DNA of 63,461 bases, taken from NCBI RefSeq assembly GCF_002211445.1, contig NZ_LSTO01000004.1, forward strand, positions 1-63,461, read 5' to 3'. A program made the translations under genes and the position numbers. Below, piece after piece: positions 1-63,461 of this stretch (within the stretch, counting starts at the first letter, position 1; every line of letters starts with the position of its first letter). The notes below the pieces were generated by a model that worked only from the letters and a program-made list of their open reading frames with translations, ran no database searches and was not told where the DNA came from. This DNA comes from Noviherbaspirillum denitrificans. Its GTDB lineage: Bacteria > Pseudomonadota > Gammaproteobacteria > Burkholderiales > Burkholderiaceae_D.

Positions 1-1210
1 CGACGTGGTCGTCCACCGGACCAACAACCGTGTCTTTACCGCCGCAAATTTCCACGATCAGCGCAGTGATTCGCTCGATATGTTCGACAGTCGTCGCATA
101 GTCCACGCCGCGCTCGAAACGATGCGCGGCATCGGTCGAGAAGTTGTAGCGGCGGGCGCGGCCCTGGATCGCCTGCGGCCACCAGAAAGCGGCCTCGAGA
201 TAGATATTGGTCGTTTCGAGCGATACGGCAGTCGAGTCGCCGCCCATGATCCCGGCCAGGGATTCGATTTCCTTGTCGTCGGCAATCACGCCGACCCAGC
301 TGTCGACTTCGATCGTATTCCCGTTCAGCAGCTTGATGGTTTCGCCAGGCTTGCCCCAGCGGATGTCGAGGCCGCCGTGGATCTTGTCAAGGTCGAAGAC
401 ATGGCTCGGACGACCGAGTTCAAGCATCACGTAATTCGAAATATCGACCAGGGCGGAAATCGGGCGCTGGCCGCTGCGCTCGAGGCGGCGCTTCATCCAG
501 TCCGGCGTCGGCGCCTTCGCATTCAAGCCGCGGATTACCCGACCGGAGAAACGGCCGCACAGGTCGGGCGCGGACACCTTGACCGGAAGCTTTTCGTCGG
601 TATTGACCGCGACAGCCTTGGAGGCCGGTGCTTTCAACGGTGTACCGGTCAATGCAGACACTTCACGCGCAACACCGAGGACGGACAGGCAGTCCGCCTT
701 GTTCGGCGTCAGCTTGATGGTGAACTTGAGGTCGTTGAGCTGGTAGTAGTCGCGGAAGTTCTGCCCGACCGGCGCATCTTCTGGAAGATCAAGCAGACCG
801 CCATGATCCTCCGACAGCTTCAGTTCGCGCGCAGAGCACAACATGCCCTGCGACTCGACGCCGCGCAGCTTGCCGACCTTGATCTCGAACGGCTTGCCGT
901 CCTCGCCCGGCGGGAGCTTGGCGCCGGCCATAGCGCACGGCACCTTCATGCCGGGGCGCACGTTCGGCGCGCCGCAAACGATATTCAGCAGCGTGCCGGT
1001 ACCGGCATCAACCTGGCAAACGTTGAGGCGATCCGCGTTGGGATGCTTCGCGACTTCAACGACCTTGGCGACAACGACATTGGTAAACGGTGGCGCAACC
1101 GGCTCCACCTCTTCCACTTCCAGACCGGACATCGTCAGCAGATGCGACAACTCATCCGAAGTCATCTTCGGATCAACCAGGGTGCGTAGCCAGCTCTCGG
1201 AGAATTGCAT
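1..1210 (-). CDS. pheT: Phenylalanine--tRNA ligase beta subunit, N-terminal half (partial at window edge)
   Basis: Large subunit of the cytoplasmic (alphabeta)2 phenylalanyl-tRNA synthetase, which charges tRNA-Phe. The frame stays open from an ATG at 1210 to the window edge, giving about 403 of the roughly 800 residues usual for PheT; the C-terminal part, including the anticodon-binding end, lies outside. The visible protein begins [16 protein letters not shown], typical of PheT, followed by the EMAP-like tRNA-binding OB domain (about residues 39-150, with KHPNADRL and CGAPN) and then the B3/B4 editing region ([18 protein letters not shown]). It lies 85 bases downstream of pheS on the same strand, as the second gene of a pheST pair. 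Open-endedness is caused by the window edge, not by damage. Confidence 0.97.
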
Positions 1211-1295
1211 AGTCAGAACCTTCAGAATTCGTTTTCCCCGCCTTTACAGCGAGATCGGGTGGCGGGATCGATCCGCACACCACCCTGACGTTTTT

Positions 1296-2312
1296 TTAGT
1301 TGAACTGCTTCAGGAAGCGCAGGTCGCCTTCGTAGAACAAGCGAAGATCGTTGATCCCGTAGCGCAGCATGGTCAGGCGCTCAAGGCCAGAGCCGAACGC
1401 AAAGCCGATGTACTGCTCGGGATCGAGCCCCATGTTACGCACCACGGTCGGATGCACCTGCCCGGCGCCCGACACCTCGAGCCAGCGGCCCTTCAGCGGC
1501 CCGCTTCCGAATGCGATGTCGATCTCGGCGGACGGCTCGGTGAACGGGAAGTAGGACGGACGGAAACGGACCTGCAGGTCGTCGGTCTCGAAGAACGCCT
1601 TTACGAAGTTCAGGTACACGCCCTTCAGGTCGGCAAAGCTGATGTTGTCGGCAATCCAGAGGCCCTCGACCTGGTGGAACATCGGAGAGTGCGTCGCATC
1701 GCTGTCGACGCGATAAGTGCGGCCCGGCGCGATGACTTTGATCGGCGGCTTGTTCATGCGGGCATAGCGTACCTGCATCGGGCTCGTGTGCGTGCGCAGC
1801 AGCAGCGGCTTGCCCTGTGTGTCGTTGCCTTCGATGTAGAAGGTGTCCTGCATCGAACGTGCCGGGTGATTTTCCGGGCTGTTCAACGCGGTGAAATTGG
1901 TCCAGTCAGTTTCGATTTCCGGGCCGTCCGCCACGTCGAAGCCGATCGAGCGGAAGATTTCTTCCACGCGCTCCCAGGTACGCATGACGGGATGGATACC
2001 GCCCTTGCCGCGGCCGCGGCCCGGCAACGTCACATCGATTGCCTCGGCATTCAGGCGCGCCTGCATTTGCGCATTGGCCAGTGCATCACGGCGCGCATTC
2101 AACGCAGCCTCGATCTTTTCCTTGGCGGCGTTGATGATCGCACCCTGGGCCTTGCGCTCTTCCGGCGCCAGCTTGCCCAGGCCCTTCATCTGTTCGGTAA
2201 TCTGGCCTGTCTTGCCAAGGTATTTGGCTTTCGCGTTCTCCAGGGCTGCGGCATCGGCGGCTTCTGCAAAGTCGGCCTGCGCCTGGACGACGATTTGTTC
2301 TAGGGAATTCAT
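1296..2312 (-). CDS. pheS: Phenylalanine--tRNA ligase alpha subunit
   Basis: Catalytic alpha subunit of phenylalanyl-tRNA synthetase; partners PheT. 338 residues, the normal length. An N-terminal coiled-coil arm covers about residues 1-85; the class II catalytic core follows, with [10 protein letters not shown] (173-182), motif 2 region FHQVEG (212-217), [13 protein letters not shown] (251-263) and motif 3 [14 protein letters not shown] (303-316). The ATG at 2312 has no strong Shine-Dalgarno sequence; instead a short perfect hairpin (CTTTTTC, GGGC loop, GAAAAAG on the minus strand) ends five bases before it. Two further hairpins sit between rplT and pheS, so the pair may be transcribed partly independently of the upstream ribosomal genes. 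Confidence 0.98.
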
Positions 2313-2369
2313 GCGGCTTTTTCGCCCGAAAAAGGTGATCGAAAAACGGGAATCCGGAAACGGGGATTC

Positions 2370-2407
2370 AAAATGAAACGGGGCACAGGTATGCCACCTC
2401 TGCCCCG
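2370..2407 (-). terminator. Terminator or attenuator hairpin between rplT and pheS
   Basis: On the minus strand CGGGGCA (2407-2401) pairs with TGCCCCG (2385-2379), extended inward by AGGT/ACCT across a one-base mismatch, and is followed by TTTCATTTT. It sits in the position of the pheST attenuator of enteric bacteria, but I see no phenylalanine-rich leader frame in front of it, so it may be a plain partial terminator. Confidence 0.6.
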
Positions 2408-2415
2408 CTCAATAT

Positions 2416-2437
2416 GGCGCCGCCTTGCAGCGGCGCC
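2416..2437 (-). repeat. Strong 8-bp inverted repeat just after rplT
   Basis: GGCGCCGC and GCGGCGCC flank a 6-base loop, about 20 bases past the rplT stop codon. It has no U-run of its own and lies directly upstream of the 2370-2407 hairpin. Possible roles are 3-prime stabilisation of the rplT message or the first stem of an attenuator. Confidence 0.55.
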
Positions 2438-2455
2438 TGCTTACGCAAACAACAC

Positions 2456-2815
2456 TCAAGCAGCGATGTTGGCTTTCACCTGGTTGACAATCGCGGCAAA
2501 TGCCGGCTTGTCCATCACTGCCATATCTGCCAGGACCTTGCGGTCGAGGCCGATGTTGGCTTTCTTGAGGCCGTTCATGAACACGCTGTAGGTCACGCCA
2601 TGCTCACGCGTTGCAGCGTTGATACGGGTGATCCACAGTGCGCGGAATACGCGCTTCTTGTTGCGGCGATCGCGGTAGGCATACTGGCCTGCGCGCATGA
2701 CCGCCTGCTTGGCGATACGGTATACGGTACTGCGACGACCACGGTAGCCTTTGGCTTGGTCGAGGACTTTCTTGTGACGGGCACGCGCGGTAACCCCACG
2801 TTTTACTCGAGGCAT
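2456..2815 (-). CDS. rplT: 50S ribosomal protein L20
   Basis: Large-subunit protein that binds 23S rRNA early in assembly. 119 residues, the usual length, beginning [16 protein letters not shown], with the strongly basic N-terminal arm and the globular C-terminal domain ([18 protein letters not shown]). In enteric bacteria L20 represses translation of its own operon by binding upstream of rpmI; the 159-base infC-rpmI gap here leaves room for such a site, but I did not identify one. It follows rpmI by 19 bases, in the conserved thrS-infC-rpmI-rplT-pheS-pheT order. Confidence 0.99.
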
Positions 2816-2834
2816 AGTAGCTCCTTATGTGAGG

Positions 2835-3032
2835 TTAGGCGAACGGCATCATCGCGCGGATGGAGTCCATGTTTGTATCATGAACGTCCACTGCGCCGCG
2901 CAGCTGGCGCTTGGTCTTGGTGGTTTTCTTGGTGAGGATGTGGCGCTTGAAGGCCTGACCGCGCTTTACGGTACCACCCGGACGCACGCGAAAGCGCTTC
3001 TTCGCGCTGCTCTTCGTCTTCATTTTCGGCAT
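2835..3032 (-). CDS. rpmI: 50S ribosomal protein L35
   Basis: Small basic large-subunit protein, 65 residues from the ATG at 3032 ([20 protein letters not shown]), the family length. An in-frame ATG further upstream (3116) would add 28 residues that do not resemble L35 and is rejected. The C-terminus reads [15 protein letters not shown], slightly acidic at the end for this family. It lies between infC and rplT as usual. Confidence 0.98.
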
Positions 3033-3191
3033 GACAAATCTGTCCTCTCGGACAGCTCCGTTTTTAACATGATTGCAGGTGGCAACACTGCGTTGCACTT
3101 GGATGCCTGCTTTCACTTGTTATGCAATGGAATCGAGTCCATCGCCATTTGCGCCAGCCGACCGTTTTACCGGCCGACTCGCGCGAATTAC

Positions 3192-3713
3192 TTATTTCTT
3201 CTTTTTAGGCGCCAGCACCATCACCATCTGGCGGCCTTCCATCTTGGGAAACTGCTCGACCTGGCCATACGGCTCGAGGTCAGCCTTCAGTCGCTCCAGC
3301 ATACGCATGCCGATGTCCTGGTGCGCCATTTCACGACCACGGAAACGCAGGGTGATCTTGGTCTTGTCGCCCTCTTCGAGGAATTTTGTCAAATTGCGCA
3401 GCTTGATGTTGTAGTCACCATCATCAGTACCCGGGCGAAACTTGACTTCCTTGACCTGGATGACCTTCTGCTTCAACTTGGCTTCGTGGGCTTTCTTCTG
3501 CTCCTGATACTTGAACTTTCCATAGTCCATCAGGCGTGCCACCGGCGGAGTCGCATTCGGCGCGATTTCCACCAGATCCACGTTTGCCTCTTCCGCCAGG
3601 CGGAAGGCTTCAGCCAGACTCACGATACCGAGCGGCTCGTTATTGACCCCCGTGAGGCGCAATTCCGGCGCATTGACTTCGCCGTTAATGCGATGCGACT
3701 TGTCCGTAGCTAT
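3192..3713 (-). CDS. infC: Translation initiation factor IF-3 (AUA start)
   Basis: Binds the 30S subunit, prevents premature 50S joining and rejects non-canonical start codons. The protein is 173 residues when read from an ATA codon at 3713: (M)[19 protein letters not shown] and onward, which restores the conserved IF-3 N-terminus RINGEI/V. The first ATG/GTG/TTG in frame (TTG at 3662) would delete these conserved 17 residues. A good Shine-Dalgarno AAAGGAAA lies five bases upstream of ATA. Rare start codons in infC are known (AUU in E. coli) and let IF-3 repress its own translation; AUA would serve the same logic. N-domain about 1-80, linker [19 protein letters not shown]-domain to the KKKK end. 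Confidence 0.93.
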
Positions 3714-3726
3714 TGCAGTTTCCTTT
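3714..3726 (-). promoter_or_regulatory. Ribosome binding site deciding the ATA start of infC
   Basis: On the minus strand AAAGGAAA (3726-3719) is followed by CTGCA and then ATA. This spacing, plus the conserved residues coded right after ATA, is why the start was moved upstream of any standard start codon. Confidence 0.8.
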
Positions 3727-3771
3727 AAAAATCAAATAATTAAGCCGTGCTCTCGCGCTGGGAAACACCCT

Positions 3772-5679
3772 TTAGGCTTTGGTGTCGACCTCATGCTTTA
3801 GTCGATCCACCAGTGCATCGACGGGCATTACACCCAGATCGACGTTGCCCCGCGCACGCACGGCCACTGTTTTCGCATCCCGCTCCTTGTCGCCGATAAC
3901 GACGATATAAGGCAGCTTCTGAACCGAATGCTCCCGTATTTTATAGGTTATTTTCTCGTTACGCAAATCGAGGTTTACCCTAAACCCTTGTTTTTTCAGG
4001 TTTTGTGCAACTTCCTGAGCGTAATCAGCTTGTGCATCGGAGATATTCAGGACTGCAATCTGCACCGGCGCCAGCCACAGCGGCAACGCGCCGGCGTGGT
4101 TTTCGATCAAGATACCGACAAATCGCTCCATAGAACCGACGATCGCACGATGCAGCATGACCGGCACCTTGCGGGTATTGTCTTCCGCGACATACTCGGC
4201 ACCGAGACGGCCCGGCATCGAGAAATCGACCTGCATGGTGCCGACCTGCCAGGGACGTCCAAGCGAATCCTTCAGGTGATATTCGATTTTCGGACCGTAG
4301 AACGCGCCTTCGCCAGGCAATTCTTCCCAGGTCACGCCGCACGCACGCAGAGCGGAACGCAACGTATCTTCCGCACGATCCCAGGTTTCGTCCGAGCCGA
4401 TACGACTATCCGGCCGCAATGCAATCTTGATCGAAATTTCGGTAAAGCCGAAATCCTTGTACACCCGCATCGCCTGCTGGTGGAAATCCGTCACCTCGCC
4501 CTGGATCTGGTCTTCGGTACAGAAGATATGGCCATCATCCTGGGTAAAGCCGCGCACGCGCATGATGCCGTGCAAAGCACCGGAAGGCTCGTTGCGATGG
4601 CACTGGCCGAACTCGCCGTAACGCAGCGGCAGGTCGCGGTAGCTGCGCAGGTCGGAGTTGTAAATCTGGACATGGCCCGGACAATTCATCGGCTTGAGCG
4701 CGTAATTGCGATTCTCCGACTCGGTCACGAACATGTTTTCGCGATAGTTATCCCAGTGGCCGGTCTTTTCCCAGAGCGTGCGATCGAGGATTTGCGGCGC
4801 CTTGACTTCCTGGTAGCCGTTTTCCTGATAAACCCGGCGCATGTACTGCTCGACCTGCTGCCACACGGTCCAACCCTTCGGATGCCAGAAGATCAAACCC
4901 GGGGCCTCGTCCTGGAAGTGGAACAGGTCAAGCAGCTTGGCCAGCTTGCGGTGGTCGCGCTTTTCAGCCTCTTCCAGCATATGAAGGTAGGCTTCCTGGT
5001 CTTCCTTCTTGGCCCAGGCGGTGCCATACACACGCTGGAGCATTTCGTTCTTGGAGTCGCCGCGCCAGTACGCACCGGCGAGCTTCATCAGCTTGAACAC
5101 CTTGAGCTTGCCAGTAGACGGCACGTGCGGACCGCGACAAAGGTCAGTGAACTTACCCTCGGCGTAGAGCGATACATCTTCGCCCTGCGGAATGGACTCA
5201 ATGATCTCTGCCTTGTACGCCTCGCCGATCGACTTGAAATAAGCGACGGCCTCATCCCGCGGAAGCACCTTGCGCGTGACCGCCTCGTCCTTTTTGGCCA
5301 GCTCAGCCATCTTTTTCTCGATGGCCTGCAGATCATCAGGCGTAAACGGACGCTTGTAGGAGAAGTCGTAATAGAAGCCGTTGTCGATCACGGGGCCGAT
5401 GGTAACCTGCGCGTCCGGGAACAACTCTTTCACCGCGTAAGCCAGCAGGTGGGCCGTCGAGTGACGAATAACTTCCAGGCCTTCAGGATCCTTGTCGGTC
5501 ACGATGGCGAGATCGACATCGCGATCGATGAGGTAAGAGGTATCGACCAGCTTGCCGTCCACCTTGCCCGCCAGCGCCGCCTTTGCAAGGCCGGCACCGA
5601 TGCTTGCGGCGACCTGAGCCACTGTCACAGGCGTGTCGAATTGGCGTTGGGAACTATCTGGGAGTCGGACTGCAACCAT
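3772..5679 (-). CDS. thrS: Threonine--tRNA ligase
   Basis: Charges tRNA-Thr and edits mischarged serine. 635 residues from the ATG at 5679. TGS domain about 1-60; editing domain with HSTAH placing His73 and His77 exactly at the E. coli numbers; class II core with MNCPGH (zinc-ligand Cys333); anticodon-binding domain from about 535. Another ATG four codons upstream (5691) is less likely because a GGAGGG Shine-Dalgarno lies four bases before 5679 and the upstream ATG overlaps it. First gene of the thrS-infC-rpmI-rplT-pheST block; infC follows after 58 bases. A terminator hairpin lies about 65 bases upstream. Confidence 0.98.
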
Positions 5680-5683
5680 TTTG

Positions 5684-5689
5684 CCCTCC
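5684..5689 (-). promoter_or_regulatory. Ribosome binding site of thrS (decides start)
   Basis: GGAGGG on the minus strand, four bases before the ATG at 5679. It overlaps the alternative ATG at 5691, arguing against that start. Confidence 0.8.
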
Positions 5690-5743
5690 ATGTCAGTGCA
5701 ATGTTGTGACTGACGCTAGATCAAGTGATAAAAACTGCGGACG

Positions 5744-5768
5744 AAAAAAAACGCGGACTAGCCGCGTT
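5744..5768 (-). terminator. Intrinsic terminator downstream of tRNA-Val
   Basis: On the minus strand AACGCGG, loop CTAGT, CCGCGTT, then a run of Ts (5750-5744). It ends the tRNA-Val transcript or, if the thrS transcript starts upstream, acts in the thrS leader. No T-box-like or threonine-rich leader was seen. Confidence 0.8.
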
Positions 5769-5886
5769 TCTTTTCCACTGCAATGACGAAAAAGATCCCG
5801 ACTAGCGTCGCACTATAACCATTGCGGTTGTAGTTCGCGGTGTCATAACCGGGACTGCCTTTCTCGCTCTTACAAATTGTGTTCGT

Positions 5887-5963
5887 TGGTAGGCTCGATT
5901 GGACTCGAACCAACGACCCCTACCATGTCAAGGTAGTGCTCTAACCAGCTGAGCTACGAGCCT
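5887..5963 (-). tRNA. tRNA-Val (anticodon GAC)
   Basis: A complete cloverleaf of 77 bases including an encoded CCA. Acceptor AGGCTCG pairs with CGAGCCT; D-arm GCTC...GAGC; anticodon stem CTACC/GGTAG with loop TTGACAT, so the anticodon is GAC (valine, GUC/GUU codons); T-arm GTTGG-TTCGAAT-CCAAT. Discriminator base is A. It stands alone with its own terminator, and no integrase or att-like duplication is seen next to it. Confidence 0.97.
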
Positions 5964-6106
5964 AAAGAAGCAAAATTATAGCGTCTGTTTTTCGATTCCG
6001 CTAGCCCTTCTTTTGAAAAACATCCTGCGTGCGCGAAAACAGGGATCCGTCAGTCTCGCTTATATATTGACATCGGATCCTGTACACTCGGGAAACTGAT
6101 CGTCAC

Positions 6107-7078
6107 ATGCCGGCACAGAAGTTCCACACACCTCTGGCCAGGCAAGCCACCATGCATAGCAAGCATCAGCCCTCCAGCCACCTACACGCCCATCGCGCAG
6201 GCGATTCATCCCACCATCATGTTGCCGAGGGACGCAGCCCTAAAATTCTTGCCGGATCGGTACTGCTCACCCTGTTTTTTGCGGCCGTCGAGGTGATTGC
6301 CGGATTCTGGTCGAATTCGCTCGCCTTGATATCCGATGCAGGACACATGATCACCGACAGCACTGCACTCGGCCTAGCTTTGCTCGCACAATACATTGCG
6401 AGCCGCCCGCCCTCGCCGCGCCACTCGTTTGGATTCGGCCGGGCTGAGGCATTGGCGGCATTAATCAACGCCCTGGCCATGCTGGGCGTCGTTGGCTGGA
6501 TCGCATTCGAGGCAGTGCAGCGCTTTGCTGCCCCGGAACCGGTGCAGGGAAAAACCGTCTTCGTCGTAGCGGCGATCGGCCTTGTCATCAATCTCATGGT
6601 CGCCTGGCTACTCTCGCGCGACCAAAAAAGCGTCAACACCCGTGCGGCGCTGGTTCACGTGATCGGCGATCTGCTCGGATCTGTCGCCGCGCTGGTCGCG
6701 GGTGCAGTGATTTATCTCACCGGTTGGCTGACCATCGACCCATTGCTGTCACTGGCAGTATCTGGCCTGATCCTGAAATCCACCATTGGGGTGCTTGGCG
6801 AGTCATATCACGTGCTGATGGAGGGCGTTCCCCACGATATCGACTACCTGAAGGTCGGTGACGACATCGCGGCGATCAAGGGCGTGCTGTCCGTGCACGA
6901 CCTGCATGTATGGGAAATGTCGGCCGGCCATCCGGCATTGATCGGCCATCTTGAAGTCAGGGACTTGCAGGAATGGCCGACGGTCCTTCGCCAGATCAAG
7001 GCCATGCTGGTCGAAAAGCACGGCATCGACCACGTTACCCTGCAGCCGGAAATGCCCGGCATGGCGGAAGGATCCTGA
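6107..7078 (+). CDS. Cation diffusion facilitator (Zn/Co/Cd-type exporter)
   Basis: Inner-membrane proton-coupled exporter of divalent metals, CzcD/DmeF-like. 323 residues, six predicted membrane helices, cytoplasmic C-terminal domain from about residue 235. The metal site A motifs are visible: SDAGHMITD in helix 2 (His80, Asp84) and HVIGD in helix 5 (His184, Asp188). The N-terminus is histidine-rich (HLHAHR, SHHHV, residues 25-39), a likely metal-buffering tail. ATG at 6152 (residue 16) is an alternative start; neither start has a clear Shine-Dalgarno. Stop codon lies one base before the end of relA on the other strand (convergent). The exact metal cannot be told from sequence. Confidence 0.92.
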   Translation: MPAQKFHTPLARQATMHSKHQPSSHLHAHRAGDSSHHHVAEGRSPKILAGSVLLTLFFAAVEVIAGFWSNSLALISDAGHMITDSTALGLALLAQYIASRPPSPRHSFGFGRAEALAALINALAMLGVVGWIAFEAVQRFAAPEPVQGKTVFVVAAIGLVINLMVAWLLSRDQKSVNTRAALVHVIGDLLGSVAALVAGAVIYLTGWLTIDPLLSLAVSGLILKSTIGVLGESYHVLMEGVPHDIDYLKVGDDIAAIKGVLSVHDLHVWEMSAGHPALIGHLEVRDLQEWPTVLRQIKAMLVEKHGIDHVTLQPEMPGMAEGS

Positions 7079-7079
7079 C

Positions 7080-9332
7080 TTACTGGCGCTGCACGTCGAG
7101 CACGCCGCTGACATCGCGAATAATGCCCAGCGCTTTCTGCAGCTGCGAAGTCGACGAAATCTCGGCAGTAAAAGACATGCGCGCCTGTCCCTTCGCGCTT
7201 TGCGTACTCACACCAATCACGTTGATTTTTTCACGCGAGAGTATTTCCGAGATATCGCGCAGCAGCCCTTGGCGGTCGTTGGCGAGAATGAAAATGTCGA
7301 TTGGATAAACGGTGTCCTTGGCCGGCTCGCCCCATGTGGTCTGGATAACGCGCTCCATGGCCTTCATCCGCATTTGCGCCAGGTTCTTGCAGTTGGCGCG
7401 ATGGATGGAAACACCTTTGCCGCGAGTGATGAATCCCACGATCTCGTCCGGCGGCGCCGGCTTGCAGCAGCGGGCAAGCTGGGTCAGCAAGCCTTCCGTG
7501 CCGACCACCAGCACACCGGAGCGCGCCCCCTGAGTCACGCTCGACGCGCGGCTCTTGTTGGGGATGACGGCCTCTTCCGCTGCCTTGGCATTCTTTTGCG
7601 CTTCGTCCTCGTGCAGGACGATTTCGATATTGCGAAGGCTGAATTCTTCCTTGCCCACTGAGAGGAACAGGTCGTCCAGCTTGGCAAAGCCGAGCTTGTG
7701 CGCAAGTTCTTCAAGGTTGATCGCCGTCTTGCCCTCGCGCTGCAACGTCTTTTCAACCATGCTGCGACCATGGGCAAGTGTTTCTTCCTGCTCGATCGCG
7801 TTAAACCAGGCACGCACCTTGGAACGCGTCCTCGGGCTTGCAACATAGCCCGGACCAAGCCAGTCCCGCGATGGGCCAGCGTTGGTTGCACTCCGCCCTG
7901 CGGTAATGATTTCAACGGTCTGGCCATTCTTGAGCGGCGTATTCAGCGGAACCATCACGCCATCCACGCGCGCACCGCGACAACGATGCCCGATGTTGGT
8001 ATGCAGATGATAGGCAAAGTCGATCGGCGTGGCGCCGTTGGGCAGTTCGATCACGCGCGCCTGCGGTGTCAGCACATAGATGCGATCGTCGAGGGCGGCC
8101 GACTTGAGTTTTTGCACCCACTCGCGCTGCATGTCTTCCTGCCCGACCACTGCGTCCGCGACTTCGCTCTTCCACGCGAGAAGCTGGCGCAGCCAGGCAA
8201 TCTTCTCGTCGTACTTCTGCGCGGAAAAGCTCGATCCGCCGGTTTCCTTATAGCGCCAGTGGGCGGCAACACCGTATTCGGCGAAGCGATGCATCTCGTG
8301 CGTACGGATCTGCACTTCCATCGCTCGCCCATCTTCCGCAATGACCACGGTGTGCAGCGACTGGTAGCCGTTCGGCTTCGGCCTCGAAATATAGTCGTCA
8401 AACTCTTCCGGAACCGGCGTCCAGAGATTGTGCAGCAGGCTGAGCACTGCGTAGCAGGCTCGGATGTCGTCGACGATGACGCGGAAGGCGCGCACGTCGT
8501 ACAGCTCGGAAAAATCAAGCGATTTCCCGCGCATCTTGTTCCAGATGCTGTAGATGTGCTTCGGCCGTCCGCTCACTTCGGCCTTGACGCCTGCGGTTGC
8601 AAGTTCGGATTTGAGTCGCGCAATGGCTGCTTCCACGAAGCCCTCGCGCTCTAGCCGCTTCTCCTCGAGCATCTTGGCGATACGCTTGTAGGTCGCCGGC
8701 TCGAGGAAACGGAAAGCGAGGTCCTCGAGTTCCCACTTCAACTGCCACACGCCAAGACGGTTGGCCAGTGGAGCATAGAGGTCGAGCGTTTCGCGCGCGT
8801 ACTGGTGCGTGCGTTCGTTCTCGAGCTTGACGTCGGCGAAATAGCGCAGCGTCGTCACACGCGACGCCAGCCGCACGAGCACCACGCGCATGTCGGTAGC
8901 CATGGCCAGGAGCATCTTGCGCAAGGTCTCGAGCTGGTCGGCCGCTTCCTGCGAGGAATTCTTGCCACGTCCAACTTCCTGGAAGCCGAAAGTTTGCTCG
9001 TGCAGGCGCATCAATTGCCGGATGCCGCCCACGAGGTCGGAGATTTCAAGTCCGAACCGGGCCTCGATCGACTCGGCAGCAACGGGGTCGACAACAGGCA
9101 GTTCAAACAGAAGGCCGGCAATGCGCGTGTCGGTGTCCACATTCAAGTGGGCCAGCGTGGCTGCGACGCCCTTCAGGAATTCAAACGTATCCTGCCCGGT
9201 CGGAACAGTCTTGCCGCGGTAGATTGGCTCGACAAACGCCAGTGCGTCCTGCACGCGCCCGGCATCCTCCGCTGTCAGGCCTGCGGTCAGCTGGACATCC
9301 GCGTCGTTCGACGTTGCTACGATCGATACCAT
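7080..9332 (-). CDS. relA: (p)ppGpp synthetase RelA
   Basis: Ribosome-associated enzyme that makes (p)ppGpp on amino acid starvation. 750 residues. The N-terminal hydrolase-like domain (about 25-200) is degenerate: where SpoT/Rel enzymes carry the HD metal motif, this one reads LLFELP (74-79), so hydrolysis is not expected. The synthetase domain (about 235-390) has GRPKHIYSIWNKM and the EFDD form (310-313) of the RelA-specific acidic ExDD motif, in contrast to the basic RxKD of bifunctional enzymes. TGS domain about 415-475 and a C-terminal ACT domain about 670-750 follow. Seven bases downstream of the RidA-like gene, so probably co-transcribed with it. Confidence 0.95.
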   Translation of the reverse strand: MVSIVATSNDADVQLTAGLTAEDAGRVQDALAFVEPIYRGKTVPTGQDTFEFLKGVAATLAHLNVDTDTRIAGLLFELPVVDPVAAESIEARFGLEISDLVGGIRQLMRLHEQTFGFQEVGRGKNSSQEAADQLETLRKMLLAMATDMRVVLVRLASRVTTLRYFADVKLENERTHQYARETLDLYAPLANRLGVWQLKWELEDLAFRFLEPATYKRIAKMLEEKRLEREGFVEAAIARLKSELATAGVKAEVSGRPKHIYSIWNKMRGKSLDFSELYDVRAFRVIVDDIRACYAVLSLLHNLWTPVPEEFDDYISRPKPNGYQSLHTVVIAEDGRAMEVQIRTHEMHRFAEYGVAAHWRYKETGGSSFSAQKYDEKIAWLRQLLAWKSEVADAVVGQEDMQREWVQKLKSAALDDRIYVLTPQARVIELPNGATPIDFAYHLHTNIGHRCRGARVDGVMVPLNTPLKNGQTVEIITAGRSATNAGPSRDWLGPGYVASPRTRSKVRAWFNAIEQEETLAHGRSMVEKTLQREGKTAINLEELAHKLGFAKLDDLFLSVGKEEFSLRNIEIVLHEDEAQKNAKAAEEAVIPNKSRASSVTQGARSGVLVVGTEGLLTQLARCCKPAPPDEIVGFITRGKGVSIHRANCKNLAQMRMKAMERVIQTTWGEPAKDTVYPIDIFILANDRQGLLRDISEILSREKINVIGVSTQSAKGQARMSFTAEISSTSQLQKALGIIRDVSGVLDVQRQ

Positions 9333-9338
9333 GTAGGA

Positions 9339-9698
9339 TTACTTCTGTGCAGCAGTGACTACCATTTCCACCAGCCATTCCGGCTTGGCCAATTTGGCTT
9401 CGACGGTCGCACGCGGCGGCGAATTGCCGTCGGCGACCCACTCATTCCAGACCGCATTCATGCCAGGAAAATCCTTCATATCGGCGATATAGATCTGGCA
9501 CATCAGGATGCGCGACTTATCGCTGCCCGCTTCCGCCAGCAGGCGGTCGATGTGGCCGAGCACTTCACGCGTCTGGCCTTCGATGTTCTGTGTCAGGTCC
9601 TCGGCAATCTGACCGGCGAGATAAACTGTGCCGTTGTGGATTGCAACTTCCGAGAGAGTCTTGCCTACGTGAAGGCGCTTGATTTCCATGTTGTTCAT
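9339..9698 (-). CDS. RidA/YjgF/UK114-family enamine/imine deaminase
   Basis: Small trimeric cytosolic protein of 119 residues. The family arginine is present in PPRATVEA (Arg96), with a glutamate at 111, which fits an active Rid protein that hydrolyses reactive imines, but the substrate is unknown and several Rid subgroups exist. Start could be the first ATG (9698) or the fourth codon (MEIKRLHVG). It lies seven bases from the alpha/beta hydrolase and seven bases from relA, all on the minus strand, suggesting one transcript. Confidence 0.88.
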   Translation of the reverse strand: MNNMEIKRLHVGKTLSEVAIHNGTVYLAGQIAEDLTQNIEGQTREVLGHIDRLLAEAGSDKSRILMCQIYIADMKDFPGMNAVWNEWVADGNSPPRATVEAKLAKPEWLVEMVVTAAQK

Positions 9699-9705
9699 CT
9701 TTCTT

Positions 9706-10572
9706 TTATCCGAGCAGGAATTCCTTTACATGGGCGATCTGGTCGTCATGCAAAAACGTCGGCGCGTGGCCGACGCCGGGAATTTCTACCAGGCGGGGTT
9801 TCGGTCCGCGTGCAGTCATCGCCTGCGCGGCTTCCGATTTCAAGAGGTCGGATTCGGCACCGCGCACGACCAAAGTTGGGCAGGTGATGGCATCGTATGC
9901 CATCCAGAGCATTGTCTCCGCATGCTTCAACAGTTCCGGCGTCGTGCCCTTGAGCGGCACGGCGAGGCCCGGATCGTAGTGCAGGATCCACTTGCCATCC
10001 CTGTCCTGCTTCAGGACATCCGCCGCGAGCTTGCGCCATTCGTCGTCGCTGTGCGGGCCGAACGGCAGGGAGATTGCCTTGATGTACTGCGCCGCCTCGT
10101 CGAACGTCCCGAAGCGGACGTCCTTGCCGATGTAATCACCGATTCGCGCTAGCGCGGAATGATTGAGCGCAGGGCCCACATCGTTCAGCACCAGCTTGCG
10201 CACCGGACTGTCTTTCAGCGAAGCCAATCCCATGCCGATGAGACCGCCCATCGACGTCCCGAACCAGTGCACGGTTTCCGCATCCAGCCGCGCAAGCAGC
10301 GTCACCATGTCGCTCACATACTGCGGCACCTGGTAATGCTGCGGGTCGCGCAGCCAGTCCGACCGGCCGCGCCCGACGACGTCCGGGCACACCACCCTGT
10401 ACTCGTCGCACAGCGCCCTTGCCATATTGTCAAAATCATCCGACACACGGGTCACGCCGTGCACGCACACCAGCACCTTCGGATTCTTCGGATCGCCCCA
10501 TTCCTTGTAGGCCATCCTGTGCAACCCTGCCGGAGACAGGCACTGGACCGTCTTGATCTGATGTTGAGTCAT
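9706..10572 (-). CDS. Alpha/beta-fold hydrolase
   Basis: Cytosolic hydrolase of 288 residues with an oxyanion-hole HGV (38-40), nucleophile elbow GTSMGG (Ser107), probable acid in GAESDLL and catalytic His in PGVGHAPTF. No secretion signal. Substrate cannot be read from sequence; its divergent position to 3-hydroxybutyrate dehydrogenase makes an ester or thioester of short hydroxyacids thinkable, as inference only. The start codon is the last three bases of an 11-bp tandem repeat and there is no usual Shine-Dalgarno sequence. Confidence 0.85.
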   Translation of the reverse strand: MTQHQIKTVQCLSPAGLHRMAYKEWGDPKNPKVLVCVHGVTRVSDDFDNMARALCDEYRVVCPDVVGRGRSDWLRDPQHYQVPQYVSDMVTLLARLDAETVHWFGTSMGGLIGMGLASLKDSPVRKLVLNDVGPALNHSALARIGDYIGKDVRFGTFDEAAQYIKAISLPFGPHSDDEWRKLAADVLKQDRDGKWILHYDPGLAVPLKGTTPELLKHAETMLWMAYDAITCPTLVVRGAESDLLKSEAAQAMTARGPKPRLVEIPGVGHAPTFLHDDQIAHVKEFLLG

Positions 10573-10592
10573 TTTGTCGGGATTTTGTCGGG
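10571..10592. repeat. Perfect 11-bp tandem duplication at the hydrolase start
   Basis: ATTTTGTCGGG occurs twice head to tail. Read on the minus strand it is CCCGACAAAAT twice, the second copy providing the AT of the ATG. It occupies the ribosome-binding region. Confidence 0.9.
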
Positions 10593-10646
10593 AATCAGTT
10601 TATCCGATTGTCATTCTCACATTTTACTGTTCGTTCCGCTTAAAAT

Positions 10647-10656
10647 CCTACGTAGG
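10647..10656. promoter_or_regulatory. Perfect palindrome CCTACGTAGG upstream of bdhA
   Basis: A 10-bp perfect palindrome lies 38 bases before the bdhA start and about 75 bases before the divergent hydrolase. It could be an operator shared by both genes; the binding protein is unknown. Confidence 0.35.
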
Positions 10657-10693
10657 TTCGTCGCAAATCCAAATTTCATTCGCAGAGGACATC

Positions 10694-11488
10694 ATGCAAG
10701 GCACTATGCATAAAGGGAAAACCGCACTGGTAACAGGCTCGACCTCCGGCATCGGCTTGGGGATTGCCCGGGCCTTCGCGGCACAAGGCGCGAACATCGT
10801 CTTCAACGGCTTTGGCGACCTTCAGGAGATTGAAGCGCTGCAAGCCAAGGTACGCGACGAATTCGGCGTGCAGACGGCCTACCACAACGCCGACATGTCC
10901 AAGCCCGCGGAGATCGAAGCCATGATGAAGTTCGCCGCGGAGAAATTCGGCGCGGTTGACATCCTGGTCAACAATGCCGGCATCCAGCATGTGGCGAATG
11001 TCGAAGATTTCCCGGTCGAGCGGTGGGATGCCATCATCGCGATTAACCTGACCTCCGCCTTCCACACGACGCGCCTTGCCCTTCCCTCGATGAAAGCGAA
11101 GAACTGGGGCCGCATCATCAACGTTGCTTCGGTTCACGGCCTGGTCGGCTCCGCGCAGAAATCGGCCTACGTTGCAGCCAAGCACGGCATTGTCGGCTTC
11201 ACGAAAGTGACGGCACTGGAAACCGCGCATACCGGCATCACCTGCAACGCGATTTGTCCTGGTTGGGTGCTGACACCGCTGGTGCAGAAGCAGGTCGACG
11301 CCCGTGCCGCGCAGCAGGGCATGTCGAACGACGACGCAAAGAAAAGCCTGTTGTCCGAGAAGCAGCCGTCCGGCGAATTCGTCACGCCGGAACAGCTCGG
11401 CGAACTGGCCATCTTCTTCTCCAGCGATGCCGCAAGCCAGGTGCGCGGCGTGGCGTGGAACATGGATGGTGGCTGGGTCGCTCAATAA
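10694..11488 (+). CDS. bdhA: 3-hydroxybutyrate dehydrogenase
   Basis: NAD-dependent SDR that oxidises (R)-3-hydroxybutyrate to acetoacetate, the step after PHB depolymerisation. 264 residues from the ATG at 10694, which has GAGG five bases upstream; the ATG at 10706 (260 residues) is also possible. The open frame extends further upstream but without SDR similarity. Rossmann motif TGSTSGIG (14-21), NNAG (93-96), catalytic Ser146, Tyr159 and Lys163, and a C-terminal GGWVAQ end typical of BdhA. Product acetoacetate is the substrate of the CoA-transferase encoded next door on the opposite strand. Confidence 0.93.
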   Translation: MQGTMHKGKTALVTGSTSGIGLGIARAFAAQGANIVFNGFGDLQEIEALQAKVRDEFGVQTAYHNADMSKPAEIEAMMKFAAEKFGAVDILVNNAGIQHVANVEDFPVERWDAIIAINLTSAFHTTRLALPSMKAKNWGRIINVASVHGLVGSAQKSAYVAAKHGIVGFTKVTALETAHTGITCNAICPGWVLTPLVQKQVDARAAQQGMSNDDAKKSLLSEKQPSGEFVTPEQLGELAIFFSSDAASQVRGVAWNMDGGWVAQ

Positions 11489-11524
11489 CCCTGCCGGCTT
11501 TCAGCGCTGTCCGCAGCGCCAATA

Positions 11525-11552
11525 AAAAACGGCGCCTGTGGGCGCCGTTTTC
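11525..11552. terminator. Bidirectional terminator between bdhA and scoB
   Basis: AAACGGCGCC, loop TGTG, GGCGCCGTTTT, with A-run before and T-run after, so it can end both convergent transcripts. Confidence 0.85.
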
Positions 11553-11571
11553 ATTTGCCTTGCAAACGCGG

Positions 11572-12225
11572 TCAGTGTACTGCGCTCACATCGAGCTCCG
11601 CGCCCGTCTTTTCGAGCACTTCTTCCTTGGTCACACCCGGTGCCAATTCGATCAGCTTCAGTCCATTCGGCGTCACGTCGATCACGCCGAGGTCGGTGAT
11701 GATGCGGTTGACGACACCCACGCCGGTCAGCGGCAGGTCGCACTGCTTCAGGATCTTGTGCGAGGTGGAGCCATCCTTGGCCTTGGCTACGTGCTCCATC
11801 AGCACCACGACGCGGCCCACGCCGGCGACGAGGTCCATCGCACCGCCCATGCCCTTGACCATCTTCCCGGGAATCATCCAGTTCGCCAGGTCGCCCTTCT
11901 CGCTGACCTGCATCGCACCGAGGATGGCAATGTTGATCTTGCCGCCGCGGATCATGGCGAACGAATCCGCTGAGCTGAAGAACGAGGAGCCCTTCTGCGC
12001 GGTGACAGTCTGCTTGCCGGCGTTGATCAGGTCCGCATCAACTTCATCTTCGGTCGGGAACGGGCCGATGCCGAGCAGGCCGTTTTCCGATTGCAGCCAC
12101 ACTTCAATATTCTGCGGCACATAGTTGGCGACCAGTGTCGGCAAGCCGATACCGAGGTTTACATAGAAGCCATCCTGCAGTTCCTTTGCTGCGCGTGCAG
12201 CCATTTCATCACGATTCCATGCCAT
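11572..12225 (-). CDS. scoB: 3-oxoacid CoA-transferase subunit B
   Basis: Catalytic B subunit of the succinyl-CoA:acetoacetate CoA-transferase type, which activates acetoacetate. 217 residues; the covalent glutamate lies in [10 protein letters not shown] (Glu47), and [18 protein letters not shown] matches the family. Fourteen bases downstream of the A subunit. Together with bdhA it forms a ketone-body/PHB-monomer route to acetoacetyl-CoA. Close relatives act on butyrate or adipate-type acids, so the acceptor is assigned mainly from context. Confidence 0.93.
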
Positions 12226-12239
12226 GTTCGTTCTCCGTC

Positions 12240-12938
12240 TTACTTTGCACGCGTGGTGCGTTGTTCGATACGCTTCTCCGGGGTCGCATTAACGATAATG
12301 CGATGCACGAAGATGCCCGGCAAATGAACCTGGTCCGGATCGATTTCACCGGTCTCGACCAGTTTTTCGACTTCGACCACAGTGATCTTGCCGGCCATGG
12401 CGACATTGGGATTGAAATTACGAGAGGTCTTGCGGAAAACGAGGTTGCCCACCTTGTCGGCCATGTAGGCCTTCACCAGCGAAACATCAGCGACGAGCGA
12501 ACGCTCCATCACATATTTATGACCGTCGAAATCACGGACTTCCTTGCCGTCTGCGACGATGGTGCCGACGCCGGTCTTGGTGAAGAAGGCAGGAATGCCT
12601 GCGCCGCCAGCACGCAGCTTTTCCGCGAGCGTACCCTGCGGAGTAAATTCTAGTTCAAGTTCACCGGCCAAGTACTGGCGCTCGAATTCCTTGTTCTCGC
12701 CGACATAGGAGGAGATCATCTTCTTGATCTGTCGCGTCGTCAGCAGCTGGCCGAGGCCGAAGCCGTCGACGCCTGCATTATTGGAGATGGCAGTGAGGTT
12801 CTTGACGCCGGAATCGCGCAGTGCGGCAATCAGCGCTTCCGGAATGCCGCAAAGGCCGAAGCCGCCGACGGCGATGGTCTGCCCGTCCTTCACAATGCCT
12901 GCCAGCGCACTGGCAGCATCAGGATAAACTTTATTCAT
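12240..12938 (-). CDS. scoA: 3-oxoacid CoA-transferase subunit A
   Basis: CoA-binding A subunit, 232 residues, with the glycine motif GGFGLCG (25-31) and [16 protein letters not shown]. Pairs with the B subunit immediately downstream. The gene is divergent from the PAS-LuxR regulator at 13073; the 134-base gap holds both promoters and an inverted repeat. Confidence 0.93.
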
Positions 12939-13003
12939 ACCGACCCTCTTCTCTGTTGGAAATTGCCTAAAAAGGCTGTTCTAATGTGCCTGCCAGCATA
13001 AGA

Positions 13004-13018
13004 TGGTGGACTGCACCA
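13004..13018. promoter_or_regulatory. Inverted repeat TGGTG-N5-CACCA between scoA and the LuxR gene
   Basis: Five-base arms around GACTG, centred in the divergent promoter region. A candidate operator for the neighbouring PAS-LuxR protein; no consensus is known to me. Confidence 0.3.
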
Positions 13019-13072
13019 CGCAATACCGTAAAAATACGAATTTTAGCCACATAAAAGGGCAAAAGACCCCAT

Positions 13073-13633
13073 ATGAACGCTCCCCTGGCGATCGATTACG
13101 AGACCATCTTCCGCAATGCTCCGGTGGGCATGTGCGTGTCCCAGCACCGCGTGATCCACGCCTGCAATGAAGTGCTTGCCGGCATGTTCGGTTACGAACC
13201 GGGCGACCTCGTTGGGCAGTCATTCCGGGTACTCTACCCTACCCTGGACGAATTCGAACGCACTGGTGCGCGCATCGTGCCAATCATGAGCGCCAAGGGC
13301 CATTACTCCGATGAACGGATCATGAAGCGCGCCAACCAGGAACTATTCTGGTGCCATGTGAGCGGACGTTCATTGATCCCTGGCGACCCACATGCGGCAG
13401 GCATTTGGACCTTTGAAGACTTGAGTGCAAAACGGCCGGTGACGGCGGAACTCACGCCGCGGGAGCGCGAGATCGCTGCCTTGCTCGTTGAGGGCAAGAC
13501 CAGCAAGCTGATCGCCCGCCATGTGGGCCTGAGCCCGAGGACGGTGGAGATGCACCGCGCCAAGCTCATGCGCAAGTTTGGAGCGGCGACGTCCAGCGAG
13601 CTGGTACATCGCCTGATCGGAGTCAGTGCCTAG
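13073..13633 (+). CDS. PAS-LuxR transcriptional regulator
   Basis: 186-residue one-component regulator: a PAS sensor domain (about 8-115, with APVGMCVSQHRVIHACN and FGYEPGDLVG) joined to a LuxR-type helix-turn-helix (about 124-184, LTPREREIAALLVEGKTSK and LSPRTVEMH). There is no receiver domain and no kinase nearby, so the PAS domain probably senses a ligand or redox state directly. Divergent from scoAB, which makes those genes its likely target. Its stop codon shares the four bases CTAG (13630-13633) with that of the converging thioesterase gene. Confidence 0.88.
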   Translation: MNAPLAIDYETIFRNAPVGMCVSQHRVIHACNEVLAGMFGYEPGDLVGQSFRVLYPTLDEFERTGARIVPIMSAKGHYSDERIMKRANQELFWCHVSGRSLIPGDPHAAGIWTFEDLSAKRPVTAELTPREREIAALLVEGKTSKLIARHVGLSPRTVEMHRAKLMRKFGAATSSELVHRLIGVSA

Positions 13634-14040
13634 ACGTCAGGCAGGAGCGCGCGGATCTCCTCCGGCAACGGCACTGATTTTTCGGAAGGGAAATTGACCC
13701 ACACCACCTTGGCACCACCTTCCGCCGACAATACCTCTTGCATGTCGGTACGCCGGATCTCGTGGTACATCTCGAAGCTGGAACGCCCTGGCCCACCCAC
13801 ATACGTCAGCACCTCGATTTCACCCGGGTACTTCAACTGCTTGATGAATGTGCAGCGCGCATTGATGATCACCGGCCCCTCGCCGTTGGGATCGGGGTCG
13901 CAGCCAATCTCTGTGAACCACTCGATGCGTGCCTGTTCCAGGTACCGGAAATAGACCGTATTGTTGACATGCCCCATTGCATCCATGTCGCCCCAGCGGA
14001 TTGCCATGCGCGTGGCATGCACCAGCTTTTTCGCGGTCAT
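13630..14040 (-). CDS. Acyl-CoA thioesterase, 4HBT (YbgC/FadM-like) hotdog fold
   Basis: 136 residues, one hotdog domain. The active-site region WGDMDAMGHVNN (16-27) carries the catalytic aspartate (Asp18 by family comparison). These enzymes hydrolyse aromatic, short or long acyl-CoA; the substrate is not clear here. It ends seven bases before... the SDR gene lies directly upstream on the same strand with only seven bases between its stop and this start, so the two are likely co-transcribed. Confidence 0.88.
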   Translation of the reverse strand: MTAKKLVHATRMAIRWGDMDAMGHVNNTVYFRYLEQARIEWFTEIGCDPDPNGEGPVIINARCTFIKQLKYPGEIEVLTYVGGPGRSSFEMYHEIRRTDMQEVLSAEGGAKVVWVNFPSEKSVPLPEEIRALLPDV

Positions 14041-14047
14041 GCCGGCG

Positions 14048-14824
14048 TCACTGTGCGCTCATGCCATCGTCGGCAGCAATGACGGCGCCGTTGATGAAAC
14101 GAGACTCTTCCGAGGCGAGCAAGAGGAGCAGTCCATCGAGGTCTTCCGGCTGGCCGAGACGCTTGCGAGGCAGCATGTTGATCAGTGTCCGGCCCTGCTC
14201 GGTTTCGAAATGCGCTTCGTTGATTTCGGTGCTGATGTAGCCGGGACAGATCGCATTCACATTGATCCCGTAACGCCCCCACTCCACCGCCATCGACTTC
14301 GTCATGTGCACGACGGCTGCCTTGCTCATGCAGTAGATGCCGATCTGGGGCAACACGCGCAGGCCGGCGACGGAGGCGATATTGATGATGCGGTGCTGTT
14401 TTTTCGGATCACCCTTGGCGCGTGCGATCATTCGCTTCGCGGCTTCTTGCGCGACGAAGAACGCGCCACGCTGGTTGGTGTCCATGACGAAGGCGTAGTC
14501 TTCAGGCGTAACGTCGACCAGTCGCTGGGTGGTCGAGACGCCGGAATTGTTGACCAGGATGTCGATCGGACCTGCCTCCGTTTCGGCGTGGGCAATGGCG
14601 GCCTTGATGCTGCCGTAATCTGTAACGTCGAGCGTAACGACGTGCGCCGCACCTCCGCCCGCCTCGATTTCGGCACGGAGCTCCTTCAAGCGCTCCACAC
14701 GGCGCGACGCCAGCACCACTTGTGCGCCAGCCTGTGCCAGCACTTTCGCAAACCGGGCGCCCAAACCGCTCGACGCCCCCGTGACCAGGGCAATCTTGCC
14801 CTCGAAATTGACCTCAATGCCCAC
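14048..14824 (-). CDS. Short-chain dehydrogenase/reductase (GTG start)
   Basis: 258-residue SDR read from GTG at 14824, which has AGGAG six bases upstream; the frame stays open upstream to 14947 but without similarity or a ribosome site. Rossmann TGASSGLG (15-22), NNSG, catalytic Ser151, Tyr164, Lys168. Substrate unknown; context with a thioesterase and, divergently, ETF-QO suggests 3-hydroxyacyl or similar lipid-derived substrates, as inference. The C-terminus reads INGAVIAADDGMSAQ, the usual SDR end. Confidence 0.87.
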   Translation of the reverse strand: MGIEVNFEGKIALVTGASSGLGARFAKVLAQAGAQVVLASRRVERLKELRAEIEAGGGAAHVVTLDVTDYGSIKAAIAHAETEAGPIDILVNNSGVSTTQRLVDVTPEDYAFVMDTNQRGAFFVAQEAAKRMIARAKGDPKKQHRIINIASVAGLRVLPQIGIYCMSKAAVVHMTKSMAVEWGRYGINVNAICPGYISTEINEAHFETEQGRTLINMLPRKRLGQPEDLDGLLLLLASEESRFINGAVIAADDGMSAQ

Positions 14825-14867
14825 GCGAGTCTCCTGATTGTTTGTCTTGCAACTTACTGCGTCATTG

Positions 14868-14881
14868 AACGTTGTGACGTT
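14868..14881. promoter_or_regulatory. Inverted repeat AACGT-TGTG-ACGTT between SDR and ETF-QO genes
   Basis: Perfect 5-bp arms around TGTG in the 166-base divergent gap. Likely operator for one or both genes; regulator unknown. Confidence 0.4.
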
Positions 14882-14990
14882 ATCATTACATGCTTTAACG
14901 CCAATTAGAGTGACGAATCTAGTATTCTCACGCAAAATCCACGACAATTAGCACGTTCGTTCGATAATATCATTTTACAGTGGGAAGACA

Positions 14991-16676
14991 ATGACGCAGA
15001 CCCAAAGCATCCTAGAACAATACGGCCCGCGTGACTCGATGGAGTATGACGTAGTCATCGTCGGTGCAGGCCCTGCGGGCCTCGCCACGGCAATCCGCCT
15101 GAAACAGCTCGCCGCAGAGCAGAACCGCGAGATTTCGGTTGTCGTGCTCGAAAAGGGTTCCGAGCCGGGTGCGCACATCCTCTCTGGTGCCGTCATGGAT
15201 CCCCGCGCAATGAACGAGCTCTTCCCCAATTGGAAGGAGCTGGGTGCGCCGCTAAACCAGCCGGTTACCGGCGACGATATCCTGATCCTCTCCGAGACCG
15301 GTGCAACGCGGACGCCTGACTGGCTGGTGCCGCGCAACTTCCACAACGAAGGCTGCTACGTAGTCGCTCTCGGCCATGTCGTGAAGTGGATGGCCCAGCA
15401 GGCAGAAAGCCTCGGTGTCGAGATCTTCCCCGGCTTCTCCGCAGCGGAAGTGCTCTACGACGAAAAAGGACGCGTCAAAGGCGTCGCCACCGGCAACATG
15501 GGAATCGGCAAGGACGGCGAGCCCACCGAGAACTTCCAGCTCGGCATGGAACTGCTCGGCAAATACACGATCTTCGCCGAAGGCGCACGCGGCCATCTGG
15601 GCAAGCAATTAATCGCCAAGTACAAGCTCACTGAAGGCAAGGACCCGCAGAGCTTCGCCATCGGCATCAAGGAATTGTGGGAAATCGATCCGGCCAAAGC
15701 AAAGCCCGGCCTCGTTGTCCATACCGCCGGCTGGCCAATGACGGATAACACGTTCGGCGGCGGCTTCCTGTATCACCTCGAAGACAACAAGGTCACGCTC
15801 GGCTTCGTGATTGGCCTGGACTACCAGAACCCCTTCATGAGCCCGTTCGAGGAAATGCAGCGCTGGAAGACGCACCCGTCCATCCGCGCGCACCTTGAAG
15901 GCGGCAAGCGCCTGAGTTACGGCGCACGTGCCATCAACAACGGCACCCCACAGGCCTTGCCGAAGACGGTCTTCCCGGGCGGGGCACTCGTCGGATGCGA
16001 CGCAGGCTTCCTGAACGCCGCGCGTATCAAGGGCAGCCATGCGGCAATCAAGACCGGCATGATGTGTGCGGAAGCGATTGCCGATGCATTGGCGGCCGGC
16101 CGCTCGGCGGACGAACTCGCCGCCTTCCCGGAGGCATTCGAGAAGAGCTGGCTGAAGGAAGAACTGGACCAGTCGCGCAACTTCAAACTCTGGTTCAAGA
16201 AGGGCAAGATGGTCGGCAATGTAATGACTGGTATCGAGCAGTGGCTGCTGCCGAAGCTCGGCGTCAAGACGCCGCCGTGGACACTCCATGCAACCAAGCG
16301 CGACCATGAATGCCTGCGCCCCGCAAGTGAGTTCCAGCCGATCACCTATCCGAAACCGGACGGCAAACTGACCTTCGATCGCCTATCCAGTGTCTTCGTC
16401 AGCAACACCAACCACGAAGAAAACCAGCCTGCCCACCTTACGCTGAAAGATGCATCGGTGCCGGTGAAAATCAACCTGGCGAAGTTTGCCGGCCCTGAAA
16501 GCCGCTACTGCCCGGCCGGCGTGTACGAATTCGTGAATGACGGCAGCGGAGAGCGCTTGCAGATCAACGCGCAGAACTGCGTACACTGCAAGACCTGCGA
16601 CATCAAGGACCCGACGCAGAATATCGTTTGGGTCACGCCTGAAGGTGGTGGCGGCCCGAACTACTCGGGGATGTAA
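14991..16676 (+). CDS. Electron transfer flavoprotein-ubiquinone oxidoreductase
   Basis: Membrane-associated FAD/4Fe-4S enzyme that passes electrons from acyl-CoA dehydrogenases, via ETF, to ubiquinone. 561 residues. FAD motif VGAGPAGLATA near residue 25, and the C-terminal ferredoxin-like cluster with Cys507 (RYCPAGVYEF) and Cys530/Cys533/Cys536 (NCVHCKTCDIKDPTQNI), ending PEGGGGPNYSGM as in the family. The ATG at 14991 follows GGAAG. Monocistronic, with a strong terminator after it. It links the beta-oxidation side of this region to the quinone pool also fed by complex I. Confidence 0.97.
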   Translation: MTQTQSILEQYGPRDSMEYDVVIVGAGPAGLATAIRLKQLAAEQNREISVVVLEKGSEPGAHILSGAVMDPRAMNELFPNWKELGAPLNQPVTGDDILILSETGATRTPDWLVPRNFHNEGCYVVALGHVVKWMAQQAESLGVEIFPGFSAAEVLYDEKGRVKGVATGNMGIGKDGEPTENFQLGMELLGKYTIFAEGARGHLGKQLIAKYKLTEGKDPQSFAIGIKELWEIDPAKAKPGLVVHTAGWPMTDNTFGGGFLYHLEDNKVTLGFVIGLDYQNPFMSPFEEMQRWKTHPSIRAHLEGGKRLSYGARAINNGTPQALPKTVFPGGALVGCDAGFLNAARIKGSHAAIKTGMMCAEAIADALAAGRSADELAAFPEAFEKSWLKEELDQSRNFKLWFKKGKMVGNVMTGIEQWLLPKLGVKTPPWTLHATKRDHECLRPASEFQPITYPKPDGKLTFDRLSSVFVSNTNHEENQPAHLTLKDASVPVKINLAKFAGPESRYCPAGVYEFVNDGSGERLQINAQNCVHCKTCDIKDPTQNIVWVTPEGGGGPNYSGM

Positions 16677-16708
16677 GAAAAAAGCCGCAAATTGCGGCTT
16701 TTTTTTAT
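16677..16708. terminator. Terminator after ETF-QO gene
   Basis: AAAGCCGCAA and TTGCGGCTTT around a single base, followed by a T-run; A-rich on the other side, so it may also serve the converging Nudix gene. Confidence 0.85.
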
Positions 16709-16727
16709 TTTTTGTAACCAGCAAAGA

Positions 16728-17282
16728 TCAGGGCTTCCACTGCCCTGCCAAAAGCCTTTCGAGCCAGAATGTGCCGATCACCGTCTTCACATCGGTGATC
16801 TTCCCGGTCCTTACCCATTCCAGCATTTCCGGCAAGGCTGCAGTAAATGTTTCGAGGAATTCGCCCTCGTCCAGCTTGCGCTCACCAGCGATCAGTCCTC
16901 GTGCGAGGAAGATATCGAGATGTTCGTCCGAATATGCGATCGCGTTATGGATTGTGCAGACGAACTGCCAGTCCGTAGCGGTGTACCCGGTTTCTTCCTG
17001 AAGCTCTCGTTTGGCACATTCGAGCGTATCCTCACCCGGGTCGATCTTCCCGGCGGGGAATTCAATGAACACGTCATGCAGCGGGTAGCGGAACTGCCGC
17101 TCGAGCAGAATCGAACCGTCGTCGAACACCGGCAGGACAACTACGGCGCCAGGATGTTTGATGTATTCGCGTGACGACTGCTTTCCGTCCGGCAGACGCA
17201 CTATGTCCTTCTGGACTTTGAGGAAGTGTCCGTCGTACGCCACTTGCGTATCAACCTGTACTTCAATCAGATGTGGATCCAC
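16728..17282 (-). CDS. nudF: Nudix hydrolase, ADP-ribose pyrophosphatase type
   Basis: Hydrolyses ADP-ribose or similar nucleoside diphosphate sugars. The Nudix box runs from GKIDPGED to REL-EETGY at residues 78-100 and fits GX5EX7REUXEEXGU fully. I place the start at GTG 17282 (184 residues, MDPHLIEVQVD) because GGAG lies eight bases upstream; the GTG at 17300 has no ribosome site. Located downstream of the nuo operon and DUF2818, as in many Burkholderiales. NudF-type activity is a family inference. Confidence 0.88.
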   Translation of the reverse strand: MDPHLIEVQVDTQVAYDGHFLKVQKDIVRLPDGKQSSREYIKHPGAVVVLPVFDDGSILLERQFRYPLHDVFIEFPAGKIDPGEDTLECAKRELQEETGYTATDWQFVCTIHNAIAYSDEHLDIFLARGLIAGERKLDEGEFLETFTAALPEMLEWVRTGKITDVKTVIGTFWLERLLAGQWKP

Positions 17283-17351
17283 GCAACAACTCCGATTCAC
17301 AAGGGAAAGAGCGTATTTTACTGCGCCATGCCGATACTGCTTTACAGCATG

Positions 17352-17657
17352 TCAACCGTGCCGTTTGCGAAGGTAGCGGAAAACGAAACCCGGAAATGCG
17401 AGAACGAGGAACAGGCATGCCGTAATTGCGTAGAACTCCCACCGTTGGGGAAAGACATTCCCGATGCGAGCTTCAAGCAAATAGGCGATACCGCGAATAA
17501 GGAAGTACAGGACGACCAGCTCAAGCAAGCGCAGCCACAAGGATTTGGCCGGCTGCCTGAGGGGAACAAGCGCGAACAACCGCTCGTTGAAGAACGGCAA
17601 GTTGGCGGCGAGCGCCGCCAACGCAATCACAAACCAGCTTGCGAACGAAACATCCAC
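17352..17657 (-). CDS. DUF2818 family membrane protein
   Basis: 101-residue protein with three predicted membrane helices (about 5-25, 40-62, 75-95) and a basic C-terminus RYLRKRHG; GTG start at 17657. The family is found right after nuoN in Betaproteobacteria, here 21 bases after it, so a link to complex I assembly or stability is plausible. No function is established that I know of. Confidence 0.85.
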   Translation of the reverse strand: MDVSFASWFVIALAALAANLPFFNERLFALVPLRQPAKSLWLRLLELVVLYFLIRGIAYLLEARIGNVFPQRWEFYAITACLFLVLAFPGFVFRYLRKRHG

Positions 17658-17678
17658 GCGTGCTTAGTCAAACCGAGT

Positions 17679-19160
17679 TCAACCAGCCAGCGTCTTGACC
17701 ATGGCCGTCGCACAAATCGCCATCAACGGACCCGGCAGGATACCCAATGCCAGCACGGCTGCACCGTTCAGGCTCAGGATAACGCGCATGTCTCCGGTCG
17801 CCTCAATCTTCGAGGTATCGACCGGCTCGTCGAAATACATGACCTTCACAACACGCAGGTAGTAGAACGCACCGATCAGCGACAGCAGCACGGACACTAC
17901 TGCCAGCCAGACCTGACCAGTTGCAAGGACTGCCTGGAGGACTGCCAGCTTGGCGTAGAAGCCGACGGTCGGCGGAATGCCGGTCAACGAGAACATCAGG
18001 ATCAGCATCACGAAGGCGAACCACGGGCTGCGCTGGTTCAGGCCCTTGAAGTCGTCGATGTTTTCAGCTTCGAACCCGGAACGCGCCAGCAGGATGATCA
18101 GGCCGAAGGTACCCAGCGTCGTCAGGACGTAGGTCACGGAATAGAACATCGCCGAGCTGTAGGCGTTACCTGCCGACGCCACATTGCCGTCAACTACGCC
18201 TGACAGCATGCCGAGCAACATGAAACCCATTTGGCCAATCGTCGAATAGGCGAGCATACGCTTCAAGTTGGTCTGGACAATCGCAGTGATATTGCCCACG
18301 GCCATCGACAAGATTGCCAGCACCGTGATCATCTGCTGCCAGTCGATGGCGAGCGGGAACAGGCCTTCGACGAGAAGTCGGATGGTAATCGCAAATGCAG
18401 CAAGCTTCGGTGCAGCACCCAGCAACAGGGTCACTGCCGTCGGAGCCCCCTGATAGACGTCCGGAACCCACATGTGGAACGGAGCAGCACCGAGCTTGAA
18501 TGCCAGGCCAGCAACCACAAATACGACACCAAACACGAGCACGGTTTTGTTGACGGTGCCGGAAGCAGTCGCCTTCGCAACTTCGGTCAAGTCGAGCGAA
18601 CCGGTTGCGCCGTAGAGCATCGACAGGCCGTAAAGAAGGAAACCGGAAGCCAGTGCACCGAGGATGAAATACTTCATTGCCGCTTCGGTCGATACCGAAT
18701 GGCCGCGGCGTAGTGCCACGAGTGCGTACAGCGACAGTGACATCAGTTCGAGTCCGAGGTAGATCACCAGGAAGTTGTTACCGGAGATCATCACCATCTG
18801 TCCGAGCAATGCGAACAAGGCGAGCACGTAGAACTCACCGCCCAGCGTCCCTCCGAGCATTCCGCGCTCCGTTGCGTACTGGCGCGAATAGATCAGCGTC
18901 ATGCCGACAGCGATATACGAAAACACCTTCAGCAGGTTTGACATCGCATCCGAGACGAACATGTTGTTGAACGTGTATGCCGTCGGACCGTTGAAATCGG
19001 CAATATTCAGCGCGGCGCAGACAGCCAGGATCACGATCGCCAGCATGAACGTGACGTAGCGCTTGGCCTCCGTCAGGAACATGTCGATCAGCAGGAGCGC
19101 GGACGTCGCGATCAGCAGGAAAATTTCCGGATATACCGGTGCGAGATTGATTTCGTTCAT
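17679..19160 (-). CDS. nuoN: NADH-quinone oxidoreductase subunit N
   Basis: One of three antiporter-like proton-pumping subunits in the membrane arm of complex I. 493 residues, about 14 membrane helices. Key charged residues are present: Glu138 in [15 protein letters not shown] and a lysine in [11 protein letters not shown] (Lys163). Last nuo gene, followed by DUF2818. A 96-base gap separates it from nuoM, the widest in the operon. Confidence 0.98.
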
Positions 19161-19256
19161 GTTGTCGTCACTCTAAAGCCTTGCAGGCTGGCTCTTCACG
19201 ATCCTATCGCACAAGAGCCGGTAACACGCCTCCCCGAAATCAGGGAGGCGCATTGA

Positions 19257-20747
19257 TTAATTCAGCTTCGAAATCGCCACGTGCTTGAGCAGGTTATCGA
19301 CCGAGGTCTGCATCAGGTCAGTGAACGGTGCCGGATACACGCCCATTGCAATGACCGCGATGGCCAGGACGCCAAGCATCAGGAATTCGCGGGCGTTCAG
19401 GTCCTGGAGCTCGGCGACGTGCTTGTTACCGACTTCACCAAACACTACGCGCTTAACCAGCCACAGCGAGTAAGCAGCGCCGAAGATCAGTGCAGTGGCG
19501 GCCAGCATGCCGATCCAGAAGTTGAACTTGACCGTGCCGAGGATAACCATGAACTCGCCGACGAATCCGGAGGTTGCCGGAAGACCGCAATTCGCCAGAG
19601 AGAACAGCACGAAGAATGCAGCAAACTTCGGCATGGTGTTGATCACCCCGCCGTAATCGGCAATTTGGCGAGAATGCATGCGGTCATACAGGACGCCGAT
19701 GCAAAGGAACATTGCGCCAGATACGAAACCGTGCGAAATCATTTGCACGATGCCGCCTTGCGTCGCCATGTCATTAAACACGAAGAAGCCGAGGGTCACG
19801 AAGCCCATGTGCGCGATCGAAGAGTACGCGACAAGCTTCTTCATATCGGCTTGAACCAGCGCCACCAGGCCAATGTAAATAACGGCGATCAGCGACAACG
19901 TGATGATGAAGCCGGACAGCGAATGGCTGGCATCCGGTGCGATCGGCAACGAGAACCGCAGGAAGCCGTATGCACCCAGCTTCAGCATGATCGCAGCCAG
20001 CACGACGGACCCGCCCGTCGGCGCTTCCACGTGCGCGTCCGGGAGCCAAGTATGGACAGGCCACATCGGCACTTTCACCGCAAACGCCATCAGGAAGGCA
20101 AAGAAGATCAGTACTTGCACATTCAGCGGCAGCGGCAGCTTGTGCCACGTCAGGATCTCGAAGCTGCCACCCGACTTGAAGTACAGGTAGATGATGGCCA
20201 CCAGGGTAAGCAGCGAACCCAGCAACGTGTAGAGGAAGAACTTGATCGCCGCATAGACGCGATTCTGTCCGCCCCACACACCAATGATGATGAACATCGG
20301 GATCAGCGTGGCTTCGAAGAAGACATAGAACAGCAGGCCGTCCAGCGCGCAGAAGACGCCGATCATCAGGCCTGAGAGGATCAGGAATGCCCCCATGTAC
20401 TGGGCTACGCGCTTCTCGATGACTTCCCAGCCGGCGATCACGACGATGATCGTGATGAACGCGGTGAGGAGCACGAACCAGACCGAGATGCCGTCAATGC
20501 CGAGGAAATAATTGACGTTGAATCGGTCAATCCAGGCCGATTTTTCGACAAACTGCATGCCATGGGCTGCTTTGTCGAATTGCGATATCAGCGGCAGCGT
20601 CACGAGGAAGCTGACGATGGAGCCGATCAGTGAAACCGATCGCACCAGCGCAGGGTTCTCGTCACGGCCAAATGCCAGGACGAACAAGCCGAACGCGATC
20701 GGGCACCAGATTGCGAGGCTCAGGAGTGGGAAAGTTGACTGCATCAT
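19257..20747 (-). CDS. nuoM: NADH-quinone oxidoreductase subunit M
   Basis: Antiporter-like proton-pumping subunit of complex I, 496 residues with about 14 membrane helices. The essential glutamate is Glu145 in FYVFFEATLIPMF (Glu144 in E. coli), and HTWLPDAHVEAPTGGSV is the conserved broken-helix segment. Starts with two ATGs in a row at 20747. Confidence 0.98.
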   Translation of the reverse strand: MMQSTFPLLSLAIWCPIAFGLFVLAFGRDENPALVRSVSLIGSIVSFLVTLPLISQFDKAAHGMQFVEKSAWIDRFNVNYFLGIDGISVWFVLLTAFITIIVVIAGWEVIEKRVAQYMGAFLILSGLMIGVFCALDGLLFYVFFEATLIPMFIIIGVWGGQNRVYAAIKFFLYTLLGSLLTLVAIIYLYFKSGGSFEILTWHKLPLPLNVQVLIFFAFLMAFAVKVPMWPVHTWLPDAHVEAPTGGSVVLAAIMLKLGAYGFLRFSLPIAPDASHSLSGFIITLSLIAVIYIGLVALVQADMKKLVAYSSIAHMGFVTLGFFVFNDMATQGGIVQMISHGFVSGAMFLCIGVLYDRMHSRQIADYGGVINTMPKFAAFFVLFSLANCGLPATSGFVGEFMVILGTVKFNFWIGMLAATALIFGAAYSLWLVKRVVFGEVGNKHVAELQDLNAREFLMLGVLAIAVIAMGVYPAPFTDLMQTSVDNLLKHVAISKLN

Positions 20748-20774
20748 GATTTTTATTTGCTCTACTTCGCCAAC

Positions 20775-22820
20775 CTATTTGGCAAATGACGGGAACGGCA
20801 TGAAATAAATCAGGAACAACAGCACGCCGATAATCATTACAAATGCATAGTGGTAAATGTAACCAGTCTGGAAGTGGCGGATCAGTGCCGAGAACCAGCC
20901 CACCACCTTGGCGCTGCCGTTAACGATCAGACCGTCAATCAGCGCACGGTCGCCACCGCTCCACAGGCCGCGGCCCAACAGCACCGCGCCCTTGCCAAAC
21001 ACAACTTCATTGAATTTGTCCATGAAGTACTTGTTATCGAGGATCGTGTATATCGCGCGGAATTTGTTGTAGAACCATTCCGGCACCTTGCGGTTGACCA
21101 TGTAGCAGTAGTACGCGGATGCGACACCGGCCAGCGCCAGCCAGAACGGCGCTGTCGACAGAGCATGCAGCGCCATTGCGGTCGCGCCATGGAATTCCTC
21201 GTGCAACTCCTTCATCGCATGGTGGTTGTCACCGACGAAGATCACGCCATTGAAGAAGTCGCCATGGAGCATCGGGCCGATCGCGATGAAGCCGATAACC
21301 ACGGACGGAATCGCGAGCAGCATGAGCGGAACGGTAACGACCCAAGGAGCCTCGTGCGGCTTCTCGCCCGGTGCGAGACCATGATGGTGATCGTCGTGGT
21401 GATCGTCGTGGCCATGGCCGTGATGGTCGTCATGTGCCTTGCCGAAGCGCTCTTCGCCATGGAAGACGAGAAAATACATGCGGAAGGAATAAAAGGCCGT
21501 AACGAAGACGCCTGCCAGGACGGCGAAATTAGCGAAGCCCGCGCCAGCGATATGCGTTGCATGCACTGCCTCGATGATGCTGTCCTTCGAGTAAAAGCCT
21601 GCGAAGAACGGCGTACCGATCAGGGCCAGCGAGCCGAGCAACGAGGTAATCCAGGTGATCGGCATGTACTTGCGCAGGCCGCCCATGTTGCGGATGTCCT
21701 GGTCGTGGTGCATGCCGATGATCACTGCACCGGCGCCGAGGAACAGCAGCGCCTTGAAAAATGCGTGCGTCATCAGGTGGAACACTGCGACCGAATAGGC
21801 GGACGCACCGAGCGCGACAGTCATGTAACCGAGCTGGGAGAGCGTGGAATATGCAACGACGCGCTTGATGTCGTTCTGAATGATGCCGAGGAAGCCCATG
21901 AACAGCGCGGTAATCGAACCGATCACGAGCACGAAGGACAGTGCGGTATCGGACAGTTCGAACAACGGGGACATGCGGGCCACCATGAAGATGCCTGCGG
22001 TCACCATGGTTGCGGCGTGGATCAGCGCGGAAATCGGCGTCGGGCCTTCCATCGAGTCTGGCAGCCAGACGTGCAGCGGGAATTGCGCAGATTTACCCAT
22101 CGCACCAATGAACAGGCAGATGCAGGCAACGGTCAGCAGCATCCAGTCGGTGCCCGGCAGGGTCATCGTGGCCAGGTCTGCGCGCTTGGCAAACACTTCG
22201 CCGTAGTTCATGGAGCCCGCATAAGCGAGCAGCAGGCCAATGCCCAGGATGAAGCCGAAGTCACCGACACGGTTCACCAGGAAGGCCTTCATGTTGGCGT
22301 AGATCGCCGTCGGACGGGTGTACCAGAAGCCGATCAACAGATACGAAACGAGGCCCACTGCTTCCCAGCCGAAGAACAGCTGGAGGAAGTTGTTGCTCAT
22401 GACGAGCATCAGCATCGAGAAAGTGAACAGCGAGATGTAGGAGAAGAAGCGGTTATAGCCTTCGTCTTCCGCCATGTAGCCGATGGTGTAGATGTGCACC
22501 ATCAACGACACGAAGGTCACCACGCACATCATCATCGCGGTCAGGCTGTCGATCAGGAAGCCGACCTCGAGCTTGAGCCCCATCACGGTCATCCAGGTAT
22601 AGACGGTGCCGTGATAAGTGGCGCCGTCCATGACGGCGAGCAGCGTCTGGAACGAAATGATGAATGCGATCAGCACGCCAAGGATCGTCGCCGTATGCGA
22701 CGCCGTGCGTCCGATCTTGTTGCCGAAAAACTTGGTTCCGAACAGACCCGCGATCGCGGCGCCTGCGAGTGGTGCCAACGGCACAGCCAAGAGAACGTTA
22801 GGGTTGAGTTGCCCCGCCAT
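20775..22820 (-). CDS. nuoL: NADH-quinone oxidoreductase subunit L
   Basis: Largest membrane subunit of complex I, 681 residues from ATG 22820 (MAGQLNPNVLLAVPLAPL); the frame is open further upstream but that part runs back through the end of nuoK and has no similarity. Proton-channel glutamate in FFGWEAVGLVSYLL, HVWLPDSMEGPTPISALIHA, and a long C-terminal lateral helix region. An unusual-looking loop at about residues 460-482 contains twelve or so histidines alternating with aspartates (HDDHHGHGHDDHHDD). Confidence 0.98.
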   Translation of the reverse strand: MAGQLNPNVLLAVPLAPLAGAAIAGLFGTKFFGNKIGRTASHTATILGVLIAFIISFQTLLAVMDGATYHGTVYTWMTVMGLKLEVGFLIDSLTAMMMCVVTFVSLMVHIYTIGYMAEDEGYNRFFSYISLFTFSMLMLVMSNNFLQLFFGWEAVGLVSYLLIGFWYTRPTAIYANMKAFLVNRVGDFGFILGIGLLLAYAGSMNYGEVFAKRADLATMTLPGTDWMLLTVACICLFIGAMGKSAQFPLHVWLPDSMEGPTPISALIHAATMVTAGIFMVARMSPLFELSDTALSFVLVIGSITALFMGFLGIIQNDIKRVVAYSTLSQLGYMTVALGASAYSVAVFHLMTHAFFKALLFLGAGAVIIGMHHDQDIRNMGGLRKYMPITWITSLLGSLALIGTPFFAGFYSKDSIIEAVHATHIAGAGFANFAVLAGVFVTAFYSFRMYFLVFHGEERFGKAHDDHHGHGHDDHHDDHHHGLAPGEKPHEAPWVVTVPLMLLAIPSVVIGFIAIGPMLHGDFFNGVIFVGDNHHAMKELHEEFHGATAMALHALSTAPFWLALAGVASAYYCYMVNRKVPEWFYNKFRAIYTILDNKYFMDKFNEVVFGKGAVLLGRGLWSGGDRALIDGLIVNGSAKVVGWFSALIRHFQTGYIYHYAFVMIIGVLLFLIYFMPFPSFAK

Positions 22821-22848
22821 GATGGACCTTGTCGTTATTATTGCGTGA

Positions 22849-23157
22849 TTAACCTTTGAGTGCGTCGAGGTCTTCGACATTGATGGTGTCCAAGTTACGG
22901 AACAACACCACCAGGATGGCGAGACCAATCGCGGACTCCGCGGCAGCCACAGTCAGGATGAAGAAAACGAAAATCTGGCCGGCAGCATCGCCCAGGTAAT
23001 ACGAGAAGGCGATGAAGTTCATGTTGACCGCGAGGAGCATCAGCTCGATGGCCATCAACAGGATGATGACGTTCTTGCGGTTCAGGAAAATGCCGACGAC
23101 AGAGATCGCAAAGAGGATTGCGCCGAGGATCAGGTAATGTGCGAGCGAAAGTGCCAC
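22849..23157 (-). CDS. nuoK: NADH-quinone oxidoreductase subunit K
   Basis: Small three-helix membrane subunit, 102 residues from a GTG start at 23157. The two membrane glutamates needed for proton transfer are at Glu38 ([14 protein letters not shown]) and Glu74 ([10 protein letters not shown]), matching Glu36 and Glu72 of E. coli. Eleven bases after nuoJ. Confidence 0.98.
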
Positions 23158-23168
23158 GGTGCTTCCCC

Positions 23169-23804
23169 TTATTGTTTTTCTTGCGCAACCGGTTGCACGC
23201 CGTTGGCACGGTCGGACTCGGCTTTCATGCTGACGATGCGCAGGCGGTCGTTGCGCTTGACCTTGACTGCAGCGGCCGGATCGAAGTACTTGCTGTCCTT
23301 GCGGCGGCGCAGTGTCAATGCGACTGCAGCGACAATGGCGACGAGCAGGACGACGGCAGCAATTTCAAATGCATAGATGTACTGGGTGTAGATCAGCTTG
23401 CCCAGTTCCTTGGTATTGCCGATGTTCGCCGACGCTGCCGGGACTTGCGATTCGAGCGCCCAGAAGCCATGCAGCAGGACGGCTGCCATTTCCAGGACGA
23501 TGACGACGCCGATTGTGGCGGCCATCGGGAAATAGCCCCAGAAGCCTTCCCGCAGCTTGTCCATGTTGATGTCCAACATCATCACGACAAACAGGAAGAG
23601 CACCATGACGGCGCCGACATAGACCAGCACCAGCACGATCGCGAGGAACTCGGCTTTGAGAAGCAGCCAGACGCCTGCACCGGAGAAGAAAGACAGTACC
23701 AGAAACAGTGCGGCGTGCACCGGATTCCGGTCTGTGATGACGCGTGTGGCGGCGAACACGAGGATCACCGAGAACGCGTAGAACAAGAAGGTTTTAAATT
23801 CCAT
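23169..23804 (-). CDS. nuoJ: NADH-quinone oxidoreductase subunit J
   Basis: Membrane subunit of complex I, 211 residues with five predicted helices. The conserved [20 protein letters not shown] segment, which contains the pi-bulge helix, is intact. A soluble C-terminal tail of about 40 residues ([21 protein letters not shown] onward) follows the last helix. Confidence 0.97.
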
Positions 23805-23843
23805 AATGGACCAAGAGAGTCAGCTGTATGCGGGCTAGATCAA

Positions 23844-24332
23844 TCAACGATATGCGGCATCGGCTGCACGGGCAGCAGCGATATCCTTTTCATAACGGTC
23901 GCCAATCGCAAGCAGCATCTCCTTCGTGTAGTAGAGATCGCCGCGCTTTTCGCCGTGGTATTCCAGGATGTTCGTTTCGACGATCGAGTCAACCGGGCAG
24001 GACTCTTCGCAGAAACCGCAGAAGATGCATTTGGTCAGGTCGATGTCGTAACGCGTTGTGCGGCGGGTGCCGTCTTCGCGCTCCGTCGATTCGATCGTGA
24101 TCGCCATCGCCGGGCAAACTGCTTCACACAATTTGCAGGCGATGCATCGCTCTTCACCGTTCGGGTAACGGCGTAGCGCATGCAGCCCGCGGAAGCGTGG
24201 CGACAGCGGGGTCTTCTCTTCCGGGAATTGCACCGTGATCTTGCGGGCGAACATGTAACGGCCGGTCAGGGCAAGGCCCTTGATCAGCTCTCGGAGCATC
24301 AGGCTGCCGAAGAAATCTTTAATGGCTTCCAT
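23844..24332 (-). CDS. nuoI: NADH-quinone oxidoreductase subunit I
   Basis: Peripheral-arm subunit carrying two 4Fe-4S clusters (N6a, N6b) that pass electrons toward NuoB. 162 residues. Both CxxCxxCxxxCP motifs are complete: Cys63/66/69/73 and Cys102/105/108/112. The N-terminus is the amphipathic membrane-contacting part. Confidence 0.98.
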
Positions 24333-24351
24333 GGTATTCAGCCTCTATTCC

Positions 24352-25419
24352 TTACTTCCAAATATTCCAGGGGGTCTGCATCCAGGCGGCGACGATGACA
24401 AGGTAAGCCAGCGTCAGCGGAATGAATACCTTCCAGCCGAGACGCATGATTTGGTCATAGCGGTAACGCGGGAAAGATGCACGCGCCCAGATAAACATCG
24501 ACACGACGACGAAAGTCTTGATGCCCAGCCAGATCCAGCCCGGAATAAAGTCCAGGAGTGCCACCGGAGCTGCCCAGCCGCCGAGGAACATCAGCGATGC
24601 CAGCATCGAGATCAGGATCATGTTGGCGTATTCGGCCAGGAAGAACATGGCGAACGACATGCCGGAGTACTCGACCATATGGCCTGCAACGATTTCGGAT
24701 TCGCCTTCCACCACGTCAAACGGATGACGGTTGGTTTCAGCGATACCGGAGATCACGTAGATCACGAAAATCGGCAGCAGAGGCAGCCAGTTCCACGACA
24801 GGAAGTTCAGGCCCTTGTCTGCAAACATGCCCTTGTTCTGCACATTGACGATATCGATGAAGTTCAGGCTGCCGGAGACCAGCAGCACGATCACGAGGGC
24901 GAAGCCCATAGCGATTTCATACGACACCATCTGCGCGGACGCACGCATCGCGCCAAGGAAAGCGTACTTCGAATTGGAAGCCCAGCCAGCGATGATCACG
25001 CCGTACACTTCCATCGAGCTGATCGCCATCACGAACAACAATCCGGCATTGACGTTCGCCAGCACGGCTTCCGGTCCAAACGGGATCACCGCCCATGCTG
25101 CAAGCGCCGGCATGATGGTCATGATGGGTGCGATCACGAACAGGGCCTTGCTTGCCTGTGCAGGAACGACGATTTCCTTGAGCAGCAGTTTGAGCGCATC
25201 GGCGATCGGCTGCAGCAGGCCTGCGGGGCCGACGCGATTCGGGCCAAGGCGAATGTGCATCCAGCCAATCATCTTGCGCTCCCACAGCGTGAGATAGGCA
25301 ACACAGCCCATCAGCGGCAGCACGACGACGACAATCTTGACCAGGGTCCACACCAACGGCCACACGCCTCCGAACAGTCCCTGTCCGGTTGCGTTGATGG
25401 TCATGAGCATTTGATCCAT
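24352..25419 (-). CDS. nuoH: NADH-quinone oxidoreductase subunit H
   Basis: Membrane subunit that forms most of the quinone chamber at the junction of both arms. 355 residues, eight or nine helices, with [20 protein letters not shown] and the loop [20 protein letters not shown], both hallmarks. Start codon overlaps the nuoG stop by one base (TAATG), so translation is probably coupled. Confidence 0.98.
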
Positions 25420-27755
25420 TACGCTTTCTCCACACTGATTGCACCGAACATTGCACCGAGACCGATGGTCGACTTGTGCGCGGCGGAAACGCGGACAACA
25501 TTTGCCGGCAGCTTCGCGTCGACTGCAACAGCCAGTACGGTACTGCCCTGCCCTTGCGACACCTTCACCTGGGCACCTTCGGCAACGCCAAGCTGTTGGG
25601 CCAGTATCGGGGAGATCAATGCTTTCGGTGCTTGGGCGGCTGTCGTCAGCTGCAGCGACTCAGCGCGGCGGACGATGGCATCAGTGAAGTAAATCGGCAC
25701 GTCGGCAATACGCTCAACCTGGGTACCGGCAGCTGCCTTTGCAGCTTGCAGCTGGACATGTGCATTGTTGTTCAGGCGTGGCTTGAGATCGGCTTCTTCT
25801 GCCTTCTTCGTTCCGAGGATTTCAGCGCGGATTTCTTCCGAAGTCTCATAGTCGAAACCGGCCAGCTCCAGCATGTTTCCGAGCACGCGCAGCACCTTCC
25901 AAGCGGGGCGGGTTTCGCCCAGCGGCTTGACCGTTCCGTTGAAGCCTTGTGCGCGGCCTTCGCAATTGACAAAGGTGCCAGAAGTTTCGGAGAACGGTGC
26001 GACCGGAAGCAGGACGTCTGCATAGTCGGCACCGTGCTTGAACGGTGACATCACGACAACCATATCCGCCTTGCTCAAGGCAGCACGCGCCGCTTGCGGA
26101 TCATAGCAATCGAATTCCGGCTCAGCGTGCAGCAGGACGTATGCCTTGCGCGGCTGTGCGAACATCTGAAGCGCATTCGCGCCCTTGCCCGGAATTGCGT
26201 TCGCAATGTAACCACCGACAGAATTGGCGGCTTCGGTAAGGTAGCCGAAGCTGGCGCCGGTATTCTGAGCGAGCCATTGCGCTGCTGCATGAAGCTGCGA
26301 AGCTTGCGGATGCTGTGCGGCAGCGTTGCCGAGCACGACCGCACGACGCTCGCCGGACAGCAGGCTGGCGGCGATTCCCTTGGCGATTTCGCTGGCTTCG
26401 ACGCCTTCAAAACCAGCCGGAATAGCTACGCCTTTCGCTTGTGCCACTGCAACCACCACTTCACTCAGGCCGGCCAGCCAGTCGGATGGTGCCTTGATCA
26501 TGCGGTTGGTCAGCGAGATCAGGAGGTCGTCATCGGTCGCATGCAGGATGCTGACCTTTGCGCCATGCTTTGCCGACTGGCGCAGGCGGGCAGCGAGCAG
26601 CGGGTGATCCTTGCGCAGGAAGGAGCCGATCACAAACACGCGGTCGGCGGTACCGAGTTCGTCAATCGACATCCCGAGCCATGGAGTGACCTTCCCGTCG
26701 AGGGAGAAATCGGATTGGCGCAGGCGGAAATCGACGTTGTCGGAGCCAAGGCCGCGGGTCAGCTTCTGCAGCAGGGAGAGTTCTTCCAGCGTGGAATACG
26801 GTGCGGCGAGTGCAGCGATCGAATCGGCACCATGGTCCTTGCGAATGTCCTTCAGACCGTGCGCGACGTATTCAAGCGCGGTCTGCCAATCGGTCTCGAT
26901 CCACTTGCCGTCCTGCTTGATCATCGGTGCCGTGAGGCGCTCGGCGCTGTTCAGGCCTTCATAGGCGAAGCGGTCCTTGTCGGACAGCCAGCATTCATTG
27001 ACGCCTTCGTTTTCCAGCGGCAGTACGCGCATGACCTTGCCACTCTTGACCTGGACGATCAGGTTGGCACCAAGGCCGTCATGCGGACTGACGGAACGGC
27101 GGCGGGACAATTCCCAAGTACGTGCGCTGTAGCGGAACGGCTTGGAGGTCAGCGCGCCGACCGGGCACAGGTCGATCATGTTGCCGGAGAGTTCGGAGTC
27201 AACCGTGTTGCCGACAAAAGTCGTGATTTCGGAGTGCTCGCCGCGGTTCAGCATGCCGAACTCCATCACGCCGGCGATTTCCTGGCCAAAGCGGACGCAG
27301 CGGGTGCAATGGATGCAACGCGCCATTTCGCGCATGGAGATCAGCGGACCTGCGTCCTTCGGTTCAACGACACGCTTTTCTTCGTCGTAGCGCGATGCGG
27401 ACGGGCCATAGCCGACTGCGAGGTCCTGCAATTGGCACTCACCGCCCTGGTCGCAGATCGGGCAATCCAGCGGGTGGTTGATGAGCAGGAATTCCATCAC
27501 GCTCTTCTGCGCCTTGATCGCCTTGTCGCTTGCGGTGCGCACGATCATGCCGTTGGTCACCGGGGTCGCGCATGCGGGCAGCGGCTTCGGCGCCTTTTCT
27601 ACTTCGACCAGGCACATGCGGCAGTTGGCCGCGATGGACAGTTTCTTGTGATAGCAAAAATGCGGGATGTAGGTGCCAAGTTTGTTGGCAGCGTCCATCA
27701 CCATGCTGCCTTCCTGGACCTCGACCTTTTTGCCGTCAATTTCGATTTCAACCAT
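25419..27755 (-). CDS. nuoG: NADH-quinone oxidoreductase subunit G
   Basis: Large peripheral subunit of the NADH-dehydrogenase module, 778 residues. N-terminal ferredoxin-like 2Fe-2S ligands Cys34, Cys45, Cys48, Cys62; the His94/Cys98/Cys101/Cys107 set for cluster N5 ([15 protein letters not shown]); and [16 protein letters not shown] for N4. The rest is the molybdopterin-oxidoreductase-like domain without cofactor. nuoH follows by a one-base overlap. Confidence 0.98.
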
Positions 27756-27831
27756 GGCTTTTTGCCTAAGTATTATTGGGCGCGCAGTACGCGCCTCTTC
27801 ATGTCAACGTGTGGACGCGAGTCGCGCCGGA

Positions 27832-29127
27832 TCAAACGTAAGCGGGGACGATGCAGCGCTTGTGTTCGATGTGGTATTCAAACTCGTCGCGGAAATTCTT
27901 CACGAATGCGCGAACCGGCATCGCAGCAGCATCACCCAGTGCGCAAATCGTGCGGCCCTGGATGTTGTCGGCGATGGAGTTCAGCATGTCGAGATCATCC
28001 GCGCGGCCTTGGCCGTGTTCGATACGATGCACCATACGGTACAGCCAGCCTGTGCCTTCACGGCAGGGCGTGCACTGGCCGCAGGACTCTTCGTAATAGA
28101 AGTACGACAGGCGAAGCAGCGACTTGACCATGCAGCGGGTCTCATCCATGACGATGACCGCGCCGGAGCCAAGCATCGAGCCGGCCTTGGCGATGGAGTC
28201 ATAGTCCATGTCGGTATTCATCATCACTTCACCGGTCAGCACCGGCATGGACGAACCGCCTGGAATGACTGCCTTGATCTTTTTGCCGTCGCGCATACCG
28301 CCTGCGAGTTCCAGCAGCTTGGCAAAAGGCGTACCGAGCGGGACTTCGTAGTTGCCCGGACGCGCAACGTCGCCGGACATCGAGAAGATCTTCGTGCCGC
28401 CATTGTTCGGTTTGCCCAGCCCTGCGTATGCCTCGCCGCCCATGCGCATGATGAACGGGACAGCCGCGAAGGTTTCGGTGTTGTTGATCGTGGTCGGCTT
28501 GCCGTACAGGCCAAAGCTGGCCGGGAACGGCGGCTTGAAACGCGGCTGGCCCTTCTTGCCTTCCAGGGATTCGAGCAATGCGGTTTCTTCGCCGCAGATA
28601 TAGGCGCCGTAACCGTGGGATGCGTGCAGCTGGAAGCTGAAATCGCTGCCCATGATGTTATTACCCAGGAACCCGGCGGCGCGCGCCTCTTCCAGCGCCT
28701 CTTCGAAGCGTTCGTACGCCGCCCAGATCTCACCGTGGATGTAGTTGTAGCCGACGGTAATACCCATCGCGTACGCACCGATTGCCATGCCTTCGATGAG
28801 CGCATGCGGGTTGTAGCGAATGATGTCGCGATCCTTGAATGTACCCGGTTCGCCTTCGTCCGTATTGCAGACAAGGTACTTCTGGCCGGGAAACTGACGC
28901 GGCATGAAGCTCCACTTCAGGCCAGTGGGAAAACCTGCGCCACCGCGGCCGCGCAACGAAGATGCCTTCAGCTCGGCGATGACTTGTTCCGGCGTGATTT
29001 TTTCAGTCAGGATGCGCTTCAGCGCTTCATAGCCGCCACGCTTGACGTAGTCGGCGAGATGCCAGTTGTTGCCGTCGAGGCCAGCCAGAATCAGCGGATT
29101 GATGTGGCGATCGTGCAGGCAGGTCAT
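27832..29127 (-). CDS. nuoF: NADH-quinone oxidoreductase subunit F
   Basis: Carries FMN and the NADH site; first electron acceptor of complex I. 431 residues from ATG 29127 ([16 protein letters not shown]), which overlaps the nuoE stop as ATGA; an upstream in-frame start is rejected. FMN/NADH motif [14 protein letters not shown] from residue 59 and cluster N3 ligands in [12 protein letters not shown] near 346-357. Confidence 0.98.
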
Positions 29128-29615
29128 TTCTTCAGTTCCTCCACCAGCGCGTCGATCTTTTCGTTCGACATGTGGCTGCACATGCGCTTGTTGTTGACCA
29201 GCATGACCGGCGCATCACCGCATGCGCCCATGCACTCGCCTTCGATCAGCGTGAACTGGCCGTCAGCAGTCGTTTCCTTGTAGTCGACGCCCAGCTTTTC
29301 CTTCAGGTAGTGCGCAGCGCGCTCGCCACCCGACAGGGCACAAGGCAGGTTGGTGCACACCGAGATCTTGTGCTTGCCGACCGGCTTGGTGTTGTACATG
29401 TTGTAGAAGGTGGCGACTTCCTGCACGGCGATGGGCGCCATGCCGATGTAGTCGGCCACATCCTTCATTACTTCCGGCGACAGCCAGCCCTTTTCGTCCT
29501 GGGCGATTCTCAAGGCTCCCATGACGGCGGATTGCCTCTGGTCGGCGGGAAATTTCGCGAGTTCGCGATCGATTTTTTTATACGCTTCTTGACTTAACAG
29601 CATGATGTCAGCCAT
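29124..29615 (-). CDS. nuoE: NADH-quinone oxidoreductase subunit E
   Basis: Thioredoxin-like subunit with the 2Fe-2S cluster N1a. 163 residues; ligands Cys87, Cys92, Cys128 and Cys132 ([17 protein letters not shown]). ATG at 29615 is used here; the fifth codon is also ATG ([10 protein letters not shown]). Stop overlaps nuoF start by four bases. Confidence 0.97.
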
Positions 29616-29639
29616 TCGTGCGCGATGGTATCGCGCGGG

Positions 29640-30893
29640 TTATCGGTCAATCTCACCGAACACAATGTCTTGCGTGCCGATGATCGTCACTGCGTCGGCG
29701 ATCATGTGGCCCTTTGCCATCTCATCCAGCCCTTGCAGGTGCGCAAAGCCGGGAGCGCGGATCTTCATGCGGTACGGCTTGTTCGCGCCGTCCGAAATCA
29801 GGTAGATGCCGAACTCGCCCTTCGGATGCTCGATGCCGACGTAGGCTTCGCCTTCCGGCACGTGGAAGCCTTCGGAGAAGAGCTTGAAGTGGTGGATCAG
29901 CTCTTCCATGTTGGACTTCATGTTCACGCGCGCCGGCGGCGCCACCTTGTGGTTGTCCGTCATGACCGGACCCGGATTATTGCGCAGCCACTCGACGCAC
30001 TGCTTGATAATGCGGTTCGACTGGCGCATTTCTTCGACACGCACGAGGTAGCGATCGTAGGAGTCGCCATTCACACCGATGGGAATGTCGAAATCGAGGA
30101 GGTCATACACCTCGTAGGGCTGATTCTTGCGCAAGTCCCAGGCAATGCCGGAGCCGCGCAGCATCGGGCCAGTAAAGCCCATCGCCTTCGCGCGCTCGGG
30201 CGTGACGACGCCAATGCCGACCAAGCGCTGTTTCCAGATACGGTTATCGGTCAGCAGTGTCTCGTATTCGTCCACGTAACCCGGGAAGCGGTTGGTGAAG
30301 TCTTCGATGAAGTCCAGCAGGGAGCCCTGACGGTTTTCGTTGAGCTGCTTGATCGACTTCTCGTTGCGGATCACCGATGCCTTGTACTGCGGCATGGTAT
30401 CCGGGAGATCACGATAGACACCGCCCGGGCGGTAATACGCCGCATGCATGCGCGCACCGGAAACGGCCTCGTACATGTCCATCAAGTCTTCGCGCTCACG
30501 GAACGCGTACAGGAATACGGCCATCGCGCCGACGTCGAGCCCGTGCGCACCGATCCACAGGAGGTGGTTCAGCAGACGGGTGATCTCGTCAAACATCACG
30601 CGGATGTATTGGGCGCGCAGCGGCACCTCGATGCCGAGCAGCTTTTCGATCGCGAGCACATATCCGTGCTCGTTGCACATCATCGACACGTAGTCGAGGC
30701 GATCCATGTAGGGCACCGACTGCAGGAACGTCTTCTGCTCCGCCAGCTTTTCGGTACCACGATGCAGGAGGCCGATGTGCGGATCGGCACGCTGAATCAC
30801 TTCGCCGTCCAGCTCGAGCACAAGGCGCAGCACACCGTGTGCTGCCGGGTGCTGCGGACCGAAGTTCAGGGTGTAATTCTTGATTTCAGCCAT
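29640..30893 (-). CDS. nuoD: NADH-quinone oxidoreductase subunit D
   Basis: 49-kDa-type subunit forming the quinone head-group pocket with NuoB; related to NiFe-hydrogenase large subunits. 417 residues. Conserved [22 protein letters not shown] at the N-terminus (shown in part) supplies the quinone-binding histidine, and it ends [10 protein letters not shown]. Its start overlaps the nuoC stop by one base. Confidence 0.98.
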
Positions 30894-31489
30894 TATTTCA
30901 TCCCGTATTTCTCTTCGCGAATGACGCGCGGCGTGATTTCACGCGGCTCAATCGTCACGGGTTGGTAAATCACGCGCTTCTGCTCAGGGTCGTAACGCAT
31001 CTCGACGTAGCCCGAGACCGGGAAGTCCTTGCGGAACGGATGACCGATGAAGCCATAGTCGGTGAGAATACGGCGCAGGTCGTTGTGCCCTTCGAAGAGG
31101 ATGCCGTACAGGTCGAATGCTTCACGCTCGTACCAATTGGCGGAGGGCCAGATGTCTGTGACGGAGGAAACGACAGGAAGTTCATCGTCGAGCGCAAAAA
31201 CGCGCACGCGCAGGCGCCAGTTGTGCGTCACGGACAGCAGGTGCGACACCGCAGCAAAACGCGAACCTTCCCAGGTGCCGTCGCCGTACGTCGAATAATC
31301 GACGCCGCACAGGTCAATCAGTTCTTCAAAGCGCAAGTCTGCATGACCCCGCAGCACGCGCATCGCCGACAGGTAATCGGATGCACCGATCACGACGGTG
31401 ACTTCACCCAGCGCGACTTTCAGGCTTTGGATCTGGCTGCCTAGCGCGTTGCGCAGGGCAGCTTCGAGGGTTTCAATTTTCGTCGTCAT
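30893..31489 (-). CDS. nuoC: NADH-quinone oxidoreductase subunit C
   Basis: 30-kDa-type structural subunit of the Q module. 198 residues from ATG 31489 ([17 protein letters not shown]); the upstream extension of the frame lies over nuoB and is rejected. The signature [17 protein letters not shown] and [10 protein letters not shown] is present. Separate from nuoD, unlike the fused nuoCD of enteric bacteria, which fits a betaproteobacterium. Confidence 0.98.
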
Positions 31490-31506
31490 ATTTTTTGGCG
31501 TCCCAA

Positions 31507-31983
31507 TCAGCGTGCGATGGTGTTGGTACGCTTGATCTTGTTTTGCAGCTGCATGATGCCGTACAGGAGCGCCTCGGCGGTCGGGGGGCACCCGGGCACG
31601 TAGACATCAACGGGCACGATTCGGTCACAGCCGCGCACTACCGAGTACGAGTAGTGGTAATAGCCACCGCCGTTTGCGCAGGTACCCATCGAAATCACCC
31701 AGCGCGGCTCGGCCATCTGGTCGTACACCTTGCGAAGAGCCGGAGCCATCTTGTTGCACAGCGTACCTGCAACGATCATCACGTCGGACTGGCGCGGGGA
31801 CGGACGGAACACGACACCAAAACGGTCGAGGTCGTAACGCGAGGCACCAGCGTGCATCATCTCGACTGCGCAGCATGCAAGACCGAAAGTCATCGGCCAT
31901 AGCGAACCCGTGCGAGTCCAGTTGATCAGCTTGTCCGCCGTCGTAGTGACGAAGCCCTCGTTCAAAACACCTTCAATAGACAT
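31507..31983 (-). CDS. nuoB: NADH-quinone oxidoreductase subunit B
   Basis: Carries the terminal 4Fe-4S cluster N2 that reduces ubiquinone. 158 residues; ligands Cys37, Cys38, Cys102 and Cys132 ([38 protein letters not shown]). Four bases separate it from nuoA. Confidence 0.99.
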
Positions 31984-31986
31984 GAC

Positions 31987-32346
31987 TTACTCCCAATCCA
32001 GAGCGCCCTTCTTCCAGATGTACCAGAAGCCCACCACGAATTCGGCGATAAACACCATCATCGTGATAAAGCCCTGCCAGCCGAGCTCGCGTGCTGCGAC
32101 GCCCCACGGGAAGAAGAATGCGGTTTCCAGATCGAACAAAATGAACAGAATGGCGACGAGGTAGTAGCGCACATCGAACTTCATGCGCGCGTCTTCAAAA
32201 GCCTCGAAACCGCACTCGTACGGAGAGAGCTTTTGACTGTCCGGCTTATGCGGCGCCAGAACACGACCAAGAACCTGGGGAACGACACCGACGCCGATGC
32301 CAACGAGAATAAAGAGTAGGATGGGGAAGTAATTTTCGAGGTTCAC
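31987..32346 (-). CDS. nuoA: NADH-quinone oxidoreductase subunit A
   Basis: First gene of the nuo operon; small membrane subunit of three helices, 119 residues, GTG start at 32346. The conserved loop [22 protein letters not shown] (residues about 40-60) lies near the quinone cavity. Upstream, only about 50 bases separate it from the tRNA-Leu terminator, and these contain a perfect 12-bp palindrome, so the operon promoter or operator must be there or further upstream. Confidence 0.97.
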
Positions 32347-32365
32347 GATACGGGCCTAGTTGAAT

Positions 32366-32377
32366 GATTTGCAAATC
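32366..32377. promoter_or_regulatory. Palindrome GATTTGCAAATC before nuoA
   Basis: A perfect 12-bp palindrome 20 bases upstream of the nuoA start codon, in the short gap between tRNA-Leu terminator and nuoA. Candidate operator of the complex I operon; no matching known site is recognised. Confidence 0.35.
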
Positions 32378-32393
32378 AAACCAAGATTCCTCG

Positions 32394-32427
32394 ATAAAAA
32401 GCCAGCTCGGGGGGACCCCTCGCTGGC
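32394..32427 (-). terminator. Terminator after tRNA-Leu
   Basis: GCCAGC and GCTGGC with a GC-rich inner part (AGGGG/CCCC), followed on the minus strand by TTTTTA. Ten bases after the tRNA 3-prime end. Confidence 0.8.
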
Positions 32428-32436
32428 CTTATTTGT

Positions 32437-32521
32437 TGGTGCCGACGGCGAGACTCGAACTCGCACAGCTTTCGCCACTACCCCCTCAAGATAGCGTGTC
32501 TACCAATTTCACCACGTCGGC
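32437..32521 (-). tRNA. tRNA-Leu (anticodon GAG)
   Basis: 85 bases including encoded CCA. Acceptor GCCGACG/CGTCGGC; anticodon stem CTATC/GGTAG with loop TTGAGGG, giving GAG (reads CUC/CUU); a long variable arm typical of leucine tRNAs (GTGGCGAAAGCTGTG) and T-arm GCGAG-TTCGAGT-CTCGC. Located between secG and nuoA, a common Burkholderiales arrangement. Confidence 0.97.
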
Positions 32522-32596
32522 GTAAAGACTTACATTTTACCCTGCTTTAGGGGCTTTGTTCAATGCACAATTGCCCCAAATCAAGTCACAAATAAA

Positions 32597-32968
32597 TTAT
32601 TTGGGGATCTGACCAGACTGACCTGCACCCTCTACTGGTGCCGCAGGCGCAGCCGGCGCGGGGGCAGCAGGTGTATTGACCGCAGGAGCGGCAGGCAGAT
32701 TCTCCATCACGCCCGCGCTTGCCGGCGCACGCTTGTTACCAACGAACGCCAGCGCCAGGGTCGCAGCAAAGAAAACAGCCGCGGCAACTGCCGTCGATTT
32801 CGACAGGAAATTCGACGAACCTGTCGCACCAAACAGACTGCCAGACGCACCCGACCCGAATGCCGCCCCCATGTCAGCCCCCTTACCATGCTGCAGAAGG
32901 ACCAGACCGATAATCGCCAGTGCGGACAGCACCTGGATCACGACGATGAATGTGAACATTGCGTTCAT
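32597..32968 (-). CDS. secG: Preprotein translocase subunit SecG
   Basis: Auxiliary inner-membrane subunit of SecYEG. 123 residues with two membrane helices (about 4-24 and 55-76) and the conserved QHGKGADMGAAFGSGASGS between them. The C-terminal 45 residues are rich in alanine and proline (TPAAPAPAAPAAPVEG), as often seen in betaproteobacterial SecG. Directly downstream of tpiA. Confidence 0.96.
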   Translation of the reverse strand: MNAMFTFIVVIQVLSALAIIGLVLLQHGKGADMGAAFGSGASGSLFGATGSSNFLSKSTAVAAAVFFAATLALAFVGNKRAPASAGVMENLPAAPAVNTPAAPAPAAPAAPVEGAGQSGQIPK

Positions 32969-33008
32969 TACTTGCTTTCCAAATGTTGGTTAATTCAACT
33001 CGTCCCGC

Positions 33009-33755
33009 TTACGCAGCACGGATAATGGCGAGGAAATCTGCAGCCTTGAGGGATGCGCCGCCAATGAGACCGCCATCGATATCCGCCATGGCCAGCAAAT
33101 CCGCAGCGTTATCCGGCTTCATGCTTCCACCGTAAAGAATTTTGACCGCATCTGCCGCAGCAGGGTTCTTCGCCCGCAGCTTGGCGCGCAACATGGCATG
33201 CACGTCTTGCGCCATTTGTGGAGTTGCCGTCCTTCCCGTTCCGATTGCCCAAACAGGCTCGTAGGCGACGACGATACCGGCAATCTCCTCCGCGGAGAGG
33301 ACCGCGAGAACGGCATCGATCTGGGCGCCGACGACTTCATCCGTTTTGCCGGCCTCACGCTGCTCAAGCGATTCACCGACACAAACGATAGGGGCAATGC
33401 CAGACTTCAGCGCCCGCACCGCTTTCCCGGCCACCAGCTCATCGGTTTCGCCATGATAGGTACGACGCTCCGAGTGTCCGACGATGACGTAGCCACAGGC
33501 GAAATCGGCAAGCATGGAACAGGAGACTTCACCGGTATAGGCACCCGACTCGTGCAGGGATGCATCCTGACCGCCCCAACGTATGGCACTCCCCTCCAAC
33601 AAGGATTGGCATTGCGACAGGTAGGGGGCAGGCACACATACTGCGACATCACAGGCCGGCTGACCGGCAGCACCCTTGATCTCGCTCAGGAGAGCGGCAT
33701 TGGCAGCGAGGCTGCCATTCATCTTCCAGTTACCTGCGATAAGTTTACGGCGCAT
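33009..33755 (-). CDS. tpiA: Triosephosphate isomerase
   Basis: Interconverts dihydroxyacetone phosphate and glyceraldehyde 3-phosphate in glycolysis and gluconeogenesis. 248 residues, the normal length; substrate Lys11 (AGNWKMNG), catalytic His94 (IVGHSERR), catalytic base Glu166 ([12 protein letters not shown]) and phosphate-binding [11 protein letters not shown] near the end. tpiA-secG form a pair, likely one transcript. Confidence 0.98.
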
Positions 33756-33840
33756 AGAGGGTCTGAATTTTCAATAACCCTTGATTTTACCGCGCCGCAC
33801 TATGGCCGGTCAAACCAGCGCGTGTTGCACGAATATGCAC

Positions 33841-34821
33841 TCAAGTCACTTGCAAAACAATCTTGCCAATGTGCGTGCTCGTTTCCATGAGGACATGTGC
33901 CTGTACTGCCTCCTCGAGAGGAAAAACCTTGTAGATGACCGGCTTTACTCGCCCTGATTCGAGCAGGGGCCATACCTTGTTGCGCAGATTTTCAGCAATC
34001 TCCGCCTTGAAGTCCACAGAACGCGGACGCAAGGTCGAGCCGGTAATGGTGAGACGGCGCCGAAGCACATGCCCAAGATCGACAGTCGCCTTTGAACCGC
34101 CCAGCAATGCGATGACCACGAGACGACCGTCATCGGCAAGGCATTCAAGTTCGCGCGGCACGTAAATCCCGCCCACCATGTCGAGAATGACATCCGCGCC
34201 CTTGCCCGCCGTTTCGGACTTCACGACCTCGACGAAATCTTCCGTTCGATAGTTGATCGCGCGCGTGACGCCGAGCGCTTCACATGCACGACATTTTTCA
34301 TCACTGCCAGCAGTAGCAAAAACGCGATGTCCGAAAGCGGATGCAAGCTGGATGGCCGTCACACCAATGCCGGATGTTCCACCTTGGACGAGGATCGTTT
34401 CATCGCCGCGCAAATGGGCACGATCGAACACGTTGCTCCAGACGGTGAAGAAGGTCTCGGGTAGCGATGCCGCTTCAATCGCACTCATGCCCTGGGGAAT
34501 GGGAAGGCACTGCCTCGCGGGAGCGGCACAGTATTCCGCATAACCGCCCCCTTGCACGAGGGCGCAAACCATGTCGCCCTTCCTGAATCTGGTCTCAGCG
34601 AAATCACCGTCGATGATTTCGCCGGCGATCTCCAGCCCAGGTAAATCGGACGCCCCTGGCGGCACCGGATAGTGCCCCATGCGCTGGATCACGTCGGGCC
34701 GGTTCACCCCCGCCGCATGGACCTTGATCAGGACTTCCCCGGCCTTGAGTTGCGGCATCGGCCTATCACACAAGCGCAAAACGTCGGGCGGGCCGGGCTG
34801 GGTGATTTCGACTGCTTTCAT
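33841..34821 (-). CDS. NAD(P)H:quinone oxidoreductase, PIG3/QOR-type MDR
   Basis: Medium-chain reductase of 326 residues without the structural-zinc cysteine cluster. GroES-like N-terminal domain and Rossmann fold with QGGTSGIGVTAIQLA near residue 145. The opening MKAVEITQPGPPDVLRL and ending GKIVLQVT match the PIG3-like quinone oxidoreductases. It precedes tpiA-secG in the same direction, as in other Burkholderiales. Substrate is not proven by sequence. Confidence 0.88.
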   Translation of the reverse strand: MKAVEITQPGPPDVLRLCDRPMPQLKAGEVLIKVHAAGVNRPDVIQRMGHYPVPPGASDLPGLEIAGEIIDGDFAETRFRKGDMVCALVQGGGYAEYCAAPARQCLPIPQGMSAIEAASLPETFFTVWSNVFDRAHLRGDETILVQGGTSGIGVTAIQLASAFGHRVFATAGSDEKCRACEALGVTRAINYRTEDFVEVVKSETAGKGADVILDMVGGIYVPRELECLADDGRLVVIALLGGSKATVDLGHVLRRRLTITGSTLRPRSVDFKAEIAENLRNKVWPLLESGRVKPVIYKVFPLEEAVQAHVLMETSTHIGKIVLQVT

Positions 34822-35078
34822 GTTCCACCTCCCTGTTAGTCAGCCGGTCATTGTACGACAGCGCTTGGAATCGTTTTTGTAAGCGGTCGCGACATTCCGA
34901 AAGCACCATTGAGGAGACGCAACATGCTTTGCTGCACATAGGAAAGAATGATTAGTCCCATACCTTGCGGCAACCCCGAAAGTTGTAACAAACGAATATT
35001 ACAAAGTTACAAAAAGATGGGAACTAAACAAATATTTGGATTTCCAATCGGCAATACGATTTCATCCAGGCAAACATC

Positions 35079-37898
35079 ATGCGATCGAATACCGGAAAGT
35101 CCAGCAAAGCAGGCTCCGAAAGAAAGACCTCCTTCTCGGCAATGAACAGGCGCTTGAGCCTCGCTCTTGAAGGCTCGGGACAGGTGGCGTTCGACTGGAG
35201 CATTCCCGACGATCGCCTCCACTTTGCCGGCACACTCTCCGGCAACTTGAAGGAATTAATGCTGGACACGTCGAAAACGTGGCGGTCGAGTTCGCTACCG
35301 GCGATCATCCACGAACTTGACCTGCCGCTTTTCCGCGCCCGTCTCCACGATGCGCTCAAGGGTAATGGCGACGATGCCTGCACCACTTATCATGCCGAAC
35401 TGCGACTGAAGGACATTGCGCGCGGCTGGCGCTGGGTGTGCATCAGCGGACGCATCATGGAGCGCGACACGGCCGGCCGCGCACTCCGCATGGTCGGCAC
35501 ATTTTCGGATATCGACGAGCGCAAGAAAGCGGAGAGCCGGATTGCCCGCCTTCGCGATCTTTACGCTGCGTTGAGCCAGACCAACCAGGCGATTGTCCGT
35601 ATTGCCGATCGCAACACCTTGTTCAGCGAGATCTGCCGCATCGCTGTCGAACACGGACGCTTCGAACTTGCCTGGATCGGCCTGGTCGATCAGGAAAAAG
35701 CCTGCATCGTGCCTTGCGCAGCGCACGGCATTGCGAATTCCAGCCTCGTTGCGACCGGCATACCGCTCGATGCCGCAACGCCTCAGCAGCATGCTGTCAT
35801 TGCTTCCGCAGTGCGTGAAGGACGGCCCGATATCTGCAATGATCTTCAAATGATGCCCGTCACGTGCAGCAATACCAGCCGCATCGCAGTGAGCGGCTCG
35901 ATCGCGAGCTTTCCGTTTGCACAGGAAGGCAAGACGATCGGGACCTTGAGTCTTTATGCGCCGATACCCCACTTCTTCGACGGCCAGCTCATCGAACTGT
36001 TGACTGAAATGAGCCGCGACATTTCCTTCGCCATCGACAACTATGCACGCGAGGCGCAGCGCAGCGCAATGGAATCGGCCTTGGTCGACAGCGAACAGTT
36101 CAAGAGCGCGATCCTGACAGCGGCACTGGATTGCATCGTATCGACAGACGAGCATGGAACCATCGTCAGCTTCAACCATGCCGCTGAACAGACCTTTCGC
36201 AGGAAAAGCGCCGAGGTGCTCGGAAAAAACCTGGCCGATATCATTACGCCACCGGAATGGCGCGAACAGCACCGCCAGGGCATTGAACATTTTCTTGCAG
36301 GAGAAAGTTTTCTTCTCAATCGCCGCATCGAATTGACAGCCATGCGCGCAGACGGATCGACCTTTCCGGTCGAGCTTGCCGTCGTACCGCTATGCATACG
36401 CGGAGAGCGTATGTTCACCGCATTCATCAGAGACATTTCCGACGTCAAGCGGAGCCAGACAATTCTGAAGGAGAGCGCTATCCGCTACCGCCAGTTGGTA
36501 GAGCTTTCACCCGAAGCGACATTCGTTTGCCAGAACGGACACATCACACTGTTCAACCAGGCCGGAAGCAGGCTGCTTGGTGTCCGCGATCCCGAAGAAT
36601 TGCTGGGACGCAGCGTGTTCGATTTCGTCCATCCTGCATGCCACGCGCTCTTCCAGGAACGCAGTCAGCTACGGCCGCATGAGGTTCAACCGACACCATT
36701 CATCGAGCAGGTATGGATGCGGCAGGATGGGACTGCGGTCGATGTCGAAATCGGCGCTACCAACCTGATTTACAACGACATGCCCTCCATGCAAATCGTT
36801 GTCCGCGACATCACCGAGCGCAAGCGCACCGAGGCACTGCAGCTAGGGCAGAACCGGATTCTCAACATGGTCGCGACGGGCGTCGCGCTGCAGGAAATCC
36901 TGACAGCGATCGCTCGCTTTGTCGAAAGCCAGTCGCGAGACGCACTGTGCTCGATCGTCCAACTGGCCGGCGATGGCCATACCCTGCAGGGAGAAATCGC
37001 GCCCAGCCTTCCATTGAGCTGCCGGGCACGCACTGGCCCACCCTCCGAGCCGATCCGTGCAGCGGCCCGGCGAGGTGAACCGGTGATCGTCAAGGACATT
37101 TCATCGGATCCCCTGTGGGAACATGCGCGCGACGTCGCCCTTGAACACGGTCTGAGGGCCTGCATGTCTTGGCCAATCCATGGCAAGCACAAGAAAGTCC
37201 TTGGTACGTTTGCCCTCTTCTTCCGCAGGTCGAAAGAGCCATCCGTGAAGGATCGTCAATTGTGCGAAATCTGCGCGAATCTTGCAGGCATCGCCATCGA
37301 AAGTCGAGCATCGGAAGAGAAGATCCGCTACCTGGCACACTATGACGGACTGACTTCGCTACCCAACCGCTTCCTGTTCAAGGAGTACCTTGACCTGGCC
37401 CTCCGAAGTGCGCGCAGGCATGGAAAGAAGTTCGCGGTGCTGTTTCTCGACCTCGACAAGTTCAAGGAAATCAACGACACGATGGGTCATGATGCCGGCG
37501 ACATCGTACTCTGCGAAATCGCGACGCGACTGCGCAATTGCCTGCGGCATACCGACAAGATCGCTCGCATGGGCGGTGACGAGTTCTATGTTCTGATCGA
37601 GGAACTGGGAGACGGACGATATGCCGCGGATGTCGCCCAGAAGCTGCTCGAGGCGGCATCGCTTCCCGTGCTCATCGGCAGCAAGGAATGCCGGCTCAGT
37701 GTAAGCATTGGCATCGCCATTTATCCCGACGACGGCAACGATGGGCCGACCCTGCTGAAGAACGCCGACAAGGCCATGTACAAGGCCAAAGACCTCGGCA
37801 AGAACGGTTTCCAGGCATTTTCCAAGCTGAAGTTTAATGATGCCGGCAAATTGCACCAATCATCACTTCAGTCGATACGGCATGCCCTGCTGAGCTAA
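35079..37898 (+). CDS. Multi-sensor diguanylate cyclase (PAS/GAF/PAS/PAS/GAF-GGDEF)
   Basis: 939-residue cytosolic signalling protein without membrane helices. Order read from sequence: PAS-like about 25-150 ending DIDERKKAE; GAF about 165-325; PAS about 340-460 (DCIVSTDEHGTIVSFNHAAE, ending RDISDVKRSQ); PAS about 468-590 (ending RDITERKRTE); GAF about 605-750; GGDEF about 765-925. The active motif GGDEF is canonical (832-836) and the product-inhibition site RHTD lies five residues before it (823-826), so it should make c-di-GMP and be feedback-inhibited. There is no EAL domain. Start at ATG 35079 has a weak ribosome site; ATG at residue 22 is an alternative. Monocistronic. Confidence 0.93.
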   Translation: MRSNTGKSSKAGSERKTSFSAMNRRLSLALEGSGQVAFDWSIPDDRLHFAGTLSGNLKELMLDTSKTWRSSSLPAIIHELDLPLFRARLHDALKGNGDDACTTYHAELRLKDIARGWRWVCISGRIMERDTAGRALRMVGTFSDIDERKKAESRIARLRDLYAALSQTNQAIVRIADRNTLFSEICRIAVEHGRFELAWIGLVDQEKACIVPCAAHGIANSSLVATGIPLDAATPQQHAVIASAVREGRPDICNDLQMMPVTCSNTSRIAVSGSIASFPFAQEGKTIGTLSLYAPIPHFFDGQLIELLTEMSRDISFAIDNYAREAQRSAMESALVDSEQFKSAILTAALDCIVSTDEHGTIVSFNHAAEQTFRRKSAEVLGKNLADIITPPEWREQHRQGIEHFLAGESFLLNRRIELTAMRADGSTFPVELAVVPLCIRGERMFTAFIRDISDVKRSQTILKESAIRYRQLVELSPEATFVCQNGHITLFNQAGSRLLGVRDPEELLGRSVFDFVHPACHALFQERSQLRPHEVQPTPFIEQVWMRQDGTAVDVEIGATNLIYNDMPSMQIVVRDITERKRTEALQLGQNRILNMVATGVALQEILTAIARFVESQSRDALCSIVQLAGDGHTLQGEIAPSLPLSCRARTGPPSEPIRAAARRGEPVIVKDISSDPLWEHARDVALEHGLRACMSWPIHGKHKKVLGTFALFFRRSKEPSVKDRQLCEICANLAGIAIESRASEEKIRYLAHYDGLTSLPNRFLFKEYLDLALRSARRHGKKFAVLFLDLDKFKEINDTMGHDAGDIVLCEIATRLRNCLRHTDKIARMGGDEFYVLIEELGDGRYAADVAQKLLEAASLPVLIGSKECRLSVSIGIAIYPDDGNDGPTLLKNADKAMYKAKDLGKNGFQAFSKLKFNDAGKLHQSSLQSIRHALLS

Positions 37899-37910
37899 AA
37901 TCGGCGACAC

Positions 37911-37951
37911 AAAAGAAAAAGCCGCCCGGGCATTGCCTCGGGCGGCCTTTT
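37911..37951. terminator. Bidirectional terminator between the GGDEF gene and pnp
   Basis: GCCGCCCG and CGGGCGGC around a ten-base loop, with A-run before and T-run after, placed between two converging genes. Confidence 0.85.
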
Positions 37952-37967
37952 GACTGCAGCTTGCAAA

Positions 37968-40091
37968 TTACTGCTGCTGTTGTTGCTGCTGAACGGCAGC
38001 ACCTTCTTCAGCAGCAGCGGCCTTCATCGACAGCTTGAGACGGCCGCGGTCGTCGGTCTCGAGAACCTTGACGCGAACTTGCTGGCCTTCCTTCAGGTAG
38101 TCGGCGACGGCGTTCACACGCTCGTTGGCGATCTGGCTGATGTGCAGCAGGCCATCCTTGCCCGGCATGACCTGGACGATCGCGCCGAAGTCGAGCAGCT
38201 TGAGGACGGTACCGTCGTAGGTCTTGCCCACTTCGACCGATGCGGTCAGCTCTTCGATGCGACGCTTGGCTTCCTGGCCGGCGGCAGCGTCAACCGAAGC
38301 GATGGTGACGATACCTTCGTCGGTGATGTCGATCTGGGTACCAGTCTCTTCGGTCAGGGCGCGAATCACTGCGCCACCCTTGCCAATCACGTCACGGATC
38401 TTTTCCGGGTTGATGCGGATCGTGATCAGGCGCGGAGCGAAGCTGGACAGCTCGCCCTTGCCTACCGGCATAGCTTCCTGCATCTTCGCCAGGATGTGCA
38501 TGCGACCTTCCTTGGCTTGCGCCAGCGCAACCTGCATGATTTCCTTGGTGATGCCCTGGATCTTGATGTCCATCTGCAGTGCCGTCACGCCAACGGCGGT
38601 ACCAGCCACCTTGAAGTCCATGTCGCCGAGGTGATCTTCGTCACCCAGGATATCGGTGAGGACGGCAAACTTGTTGCCATCCTTGATCAAGCCCATTGCG
38701 ATGCCGGCGACGTGCGCCTTCATGGGGACGCCTGCATCCATCAGTGCCAGGCAGCCGCCGCAGACCGAAGCCATGGACGACGAGCCGTTGGACTCGGTGA
38801 TTTCGGACACGAGGCGGACGGAATAGCTGAACTCTTCCGGTGCCGGCAACGCCGCTTGCAGTGCGCGCTTGGCGAGGCGGCCGTGGCCGATTTCGCGGCG
38901 CTTCGGCGAGCCGACACGGCCGGTTTCGCCGGTCGCAAACGGTGGCATGTTGTAGTGGAGCATGAAGCGGTCCGAGTACTCGCCCATGAGCGCGTCGATC
39001 TTTTGCTCATCGCGCGCGGTGCCGAGAGTCGCGATGACCAGCGCCTGGGTTTCGCCACGGGTAAACAACGCCGAGCCGTGCGTACGCGGAAGTACGCTGT
39101 TGCGGATGGAAATCGGACGCACGGTGCGGGTGTCGCGGCCGTCGATACGCGGTTCGCCTTCGAGGATCTGCGAACGCACGATTTTCGCTTCGAGGTCGAA
39201 CAGGATGTTCCCGACATCAACCGCATCAGCAGCTTCCGCGTCTGCGGCGAGCGCAGCATTCACTTCGGCTGACACAGTCTTCAGCTTGGCGGTACGGGCC
39301 TGCTTGTCCTTGGTCTGATACGCTTCGCGCAGCTTGCCTTCGGCCAGCTCGGTTACGCGAGCGATCAGCGCTTCGTTCTTCGGGGCGGGTGCCCATTCGA
39401 CTTCCGGCTTGCCGCCGTCGCGAACGAGTTCGTGGATCGCATCGATCACGACCTTCATCTGCTCGTGACCGTAGACCACAGCACCCAGCATGACTTCTTC
39501 GGAGAGCTGTTGTGCTTCGGACTCGACCATCAGCACGGCTTGCTCGGTACCGGCGACAACCAGGTCCAGCTGCGAGGTTGCCATTTGCGTAGTGGTCGGG
39601 TTCAGCACGTACTGGCCGTCGACGTAGCCGACGCGCGCAGCGCCCAGCGGACCGCTGAAGGGGATGCCAGCGACACAGATCGCTGCAGAGGCGCCGATCA
39701 TCGAAGCGATATCGGGATCGATTTCCGGATTGACGGACAGGACGTGAATGATGACCTGCACTTCATTCATGTAGCCTTCGGGGAAGAGCGGACGAATCGG
39801 ACGATCGATCAGGCGGGAAGTCAGCGTCTCCTTCTCGGACGGACGGCCTTCGCGCTTGAAGAAACCACCGGGAATGCGTCCGGCTGCGTAGCTCTTCTCG
39901 ACGTAATCAACCGTCAGCGGGAAGAAATCCTGGCCCGGCTTGACATCCTTCTTGGCGACGACGGTAGCCAGTACAACGGTATCTTCGATCGAGACGACCA
40001 CTGCACCGGATGCCTGGCGAGCGATCTCGCCGGTTTCCAGTGTGACGGTATGCTGGCCATACTGGAAGGTCTTGGTAACTTTATTGAACAC
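37968..40091 (-). CDS. pnp: Polyribonucleotide nucleotidyltransferase (PNPase)
   Basis: 3-prime to 5-prime phosphorolytic exoribonuclease of the RNA degradosome. 707 residues from a GTG start at 40091 with AAAGGA upstream. Two RNase PH-like domains (about 1-220 and 310-545), KH domain about 550-615 ([19 protein letters not shown]) and S1 domain about 620-690. The protein ends with a glutamine run of seven ([12 protein letters not shown]), a low-complexity tail that varies among relatives. Downstream of rpsO, the classical rpsO-pnp pair. Confidence 0.98.
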
Positions 40092-40220
40092 GGTGATTCC
40101 TTTCTATTTTTGCCGACAGATTTTCAGGCGCTGTCGTTCGCCTCACCACAGATGACGTACCACGCATGGCAGCCACCTCTACTACTGAACCGCTACGGAA
40201 TAACAAACTGCAAAATGACA

Positions 40221-40256
40221 AAATGCCTGCATCAGAGACTGACGCAGGCATTTTTT
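40221..40256. terminator. Hairpin between rpsO and pnp
   Basis: AAATGCCTGC and GCAGGCATTT with a 13-base loop. On the minus strand it is followed by TTGTCATTTT. It fits the rpsO terminator/RNA-processing region known between these genes in other bacteria; partial read-through would feed pnp. Confidence 0.7.
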
Positions 40257-40283
40257 CTATAAACCGGGCGACGGCGCAATGAA

Positions 40284-40553
40284 TTACTTGCGCAGGCCGA
40301 GTTTTTCAATCAGAGCGCGATAACGGGTAGCGTCTTTGCCCTTGAGGTAGGACAGCAGGCGCTTGCGGCGGTTAACCATCATGATCAGGCCGCGGCGGGA
40401 GTGGTGATCCTTGGCGTGGGCCTTGAAGTGGTTATTGAGCTCGTTGATACGGGCGGTCAGCAGTGCAACTTGCACTTCCGGGGAGCCAGTGTCGTTCGTG
40501 CCGCGGGCGTTGTCCGCGATGATTGCGGCCTTGTTGATGTTTTCTACAGACAT
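40284..40553 (-). CDS. rpsO: 30S ribosomal protein S15
   Basis: Primary 16S rRNA-binding protein, 89 residues, normal length, with the conserved [20 protein letters not shown] (in part) and [20 protein letters not shown]. An AAAGG ribosome site precedes the ATG. A strong promoter and a 5-prime hairpin lie upstream, leaving an untranslated leader of about 85 bases that could hold an S15 feedback site. Confidence 0.99.
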
Positions 40554-40609
40554 GATTACCTTTCACATGCGGTGTACGGAGTCGCAACCCTGAGCACCGT
40601 GAACAATTG

Positions 40610-40637
40610 ACAAAAACACTTGGTCAAATCGACCAAG
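40610..40637 (-). promoter_or_regulatory. 5-prime hairpin of the predicted rpsO leader
   Basis: CTTGGTC, loop GATTT, GACCAAG, then TGTTTTTG on the minus strand. It begins at the predicted transcript start, so it is either a stabilising 5-prime stem, an early attenuator or part of an S15 binding site. Confidence 0.5.
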
Positions 40638-40643
40638 ACGCGC

Positions 40644-40672
40644 AGTATAAAGGAAATGGGTCGATTATTCAA
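40644..40672 (-). promoter_or_regulatory. Predicted sigma70 promoter of rpsO
   Basis: TTGAAT (40672-40667), a 17-base spacer and TATACT (40649-40644) on the minus strand; transcription would start near 40637. Confidence 0.65.
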
Positions 40673-40752
40673 ATACTTAAGACGGTTTTCCCGGGCCGGC
40701 GAAGTCCGCCTCCCGACGGGCAGCAATGGCGCCGCGGACATGGGGTAACAGC

Positions 40753-41265
40753 ATGAAGATGCCAGCAAAAATGACTGTTTTGATATTGTCAGCCGGCCTT
40801 GCCGCCTGCAGCACGTTGTTCCCACCTCCGGTCAATGTCGGCGACCCGGAATCGGAACTACTGACCAAGCGTGGACAACCCACGCAACGCTACCAGGATG
40901 GCAAGGATCACTTGCTTGAGTACGCGCTCGGACCTTGGGGACAGAAGACGTTTATGGCACGTGTCGGGCCGGACGGAAAAGTCATTTCTTTTGAGCAAGT
41001 ATTAACAACCCAGAAATTCGCGACCATCAAGGTGGGCGAAACCAACAAGGACGGTGTGCTGAAGACGATCGGAGGGCCTTCGGAGACGTCCTACCTGCCG
41101 TTGCGCGACTTGGAAGTCTGGTCCTACCCGTACAAGGAAGCAGGAGTCTGGAACTCGATCATGCACGTACACTTCGACAAGGCGGGTATTGTGCGGCAGA
41201 TGCTGAATGGTCCGGACATGCGTTTCGATCCCGACCTCAGGTTCCCGTTCGGGATGATGCGATAA
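40753..41265 (+). CDS. Outer-membrane lipoprotein with BamE/SmpA-like repeats
   Basis: 170 residues from ATG 40753. A lipoprotein signal ends with the lipobox LAAC (Cys19), so the mature protein is lipid-anchored; residue +2 is serine, favouring the outer membrane. Two similar segments, GDPESELLTKRGQPTQRY and the later GETNKDGVLKTIGGPSETSYLPL, resemble the BamE/OmlA fold in tandem. A role in envelope assembly or inhibition is possible but not shown. Divergent from rpsO; has its own terminator. An upstream in-frame ATG at 40726 would put nine extra residues before the signal and is less likely. Confidence 0.82.
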   Translation: MKMPAKMTVLILSAGLAACSTLFPPPVNVGDPESELLTKRGQPTQRYQDGKDHLLEYALGPWGQKTFMARVGPDGKVISFEQVLTTQKFATIKVGETNKDGVLKTIGGPSETSYLPLRDLEVWSYPYKEAGVWNSIMHVHFDKAGIVRQMLNGPDMRFDPDLRFPFGMMR

Positions 41266-41294
41266 AAAACGCCCGCGTGAAGGCGGGCGTTTTT
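41264..41294. terminator. Bidirectional terminator between the lipoprotein gene and leuA
   Basis: AACGCCCGC, six-base loop, GCGGGCGTT, flanked by an A-run and a T-run, between converging genes. Confidence 0.88.
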
Positions 41295-41310
41295 GCTGTC
41301 CGATCAGTGC

Positions 41311-42849
41311 TCAGAGCTGCGGATTGAGCTTGTCGACCTTGGAGTGCAGCTTGTTCAGCGCGGAGAGGTAAGCCTTTGCCGAGGCAACCACGATATCGGG
41401 ATCTGCGCCGACACCGTTGACGATACGGCCGGCCTTCGACAGACGCATCGTCACTTCACCCTGGGACTGCGTGCCGGTGGTGATCGCATTGACAGAGAAC
41501 AGCAGCAGTTCGGAGCCGCTCTTGGCTTCCGACTCGATGGCATTTACCGTGGCGTCGACCGGGCCATTGCCCTGCCCTTCGCAAGCCAGCTCCTTGCCCC
41601 CCATGGTGAACACCACTTTCGCCGTCGGACGCTCGCCGGTTTCGGAGTGCTGGCGCAGCGACACGAAACGGTAGTGTTCGTTGTCGTGCGAGTGCTGTTC
41701 ATCGGCCACCAGCGCGATGATGTCCTCGTCGAAAATTTCCGCCTTGCGGTCGGCAAGTTCCTTGAATCGGGCAAATGCGGCATTCACTTCCGTCTCGGAT
41801 TCGAGTTCGATGCCAAGCTCTTCCAGGCGCTGCTTGAACGCGTTGCGGCCGGAGAGTTTGCCGAGCACGATCTTGTTTGCGGTCCAGCCCACATCTTCCG
41901 CACGCATGATTTCATAGGTATCGCGCGCCTTGAGGACGCCATCCTGGTGGATACCGGACGCATGGGCGAAGGCATTGGCGCCGACCACGGCCTTGTTCGG
42001 CTGCACTGCGAAGCCGGTGATCTGCGAGACGAGCTTCGATGCCGGGACGATCTGGGTCGTGTCGATGCCGACGTCGAGCCTGAAGTAATCCTTGCGCGTC
42101 TTCACTGCCATCACGACTTCTTCGAGCGAGGTATTGCCGGCACGTTCGCCAAGTCCATTGATGGTGCATTCGATCTGGCGCGCGCCGCCGATCATGATGC
42201 CTGCAAGGGAGTTCGCCACCGCCATGCCGAGGTCGTTGTGGCAGTGCACGGACCAGACCGCCTTGTCGGAATTCGGGATGCGCTCGCGCAGGGTTTTGAG
42301 CATGTTGCCGTACAACTCGGGCACACCGTAACCGACGGTGTCGGCGAAGTTGATGGTGGTCGCGCCCTCATTGATCACAGTCTCAAGGACGCGGCAGAGG
42401 AAGTCGATGTCGGAACGGCTGCCGTCTTCCGGGCTGAACTCGACATCGTCGGTGAAGTTGCGTGCGAAGCGCACTGCCTGCTTCGCCTGTTCGAGCACCT
42501 GCTCGGGCGACATGCGCAGCTTCTTCTCCATATGGAGCGGCGAGGTCGCGATGAAGGTATGGATACGCTTGCGTGCTGCCGGCGCCAAGGCTTCCGCAGC
42601 GCGCGCAATATCGCGGTCGTTTGCACGGGAGAGCGAGCAGACGGTCGATTCCTTGATGATCCCAGCGATCGCCTTGATCGATTCGAAGTCGCCCGGGGAG
42701 GCAGCGGCAAAACCGGCTTCGATCACGTCCACGCGCAGGCGCTCCAGCTGCTTCGCAATGCGGATTTTTTCATCCTTGGTCATCGAAGCGCCGGGCGATT
42801 GTTCGCCGTCACGCAAGGTTGTGTCGAAAATGATCAGTTTGTCGGCCAT
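41311..42849 (-). CDS. leuA: 2-isopropylmalate synthase
   Basis: Condenses acetyl-CoA with 2-oxoisovalerate, the first step of leucine synthesis. 512 residues from ATG 42849 with AAGGAGAG upstream; an ATG at 42924 in the same frame would add 25 unconserved residues. HMGL-like TIM barrel with [10 protein letters not shown] (11-20) and metal-binding HCHNDLG; the C-terminal LeuA regulatory domain (about 390-512) that mediates leucine feedback inhibition is complete. A separate promoter and a leucine-rich leader frame lie upstream. Confidence 0.97.
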
Positions 42850-42961
42850 GCTGCTCTCCTTGAGGAAAATACGGAAATCGGTTGCTGCCGAATGGTCCTT
42901 CGCCTGCCCTTGCCTGATCGGCATGAGCGAGGGACTACTCGAATTGTGGGGGTATGGGATT

Positions 42962-42981
42962 TAGCGCGCGTTAACGCACTA
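42962..42981 (-). promoter_or_regulatory. Hairpin over the stop codon of the leuA leader frame
   Basis: On the minus strand TAGTGCGT pairs with GCGCGCTA (two G-U pairs), with loop TAAC containing the UAA stop. The two CTA leucine codons end at the base of the stem. There is no U-run after it, so it is not a classical terminator. Confidence 0.4.
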
Positions 42982-43054
42982 GTAGCGACAGCAGCAGACC
43001 TGCCAGCAGGTTGCTGAAGAAAGCGGATGCGGAAATGTGGATTTCGCGGGACAT
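42971..43054 (-). CDS. Candidate leucine-rich leader peptide of leuA (27 codons)
   Basis: A short frame from ATG 43054 to TAA 42971. It begins MSREIHISASAFF and ends LLAGLLLSLLVR: seven leucines in the last twelve residues, coded CTG CTG, CTG CTG CTG and CTA CTA. This is the composition of attenuator leader peptides of leu operons. The ATG falls seven bases after a strong -10 box, so the predicted mRNA would start at or next to AUG, i.e. be leaderless. An in-frame ATG at 43078 lies inside the promoter and is less likely. About 120 bases separate it from leuA. I see no downstream U-rich terminator, so the mechanism, if any, is not simple attenuation. Confidence 0.5.
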   Translation of the reverse strand: MSREIHISASAFFSNLLAGLLLSLLVR

Positions 43055-43061
43055 GCCGAAA

Positions 43062-43090
43062 ACTATAAGCGTAATCATGGAAAAGTGCAA
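43062..43090 (-). promoter_or_regulatory. Predicted sigma70 promoter of leuA
   Basis: TTGCAC (43090-43085), exactly 17 bases, TATAGT (43067-43062) on the minus strand. It lies just after the pssA terminator, which fits an independent leuA transcript. Confidence 0.65.
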
Positions 43091-43096
43091 CAGGCT

Positions 43097-43138
43097 ATCG
43101 AAAAGGCGGCAATTCGGCATGTTTGCCGCCTTTTCGAT
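43097..43138 (-). terminator. Terminator after pssA
   Basis: Perfect 16-bp stem (ATCGAAAAGGCGGCAA with its complement) around a 10-base loop, beginning right after the pssA stop. On the minus strand the stem ends in TTGCCGCCTTTTCGAT. One of the strongest hairpins in the window. Confidence 0.85.
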
Positions 43139-43144
43139 CGTGCG

Positions 43145-44023
43145 TCAGTCTTTGCCGTCGTGGTGTTCGACTTCCGAAGTCTGCACGATGCTGACCGGTT
43201 TTCCCTTGGCAAGGCGCCAGAAAAAGATCGCGTAGCCAGACAATCCATACAGAACGAACATGCCGAACAGCACTTTCGGCGGATCGCTTGATACCAGCAC
43301 GAAGATAAGCACGATCACGAAGATTGCGATGAAGGGCACCGACTTCTTGAAGTTGATTTCCTTAAAGCTGTAGAACGGCACGTTCGTGACCATCGTGAGG
43401 CCGGCATACAGGGTGATGGCCCATGCGTACCAGCTCAGGTTCTGCCCCTCGAAACCAAGATCATGCATCAGCCAGATGAATCCCGTGACCAGCGCGGCGG
43501 CAGCCGGGCTAGGCAAGCCCTGGAAGTAGCGCTTGTCGACGACGCCAATGTTGGTATTGAAGCGGGCCAGGCGTAGAGCCGCACCCGCGCAATACACAAA
43601 GGCCGCAAGCCAGCCGAGCTTGCCGAGGCCGCGGAGCGACCATTCATAGACGACCAGTGCCGGCGCCGCGCCAAAGGACAGCATGTCGGACAGGCTGTCG
43701 TATTGCGCGCCGAATTCGCTCTGCGTGTTGGTCAGGCGAGCAACACGTCCGTCGACGCTGTCGAGCAGCATCGCAGCAAAGATGGCGACTGCTGCATAGT
43801 CGTATTTCAGGTTCATTGCCATCACGATGGCGAAAAAACCGGCGAACAGGTTCGCGGTGGTGAATGCGTTCGGCAGCAGGTAAATCCCCCGACGGCGCAG
43901 GGTTGGCGCGCTCGGCGCCTCGTCAATTGCTGTCGGCGCGTGGTGGGCTATGCGTTTATTCCAGCGCGCCTTGAGGGGCGCACCGGGGTTTGATTTTGAT
44001 TTGCGGCGATTGAAGGTTGCCAT
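43145..44023 (-). CDS. pssA: CDP-diacylglycerol--serine O-phosphatidyltransferase
   Basis: Membrane enzyme making phosphatidylserine, precursor of phosphatidylethanolamine; the CDP-alcohol phosphatidyltransferase type. 292 residues, about seven helices. The signature DG-AR-G-D-D is complete (Asp91, Gly92, Ala95, Arg96, Gly105, Asp109, Asp113). The first 45 residues are a basic, disordered N-terminal extension (RRKSKSNPGAPLKARWNKR). Lies in the ilv-pssA-leuA block common in Betaproteobacteria. Confidence 0.95.
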   Translation of the reverse strand: MATFNRRKSKSNPGAPLKARWNKRIAHHAPTAIDEAPSAPTLRRRGIYLLPNAFTTANLFAGFFAIVMAMNLKYDYAAVAIFAAMLLDSVDGRVARLTNTQSEFGAQYDSLSDMLSFGAAPALVVYEWSLRGLGKLGWLAAFVYCAGAALRLARFNTNIGVVDKRYFQGLPSPAAAALVTGFIWLMHDLGFEGQNLSWYAWAITLYAGLTMVTNVPFYSFKEINFKKSVPFIAIFVIVLIFVLVSSDPPKVLFGMFVLYGLSGYAIFFWRLAKGKPVSIVQTSEVEHHDGKD

Positions 44024-44164
44024 TCCAAATCCGTTTCACTTGTTTGCCAATATGATTACAGATTGGCCGGAATTGTTTCCAGTGCAAATATCAAGTAATG
44101 CAATGGGGAAAATAAAAAGCGTGGGTATTCTAGACGACCGGACAATAAATGTAACCTTCCGACA

Positions 44165-44908
44165 TCAACGGAAGCGAAGCTTGCCCACCACCCGCATACC
44201 CTGTGTCGTCTCGCCAGGCTCGAAACTCGGCTCCTCCACCTGCATGGCCTCCATCGGCGCGGCCGCCCGCATCGCCTTCGCCGATGGCGGGGCATCCTGC
44301 GCATAGGCGCCGGAAGCTTCGAAATCCACGGTTTCGAGCGTGGCATCCGCGGGATTCCGGCCCATTGCCTTTGCGACGGCAGTGATGCGGTCGGTCAGGT
44401 TGCGATAGGCGGCGGCGATGCGCTGCTCTTCAAGCTTTCTGCTGCTTGCTTCGGTGAGCCCGAAGTGCAAGTTGTTCAGGGCAAGGATGCGTTGTGCAGC
44501 GGCGATGCTTTTCGGAAGACCTGCCAGGTTCGGGGTCGTGATTTCGAGGTATTGCCCGACACGCCAGCTCGCTGGTTGCCGTCCGCGGTTGTTCTGGCGA
44601 GTCTGGATGGAATCGTCGGCGTACACCGGATAGGTGTAGTAACCACGGGTCTTCAGCACAGCCTGCGGGTCTTCCTTGCGAATGAGGTCAGTGCCCTGCT
44701 TCATTTTCAGGTTGACTCGGGATGCGGCGGCTGCCTTGTCCTTGTCCTGCTCTTCGATCATGAAGGTGGCACGCGCCTCGTCATTGGCCTGCTTGACTTC
44801 ACCGTAGGCGGGAACGATGACCAGCGTCCCGCTTGTCTGTGTCACAGTCTGCGCGCCAACAGCGCCGGCAAAGGCAAGAGACATGAGCGCTACAAGAAAA
44901 CGTGCCAT
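44165..44908 (-). CDS. SIMPL domain (DUF541) periplasmic protein
   Basis: 247 residues from ATG 44908, with GGAGG five bases upstream. Signal peptide of about 19 residues (MARFLVALMSLAFAGAVGA) predicts a periplasmic protein. The DUF541/SIMPL body starts with SGTLVIVPAYGEVKQANDEA and continues to about residue 205; the last 45 residues are a variable, alanine-rich tail. Molecular function is unknown; relatives are linked to oxidative or envelope stress. The ilvC terminator abuts its ribosome site, so its expression probably depends on read-through from ilvC. Confidence 0.85.
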   Translation of the reverse strand: MARFLVALMSLAFAGAVGAQTVTQTSGTLVIVPAYGEVKQANDEARATFMIEEQDKDKAAAASRVNLKMKQGTDLIRKEDPQAVLKTRGYYTYPVYADDSIQTRQNNRGRQPASWRVGQYLEITTPNLAGLPKSIAAAQRILALNNLHFGLTEASSRKLEEQRIAAAYRNLTDRITAVAKAMGRNPADATLETVDFEASGAYAQDAPPSAKAMRAAAPMEAMQVEEPSFEPGETTQGMRVVGKLRFR

Positions 44909-44918
44909 GCGATCCTCC

Positions 44919-44953
44919 GAAAAAAATGGGGCGCATCCCATGATGCGCCCCAT
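44919..44953 (-). terminator. Terminator after ilvC
   Basis: ATGGGGCGCATC and GATGCGCCCCAT around a four-base loop, then TTTTTT on the minus strand. It ends only a few bases before the GGAGG of the SIMPL gene. Confidence 0.9.
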
Positions 44954-45001
44954 TCATTGTACTCAAGCCAGGCAATCTTAACGATTGCCAATGACTTTTG
45001 C

Positions 45002-46544
<1,543 letters not shown>

Positions 46545-46545
<1 letters not shown>

Positions 46546-48260
46546 TACAGATCCTCCGAACCCAGAAGCATTTCAGTCAAGCCCTTGCCGGCTTTCACCA
46601 TCGGCCAGACGTTTTCGGTTTGATCCGTAATGAAATTCATGAACACCAGGCGGTCTTTCATGCCGAACGCTTCTTTCAGCGCGCCTTCGACGTCGCCTGG
46701 CTTCTCGATCTTCATACCGACGTGGCCATAGGATTCGACCAGCATATTGAAGTCGGGGAGCGAGTCCATGTACGACTCGGAATAGCGCGAGCCGTAATCG
46801 ATCTGCTGCCACTGGCGCACCATGCCGAGGAAGCGGTTGTTCAGCAGAATGATCTTCGGGGTCAGGTGGTACTGTTTGCAGGTAGCAAGTTCCTGAATGC
46901 ACATCTGGATCGAGGCTTCGCCGGTGATGCAGGCAACGGTCGAACCCGGGTTGGCCATCTGCACGCCCATTGCGTACGGCAGGCCCACACCCATCGTGCC
47001 CAGGCCGCCGGAATTGATCCAGCGGCGCGGCTTGTCGAAGTTGTAGTACTGCGCAGCCCACATCTGGTGCTGGCCGACGTCGGACGTAATGAAGGCGTCA
47101 CCCTTGGTCACTTCCCACAGCTTGCGCACGACTTCCTGTGGCTTGATGACTTCGTTGGAGGTCGCAAACTTCAGGCAGTCGCGGCCGCGCCATTCGTTGA
47201 TCTGGCGCCACCAGGCGAAAAGTGCCTGCGCGTTCGGCTTCGTTTCGGAGGCTTCGAGCTGCGACAGCAGTTCGATCAGCACATCCTTGACGTTCCCGAC
47301 GATGGGAATATCGACCTTCACCCGCTTTGAAATCGACGACGGGTCGATGTCGATGTGGATGATCTTGCGCGGATGGCTGGAGAAGTGCTTCGGGTTGCCG
47401 ATCACGCGGTCGTCAAAGCGCGCGCCGATGGCGATCAGCACGTCGCAGTGCTGCATGGCCATGTTGGCTTCATAGGTGCCGTGCATGCCGGGCATGCCGA
47501 CGAACTTGTCGCTCGACGACCTGTAGCCGCCCAGACCCATCAGGGTGTTGGTGCACGGATAGCCAAGCTTGTCGACCAGCTTGTTCAGCTCGGGAGCAGC
47601 ATTCGCGAGGATGATGCCGCCGCCGGTGTAGATCATCGGGCGTTCCGCGGTGAGCAGCAGCTGGACCGCCTTGCGGATCTGGCCGGAGTGGCCCTTGTCG
47701 ACCGGCTTGTACGAACGCATCTCGACTTCTTTCGGGTAGTCGAATGCGCACTTCTGGATCGTGATGTCCTTCGGGATATCGACCAGCACGGGGCCCGGAC
47801 GGCCGGTTGTGGCGATAAAGAAGGCTTTCTTCATCGTCGAGGCCAAGTCCTTGACGTCCTTGACGAGGAAGTTGTGTTTCACGCACGGGCGAGTGATGCC
47901 CACGGTGTCGCACTCCTGGAACGCGTCCTGGCCGATTGCATGCGACGGTACCTGGCCGGAAATGATCACCATCGGGATCGAATCCATGTAGGCGGTCGCG
48001 AGGCCGGTAACAGCATTCGTCACGCCTGGACCGGAGGTCACGATGGCAACGCCGACCTTTTGCGAGCTGCGCGAATAGGCGTCAGCTGCGTGGATGGCCG
48101 CCTGCTCGTGGCGCACCAGGATGTGCTGGAATTTGTCTTGATTGAAGATTGCGTCGTAGATGTAGAGCACTGCGCCGCCGGGATAACCGAACACATGTTC
48201 GACGCCTTCCTCGGCAAGGCAACGCACGACTATTTCCGCGCCTGTGATTTCTGAACTCAT
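46545..48260 (-). CDS. ilvI: Acetolactate synthase large (catalytic) subunit
   Basis: ThDP/FAD enzyme making acetolactate and acetohydroxybutyrate. 571 residues from ATG 48260 with AGGA upstream; a TTG five codons earlier is rejected. GYPGGAVLYIYDAI, catalytic Glu52 (RHEQAAIHAAD), and the ThDP-binding GDASI-type region, here GEASIQMCIQEL. Note that the usual GDG/GDA of the ThDP fold reads GEA, which is common in this subfamily. First gene of ilvI-ilvH-ilvC; a roughly 300-500-base upstream region separates it from the divergent sigma factor gene. Confidence 0.97.
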
Positions 48261-48769
48261 TGCTAGTCCTTTCAAGGTCCATTGGAGATTGATCGGATGC
48301 TCTCTCCTGACGAAAGTCCGTTCGAAACGACAGTGCCTGGGCTTCCCTTGATTGTGCGGTCACGCCGGTTCGTTGCGCACCCGTAGATGCGATTCAAAGC
48401 GACGCTGAAGGCGACTCGTTCAGCCGGGGTACCTGAAGTGCCGGTACGGATTTCTCACGCTTTTGGCGTGGGTTAGAGCAAACAGCTTTCAAATATAAAG
48501 CGCGTCTGATCGGATGGCGGCATTATGGGCCGCGCGCGAAAAGACAGTCCCTCGGGGATGCGAAGGGACTCATAAGTTAATGCGTCGCACCATTTTGGTC
48601 AAGTTAAATTCCACCAAAAGCCTTAGAAATCAAGCGGTTTCCGCAAAATCCGTGCACAGTGCGGGCATTTTTTTGCTAGCATGCGCTCAGTTTTTCGAAA
48701 ACAAGTGCCGGACAGCATCCGCCCCGCCCTACCGCCCCACTTTGCAGCAGATACGAATCGCCTCTTAGC
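48261..48769 (-). promoter_or_regulatory. Long untranslated region between ilvI and the divergent sigma gene
   Basis: About 500 bases with no convincing long gene. On the minus strand it holds a possible promoter (TTGACC, 17 bases, TAACTT, 48600-48573), tiny frames MVRRINL (48593-48570) and one of 16 codons ending CLL (48523-48473), a hairpin with U-run at 48539-48570, and a CACGC-TTTTG-GCGTG hairpin near 48456-48470. It may be the leader of ilvIHC. Which of these is real is not decidable by eye. Confidence 0.4.
48539..48570 (-). terminator. Terminator-like hairpin in the ilvI leader
   Basis: AGTCCCT, 11-base loop, AGGGACT, then GTCTTTT on the minus strand. Its first base follows the stop codon of a seven-residue frame MVRRINL containing Val, Ile and Leu. 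Candidate attenuator of ilvIHC. Confidence 0.45.
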
Positions 48770-49339
48770 ATGGCAACTGATAAAGAACTCTCCAGCTTCC
48801 TGGAAGGCGTGGAACGCAAGGCTTTCAAGCAGGCGGTCTATGCAGTCCGAAAGGATGAAGCCGCGCTGGATATTGTTCAGGATGCAATGATCAAGCTGGC
48901 GGAGAAGTACGGCGACAAGCCGGCAGCCGAGCTGCCGATGCTCTTCCAGCGCATCCTGCAAAACACGATCCATGACTACTTCCGCCGCGAGAAAGTGCGC
49001 GGAACCTGGGTCAGCCTGTTCTCCGGCATGGGGAACGATCTCGAAGACGCCGACAATTTCGACCTGCTCGAAACCTACGAGGCGGAAGAAGGCACGCAGG
49101 CCGCGGAGTCCAGCGCCGACAAGGTCGAACGCGATCAGGTCCTGGCCGCCATCGAGGAAGAAATCCAGAAACTGCCGGCGCGTCAACGCGAGGCCTTCCT
49201 CATGCGTTATTGGCAGGATATGGACGTAGCCGAAACGGCTGCTGCAATGGGCTGCTCCGAAGGCAGCGTGAAAACGCACTGTTCGCGTGCGACACATGCC
49301 CTGGCGCAGGCGCTGCGGGCCAAGGGAATTACATTATGA
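48770..49339 (+). CDS. ECF-type RNA polymerase sigma factor
   Basis: 189 residues. Sigma region 2 about 15-85 (AALDIVQDAMIKLAEKYGD, RILQNTIHDYFRRE) and region 4 about 132-186 (LPARQREAFLMRYWQDMDVAETAAAMGCSEGSVKTHCSRA, shown as two blocks here: LPARQREAFLMRY and GCSEGSVKTHCSRA). The acidic linker between them (about 88-125) is long. First gene of a tight operon: its stop overlaps the start of the DUF3619 gene as ATGA. No known ECF group was recognised; target promoters unknown. Confidence 0.9.
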   Translation: MATDKELSSFLEGVERKAFKQAVYAVRKDEAALDIVQDAMIKLAEKYGDKPAAELPMLFQRILQNTIHDYFRREKVRGTWVSLFSGMGNDLEDADNFDLLETYEAEEGTQAAESSADKVERDQVLAAIEEEIQKLPARQREAFLMRYWQDMDVAETAAAMGCSEGSVKTHCSRATHALAQALRAKGITL

Positions 49340-49737
49340 ACACCAGAGAACTGAATTTCGCGTACAAGGTGCGGCATGCGCTCAATGAGAGCGCCGACAA
49401 ACTTCCGGCATCCACAGCTGAAAAGCTTGCTTCTGCGCGCAAAATTGCACTCTCCCGTCAAAAGAAGGAATCCGGGCTGCGCGTGCTCGTGACGCGCCCC
49501 GTCTTTGCCGGTGACGCCGGCCGCCTGTTCAACGCACCGCTTGCATGGCTCGGCCGGATGGGGACGATGGTCCCGGTAGTTGCGCTGTTTGCTCTTCTGG
49601 CAAGCATCTACCAGGTCGAGCAGCGCCATATCAGCGACACGGCGGAAATGGATGTCGCCGTCCTGGCCGACGAATTGCCCCTGTCGGCCTATCTCGACAA
49701 TGGATTCAACGCCTTCCTGGCGGATCGGGACAAATGA
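49336..49737 (+). CDS. DUF3619 family protein, possible anti-sigma factor
   Basis: 133 residues: cytoplasmic N-terminal part (about 1-76) rich in charged residues, one membrane helix (about 77-93, MVPVVALFALLASIY) and a short periplasmic tail ending AYLDNGFNAFLADRDK. Single-pass topology, size and translational coupling (ATGA overlap) to an ECF sigma gene are those of anti-sigma factors, but the zinc-binding HxxxCxxC motif of the common ASD/ZAS class is absent. The anti-sigma role is inference. Confidence 0.8.
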   Translation: MNTRELNFAYKVRHALNESADKLPASTAEKLASARKIALSRQKKESGLRVLVTRPVFAGDAGRLFNAPLAWLGRMGTMVPVVALFALLASIYQVEQRHISDTAEMDVAVLADELPLSAYLDNGFNAFLADRDK

Positions 49738-49738
49738 T

Positions 49739-50359
49739 ATGGACCGGAAGACATTGAACCGCACCGCCCGCCTCACGCGGGCGGTCTTCTTTTTGGCCGC
49801 GCCCCTCATTCTGGCCGTCGGCTTGCAGACTGGTGCAGCCGCCCAGACGGCCCCGGCCCTCACCTCCAAACCCCGGTGGACAGAATTGAATCCGGCCCAG
49901 CAGCAAGCATTGGCGCCGCTGGCGACCGAGTGGGATACCCTCGAACCCGTCCGCAAGAACAAGTGGCTTGCGATCGCCAACAAGTTCGGCTCGATGAAGC
50001 CTGAAGAGCAGCAGCGCATGCAGGAACGCATGCGCGACTGGGTCCAGCTCACGCCCGAGCAGCGGCGCCTGGCGCGCGAGAATTACGTACGCACCAAGAA
50101 ACTGGATCCCGACCAGAAGTCCGCGCAGTGGGAGCAATACCAGCAACTGCCGGAAGAAGAAAAAAAGAAGCTGGCCGCCGACACGGCCGCCAAGAAAAAG
50201 GTGGCGACCCTGCCACCGCCCGGTACGCAGGACAAGCAGCCCAAGCCGCTGCCGCCGATCAAGGCGACGCCGAAGCCCGTCCTCGAACAATCCGTCACTC
50301 CCAAGGCGGCGAGCCAGTCCGCCTTGCAGCCTGCCGCTCCGGCCAACCCGAAACAATAA
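49739..50359 (+). CDS. DUF3106 family secreted protein
   Basis: 206 residues from ATG 49739, one base after the previous stop. A signal peptide of about 36 residues (hydrophobic AVFFLAAPLILAVGL, cleavage near GAAAQ) predicts export. The central part (about 45-130) has repeated helical motifs, WTELNPAQQQALAPLATEW, MKPEEQQRMQERMRDW and LTPEQRRLARENY, recalling CpxP/LTxxQ-type periplasmic sensors; the last 70 residues are proline/lysine-rich. Possible periplasmic partner of the DUF3619 protein; function not known. Confidence 0.8.
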   Translation: MDRKTLNRTARLTRAVFFLAAPLILAVGLQTGAAAQTAPALTSKPRWTELNPAQQQALAPLATEWDTLEPVRKNKWLAIANKFGSMKPEEQQRMQERMRDWVQLTPEQRRLARENYVRTKKLDPDQKSAQWEQYQQLPEEEKKKLAADTAAKKKVATLPPPGTQDKQPKPLPPIKATPKPVLEQSVTPKAASQSALQPAAPANPKQ

Positions 50360-50368
50360 GCAGAACAA

Positions 50369-50875
50369 TTGAATACCCACGCTACACCTCCGCTGCGGCG
50401 GCGTCTCGCCAGCATGCTCTATGAATCGATGCTGATCTTTGCCGTGCTCTTCATCTTCGGCGGCCTGTTTTCCATCGTAATGGAACAGAAGCATGCGCTC
50501 TATTTGCGCGGTCTGATGCAAGACTGGCTGCTGTTGTTGCTCGGGCTGTATTTTGTATGGTTCTGGACACATGGCGGGCAAACGCTCGCCATGCAAACCT
50601 GGCGCATCCGGCTGGTAACCACAGATGGTTCGCCGGTGGGCATCAAGCGTGCCCTCGGACGCTTTTTCCTGTCCTGGCTATGGGTCATGCCAGGATTGGT
50701 GGCGGCATGGGCTTTTGGTGCCAAGGAATGGCTGCTGGTCCTGATCCCCGCTGCCAACGTGGCACTGTGGGCACTGGCGACGTTCCTCGATCCGCAACGG
50801 CAATTCCTCCATGACCGCATCGCCGGCACGCGCCTGATCGCGTTTGAACCGACCGGCAAGAAGTCGGCGAAGTAA
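50369..50875 (+). CDS. RDD family membrane protein (TTG start)
   Basis: 168 residues with three or four membrane helices. The family-type N-terminus PPLRRRLASMLYESMLIF is only kept when reading from TTG at 50369; the first ATG (codon 16) would cut it. The RDD arginine and the later LHDRIAGTRLI are present; the first Asp is replaced by Glu (YES). RDD proteins are of unclear function; some act in ion exchange. Last gene of the sigma operon, nine bases after DUF3106. Confidence 0.82.
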   Translation: MNTHATPPLRRRLASMLYESMLIFAVLFIFGGLFSIVMEQKHALYLRGLMQDWLLLLLGLYFVWFWTHGGQTLAMQTWRIRLVTTDGSPVGIKRALGRFFLSWLWVMPGLVAAWAFGAKEWLLVLIPAANVALWALATFLDPQRQFLHDRIAGTRLIAFEPTGKKSAK

Positions 50876-51088
50876 TTCCCTCAACTGCCTGATCCTTCAT
50901 GCCCTTGAATGCCTTGCATAGGCGTTCGAGGATGCTCTCGCGTTCCTCCGGACTTTCCATACGACGATTCCGCTCCATCTGACTGCATCCATCGCAATAA
51001 ATGGATGACTAGAGCTAGTGCTCTACTTCGCTTCAATTAGCCAAGGAAGCGTCGGAGTACACTTTAAAAAATAAAGAGAGATGGAGAC

Positions 51089-51604
51089 ATGGCAACACAT
51101 ACTTCCCGACGGTCCTTCCTGAAGGTCGGGCTGGCCGGCATCCTTACGCTCGTCGCTGCCGGCAGCCTGTACCGCATGACACGCAAGTCCGACGCAACAG
51201 CACCGTTCCGCATGGATGACGAAGCGCGATCCGTGCTCGCGGCCGTCGTGCCGGTGATGCTCAAGGGCGCCATCGCCGGGTCTGCCGACATCGATGCGGC
51301 GATATTGCGCATTGACGATGCTATCCATGGACTGCCGCTTACCGCACAGAAGGAAGTGCAGGACTTGTTTGCGCTGCTTGCGCTTGCGCCATCGCGCAGG
51401 CTGCTTGCCGGTGTGGCCGACGATTGGCGCGTTGCGAAAGCCGAGGACGTGAACGCATTCCTCCAATCATGGCGCTACAGCCCCATCGCCTTGTTCCAGG
51501 GCGCCTATCTCGGCTTGCATGACCTCATCACCGGGTCCTGGTATTCGCATGAGTCCACCTGGGCCGCCATCGGTTATCCGGGCCCGATCAAGGAATTGAG
51601 TTGA
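51089..51604 (+). CDS. Tat-exported small subunit, gluconate 2-dehydrogenase subunit 3-like
   Basis: 171 residues with a twin-arginine signal SRRSFLK (Arg7, Arg8) followed by a hydrophobic stretch GLAGILTLVAAGSLY. The end reads GSWYSHESTWAAIGYPGPI, similar to the small subunits that accompany FAD-dependent GMC dehydrogenases. Such subunits carry the only Tat signal and export the catalytic subunit as a folded hitchhiker. The GMC gene starts eight bases after this stop and has no signal of its own, which fits. Confidence 0.82.
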   Translation: MATHTSRRSFLKVGLAGILTLVAAGSLYRMTRKSDATAPFRMDDEARSVLAAVVPVMLKGAIAGSADIDAAILRIDDAIHGLPLTAQKEVQDLFALLALAPSRRLLAGVADDWRVAKAEDVNAFLQSWRYSPIALFQGAYLGLHDLITGSWYSHESTWAAIGYPGPIKELS

Positions 51605-51612
51605 GAGGCAGC

Positions 51613-53250
51613 ATGACCACAACGCCGCGCACCGTCATTTCCGATCCGATCCAGGCCGGCCTCGCAACTGGATGGAAAGTCATTGATGCTTCCTCCCTGC
51701 AGGACAGCAAGCACATCGAGGCCGACGTTGCCGTTATCGGCACTGGAGCGGGAGGAGGCGTGACGGCGGAATTCCTCGCACTTGCGGGCCTGGACGTCGT
51801 GCTCGTCGAAGAAGGTCCGCTCAAGTCGTCGAAGGACTTCAAGATGCGCGAGGCGCAGGCCTACCCTGCCCTCTACCAGGAATCAGCGGCGCGCAAGACG
51901 AAGGACAAGGCAATCAACATCCTCCAGGGACGCGCAGTTGGTGGGTCGACCACCGTCAATTGGACCACCAGCTTCCGCACGCCGAACAATACGCTCGCGT
52001 ACTGGCAAAAAAATTTCGGGCTGAAGGACTACTCGCCTGAAGCGTTGGCGCCGTGGTTCGCGCTGATGGAACAGCGCCTGAACATCAGCGCCTGGCTCAC
52101 GCCGCCCAACGAGAACAACGACCTGCTTAGGCGTGGCGCAGCAAAACTTGGCGTTCCAACCGCCGCCATCAAACGCAACGTGAAGGGTTGCTGGAACCTC
52201 GGTTATTGCGGAATGGGCTGCCCGACGAATGCCAAGCAATCGATGCTGGTCACCACTATCCCGTCTGCGTTGATCCATGGCGCGACGCTCATCACCCGGG
52301 CGCGTGCCGACCGGCTTGTTCTACAAGGCGACAAGGTGGCCGGACTTGCCTGCATCGCCCTCGATGGCTCCGGCCTGGCACCCACAGGAAAGCGGCTCGA
52401 AGTCCGCGCGCGGCATTACGTTGTGGCGGGTGGTGCAATCAACTCGCCGGCGCTATTGATGCGCTCCGGCGCGCCGGACCCGCACAGCTTGATCGGCAAG
52501 CGCACCTTCCTGCATCCGACAACCATTTCCGCAGCGTTGTTCGACCACAAGGTGGAAGGCTTTTCCGGCGCGCCGCAATCCGTCTATTCCGACCACTTCC
52601 TCGACACGCAGCCCATTGACGGCGCTATCGGCTACAAGCTCGAGGCGCCGCCATTGCATCCCCTGCTCTTCGCATCGACGATGCACGGCTTCGGCGAGAA
52701 GCACGCGGAGTCGATGAAACAGTTCGCAAATACGCATGCCCTGCTGGCACTGTTGCGTGACGGCTTCCACGAGCAGTCCGGTGGCGGCGCCGTTCAACTG
52801 AAGGACGACGGATCACCTGTTCTCGATTATCCGATCTCGAGTTTCGTCTGGGATGGCGTGCGGCGCTCACTGCTGACGATGGCCGAGATCCAATTCGCCG
52901 CCGGTGCGAAAATCGTTTATCCCGTGCATGAAGCAGCCGAAGGCTATACAAGCTGGGAGGCGGCAAGGAAAGCAATCAATGGACTGGTCTACAAGCCTCT
53001 GCTGGCGCGTGTTGTATCCGCACATGTGATGGGTGGATGCGCGATGTCGGACGACGTGCGACGTGGCGTCGTGTCATCGAAAGGACGTTACCACGGGCTA
53101 TCGAACCTGTCGGTACACGACGGATCGATTTTTCCGACTTCCATCGGCGCCAATCCGCAGTTGTCGATCTACGGGATCACGGCTAAGCTGGCAAGTGCAC
53201 TTGCCGAGGAGCTTACCGGCAAGCCGGCACCCATGCCCAACGCAGCCTGA
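51613..53250 (+). CDS. GMC-family FAD oxidoreductase with Cys-x5-Cys-x3-Cys motif
   Basis: 545 residues from ATG 51613 (AGAGG four bases upstream); a TTG at 51601 is rejected. FAD fold GTGAGGG (43-49) and GRAVGGSTTVNW; active-site histidine in SAHVMGGCAM and asparagine in GANPQLSIYG near the end. Cys193, Cys199 and Cys203 (CWNLGYCGMGC) have the x5/x3 spacing that binds a 3Fe-4S cluster in FAD-glucose dehydrogenase, but similar cysteine sets also occur in long-chain alcohol oxidases. Partner of the upstream Tat subunit; substrate probably a sugar, sterol or fatty alcohol, not decidable here. No cytochrome subunit gene is adjacent. Confidence 0.88.
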   Translation: MTTTPRTVISDPIQAGLATGWKVIDASSLQDSKHIEADVAVIGTGAGGGVTAEFLALAGLDVVLVEEGPLKSSKDFKMREAQAYPALYQESAARKTKDKAINILQGRAVGGSTTVNWTTSFRTPNNTLAYWQKNFGLKDYSPEALAPWFALMEQRLNISAWLTPPNENNDLLRRGAAKLGVPTAAIKRNVKGCWNLGYCGMGCPTNAKQSMLVTTIPSALIHGATLITRARADRLVLQGDKVAGLACIALDGSGLAPTGKRLEVRARHYVVAGGAINSPALLMRSGAPDPHSLIGKRTFLHPTTISAALFDHKVEGFSGAPQSVYSDHFLDTQPIDGAIGYKLEAPPLHPLLFASTMHGFGEKHAESMKQFANTHALLALLRDGFHEQSGGGAVQLKDDGSPVLDYPISSFVWDGVRRSLLTMAEIQFAAGAKIVYPVHEAAEGYTSWEAARKAINGLVYKPLLARVVSAHVMGGCAMSDDVRRGVVSSKGRYHGLSNLSVHDGSIFPTSIGANPQLSIYGITAKLASALAEELTGKPAPMPNAA

Positions 53251-53253
53251 TGC

Positions 53254-54225
53254 ATGATTGTACGAATCACTCGACTATTGCTGCTGTTTCAATTGCTTGC
53301 CGCTGCGGTGCTTGCAGTTATCGCAATGCGCCTCTTCCATATTGACAACGGCTTCCTCGCATCGCTTTACGGACTCATCGTAGTTGTTCTCGTCCGGATG
53401 GCTATTACTGGCAATAATTTTGTCATCGCTGCGCGTTTTCGCAGCAATACTCCGGCGAGGCACCGTATCGGCACGTGGCAGGCAATTCGGCTTTTTTTTG
53501 GCGAATTCCGTGCAACCATGACCGCATCGTCCTGGACCATGCCATTCCGCACGTTTTCGAAGCGAACTGTTGCCGATGCGCGAAGCCTTCCCGTCCTGCT
53601 GGTCCATGGTTATGGATGCAACAGCGGTTACTGGCACTCAATGAGCAAGACATTGTGCAAAGCACGCGTCACCCATTACGCAGTCGATCTTGAACCAGTG
53701 GTTGGCGGGATCGATGAATACAGTCCCTTGATCCAACGTGCGATCGAAACGCTGTGCCGCGATACGGGCAGCGATCAGGTCATCATCATCGCCCACAGCA
53801 TGGGCGGACTTGCTTCACGCGCCTACCTGCGCGACTACGGCAGCAAGCGGGTCGCCAGGCTCATTACGCTCGGCACACCGCATCATGGCACCGCCCTTGC
53901 GCATTTCGGCGTCGGACTGAACACCCAACAAATGCGATGGACCGTCACGGCACAGGAAGGGGTGGCCAGCGACTGGCTGCTTGCGCTGAAGGCGCGCGAA
54001 AGGCCGGAAGTCCGGCGGCGCATCGTGTCGATCTATTCGCATCACGATAACATCATTTCGCCACAGGTTTCCTCTCACCTCGATGGCGCAAAAAACATCG
54101 AACTGGGTGGCGTCGGGCACGTCGCGCTGGGCGTCGATCCTGATGTGCAGGCTTTGGTGATCCGCGAAATACGTGAGACATCGGCGCACGCCGATGAACC
54201 TGCTAGAGCCAGCCTGATTTCCTGA
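53254..54225 (+). CDS. Membrane-anchored lipase/esterase
   Basis: 323 residues; two hydrophobic helices at the N-terminus (about 5-25 and 35-52) anchor an alpha/beta-hydrolase domain. Oxyanion-side HGYGCNSGYW (119-128), nucleophile AHSMGG (Ser182), acid Asp265 (SHHDNI) and His289 (GVGHVAL), as in bacterial triacylglycerol lipases. It starts three bases after the GMC stop, so it belongs to the same operon and may supply the alcohol the GMC enzyme oxidises (inference). The last 23 bases overlap the end of corA on the other strand. Confidence 0.87.
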   Translation: MIVRITRLLLLFQLLAAAVLAVIAMRLFHIDNGFLASLYGLIVVVLVRMAITGNNFVIAARFRSNTPARHRIGTWQAIRLFFGEFRATMTASSWTMPFRTFSKRTVADARSLPVLLVHGYGCNSGYWHSMSKTLCKARVTHYAVDLEPVVGGIDEYSPLIQRAIETLCRDTGSDQVIIIAHSMGGLASRAYLRDYGSKRVARLITLGTPHHGTALAHFGVGLNTQQMRWTVTAQEGVASDWLLALKARERPEVRRRIVSIYSHHDNIISPQVSSHLDGAKNIELGGVGHVALGVDPDVQALVIREIRETSAHADEPARASLIS

Positions 54226-55168
54226 AGCGCCGGTAAAGGTAAGCGCACAGGCTGGCGATAAACGCCAGTGCAGCGGGATAACCATACTTCCACTTCAATT
54301 CAGGCATGACTTCGAAGTTCATGCCCCAGATGCCCACGAAGGCAGTGGCCACCGCGAATATGGCCGCCCATGCGGCGAGCCGCTTGTTGACTTCGCTTTC
54401 CTCGATGGTGACCATCGACAGGTTGACCTGGATTGCCGTGGCAATGGTGTCGCGGATGTTGTCGATCGACGTATTGATGCGATAGAGGTGGTCGTACACA
54501 TCGCGGAAGTATTCCTGCGTGTTCACGCAGACTTGCGGCACGCGCCCGCCGTACAGTCTGGCGGACGCTTCCATCAGCGGAGAAACCGCATGCTTGAGGG
54601 TCGTCACCTTGCGCTTGAGCTGGTACAGGCGTTCGATGTTGGCGCGCTGCGAGCCCTTGTTGAATATCTGGTCTTCCACTGTTTCAAGTTCTTCTTCCAG
54701 GCTCTCGATGATGGGGAAGTAGCGGTCCACCACCGCGTCCATCAGCGCATAGAAGACGAAGGCCGAGCCCTGCTTCAGCAGTTGCGGCTCGCGTTCGCAA
54801 CGCGCGCGCACGCCGAGGAAGCCCTGCTCGCTGCCGTTGCGAACCGAGACGACATAATTTTCCTCGACAAAAATATCGAGTTCGCCCACCCGCAATTCGC
54901 CGCCGACCATTTCAATGATGTGCACAACGGCGAACAGTAAATTGCCGTACTCCTCGATCTTGGGACGCTGGTGGCCGTGGAGCGCATCTTCAACAGCCAG
55001 GTCAGGCAGGTCGAACTCGGCCTGCAGCACCTTGAGTTCCTGCGGCTGGGCATCCTTCAGCGCGACCCAGACGAAACACTCGGGCAAATGGAGGTACTCG
55101 TCGATCCTGTCGACCGGCACATCGCTCAGGCGCCTGCCGTCCTGATAGGCAACACAATTGATCAGCAT
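54203..55168 (-). CDS. corA: CorA-family magnesium/cobalt transporter
   Basis: 321 residues. Large cytoplasmic N-terminal domain, a long helix (about 165-270) and two C-terminal membrane helices with the selectivity motif GMN (282-284, in IWGMNFEVMPEL) between them and a basic end YRRFRKSG. Start ATG 55168 has GGAGAG upstream. Converges on the lipase gene with a 23-base overlap. Metal preference (Mg, Co, Ni or Zn efflux subtype) is not certain. Confidence 0.93.
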   Translation of the reverse strand: MLINCVAYQDGRRLSDVPVDRIDEYLHLPECFVWVALKDAQPQELKVLQAEFDLPDLAVEDALHGHQRPKIEEYGNLLFAVVHIIEMVGGELRVGELDIFVEENYVVSVRNGSEQGFLGVRARCEREPQLLKQGSAFVFYALMDAVVDRYFPIIESLEEELETVEDQIFNKGSQRANIERLYQLKRKVTTLKHAVSPLMEASARLYGGRVPQVCVNTQEYFRDVYDHLYRINTSIDNIRDTIATAIQVNLSMVTIEESEVNKRLAAWAAIFAVATAFVGIWGMNFEVMPELKWKYGYPAALAFIASLCAYLYRRFRKSGWL

Positions 55169-55251
55169 GGAACTCTCCGAAATGCGAACCTTGCACTGTA
55201 TTCCGGCAGCTTACACGGAATGACACTGCCCTTGCATTGCGGCATGCAAAA

Positions 55252-55908
55252 TCAACGCAGGACAACGGTGCCGTTCGGTGTCGCCAGGTGGGCAACGAGG
55301 GATGGATCTCCCTCGCCCTGTCGAATCGCGAGACTCGCATTTTCCTCCAGTCCGATTCTCGTCCATGCGCCGCGCAGTTGCGCAGGCTGGGGATGGAAGG
55401 CGTCGAGACGAATCAGACGGCAGTTTGAACGCGGCATGACCTGGGTGGGATGGACGCCTTCCGGCCAGTGAATGATGGTTGGCACCGTGCCGTTTTCCAC
55501 CAGGCCGCCATCGTCACGGATCGTAATCTGCCACTTCAGCGATCCGCGCTGCATGTGGCGCACCGGCCCAAGCGATGGGAGATTCGTCACTGCGCTGCCG
55601 ATCTGGTTAGTACGGGCAACGAAGGTGGCGAGGAATGGTCCTTTCGCTGCGCGCCGGCGCTGTTCTTGCCAATCCATTCCGAACCATCGTGGACAATCCG
55701 TTGCGCCGGCGGCTGGATTGATGGCGATCACTTCCAGATAGATGCCACCGTCAAGGTTAAGCAAGTAATTGTGTGTGCCGACGCGGACATGTTCACCGCC
55801 CCTGGTCAACGTGTCGCCGAATGACTTTTCGCAGAATTCGACACCCTCCTCGAGGTGCTCCGCGACAACGACGATGTGGTCGAGTGTGGTCTGAATGAAC
55901 TGCAACAT
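55252..55908 (-). CDS. Glyoxalase-like (VOC) domain protein
   Basis: 218 residues. N-terminal half LDHIVVVAEHLEEGVEFCEK and GGEHVRVGTHNYLLNLDGG is the glyoxalase-like domain type found in Betaproteobacteria. GGAGAAA precedes the ATG at 55908. Metal ligands and function cannot be assigned with confidence; not part of an obvious operon. Confidence 0.8.
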   Translation of the reverse strand: MLQFIQTTLDHIVVVAEHLEEGVEFCEKSFGDTLTRGGEHVRVGTHNYLLNLDGGIYLEVIAINPAAGATDCPRWFGMDWQEQRRRAAKGPFLATFVARTNQIGSAVTNLPSLGPVRHMQRGSLKWQITIRDDGGLVENGTVPTIIHWPEGVHPTQVMPRSNCRLIRLDAFHPQPAQLRGAWTRIGLEENASLAIRQGEGDPSLVAHLATPNGTVVLR

Positions 55909-55999
55909 TTTCTCCCGCAGTTTGAACTTTTCTATTGCGGCCGCAACATATCAAACAGTACGCGCGCATGCGTCCGTTGCTTTTTAAAAAGGAGGCTTC

Positions 56000-56470
56000 A
56001 TGAAACGATCCTGCGTTGCCATCGTATCGACCGTGTTCCTGTCATCCACCTATGCATCCGCATGGGCAGCAGACCTTGTCGAGACCGCTTCCACGTCTGG
56101 ATCCTTCAAGACTTTCCTGGCCGCTGCAAAGGTTGCCGGGATCACCGATACGCTTAAAAATTCCGGGCCGTACACGGTATTTGCGCCCAGCGACGCCGCC
56201 TTCAACCAGCTGCCGCCTGGAACCGTCAATTCCCTCATGAAGGACAAGGCGAAGCTCGTCGAAATACTGTCCCACCATGTCATTCCGGGAAAGGTCACTG
56301 TAGCAGAAGTCAAACCGGGGAAAGTGCAGACGATACAGGGAGATACAGTGACGCTGAAGTCCGACAACGGCAAGGTCACAGTGGAAAATGCGAATGTCGT
56401 GCAGAGTGACATGATGGCGGACAACGGGGTGATTCATGAGATCGACGCCGTGGTTCTGCCGGAGAAGTGA
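56000..56470 (+). CDS. Secreted fasciclin (FAS1) domain protein
   Basis: 156 residues with AAGGAGG four bases before the ATG. Signal peptide of about 23 residues (to ASAWA), then one FAS1 domain with the two family boxes TVFAPSDAAFNQLP (about 56-69) and NGVIHEIDAVVLP at the end. Such proteins are periplasmic or extracellular adhesion-type proteins of unclear role in Proteobacteria. Stands alone. Confidence 0.93.
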   Translation: MKRSCVAIVSTVFLSSTYASAWAADLVETASTSGSFKTFLAAAKVAGITDTLKNSGPYTVFAPSDAAFNQLPPGTVNSLMKDKAKLVEILSHHVIPGKVTVAEVKPGKVQTIQGDTVTLKSDNGKVTVENANVVQSDMMADNGVIHEIDAVVLPEK

Positions 56471-56615
56471 AATCGCGCACGATCTGCTCTTTCCAATTAG
56501 AACGCAGGCTCTACGGGTTTAGAATCCGATCTCTACTTTTGCCGCCTACACTGCCACGATGGAAAAGGTGCGTCGGTGAGGCCGGCGTAGGGTCAACCAA
56601 CAAGGGGAGCAGTTC

Positions 56616-57110
56616 GTGGTCAAAAAACTGAAAACACTGGCCAAATCGGACGACGAGCAACTGGCGGAAGTCGTACGCACCTCGGCACAACAGATCTGGC
56701 AAGCCGGCCTTGGCGCATTTGCCAAGGCGCAGGAGGAAGGCGGCAAGGTATTTGCCAAACTGGTCAAGGAAGGTTCGGCACTGCAGGAGCGCACCCAGCA
56801 GATGGCCAACGGCAAGGTCTCCGACGTGACGGGCACGGTAGTGAAGATTGCGGACAACGTCAGCAAGCAGGCCGCCGGATCCTGGGACAAGCTTGAGCAG
56901 GTATTCGAAGACCGCGTGTCACGTTCGCTCAAGAGCCTGGGCGTGCCGACGCAGGAAGATATCCAGACACTGACCCGGCGCATTGAAGAACTGAGCAAGG
57001 CAATCGAATCACTCTCGGGCAAGAAGCCGGTTGCGAAGAAAGCGGCGGCCAAGCCGGCAGCGAAAAAGACAGCGAAGAAGGCCACTCCGAGGAAACCCGC
57101 AGCGAATTGA
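56616..57110 (+). CDS. PHA granule-associated phasin (PhaF/PhaI-like)
   Basis: 164 residues from a GTG at 56616 with AGGGGA upstream. The phasin domain (about 10-125) has QQIWQAGLGAFAKAQEEGGK and a helical VKEGSALQERTQQM region; VPTQEDIQTLTRRIEELSKAI follows as a coiled coil. The last 28 residues are a lysine/alanine/proline tail (KKAAAKPAAKKTAKK), like the DNA-binding tail of PhaF, shortened. Coats polyhydroxyalkanoate granules and may tether them to the nucleoid. Linked in theme to bdhA/scoAB. Confidence 0.88.
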   Translation: MVKKLKTLAKSDDEQLAEVVRTSAQQIWQAGLGAFAKAQEEGGKVFAKLVKEGSALQERTQQMANGKVSDVTGTVVKIADNVSKQAAGSWDKLEQVFEDRVSRSLKSLGVPTQEDIQTLTRRIEELSKAIESLSGKKPVAKKAAAKPAAKKTAKKATPRKPAAN

Positions 57111-57351
57111 TCCCCACTATCTGCCTGCGGAAACGCTCCCAACGGCGCCCGGAAATCTCCGCCGGATAGTTGACGGACGCCATTTCTGGATCAAATCAAC
57201 GGTGTTATGCTAGACCCCGGTTCACAAGTCGCCGAGTACGTGAACGGAGTCTGCCCGGCCCTCCATGCCCGCCGTTTCGACCCGGATGCCCTTCCCGTGC
57301 ACGGCAATGACTCATATAAAAAATCCAGAATACAAACGGGAGGCAACCAGC

Positions 57352-58017
57352 ATGCAACACAAAGCCCCTCGGCGCACGCGGGAACGGATTCTCGAACTGT
57401 CGCTGCGGCTGTTCAACGAATTCGGTGAGCCGAACATCACCACAACCGTTATCGCCGAAGAGATGAACATCTCGCCCGGCAACCTGTATTACCACTTCCG
57501 CAACAAGGACGACATCGTCAACTCGCTCTTCGCGCAATTCGAAGCCGAGATCGGGCGCATGCTGGCCGTACCCGCCGACCGCCGCCCCAACATCGAAGAC
57601 GTATGGCTCTACCTGCACCTGATGTTCGAACTGGTCTGGCGCTATCGCTTCTTTTACCGCGACCTGTCCGACCTCCTGTCGCGCAACCGCAAGCTCGAGC
57701 TGCACTTCAAGCAAATCCTCGCGCACAAGACCAAGGTGGCGCAGCAGCTCTGCATGGGCCTGCGCAGCGACCAGGCGCTCGAAGCCAGCGACCATGAAAT
57801 CGATGCGCTGGCGACGAACATCGTCGTCGTCGCCACCTACTGGCTGTCTTACGAATACGTGCGCAACCCGCGGAAGTACACCGAGCAGGACGCGATGGCG
57901 GATGCCCTCGCACGCGGCTGCTACCAGGTGTTGTCGCTGCTCGGTCCCTACCTGCGCGGCGAGACGCACCTGCTCTTTGAAAAGCTGTCTGAGGAATATC
58001 TCAAGAAGCTCAAATAA
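57352..58017 (+). CDS. TetR-family transcriptional regulator
   Basis: 221 residues from ATG 57352, with GGGAGG eight bases upstream; ATGs at 57265 and 57307 are in frame but have poorer context. N-terminal helix-turn-helix about 8-55 (TRERILELSLRLFNEFGEPN, NISPGNLYYHFRNKDDI). The C-terminal ligand/dimer domain is of a type common next to PHA and fatty-acid genes. Likely regulates the phasin gene 240 bases upstream or itself, by position only. Confidence 0.9.
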   Translation: MQHKAPRRTRERILELSLRLFNEFGEPNITTTVIAEEMNISPGNLYYHFRNKDDIVNSLFAQFEAEIGRMLAVPADRRPNIEDVWLYLHLMFELVWRYRFFYRDLSDLLSRNRKLELHFKQILAHKTKVAQQLCMGLRSDQALEASDHEIDALATNIVVVATYWLSYEYVRNPRKYTEQDAMADALARGCYQVLSLLGPYLRGETHLLFEKLSEEYLKKLK

Positions 58018-58062
58018 TGCCCTCATCGCGTGAGGGAAAATTCCTTTCTACATTCAATCAAC

Positions 58063-58656
58063 ATGAAACGAATTTGTGTCTATTGCGGCTCATCCGCCGG
58101 TGCATCACCGGCGTATGCAGAAGCCGCGCGCATGCTGGCCAAGGCAATGGTCGACGACCATATCGGGTTGGTATATGGTGGCGGCAACGTCGGCTTGATG
58201 GGCGTTATTGCAGATGAGGTCATGCGGCTTGGCGGCGAAGCCATCGGCGTGATTCCCCAGGCACTCATGGACCGCGAAGTGGGCCACAGGGGTCTCAGCC
58301 AGCTGCATATCGTCAAGGATATGCATGAGCGCAAGGCGATGATGGCGGAGCTTTCCGATGGATTCATTGCCATGCCGGGAGGGATTGGAACACTCGAAGA
58401 ACTGTTTGAAGTCTTCACCTGGTCCCAGCTCGGCTTGCATGACAAACCGATCGGCCTGTTGAACGTCAACGGCTATTACGACGGCCTCATCGCCTTCTTG
58501 CAGCATGTCGTGGATGAACGATTCCTCCGGAAGGAACAAGCCACGCTGTTATTGAACGATCCCGATCCCGGTACGCTGGTCGCGCGCCTGAGATCATTTG
58601 TGCCGCAGCTGCACGAAAAGCTGCTCGATCCGGTTACAGCGGCGAAAATCGTCTAG
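58063..58656 (+). CDS. LOG family nucleotide 5-prime-monophosphate phosphoribohydrolase
   Basis: 197 residues from ATG 58063 (MKRICVYCGSSAGASPAYAE). The nucleotide-binding GGGNVGLMG (39-47) and catalytic PGGIGTLEE (105-113), with Arg90/Lys91 (MHERKAMM), are all present. In plants and some bacteria such enzymes release cytokinin bases; in most bacteria the role is nucleotide salvage. A GTG 11 codons earlier (58030) is possible. Follows the TetR gene by 45 bases. Confidence 0.9.
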   Translation: MKRICVYCGSSAGASPAYAEAARMLAKAMVDDHIGLVYGGGNVGLMGVIADEVMRLGGEAIGVIPQALMDREVGHRGLSQLHIVKDMHERKAMMAELSDGFIAMPGGIGTLEELFEVFTWSQLGLHDKPIGLLNVNGYYDGLIAFLQHVVDERFLRKEQATLLLNDPDPGTLVARLRSFVPQLHEKLLDPVTAAKIV

Positions 58657-58701
58657 CAGGCTTCCGGGGCAACGCAGGATGCACGATTGCCTCCTGAGAG
58701 A

Positions 58702-59352
58702 TCAATTTCCAAGCTGGCTTAGCCGTCCCTCGACAAAGGCAAGCAACTCGGGGGAGAGGGAATTGGTCCCTCGCGCGCGCCTGAACGCTTCCGCTGCATC
58801 CTGGGTACGGCTTTGGGCTTGCAGGGAGATGCCGAGCCCCATCCACCAAATTCCATTTTGCGGAGCGTTCCGCAAGGCGGCCTGATAATGCTCCACGGCT
58901 TGCTTGTGCCGGTCGTCGCGCTGCAATAGCGCAGCAAGCAGTGCCTGGTATTCGGAGCGTTCCGCAGCATAGGGCAATGCACGCTCCATGGTTTCGATCG
59001 CAGCCCGCAAGTCACCCTTTTGCTGCTGCAATCGCGCAAGAATCATCGCCAGCCCGGACTGCGCTGCATCGAGATCCAATCCTTCACGTGCCAGCGCCAC
59101 TGCCTCATCAATGCGTTGATTTTCCAGCAGAATCCCGATCAGTGTATGGCGAGCTGCCGGATGCCTGGCGTCGAGCTGCAATGCCGATTCAAGCGCACCG
59201 ACCGCCTCCGCCCGTTTGCCCTGCTGCAGGGCGCCGACCGCCTTCCTGTACTCGTTTTCAGCCTTCTGGGAAGACGTCAATTCCTTTACTTGCTTGTTGA
59301 TTGCAGGCAACGCCGACACAACTGGCTCACTCGGGGCGGGCGAGACTGCCAT
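58702..59352 (-). pseudogene. Orphan TPR protein resembling the C-terminal part of MshN (likely truncated)
   Basis: 216 residues of tandem TPR repeats (about 30-210), e.g. ENEYRKAVGALQQGKRAEA, NGIWWMGLGISLQAQSRTQD and SPELLAFVEGRLSQLGN, which closely resemble the C-terminal half of MSHA-pilus biogenesis protein MshN. The usual MshN N-terminus (LINQMLQDL-type start, membrane helix and proline-rich linker) is missing: an in-frame TGA directly precedes the ATG at 59352, there is no ribosome site, and no msh genes are nearby. It may still be translated as a soluble TPR protein; otherwise it is a relic. It lies 44 bases after metZ. Confidence 0.6.
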
Positions 59353-59396
59353 TCAGTTCTATTCTACCCATGAGTTTCCCCGACGAATCGTTTTTA

Positions 59397-60662
59397 TCAA
59401 GAAAGTGTGTCGGAACCAGCACTGTCGTTAAGCGCTTGTCCGAAATCGTTCAGCAAATCAACCTGGTCTTCAATGCCTACCGAGACGCGAATGAGTGAAT
59501 CGGCGATACCCATGCTCGCACGCCGCTCGGCTCCCATTTCATAGAAAATCGTGTGGGCCACGGGAATCACGAGGGTCCGGGTATCACCCAGATTGCTCGC
59601 GGCGATCGGTATCGAAAGCCGGTTGAGGAAGTCAAAACAATCTATTCCAGGCACCAGCTCAAAGCTGAACAGGCTGCCGTAGCCACCAAATAATTCCGTC
59701 GCCAGCTTGTGCTGCGGATGCGACGGCAATCCAGGGTAATAAACGGCGGCCACGCGCTTGTCCGCCTCCAGCATTCTCGCCAGCGCAAGCGCGTTCGAAC
59801 ATTCCCGCTCCATGCGCAATGCCATCGTCTCGGCACCGACCGCAATATGATGCGCCGCTTCCGGACCAAGCGAGCCGCCGAAATCGCGCAGGCTCTTGGC
59901 GCGGATCTGGGCCATGCCCCACTGGCCCGGGACGTAACGTTTGTAGGTATCAAAGATGTTCGGGAACTTGGTCCAGTCGAACAGGCCCGTGTCGGTAAGG
60001 CTTCCTCCGAGCGCATTGCCATGCCCGCCAATGGACTTGGTCAAGGCATTGATGACGAGGCTCGCCCCGACCATCTTCGGGCGGAACAGATAAGGCGAGG
60101 TCATCGTGTTATCGACGACATACAGGAGGCCCCGATCGCGGCACAACTGTCCGATGCGCTTCAGGTCGGCGACTTGTGTGCGCGGGTTGGCAATGGTTTC
60201 GACAAATACCAGGCGTGTCTTCGGCGTGATCGCGGCTTCGACGTTCTTGACGTCGGTCGCGTCAACCATTGAAACATCGATGCCCTGGCCTCCAATTGTC
60301 TGCCAGAGGCTGTTGGTGTTGCCGAAGAGAAATGCGGAGGACACGACATGGTCGCCTTCTCGCAAGAGTGCTTGTGCAACTGCTGCGATCGCCGCCATGC
60401 CGGTCGAGAAGCAGATGGTCGCCATGCCCTGCTCCATCCGGTTCACCTTGTCTTCCAGCGCGGAGACAGTGGGATTGCCTTGTCGGCCGTAGCGATAGCC
60501 CGGCTGCTTGCCCTGGAAAACTTCGGCCAGCTGCCGCGCATCGCGGTAACCAAAGGTCACCGAAGTGTGGATGGGCTTGTGCGGCGAGCCGTGTTCGATC
60601 GGCTTCTGGCGATCGCTGTGGAGGATGGAGGTGGTGAAACCGTATTTCTTTGTATCAGTCAT
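59397..60662 (-). CDS. metZ: PLP-dependent sulfhydrylase/cystathionine gamma-synthase family enzyme (metZ/metY-like)
   Basis: Cys/Met-metabolism PLP enzyme of 421 residues from ATG 60662 (MTDTKKYGFTTSIL). PLP lysine is Lys209 in VINALTKSIGGHG; GYRYGRQGNPTVSALEDK and FSTGMAAIAAVAQ are typical. Probably O-succinyl- or O-acetylhomoserine sulfhydrylase, or a cystathionine synthase; the family does not separate these by eye, so the gene symbol is tentative. A second ATG at 60686 lies inside a terminator-like hairpin. The 5-prime leader is about 200-300 bases and shared with the divergent kinase. Confidence 0.82.
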   Translation of the reverse strand: MTDTKKYGFTTSILHSDRQKPIEHGSPHKPIHTSVTFGYRDARQLAEVFQGKQPGYRYGRQGNPTVSALEDKVNRMEQGMATICFSTGMAAIAAVAQALLREGDHVVSSAFLFGNTNSLWQTIGGQGIDVSMVDATDVKNVEAAITPKTRLVFVETIANPRTQVADLKRIGQLCRDRGLLYVVDNTMTSPYLFRPKMVGASLVINALTKSIGGHGNALGGSLTDTGLFDWTKFPNIFDTYKRYVPGQWGMAQIRAKSLRDFGGSLGPEAAHHIAVGAETMALRMERECSNALALARMLEADKRVAAVYYPGLPSHPQHKLATELFGGYGSLFSFELVPGIDCFDFLNRLSIPIAASNLGDTRTLVIPVAHTIFYEMGAERRASMGIADSLIRVSVGIEDQVDLLNDFGQALNDSAGSDTLS

Positions 60663-60664
60663 GG

Positions 60665-60702
60665 CAAACAAAAACCCGTTCAGCATGTGCCAGAACGGGT
60701 TT
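60665..60702 (-). terminator. Terminator-like hairpin directly before the metZ start codon
   Basis: On the minus strand AAACCCGTTC (60702-60693), an 11-base loop, GAACGGGTTT (60681-60672), then TTGTTTG and, three bases on, the ATG. There is no other gene between it and metZ, so it can only act on metZ (attenuation or ribosome-site masking). Confidence 0.65.
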
Positions 60703-60974
60703 GGAGAGGGAATCCGGAATCCGTTTTAGCAGCATTTGTGGTGGGACTTGACCCTGGCGCCCGCAAGCAGAATCAAATCGGCGCAAAGGCTTATCGTAAC
60801 GCAAATCAGGCGATCCGCAAAACCGGCTGCCGCTGCGAGAAGGGCTACCGAAATCTTTTTGCACTAAACCGGCCATCAGTGATCCTAATCAAATAATAGC
60901 CGTTTCCTGACACACATTTGTATCAAGCAGCTATCGTTTAAGGACAGACGCTGCCCGGGGAATTTTCAAGACTT
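60703..60974. promoter_or_regulatory. Divergent leader/promoter region between metZ and the PAS kinase
   Basis: 272 bases without a convincing gene. Contains GC-rich potential stems and a tandem CGGATTC direct repeat (60705-60724 region) upstream of the metZ hairpin. I compared it by eye with SAM-I, SAM-II, SAH and cobalamin riboswitch cores and see no match. Confidence 0.45.
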
Positions 60975-62825
60975 ATGCTGACGGACTTTGAGAACCTGGT
61001 GCTTCAGGAATCGCCGGACGCGGTCATGATAATCAGCCTTGACGGAACCATCGTCCACTGGACGAACGGTGCGGCAAGCGTGTTCGGCTACACCGGGAGC
61101 GAAGTGCTCGGCCAATCCGCGACAGCCTTGCTGGTCCCCGAGGAACGCAGGGAGGACGAGCAGCGCCTCGCCCGTGCACTGATGGACGACGGCATCTGCA
61201 GCTACGAGTCCATCCGGCGCAAGAAGGACGGTTCGCTTGTCTACGTCGACATCTCCGCCAAGGCGATCCGGGACGAGCATGGAAGGCCCGCATTCATCCT
61301 CAGTAGCCAGAAGGACGTTACCGCACTGAAAGTGTTGCGCGACGCCAAGCTTCTCGAAGCAAAATTCCGCGACCTCCTTGAATCAATGCCGGACGGTATC
61401 GTCATGGCCAATTCAACCGGTTACATCGTGCTGGCGAACTCGCAGGCGGAAAAGCTGTTCGGCTACCAACCGGGCGAACTGCGCGGCAAGCCTGTCGAAC
61501 AGCTGCTCCCGCCTCGCTTCCGCAGCGGGCATGTCGGCTATCGCGGCAGCTACTTCGGACAGCCTCGTGCTCGGGCAATGGGTGCCGGGCTCGAGTTGTT
61601 CGGACTGCGCAAGGACAACGTGGAATTCCCTGTCGAAATCAGCCTCAGTCCATTGGAAACGGAGGAAGGCACGCTGGTGATGAGCGCGATCCGCGACATC
61701 AGCGAGCGCAAGAAGGCAGAGCAGAAGTTCCGCGGCCTGCTGGAGTCGGCGCCCGATGCCTGCGTCATCGTCAATCGCCAGGGACAGATCGTCCTCGTGA
61801 ATTCCCAGGCAGAAAAGCTGTTTGGCTACCGCCGCGAAGAACTGCTCGGCAAGAAGGTGGAAGTCCTTGTGCCCGAGCGCTTCGAACGTCGCCATCCCTC
61901 GTACCGCGCCGGATTTTTCGAGGAACCGCGCACACGCGCGATGGGGGCCGGCCTCGAACTGTACGGACGCCGCAAGGACGGCAGCGAGTTTCCCGTCGAG
62001 ATCAGCCTCAGTCCGCTGGAAACCGAGGAGGGCACGCTGGTGTCGAGCGCGATCCGCGACATCACGGAGCGCAAGCACATCGAACGCGCGCTGCACGACA
62101 AGAACATCGAACTCGAGAACGCCAATCTTGCCAAGGATCGCTTCCTGGCCAGCATGTCGCATGAACTGCGCACGCCGCTCAATGCGATCATCGGCTTCAC
62201 CGGTACGCTGCTGATGCGCCTGCCCGGTCCGCTTACCAATGACCAGGAAAAGCAGCTGCGCACCATCCAGACAAGCGCCAAGCACTTGCTGTCGCTCATC
62301 AACGATTTACTCGACCTGGCGAAAATCGAATCGGGAAAGATCCGTCTGCATCTCGAACCCATCGCATGCCAGCCGCTGGTGGCCGATATCACTGAAACCC
62401 TGTCCCCGCTGGCACGGCAGAAAGGCCTGCGCTTCCGCACCGAATTCCAGCAGCAGGACATTCGTGTCGTCACCGACCAGCGCGCGCTGCGCCAGATCCT
62501 CATCAACCTGACAAACAATGCGATCAAGTTCACCGATAGCGGCGAAGTGCGTATTTCGGTGGCAGAACAAGGTCCGGAGGATGGCAACACCGTGCACATC
62601 ACGGTGACCGACACCGGCGTCGGTATCAGGGCCGAAGACCAGTCCAAGCTGTTCCAGGCCTTCACCCAACTTGATGCAACATCGACGAAGCGCTTTGAGG
62701 GTACCGGACTCGGACTGTATCTCTGCCAGAAACTTGCCGACCTGATTGGCGGCACCCTGACGTTACAGAGCCGGCAAGGGGAAGGCAGCGCATTCACGCT
62801 GACCTTGCCGAAAGGAATGGCATGA
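60975..62825 (+). CDS. PAS-domain hybrid-less sensor histidine kinase (3 PAS, HisKA, HATPase)
   Basis: 616 residues, no membrane helices, so a cytosolic sensor. PAS1 about 5-118, PAS2 about 128-250, PAS3 about 250-372, then HisKA with phospho-acceptor His396 ([16 protein letters not shown]), and an ATPase domain with N-box [20 protein letters not shown] and [17 protein letters not shown]2 and PAS3 are near-copies (both have [28 protein letters not shown]), pointing to a fairly recent internal duplication. Two response regulators follow in the same direction. The signal is unknown. Confidence 0.92.
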
Positions 62826-62867
62826 GCCCTGTGCGAATTCGCAAGTCGTGGCACGGAGGAAGGACGA

Positions 62868-63308
62868 TTGCCCAAACGCATCCTTGTGATTGAAGACCAT
62901 CCGGCGAATATGGAACTCATGGCCTACCTGCTAAAGGCCTATGGGTACGAACTGCTGGCCGCGACAGACGGCGAAAGCGGCTTGGCGGCGGCACATGGCG
63001 ATTGCCCGGACCTGATCATCTGCGATGTGCACCTGCCACGACTGGATGGTTACGGCGTAATACGCGCCCTGAAGGGTACGCCGGCGCTGCGCGGCATCCC
63101 CGCCATCGCCGTCACGGCCCTGGCCATGGTAGGCGACCGCGACAAGCTGCTCGACGCAGGCTTCGACGGCTACATCAGCAAGCCGATCGACCCGGAGACC
63201 TTCATCGCCGACATTGCACGATTTCTGCAGAGGCCGGTCGAACAGGAAACGGACGCACCCCGGCACCATGAGAACAGGAGGAAAGATGGCGACCATACTG
63301 ATCGTTGA
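62868..63308 (+). CDS. Single-domain response regulator (TTG start)
   Basis: 146 residues from TTG at 62868, preceded by GGAGGAAGG; the first ATG would remove the first beta strand. Receiver domain only: acidic pocket Glu9/Asp10 (VIEDH), phospho-acceptor Asp53 (IICDVHLP), and the conserved lysine in YISKPID. A short tail of about 25 polar residues follows. CheY/DivK-like; likely phosphorylated by the upstream kinase 42 bases away. Its 3-prime end overlaps the next regulator gene by 23 bases. Confidence 0.9.
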   Translation: MPKRILVIEDHPANMELMAYLLKAYGYELLAATDGESGLAAAHGDCPDLIICDVHLPRLDGYGVIRALKGTPALRGIPAIAVTALAMVGDRDKLLDAGFDGYISKPIDPETFIADIARFLQRPVEQETDAPRHHENRRKDGDHTDR

Positions 63309-63461
63309 CGACCATGTACTGAACCGCCAATTTCTGATGGTTCTGCTTGGTTACAGCGGTCACAGCCTGATCGAGGCAGCGGACGGCGCGGCGGGCCTGG
63401 ACCTCGCGTGCGCCCGCCGGCCCGACCTGGTTATCGCCGACATCCTGATGCCCAACATGGG
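63286..63461 (+). CDS. Response regulator, N-terminal part (partial at window edge)
   Basis: Begins MATILIVDDHVLNRQFL at ATG 63286 with AGGAGG four bases upstream, and runs off the window after 58 residues. Receiver domain with Asp8/Asp9 and phospho-acceptor Asp52 (VIADILMP). What output domain follows is not visible. Third gene of the kinase operon, overlapping the previous one. Confidence 0.9.
   Translation, partial: MATILIVDDHVLNRQFLMVLLGYSGHSLIEAADGAAGLDLACARRPDLVIADILMPNM

Follow-up and report, generated by a model that had tools for sequence, protein, structure and literature searches.

A predicted leaderless leucine leader upstream of leuA in Noviherbaspirillum and its relatives

Is the short, leucine-rich reading frame between pssA and leuA of Noviherbaspirillum denitrificans part of a leucine-sensing attenuator, and, if so, how would it act on leuA? 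In enterobacteria, leuA is preceded by leuL, a Leu-rich leader with rare CUA codons and ribosome stalling. We considered the question in a window, i.e., the whole stretch of DNA that was analysed (63,461 nucleotides, contig NZ_LSTO01000004.1), and in the leuA upstream regions of related genomes. A previous sequence-only reading of the window had proposed a leaderless leader peptide at this locus, with control of leuA either at the level of translation or by Rho. The frame is a real and conserved leucine leader, predicted to be leaderless. Judging from sequence comparisons, it very probably forms the sensing half of a leucine attenuator, leaderless and ribosome-stalling; both of the previously suggested outputs remain live.

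The leader frame and its promoter

The locus contains the following features, all of them on the minus strand:

43085..43090, minus strand: −35 element TTGCAC, identified by direct reading and by conservation in the genus
43062..43067, minus strand: −10 element TATAGT, separated from the leader ATG by 7 nt
42971..43054, minus strand: leader frame MSREIHISASAFFSNLLAGLLLSLLVR, 27 codons plus TAA, predicted leaderless
42980..43009, minus strand: leucine run CTG CTG GCA GGT CTG CTG CTG TCG CTA CTA
41311..42849, minus strand: leuA, 2-isopropylmalate synthase, 512 aa

Re-reading the sequence directly confirmed a Leu-rich frame of 27 codons that opens seven bases (TTTCGGC) after the −10 element, with the CTA CTA pair near its end. 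It starts with the ATG at 43054 and stops with the TAA at 42973–42971; seven of its last twelve codons are Leu, and the final codons are CTA CTA GTG CGT TAA. The promoter elements (43090–43085 and 43067–43062) are separated by a spacer of 17 bases. Their description as near-consensus is justified for TATAGT (5/6 positions) but not for TTGCAC, which matches TTGACA in 3/6 positions. A promoter scan set at 9/12 did not list this promoter, and it is accepted here because it is conserved. The distance of about 120 bases to leuA, formerly ascribed to the promoter, in fact belongs to the leader stop, which is 121 nt from the leuA ATG (42849); the two ATG codons are 205 nt apart. On the upstream side, the pssA frame stops at 43145, and a strong hairpin, AAAAGGCGGCAA...TTGCCGCCTTTT, lies between this stop and the leader promoter, both being identified by eye.

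The downstream gene was named from its protein sequence, following the sequence-only reading, and is presumably leuA. An in-frame ATG at 42924, inside the hairpin P2 described below, would lengthen leuA by 25 residues (537 aa ORF); it is probably unused, because close relatives align from MADKL. Elsewhere in the window, a minus-strand ORF at 37968–40091, which by eye resembles pnp (polynucleotide phosphorylase), has seven Gln codons at its end, and no leader was seen by eye before ilvB. In the whole window, only two tRNA genes on the minus strand (5890–5963 and 32440–32521, Rfam tRNA model) scored above the gathering score of Rfam (release 15), and none of the matches was at leuA. A search of the region 42600–43300 at E up to 5 gave three matches, all far under their gathering scores, and 18 relatives had no Rfam match.

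Orthologues of leuA with at least 89% identity were found in 14 of 15 Noviherbaspirillum genomes, the remaining one (G011) having a distant match only; the 14 loci, including the window's own, are hereafter referred to as the genus. The promoter is present in all 14 loci, with TTGCAC or TTGCGC as the −35 element. The ATG invariably follows the −10 element at 6–7 nt, which leaves no space for a ribosome-binding site. Each locus has a Leu-rich frame of 24–32 codons, and the 3′ block CTAGTGCG is always in frame with the ATG (for one locus, L094, the frame script picked a shifted hexamer). The frame, the −10-to-ATG spacing, the Leu run, and the stop-codon hairpin are kept across the genus. In most genus loci, codons 2–10 (43025–43051) read SREIHISAS or FREIHISAS, an amino-acid conservation that is unusual for a leader peptide; perhaps the nascent chain has an effect of its own, or the start-proximal sequence signals leaderless initiation.

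The codon choice in the Leu run is also distinctive. Of the 1498 Leu codons in 30 window ORFs chosen solely for being long, 1.6% are CTA, and leuA itself has none, as against 38 of the 101 Leu codons in the genus leaders. Hence, the genus leaders combine a short Leu-rich frame directly upstream of a leu gene with the enrichment of a rare Leu codon, two traits of leucine attenuators. In other groups of leaders, defined below, the CTA share is 50% in the Comamonadaceae type (98 Leu codons), 48% in the Burkholderia type (67), and 70% in Cupriavidus (10), but no more than 7.6% in the RPAR type, ending ..LLLRPAR (250); the background share is that of the window ORFs.

Distribution in Burkholderiales and other orders

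The sequence-only reading had proposed to look for conservation of the frame and its Leu codons in relatives, and this comparison did not refute it: the frame, the Leu run, and the −10-to-ATG spacing are kept both in the genus and beyond it. Upstream regions of leuA were scored by a strict test that required a TAnnnT hexamer with at least 4/6 matches to TATAAT, located 5–8 nt before an ATG, GTG, or TTG, and a frame of 9–60 codons with at least three Leu in some eight codons, at most 440 nt from leuA. The 163 regions comprised the best 80 of 582 named loci, the 14 genus loci, and 69 loci from a draw of the order. In the latter, 120 genomes were evenly drawn, and leuA was found at the cut-off in 103; 29 loci were fetched by search and 40 by rank, two were skipped, and 33 of the 103 leuA loci, mostly the lowest-ranking ones, are outside the count. 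Among the 163 regions are the window (L082) and a genome that is represented twice (L002 = L094); L038 (141 nt) and L139 (31 nt), both shortened by contig ends, were scored as misses.

The test was passed by 101 of the 163 regions, leaving 62 misses. Dinucleotide shuffles of the same regions gave 6.7 passes on average (2–12; 20 rounds), reverse complements gave 1/163, and control windows elsewhere in the same loci gave 18/551. The test is specific to the residue: the number of passes (n=163) was 101 for Leu, 28 for Ala, 26 for Ser, 13 for Arg, and fewer for others. When 130 Leu-rich ATG frames in the 163 regions were selected without regard to promoter, 58 of 79 frame-hexamer pairs had a distance of 6 or 7 from a good −10 element to the ATG. 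At least five of the 62 misses are near-misses, with fewer Leu (L021) or a spacing of 9 nt (L127, L130, L149, L154). No leader was seen in others of the misses, such as loci from Janthinobacterium, Massilia, Duganella, and Collimonas, and several genera seem to be devoid of it. Four loci without a Leu leader, namely, three from Collimonas and one from G021 (L003, L004, L005, L112), have a GC-rich stretch followed by a T-run about 80–110 nt before leuA. It may be the terminator of the upstream gene, as the upstream frame looks LysM-like by eye.

In a draw of the class, such leuA genes were found in 45 of 75 genomes (window included), and the best 29 of the 44 further loci were tested. Of these loci from other orders, 17 passed, compared with 1.9 on average for shuffles (0–5; 30 rounds) and two for reverse complements; two of the 17, L186 and L196, resemble frames that arose by chance within an upstream gene, and L195 and L198 are doubtful. 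By eye, CCTGGCGAGG recurs in the gap between the leader and leuA in L181, L199, L203, and L204, as well as in L186, which is without a convincing leader. Behind it comes a stretch similar to AAACGC, and the two may represent another conserved RNA element of orders other than that of the window.

RNA structures between the leader and leuA

The 101 passing leaders were grouped by their last residues. The earlier statement that no U-run terminator is present holds for the window's genus, where an intrinsic terminator was called in none of the 14 loci and the layout is not that of a classical attenuator, but it does not extend to all relatives: a strong hairpin followed by a U-run, i.e., an intrinsic terminator, is found in 22/22 leaders of the Comamonadaceae type (hairpin z −4.33). 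Elsewhere, terminators were called in 4/35 leaders of the RPAR type (five-pair stems), 1/9 of the Burkholderia type (P1 itself, see below), and 3/13 of the group "other", plus L044; the script missed the hairpins of Cupriavidus (L042, L051, L074), which are visible in the sequences.

In the Comamonadaceae type, most leaders carry, close to their end, an ACGGGC that is complementary to the 5′ arm of the terminator, GGCCCGT. Both partners have changed together in Cupriavidus (GGTCGGG with CGCCCCGGCC) and, again, in L119 and L121 (GCTTGGGGC with AGCCCCAGC). The antiterminator complementarity is no more than moderately better than that of shuffled codons (median 0.185, 28 leaders), and the case for an antiterminator rests more on its joint change with the terminator between clades than on this score. 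By their sequences, the Comamonadaceae-type, Cupriavidus, and L119/L121 leaders have the predicted anatomy of a classical attenuator.

The region behind the leader in the window has a different set of predicted features:

42962..42981, minus strand: hairpin P1, UAGUGCGU-UAAC-GCGCGCUA, with the stop codon in the loop and the last Leu codon in the 5′ arm
42944..42961, minus strand: C-rich, G-poor tract AATCCCATACCCCCACAA, predicted single-stranded, candidate Rho loading site
42890..42940, minus strand: hairpin P2 with no U-run behind it (window alone, z −2.12, 8/200 shuffles as good)
42844..42860, minus strand: Shine-Dalgarno and start-codon region of leuA, AGGAGAGCAGCATGGCC, predicted to pair with leader bases 43000–42984

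P1 is the small hairpin in whose loop the stop codon had been noticed, and folding upholds that observation: in the window, its 8 bp have an energy of −10.6 kcal/mol (z −2.58, 2/200 shuffles as good). The genus form, UAGUGCG...CGCGCUA, whose loop holds the stop codon, is predicted in 14/14 loci (mean z −2.45), and part of its 3′ arm falls outside the frame. A P1 hairpin at the frame end is characteristic of the leaders that lack a terminator; its mean z is −1.49 in the RPAR type. The Burkholderia-type P1, GCGCG...CGCGC, does not stand out from shuffles of sequence this rich in GC (mean z −0.66), and Comamonadaceae-type leaders have no such P1 (z +0.72). Outside the order, CUGCC...GGCAG surrounds the stop codon in 9 of 15 folded leaders, i.e., the 17 class-level passes minus L186 and L196. 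There is no covariation of P1 in Oxalobacteraceae, because the hairpin is nearly invariant there; the argument for P1 is that its sequence changes between clades.

The Oxalobacteraceae set, defined by last residues, took in L044 and L074. The structural alignments excluded these two as well as the duplicate L094 and were extended by L006, L009, L010, and L014, with L029 joining for P2 and the covariation counts. In the resulting 22 rows, from which the P2 structure had itself been derived, the paired share is 0.85, compared with 0.40–0.45 in slid versions, and double changes number 16 vs. 5–14 (in the genus, 5 vs. 3–7). Of 500 shuffles, none reached the observed paired share or double changes in the 22 rows, and 8 and 25, respectively, did so in the genus alone. 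As the slid versions nearly match the count of double changes, the covariation is only moderate. An antiterminator-like pairing with P2 was not above base shuffles in 19 Oxalobacteraceae and near loci (medians 0.41 and 0.24), nor was pairing of the C-rich tract with the leuA start region (median 0.56); for the C-rich tract with P2, the median against shuffles was 0.29.

The Leu run itself has a candidate partner. When the window leader is folded to minimum energy, bases 43000–42984 pair with 42860–42844; taken as a whole, the leader folds better than shuffles to a moderate degree only (z −1.56, 11/200). In the 14 genus loci, the duplex of the Leu tract and the leuA start has a mean energy of −22.8 kcal/mol (median rank 0.02), vs. 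−15.8 when the start regions are taken from other clades and −16.5 when they are shuffled. The median rank is 0.11 in four Undibacterium-like loci, and there is no excess in the RPAR, Burkholderia, and Comamonadaceae types (0.65, 0.96, and 0.57, respectively); against base shuffles of the leader, the pairing is weaker (median 0.14, 19 loci). At the start of leuA, 13/14 genus loci retain the motif CAGCATGGCC, and in the exception, L087, the pairing is absent though the leader keeps its Leu run. Masking of the Leu run makes the leuA start region more open by >0.05 in 9/14 genus loci and less open in one. A masking ribosome at the stop codon opens the region about equally, and hence stalling at Leu and at the stop codon are not separated. 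The genus loci share ancestry, the pairing shows no independent covariation, and it may be a single coincidence; in the window's genus it is suggestive rather than proven.

Proposed control of leuA and comparison with known systems

In the proposed sensing half, the transcript would begin at or beside the A of the leader ATG, and with such a start the leader would be translated as a leaderless mRNA. The ribosome would traverse the Leu run, enriched in rare CTA. Given ample charged tRNA-Leu, it would reach the stop codon and depart, so that P1 would form and the Leu run would be free. At leucine shortage, it would stall on the Leu run, hold P1 open, and keep the run out of other structures, leading to expression of leuA. 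As to the output in the window's species, the most likely reading, which nevertheless falls just short of being probable, is that the free Leu run would pair with the Shine-Dalgarno box and start codon of leuA and block translation. This model has the right sign, as leuA would be closed when leucine is plentiful and open when it is short.

The next most likely output, which we consider rather unlikely, is Rho-dependent premature termination before leuA, with the same leaderless Leu leader as the sensor. Once the ribosome departs, Rho would load on the C-rich tract behind the stop codon and halt RNA polymerase. Consistent with this, the first 20 nt past the stop are C-rich and G-poor in the 35 RPAR-type leaders (C 0.48, G 0.08) and in the Oxalobacteraceae set (n=20; C 0.44, G 0.16), CCCCACAATTCG within the tract is conserved, and the tract is predicted to be unpaired (0.49–0.98 in 21 loci); in these models it has the C-rich, G-poor, unpaired character of the leader tracts of Rho attenuators. 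Moreover, sister clades terminate transcription at the same place. However, the terminator-bearing Comamonadaceae type, too, is rich in C at this place (C 0.42, G 0.20), and the search for an antiterminator-like partner of P2 gave nothing above shuffles. Nor does this reading by itself account for relief at starvation, as a ribosome stalled on the Leu run would leave the tract bare.

Two further readings deny the frame its role as a sensor or make this role secondary. Translation for the sake of the peptide itself, as a small hydrophobic protein, with regulation of leuA a secondary matter, is improbable. Codons 2–10 do appear to be under purifying selection in the genus, with a nonsynonymous/synonymous ratio per site of 0.355, obtained from pairwise one-change codon counts that are mutually non-independent. 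Yet, from clade to clade, the peptides have little in common except the Leu run and some terminal residues, their length varies from 16 to 53 residues among the 101 passing leaders, the window peptide has no match in Pfam and NCBIfam, and the choice of CTA is that of a sensor. Least plausible is a chance frame in a conserved untranslated leader RNA whose structure alone matters: P1 and P2 are indeed conserved, and part of the P1 3′ arm lies outside the frame in the genus, but length changes preserve the frame in all 14 genus loci, Leu and CTA are enriched, and the ATG is at a fixed distance from the −10 element.

Combined with the preferred output, pairing of the Leu run with the leuA start, these observations allow a tentative picture, possible rather than probable. 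One old leaderless Leu leader would be spread across Burkholderiales and other orders, its sensing half kept and its output swapped between clades, from a terminator to a stop-codon hairpin with a C-rich tract acting via translation or Rho, and in the window's genus the Leu codons would lock the ribosome-binding site and start codon of leuA. A widespread leaderless sensor with at least two output stages would be a comparative system for how attenuators change their output. It also bears on the coupling between RNA polymerase and ribosomes that translate leaderless mRNAs and on whether a stop-codon hairpin can switch without a U-run, and it draws attention to a small reading frame without a match in the protein family collections searched.

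Attenuators have been the subject of older comparative studies, for example that of Vitreschak in 2004, and in the mycobacterial polycysteine ORFs of Canestrari's 2020 study a stalled ribosome reportedly frees a sequestered ribosome-binding site. A leucine-control RNA element for leuA in betaproteobacteria was not found in Rfam or in the literature searched, which was mostly without subscription papers, and the same literature yielded no leaderless Leu leader in proteobacteria. The terms "leuA" and "leader peptide" are absent from the main text of two papers on betaproteobacterial transcript starts (PMC4603805, PMC7563307).

Mycobacterial leaderless polycysteine short ORFs control downstream genes (PMC9031893) and, like the window's leader, are leaderless short frames with a run of a single residue, but they are cysteine sensors and actinobacterial. 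The RNA of peTrpL from Sinorhizobium meliloti, an attenuator leader peptide, starts with the ATG (PMC7298713); it differs in being a Trp sensor with an attenuator terminator, and alphaproteobacterial. LeuL of Campylobacter jejuni and other Epsilonproteobacteria, with 20–35 aa and rare Leu codons near the C-terminus, precedes leu genes (PMC3847290); unlike the window's leader, it was found through its ribosome-binding site and is not leaderless. Leucine attenuators before leuA are already known in other Gammaproteobacteria, since leuA of Shewanella has one, with a leader peptide, a terminator, and an antiterminator (PMC2659441; the word "leaderless" is absent from that paper). The window's leader resembles those of Shewanella and enterics in being Leu-rich, in preceding leuA, and in the proposed stalling on Leu codons. 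The Comamonadaceae-type relatives match the Shewanella and enteric design, with terminator and antiterminator, whereas the window lacks both.

Two actinobacterial cases combine other parts of the same picture. LeuL1 upstream of leuA in Streptomyces lividans is leaderless and has no typical Rho-independent terminator (PMC8079986), and in the LEU element the Leu run has been proposed to pair with the Shine-Dalgarno box of leuA (PMC1262725). Both come from another phylum, and their peptides and inner structures are dissimilar to the window's by eye; in addition, the LEU element has a proposed pseudoknot inside a base stem. The pairing considered here is enriched in no group but the window's genus. 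The window shares with both cases a short frame rich in Leu codons ahead of leuA and with LeuL1 the lack of a typical terminator, leaderlessness here being predicted; with the LEU element it would share the pairing of the Leu run with the Shine-Dalgarno box of leuA, which for the window is a prediction.
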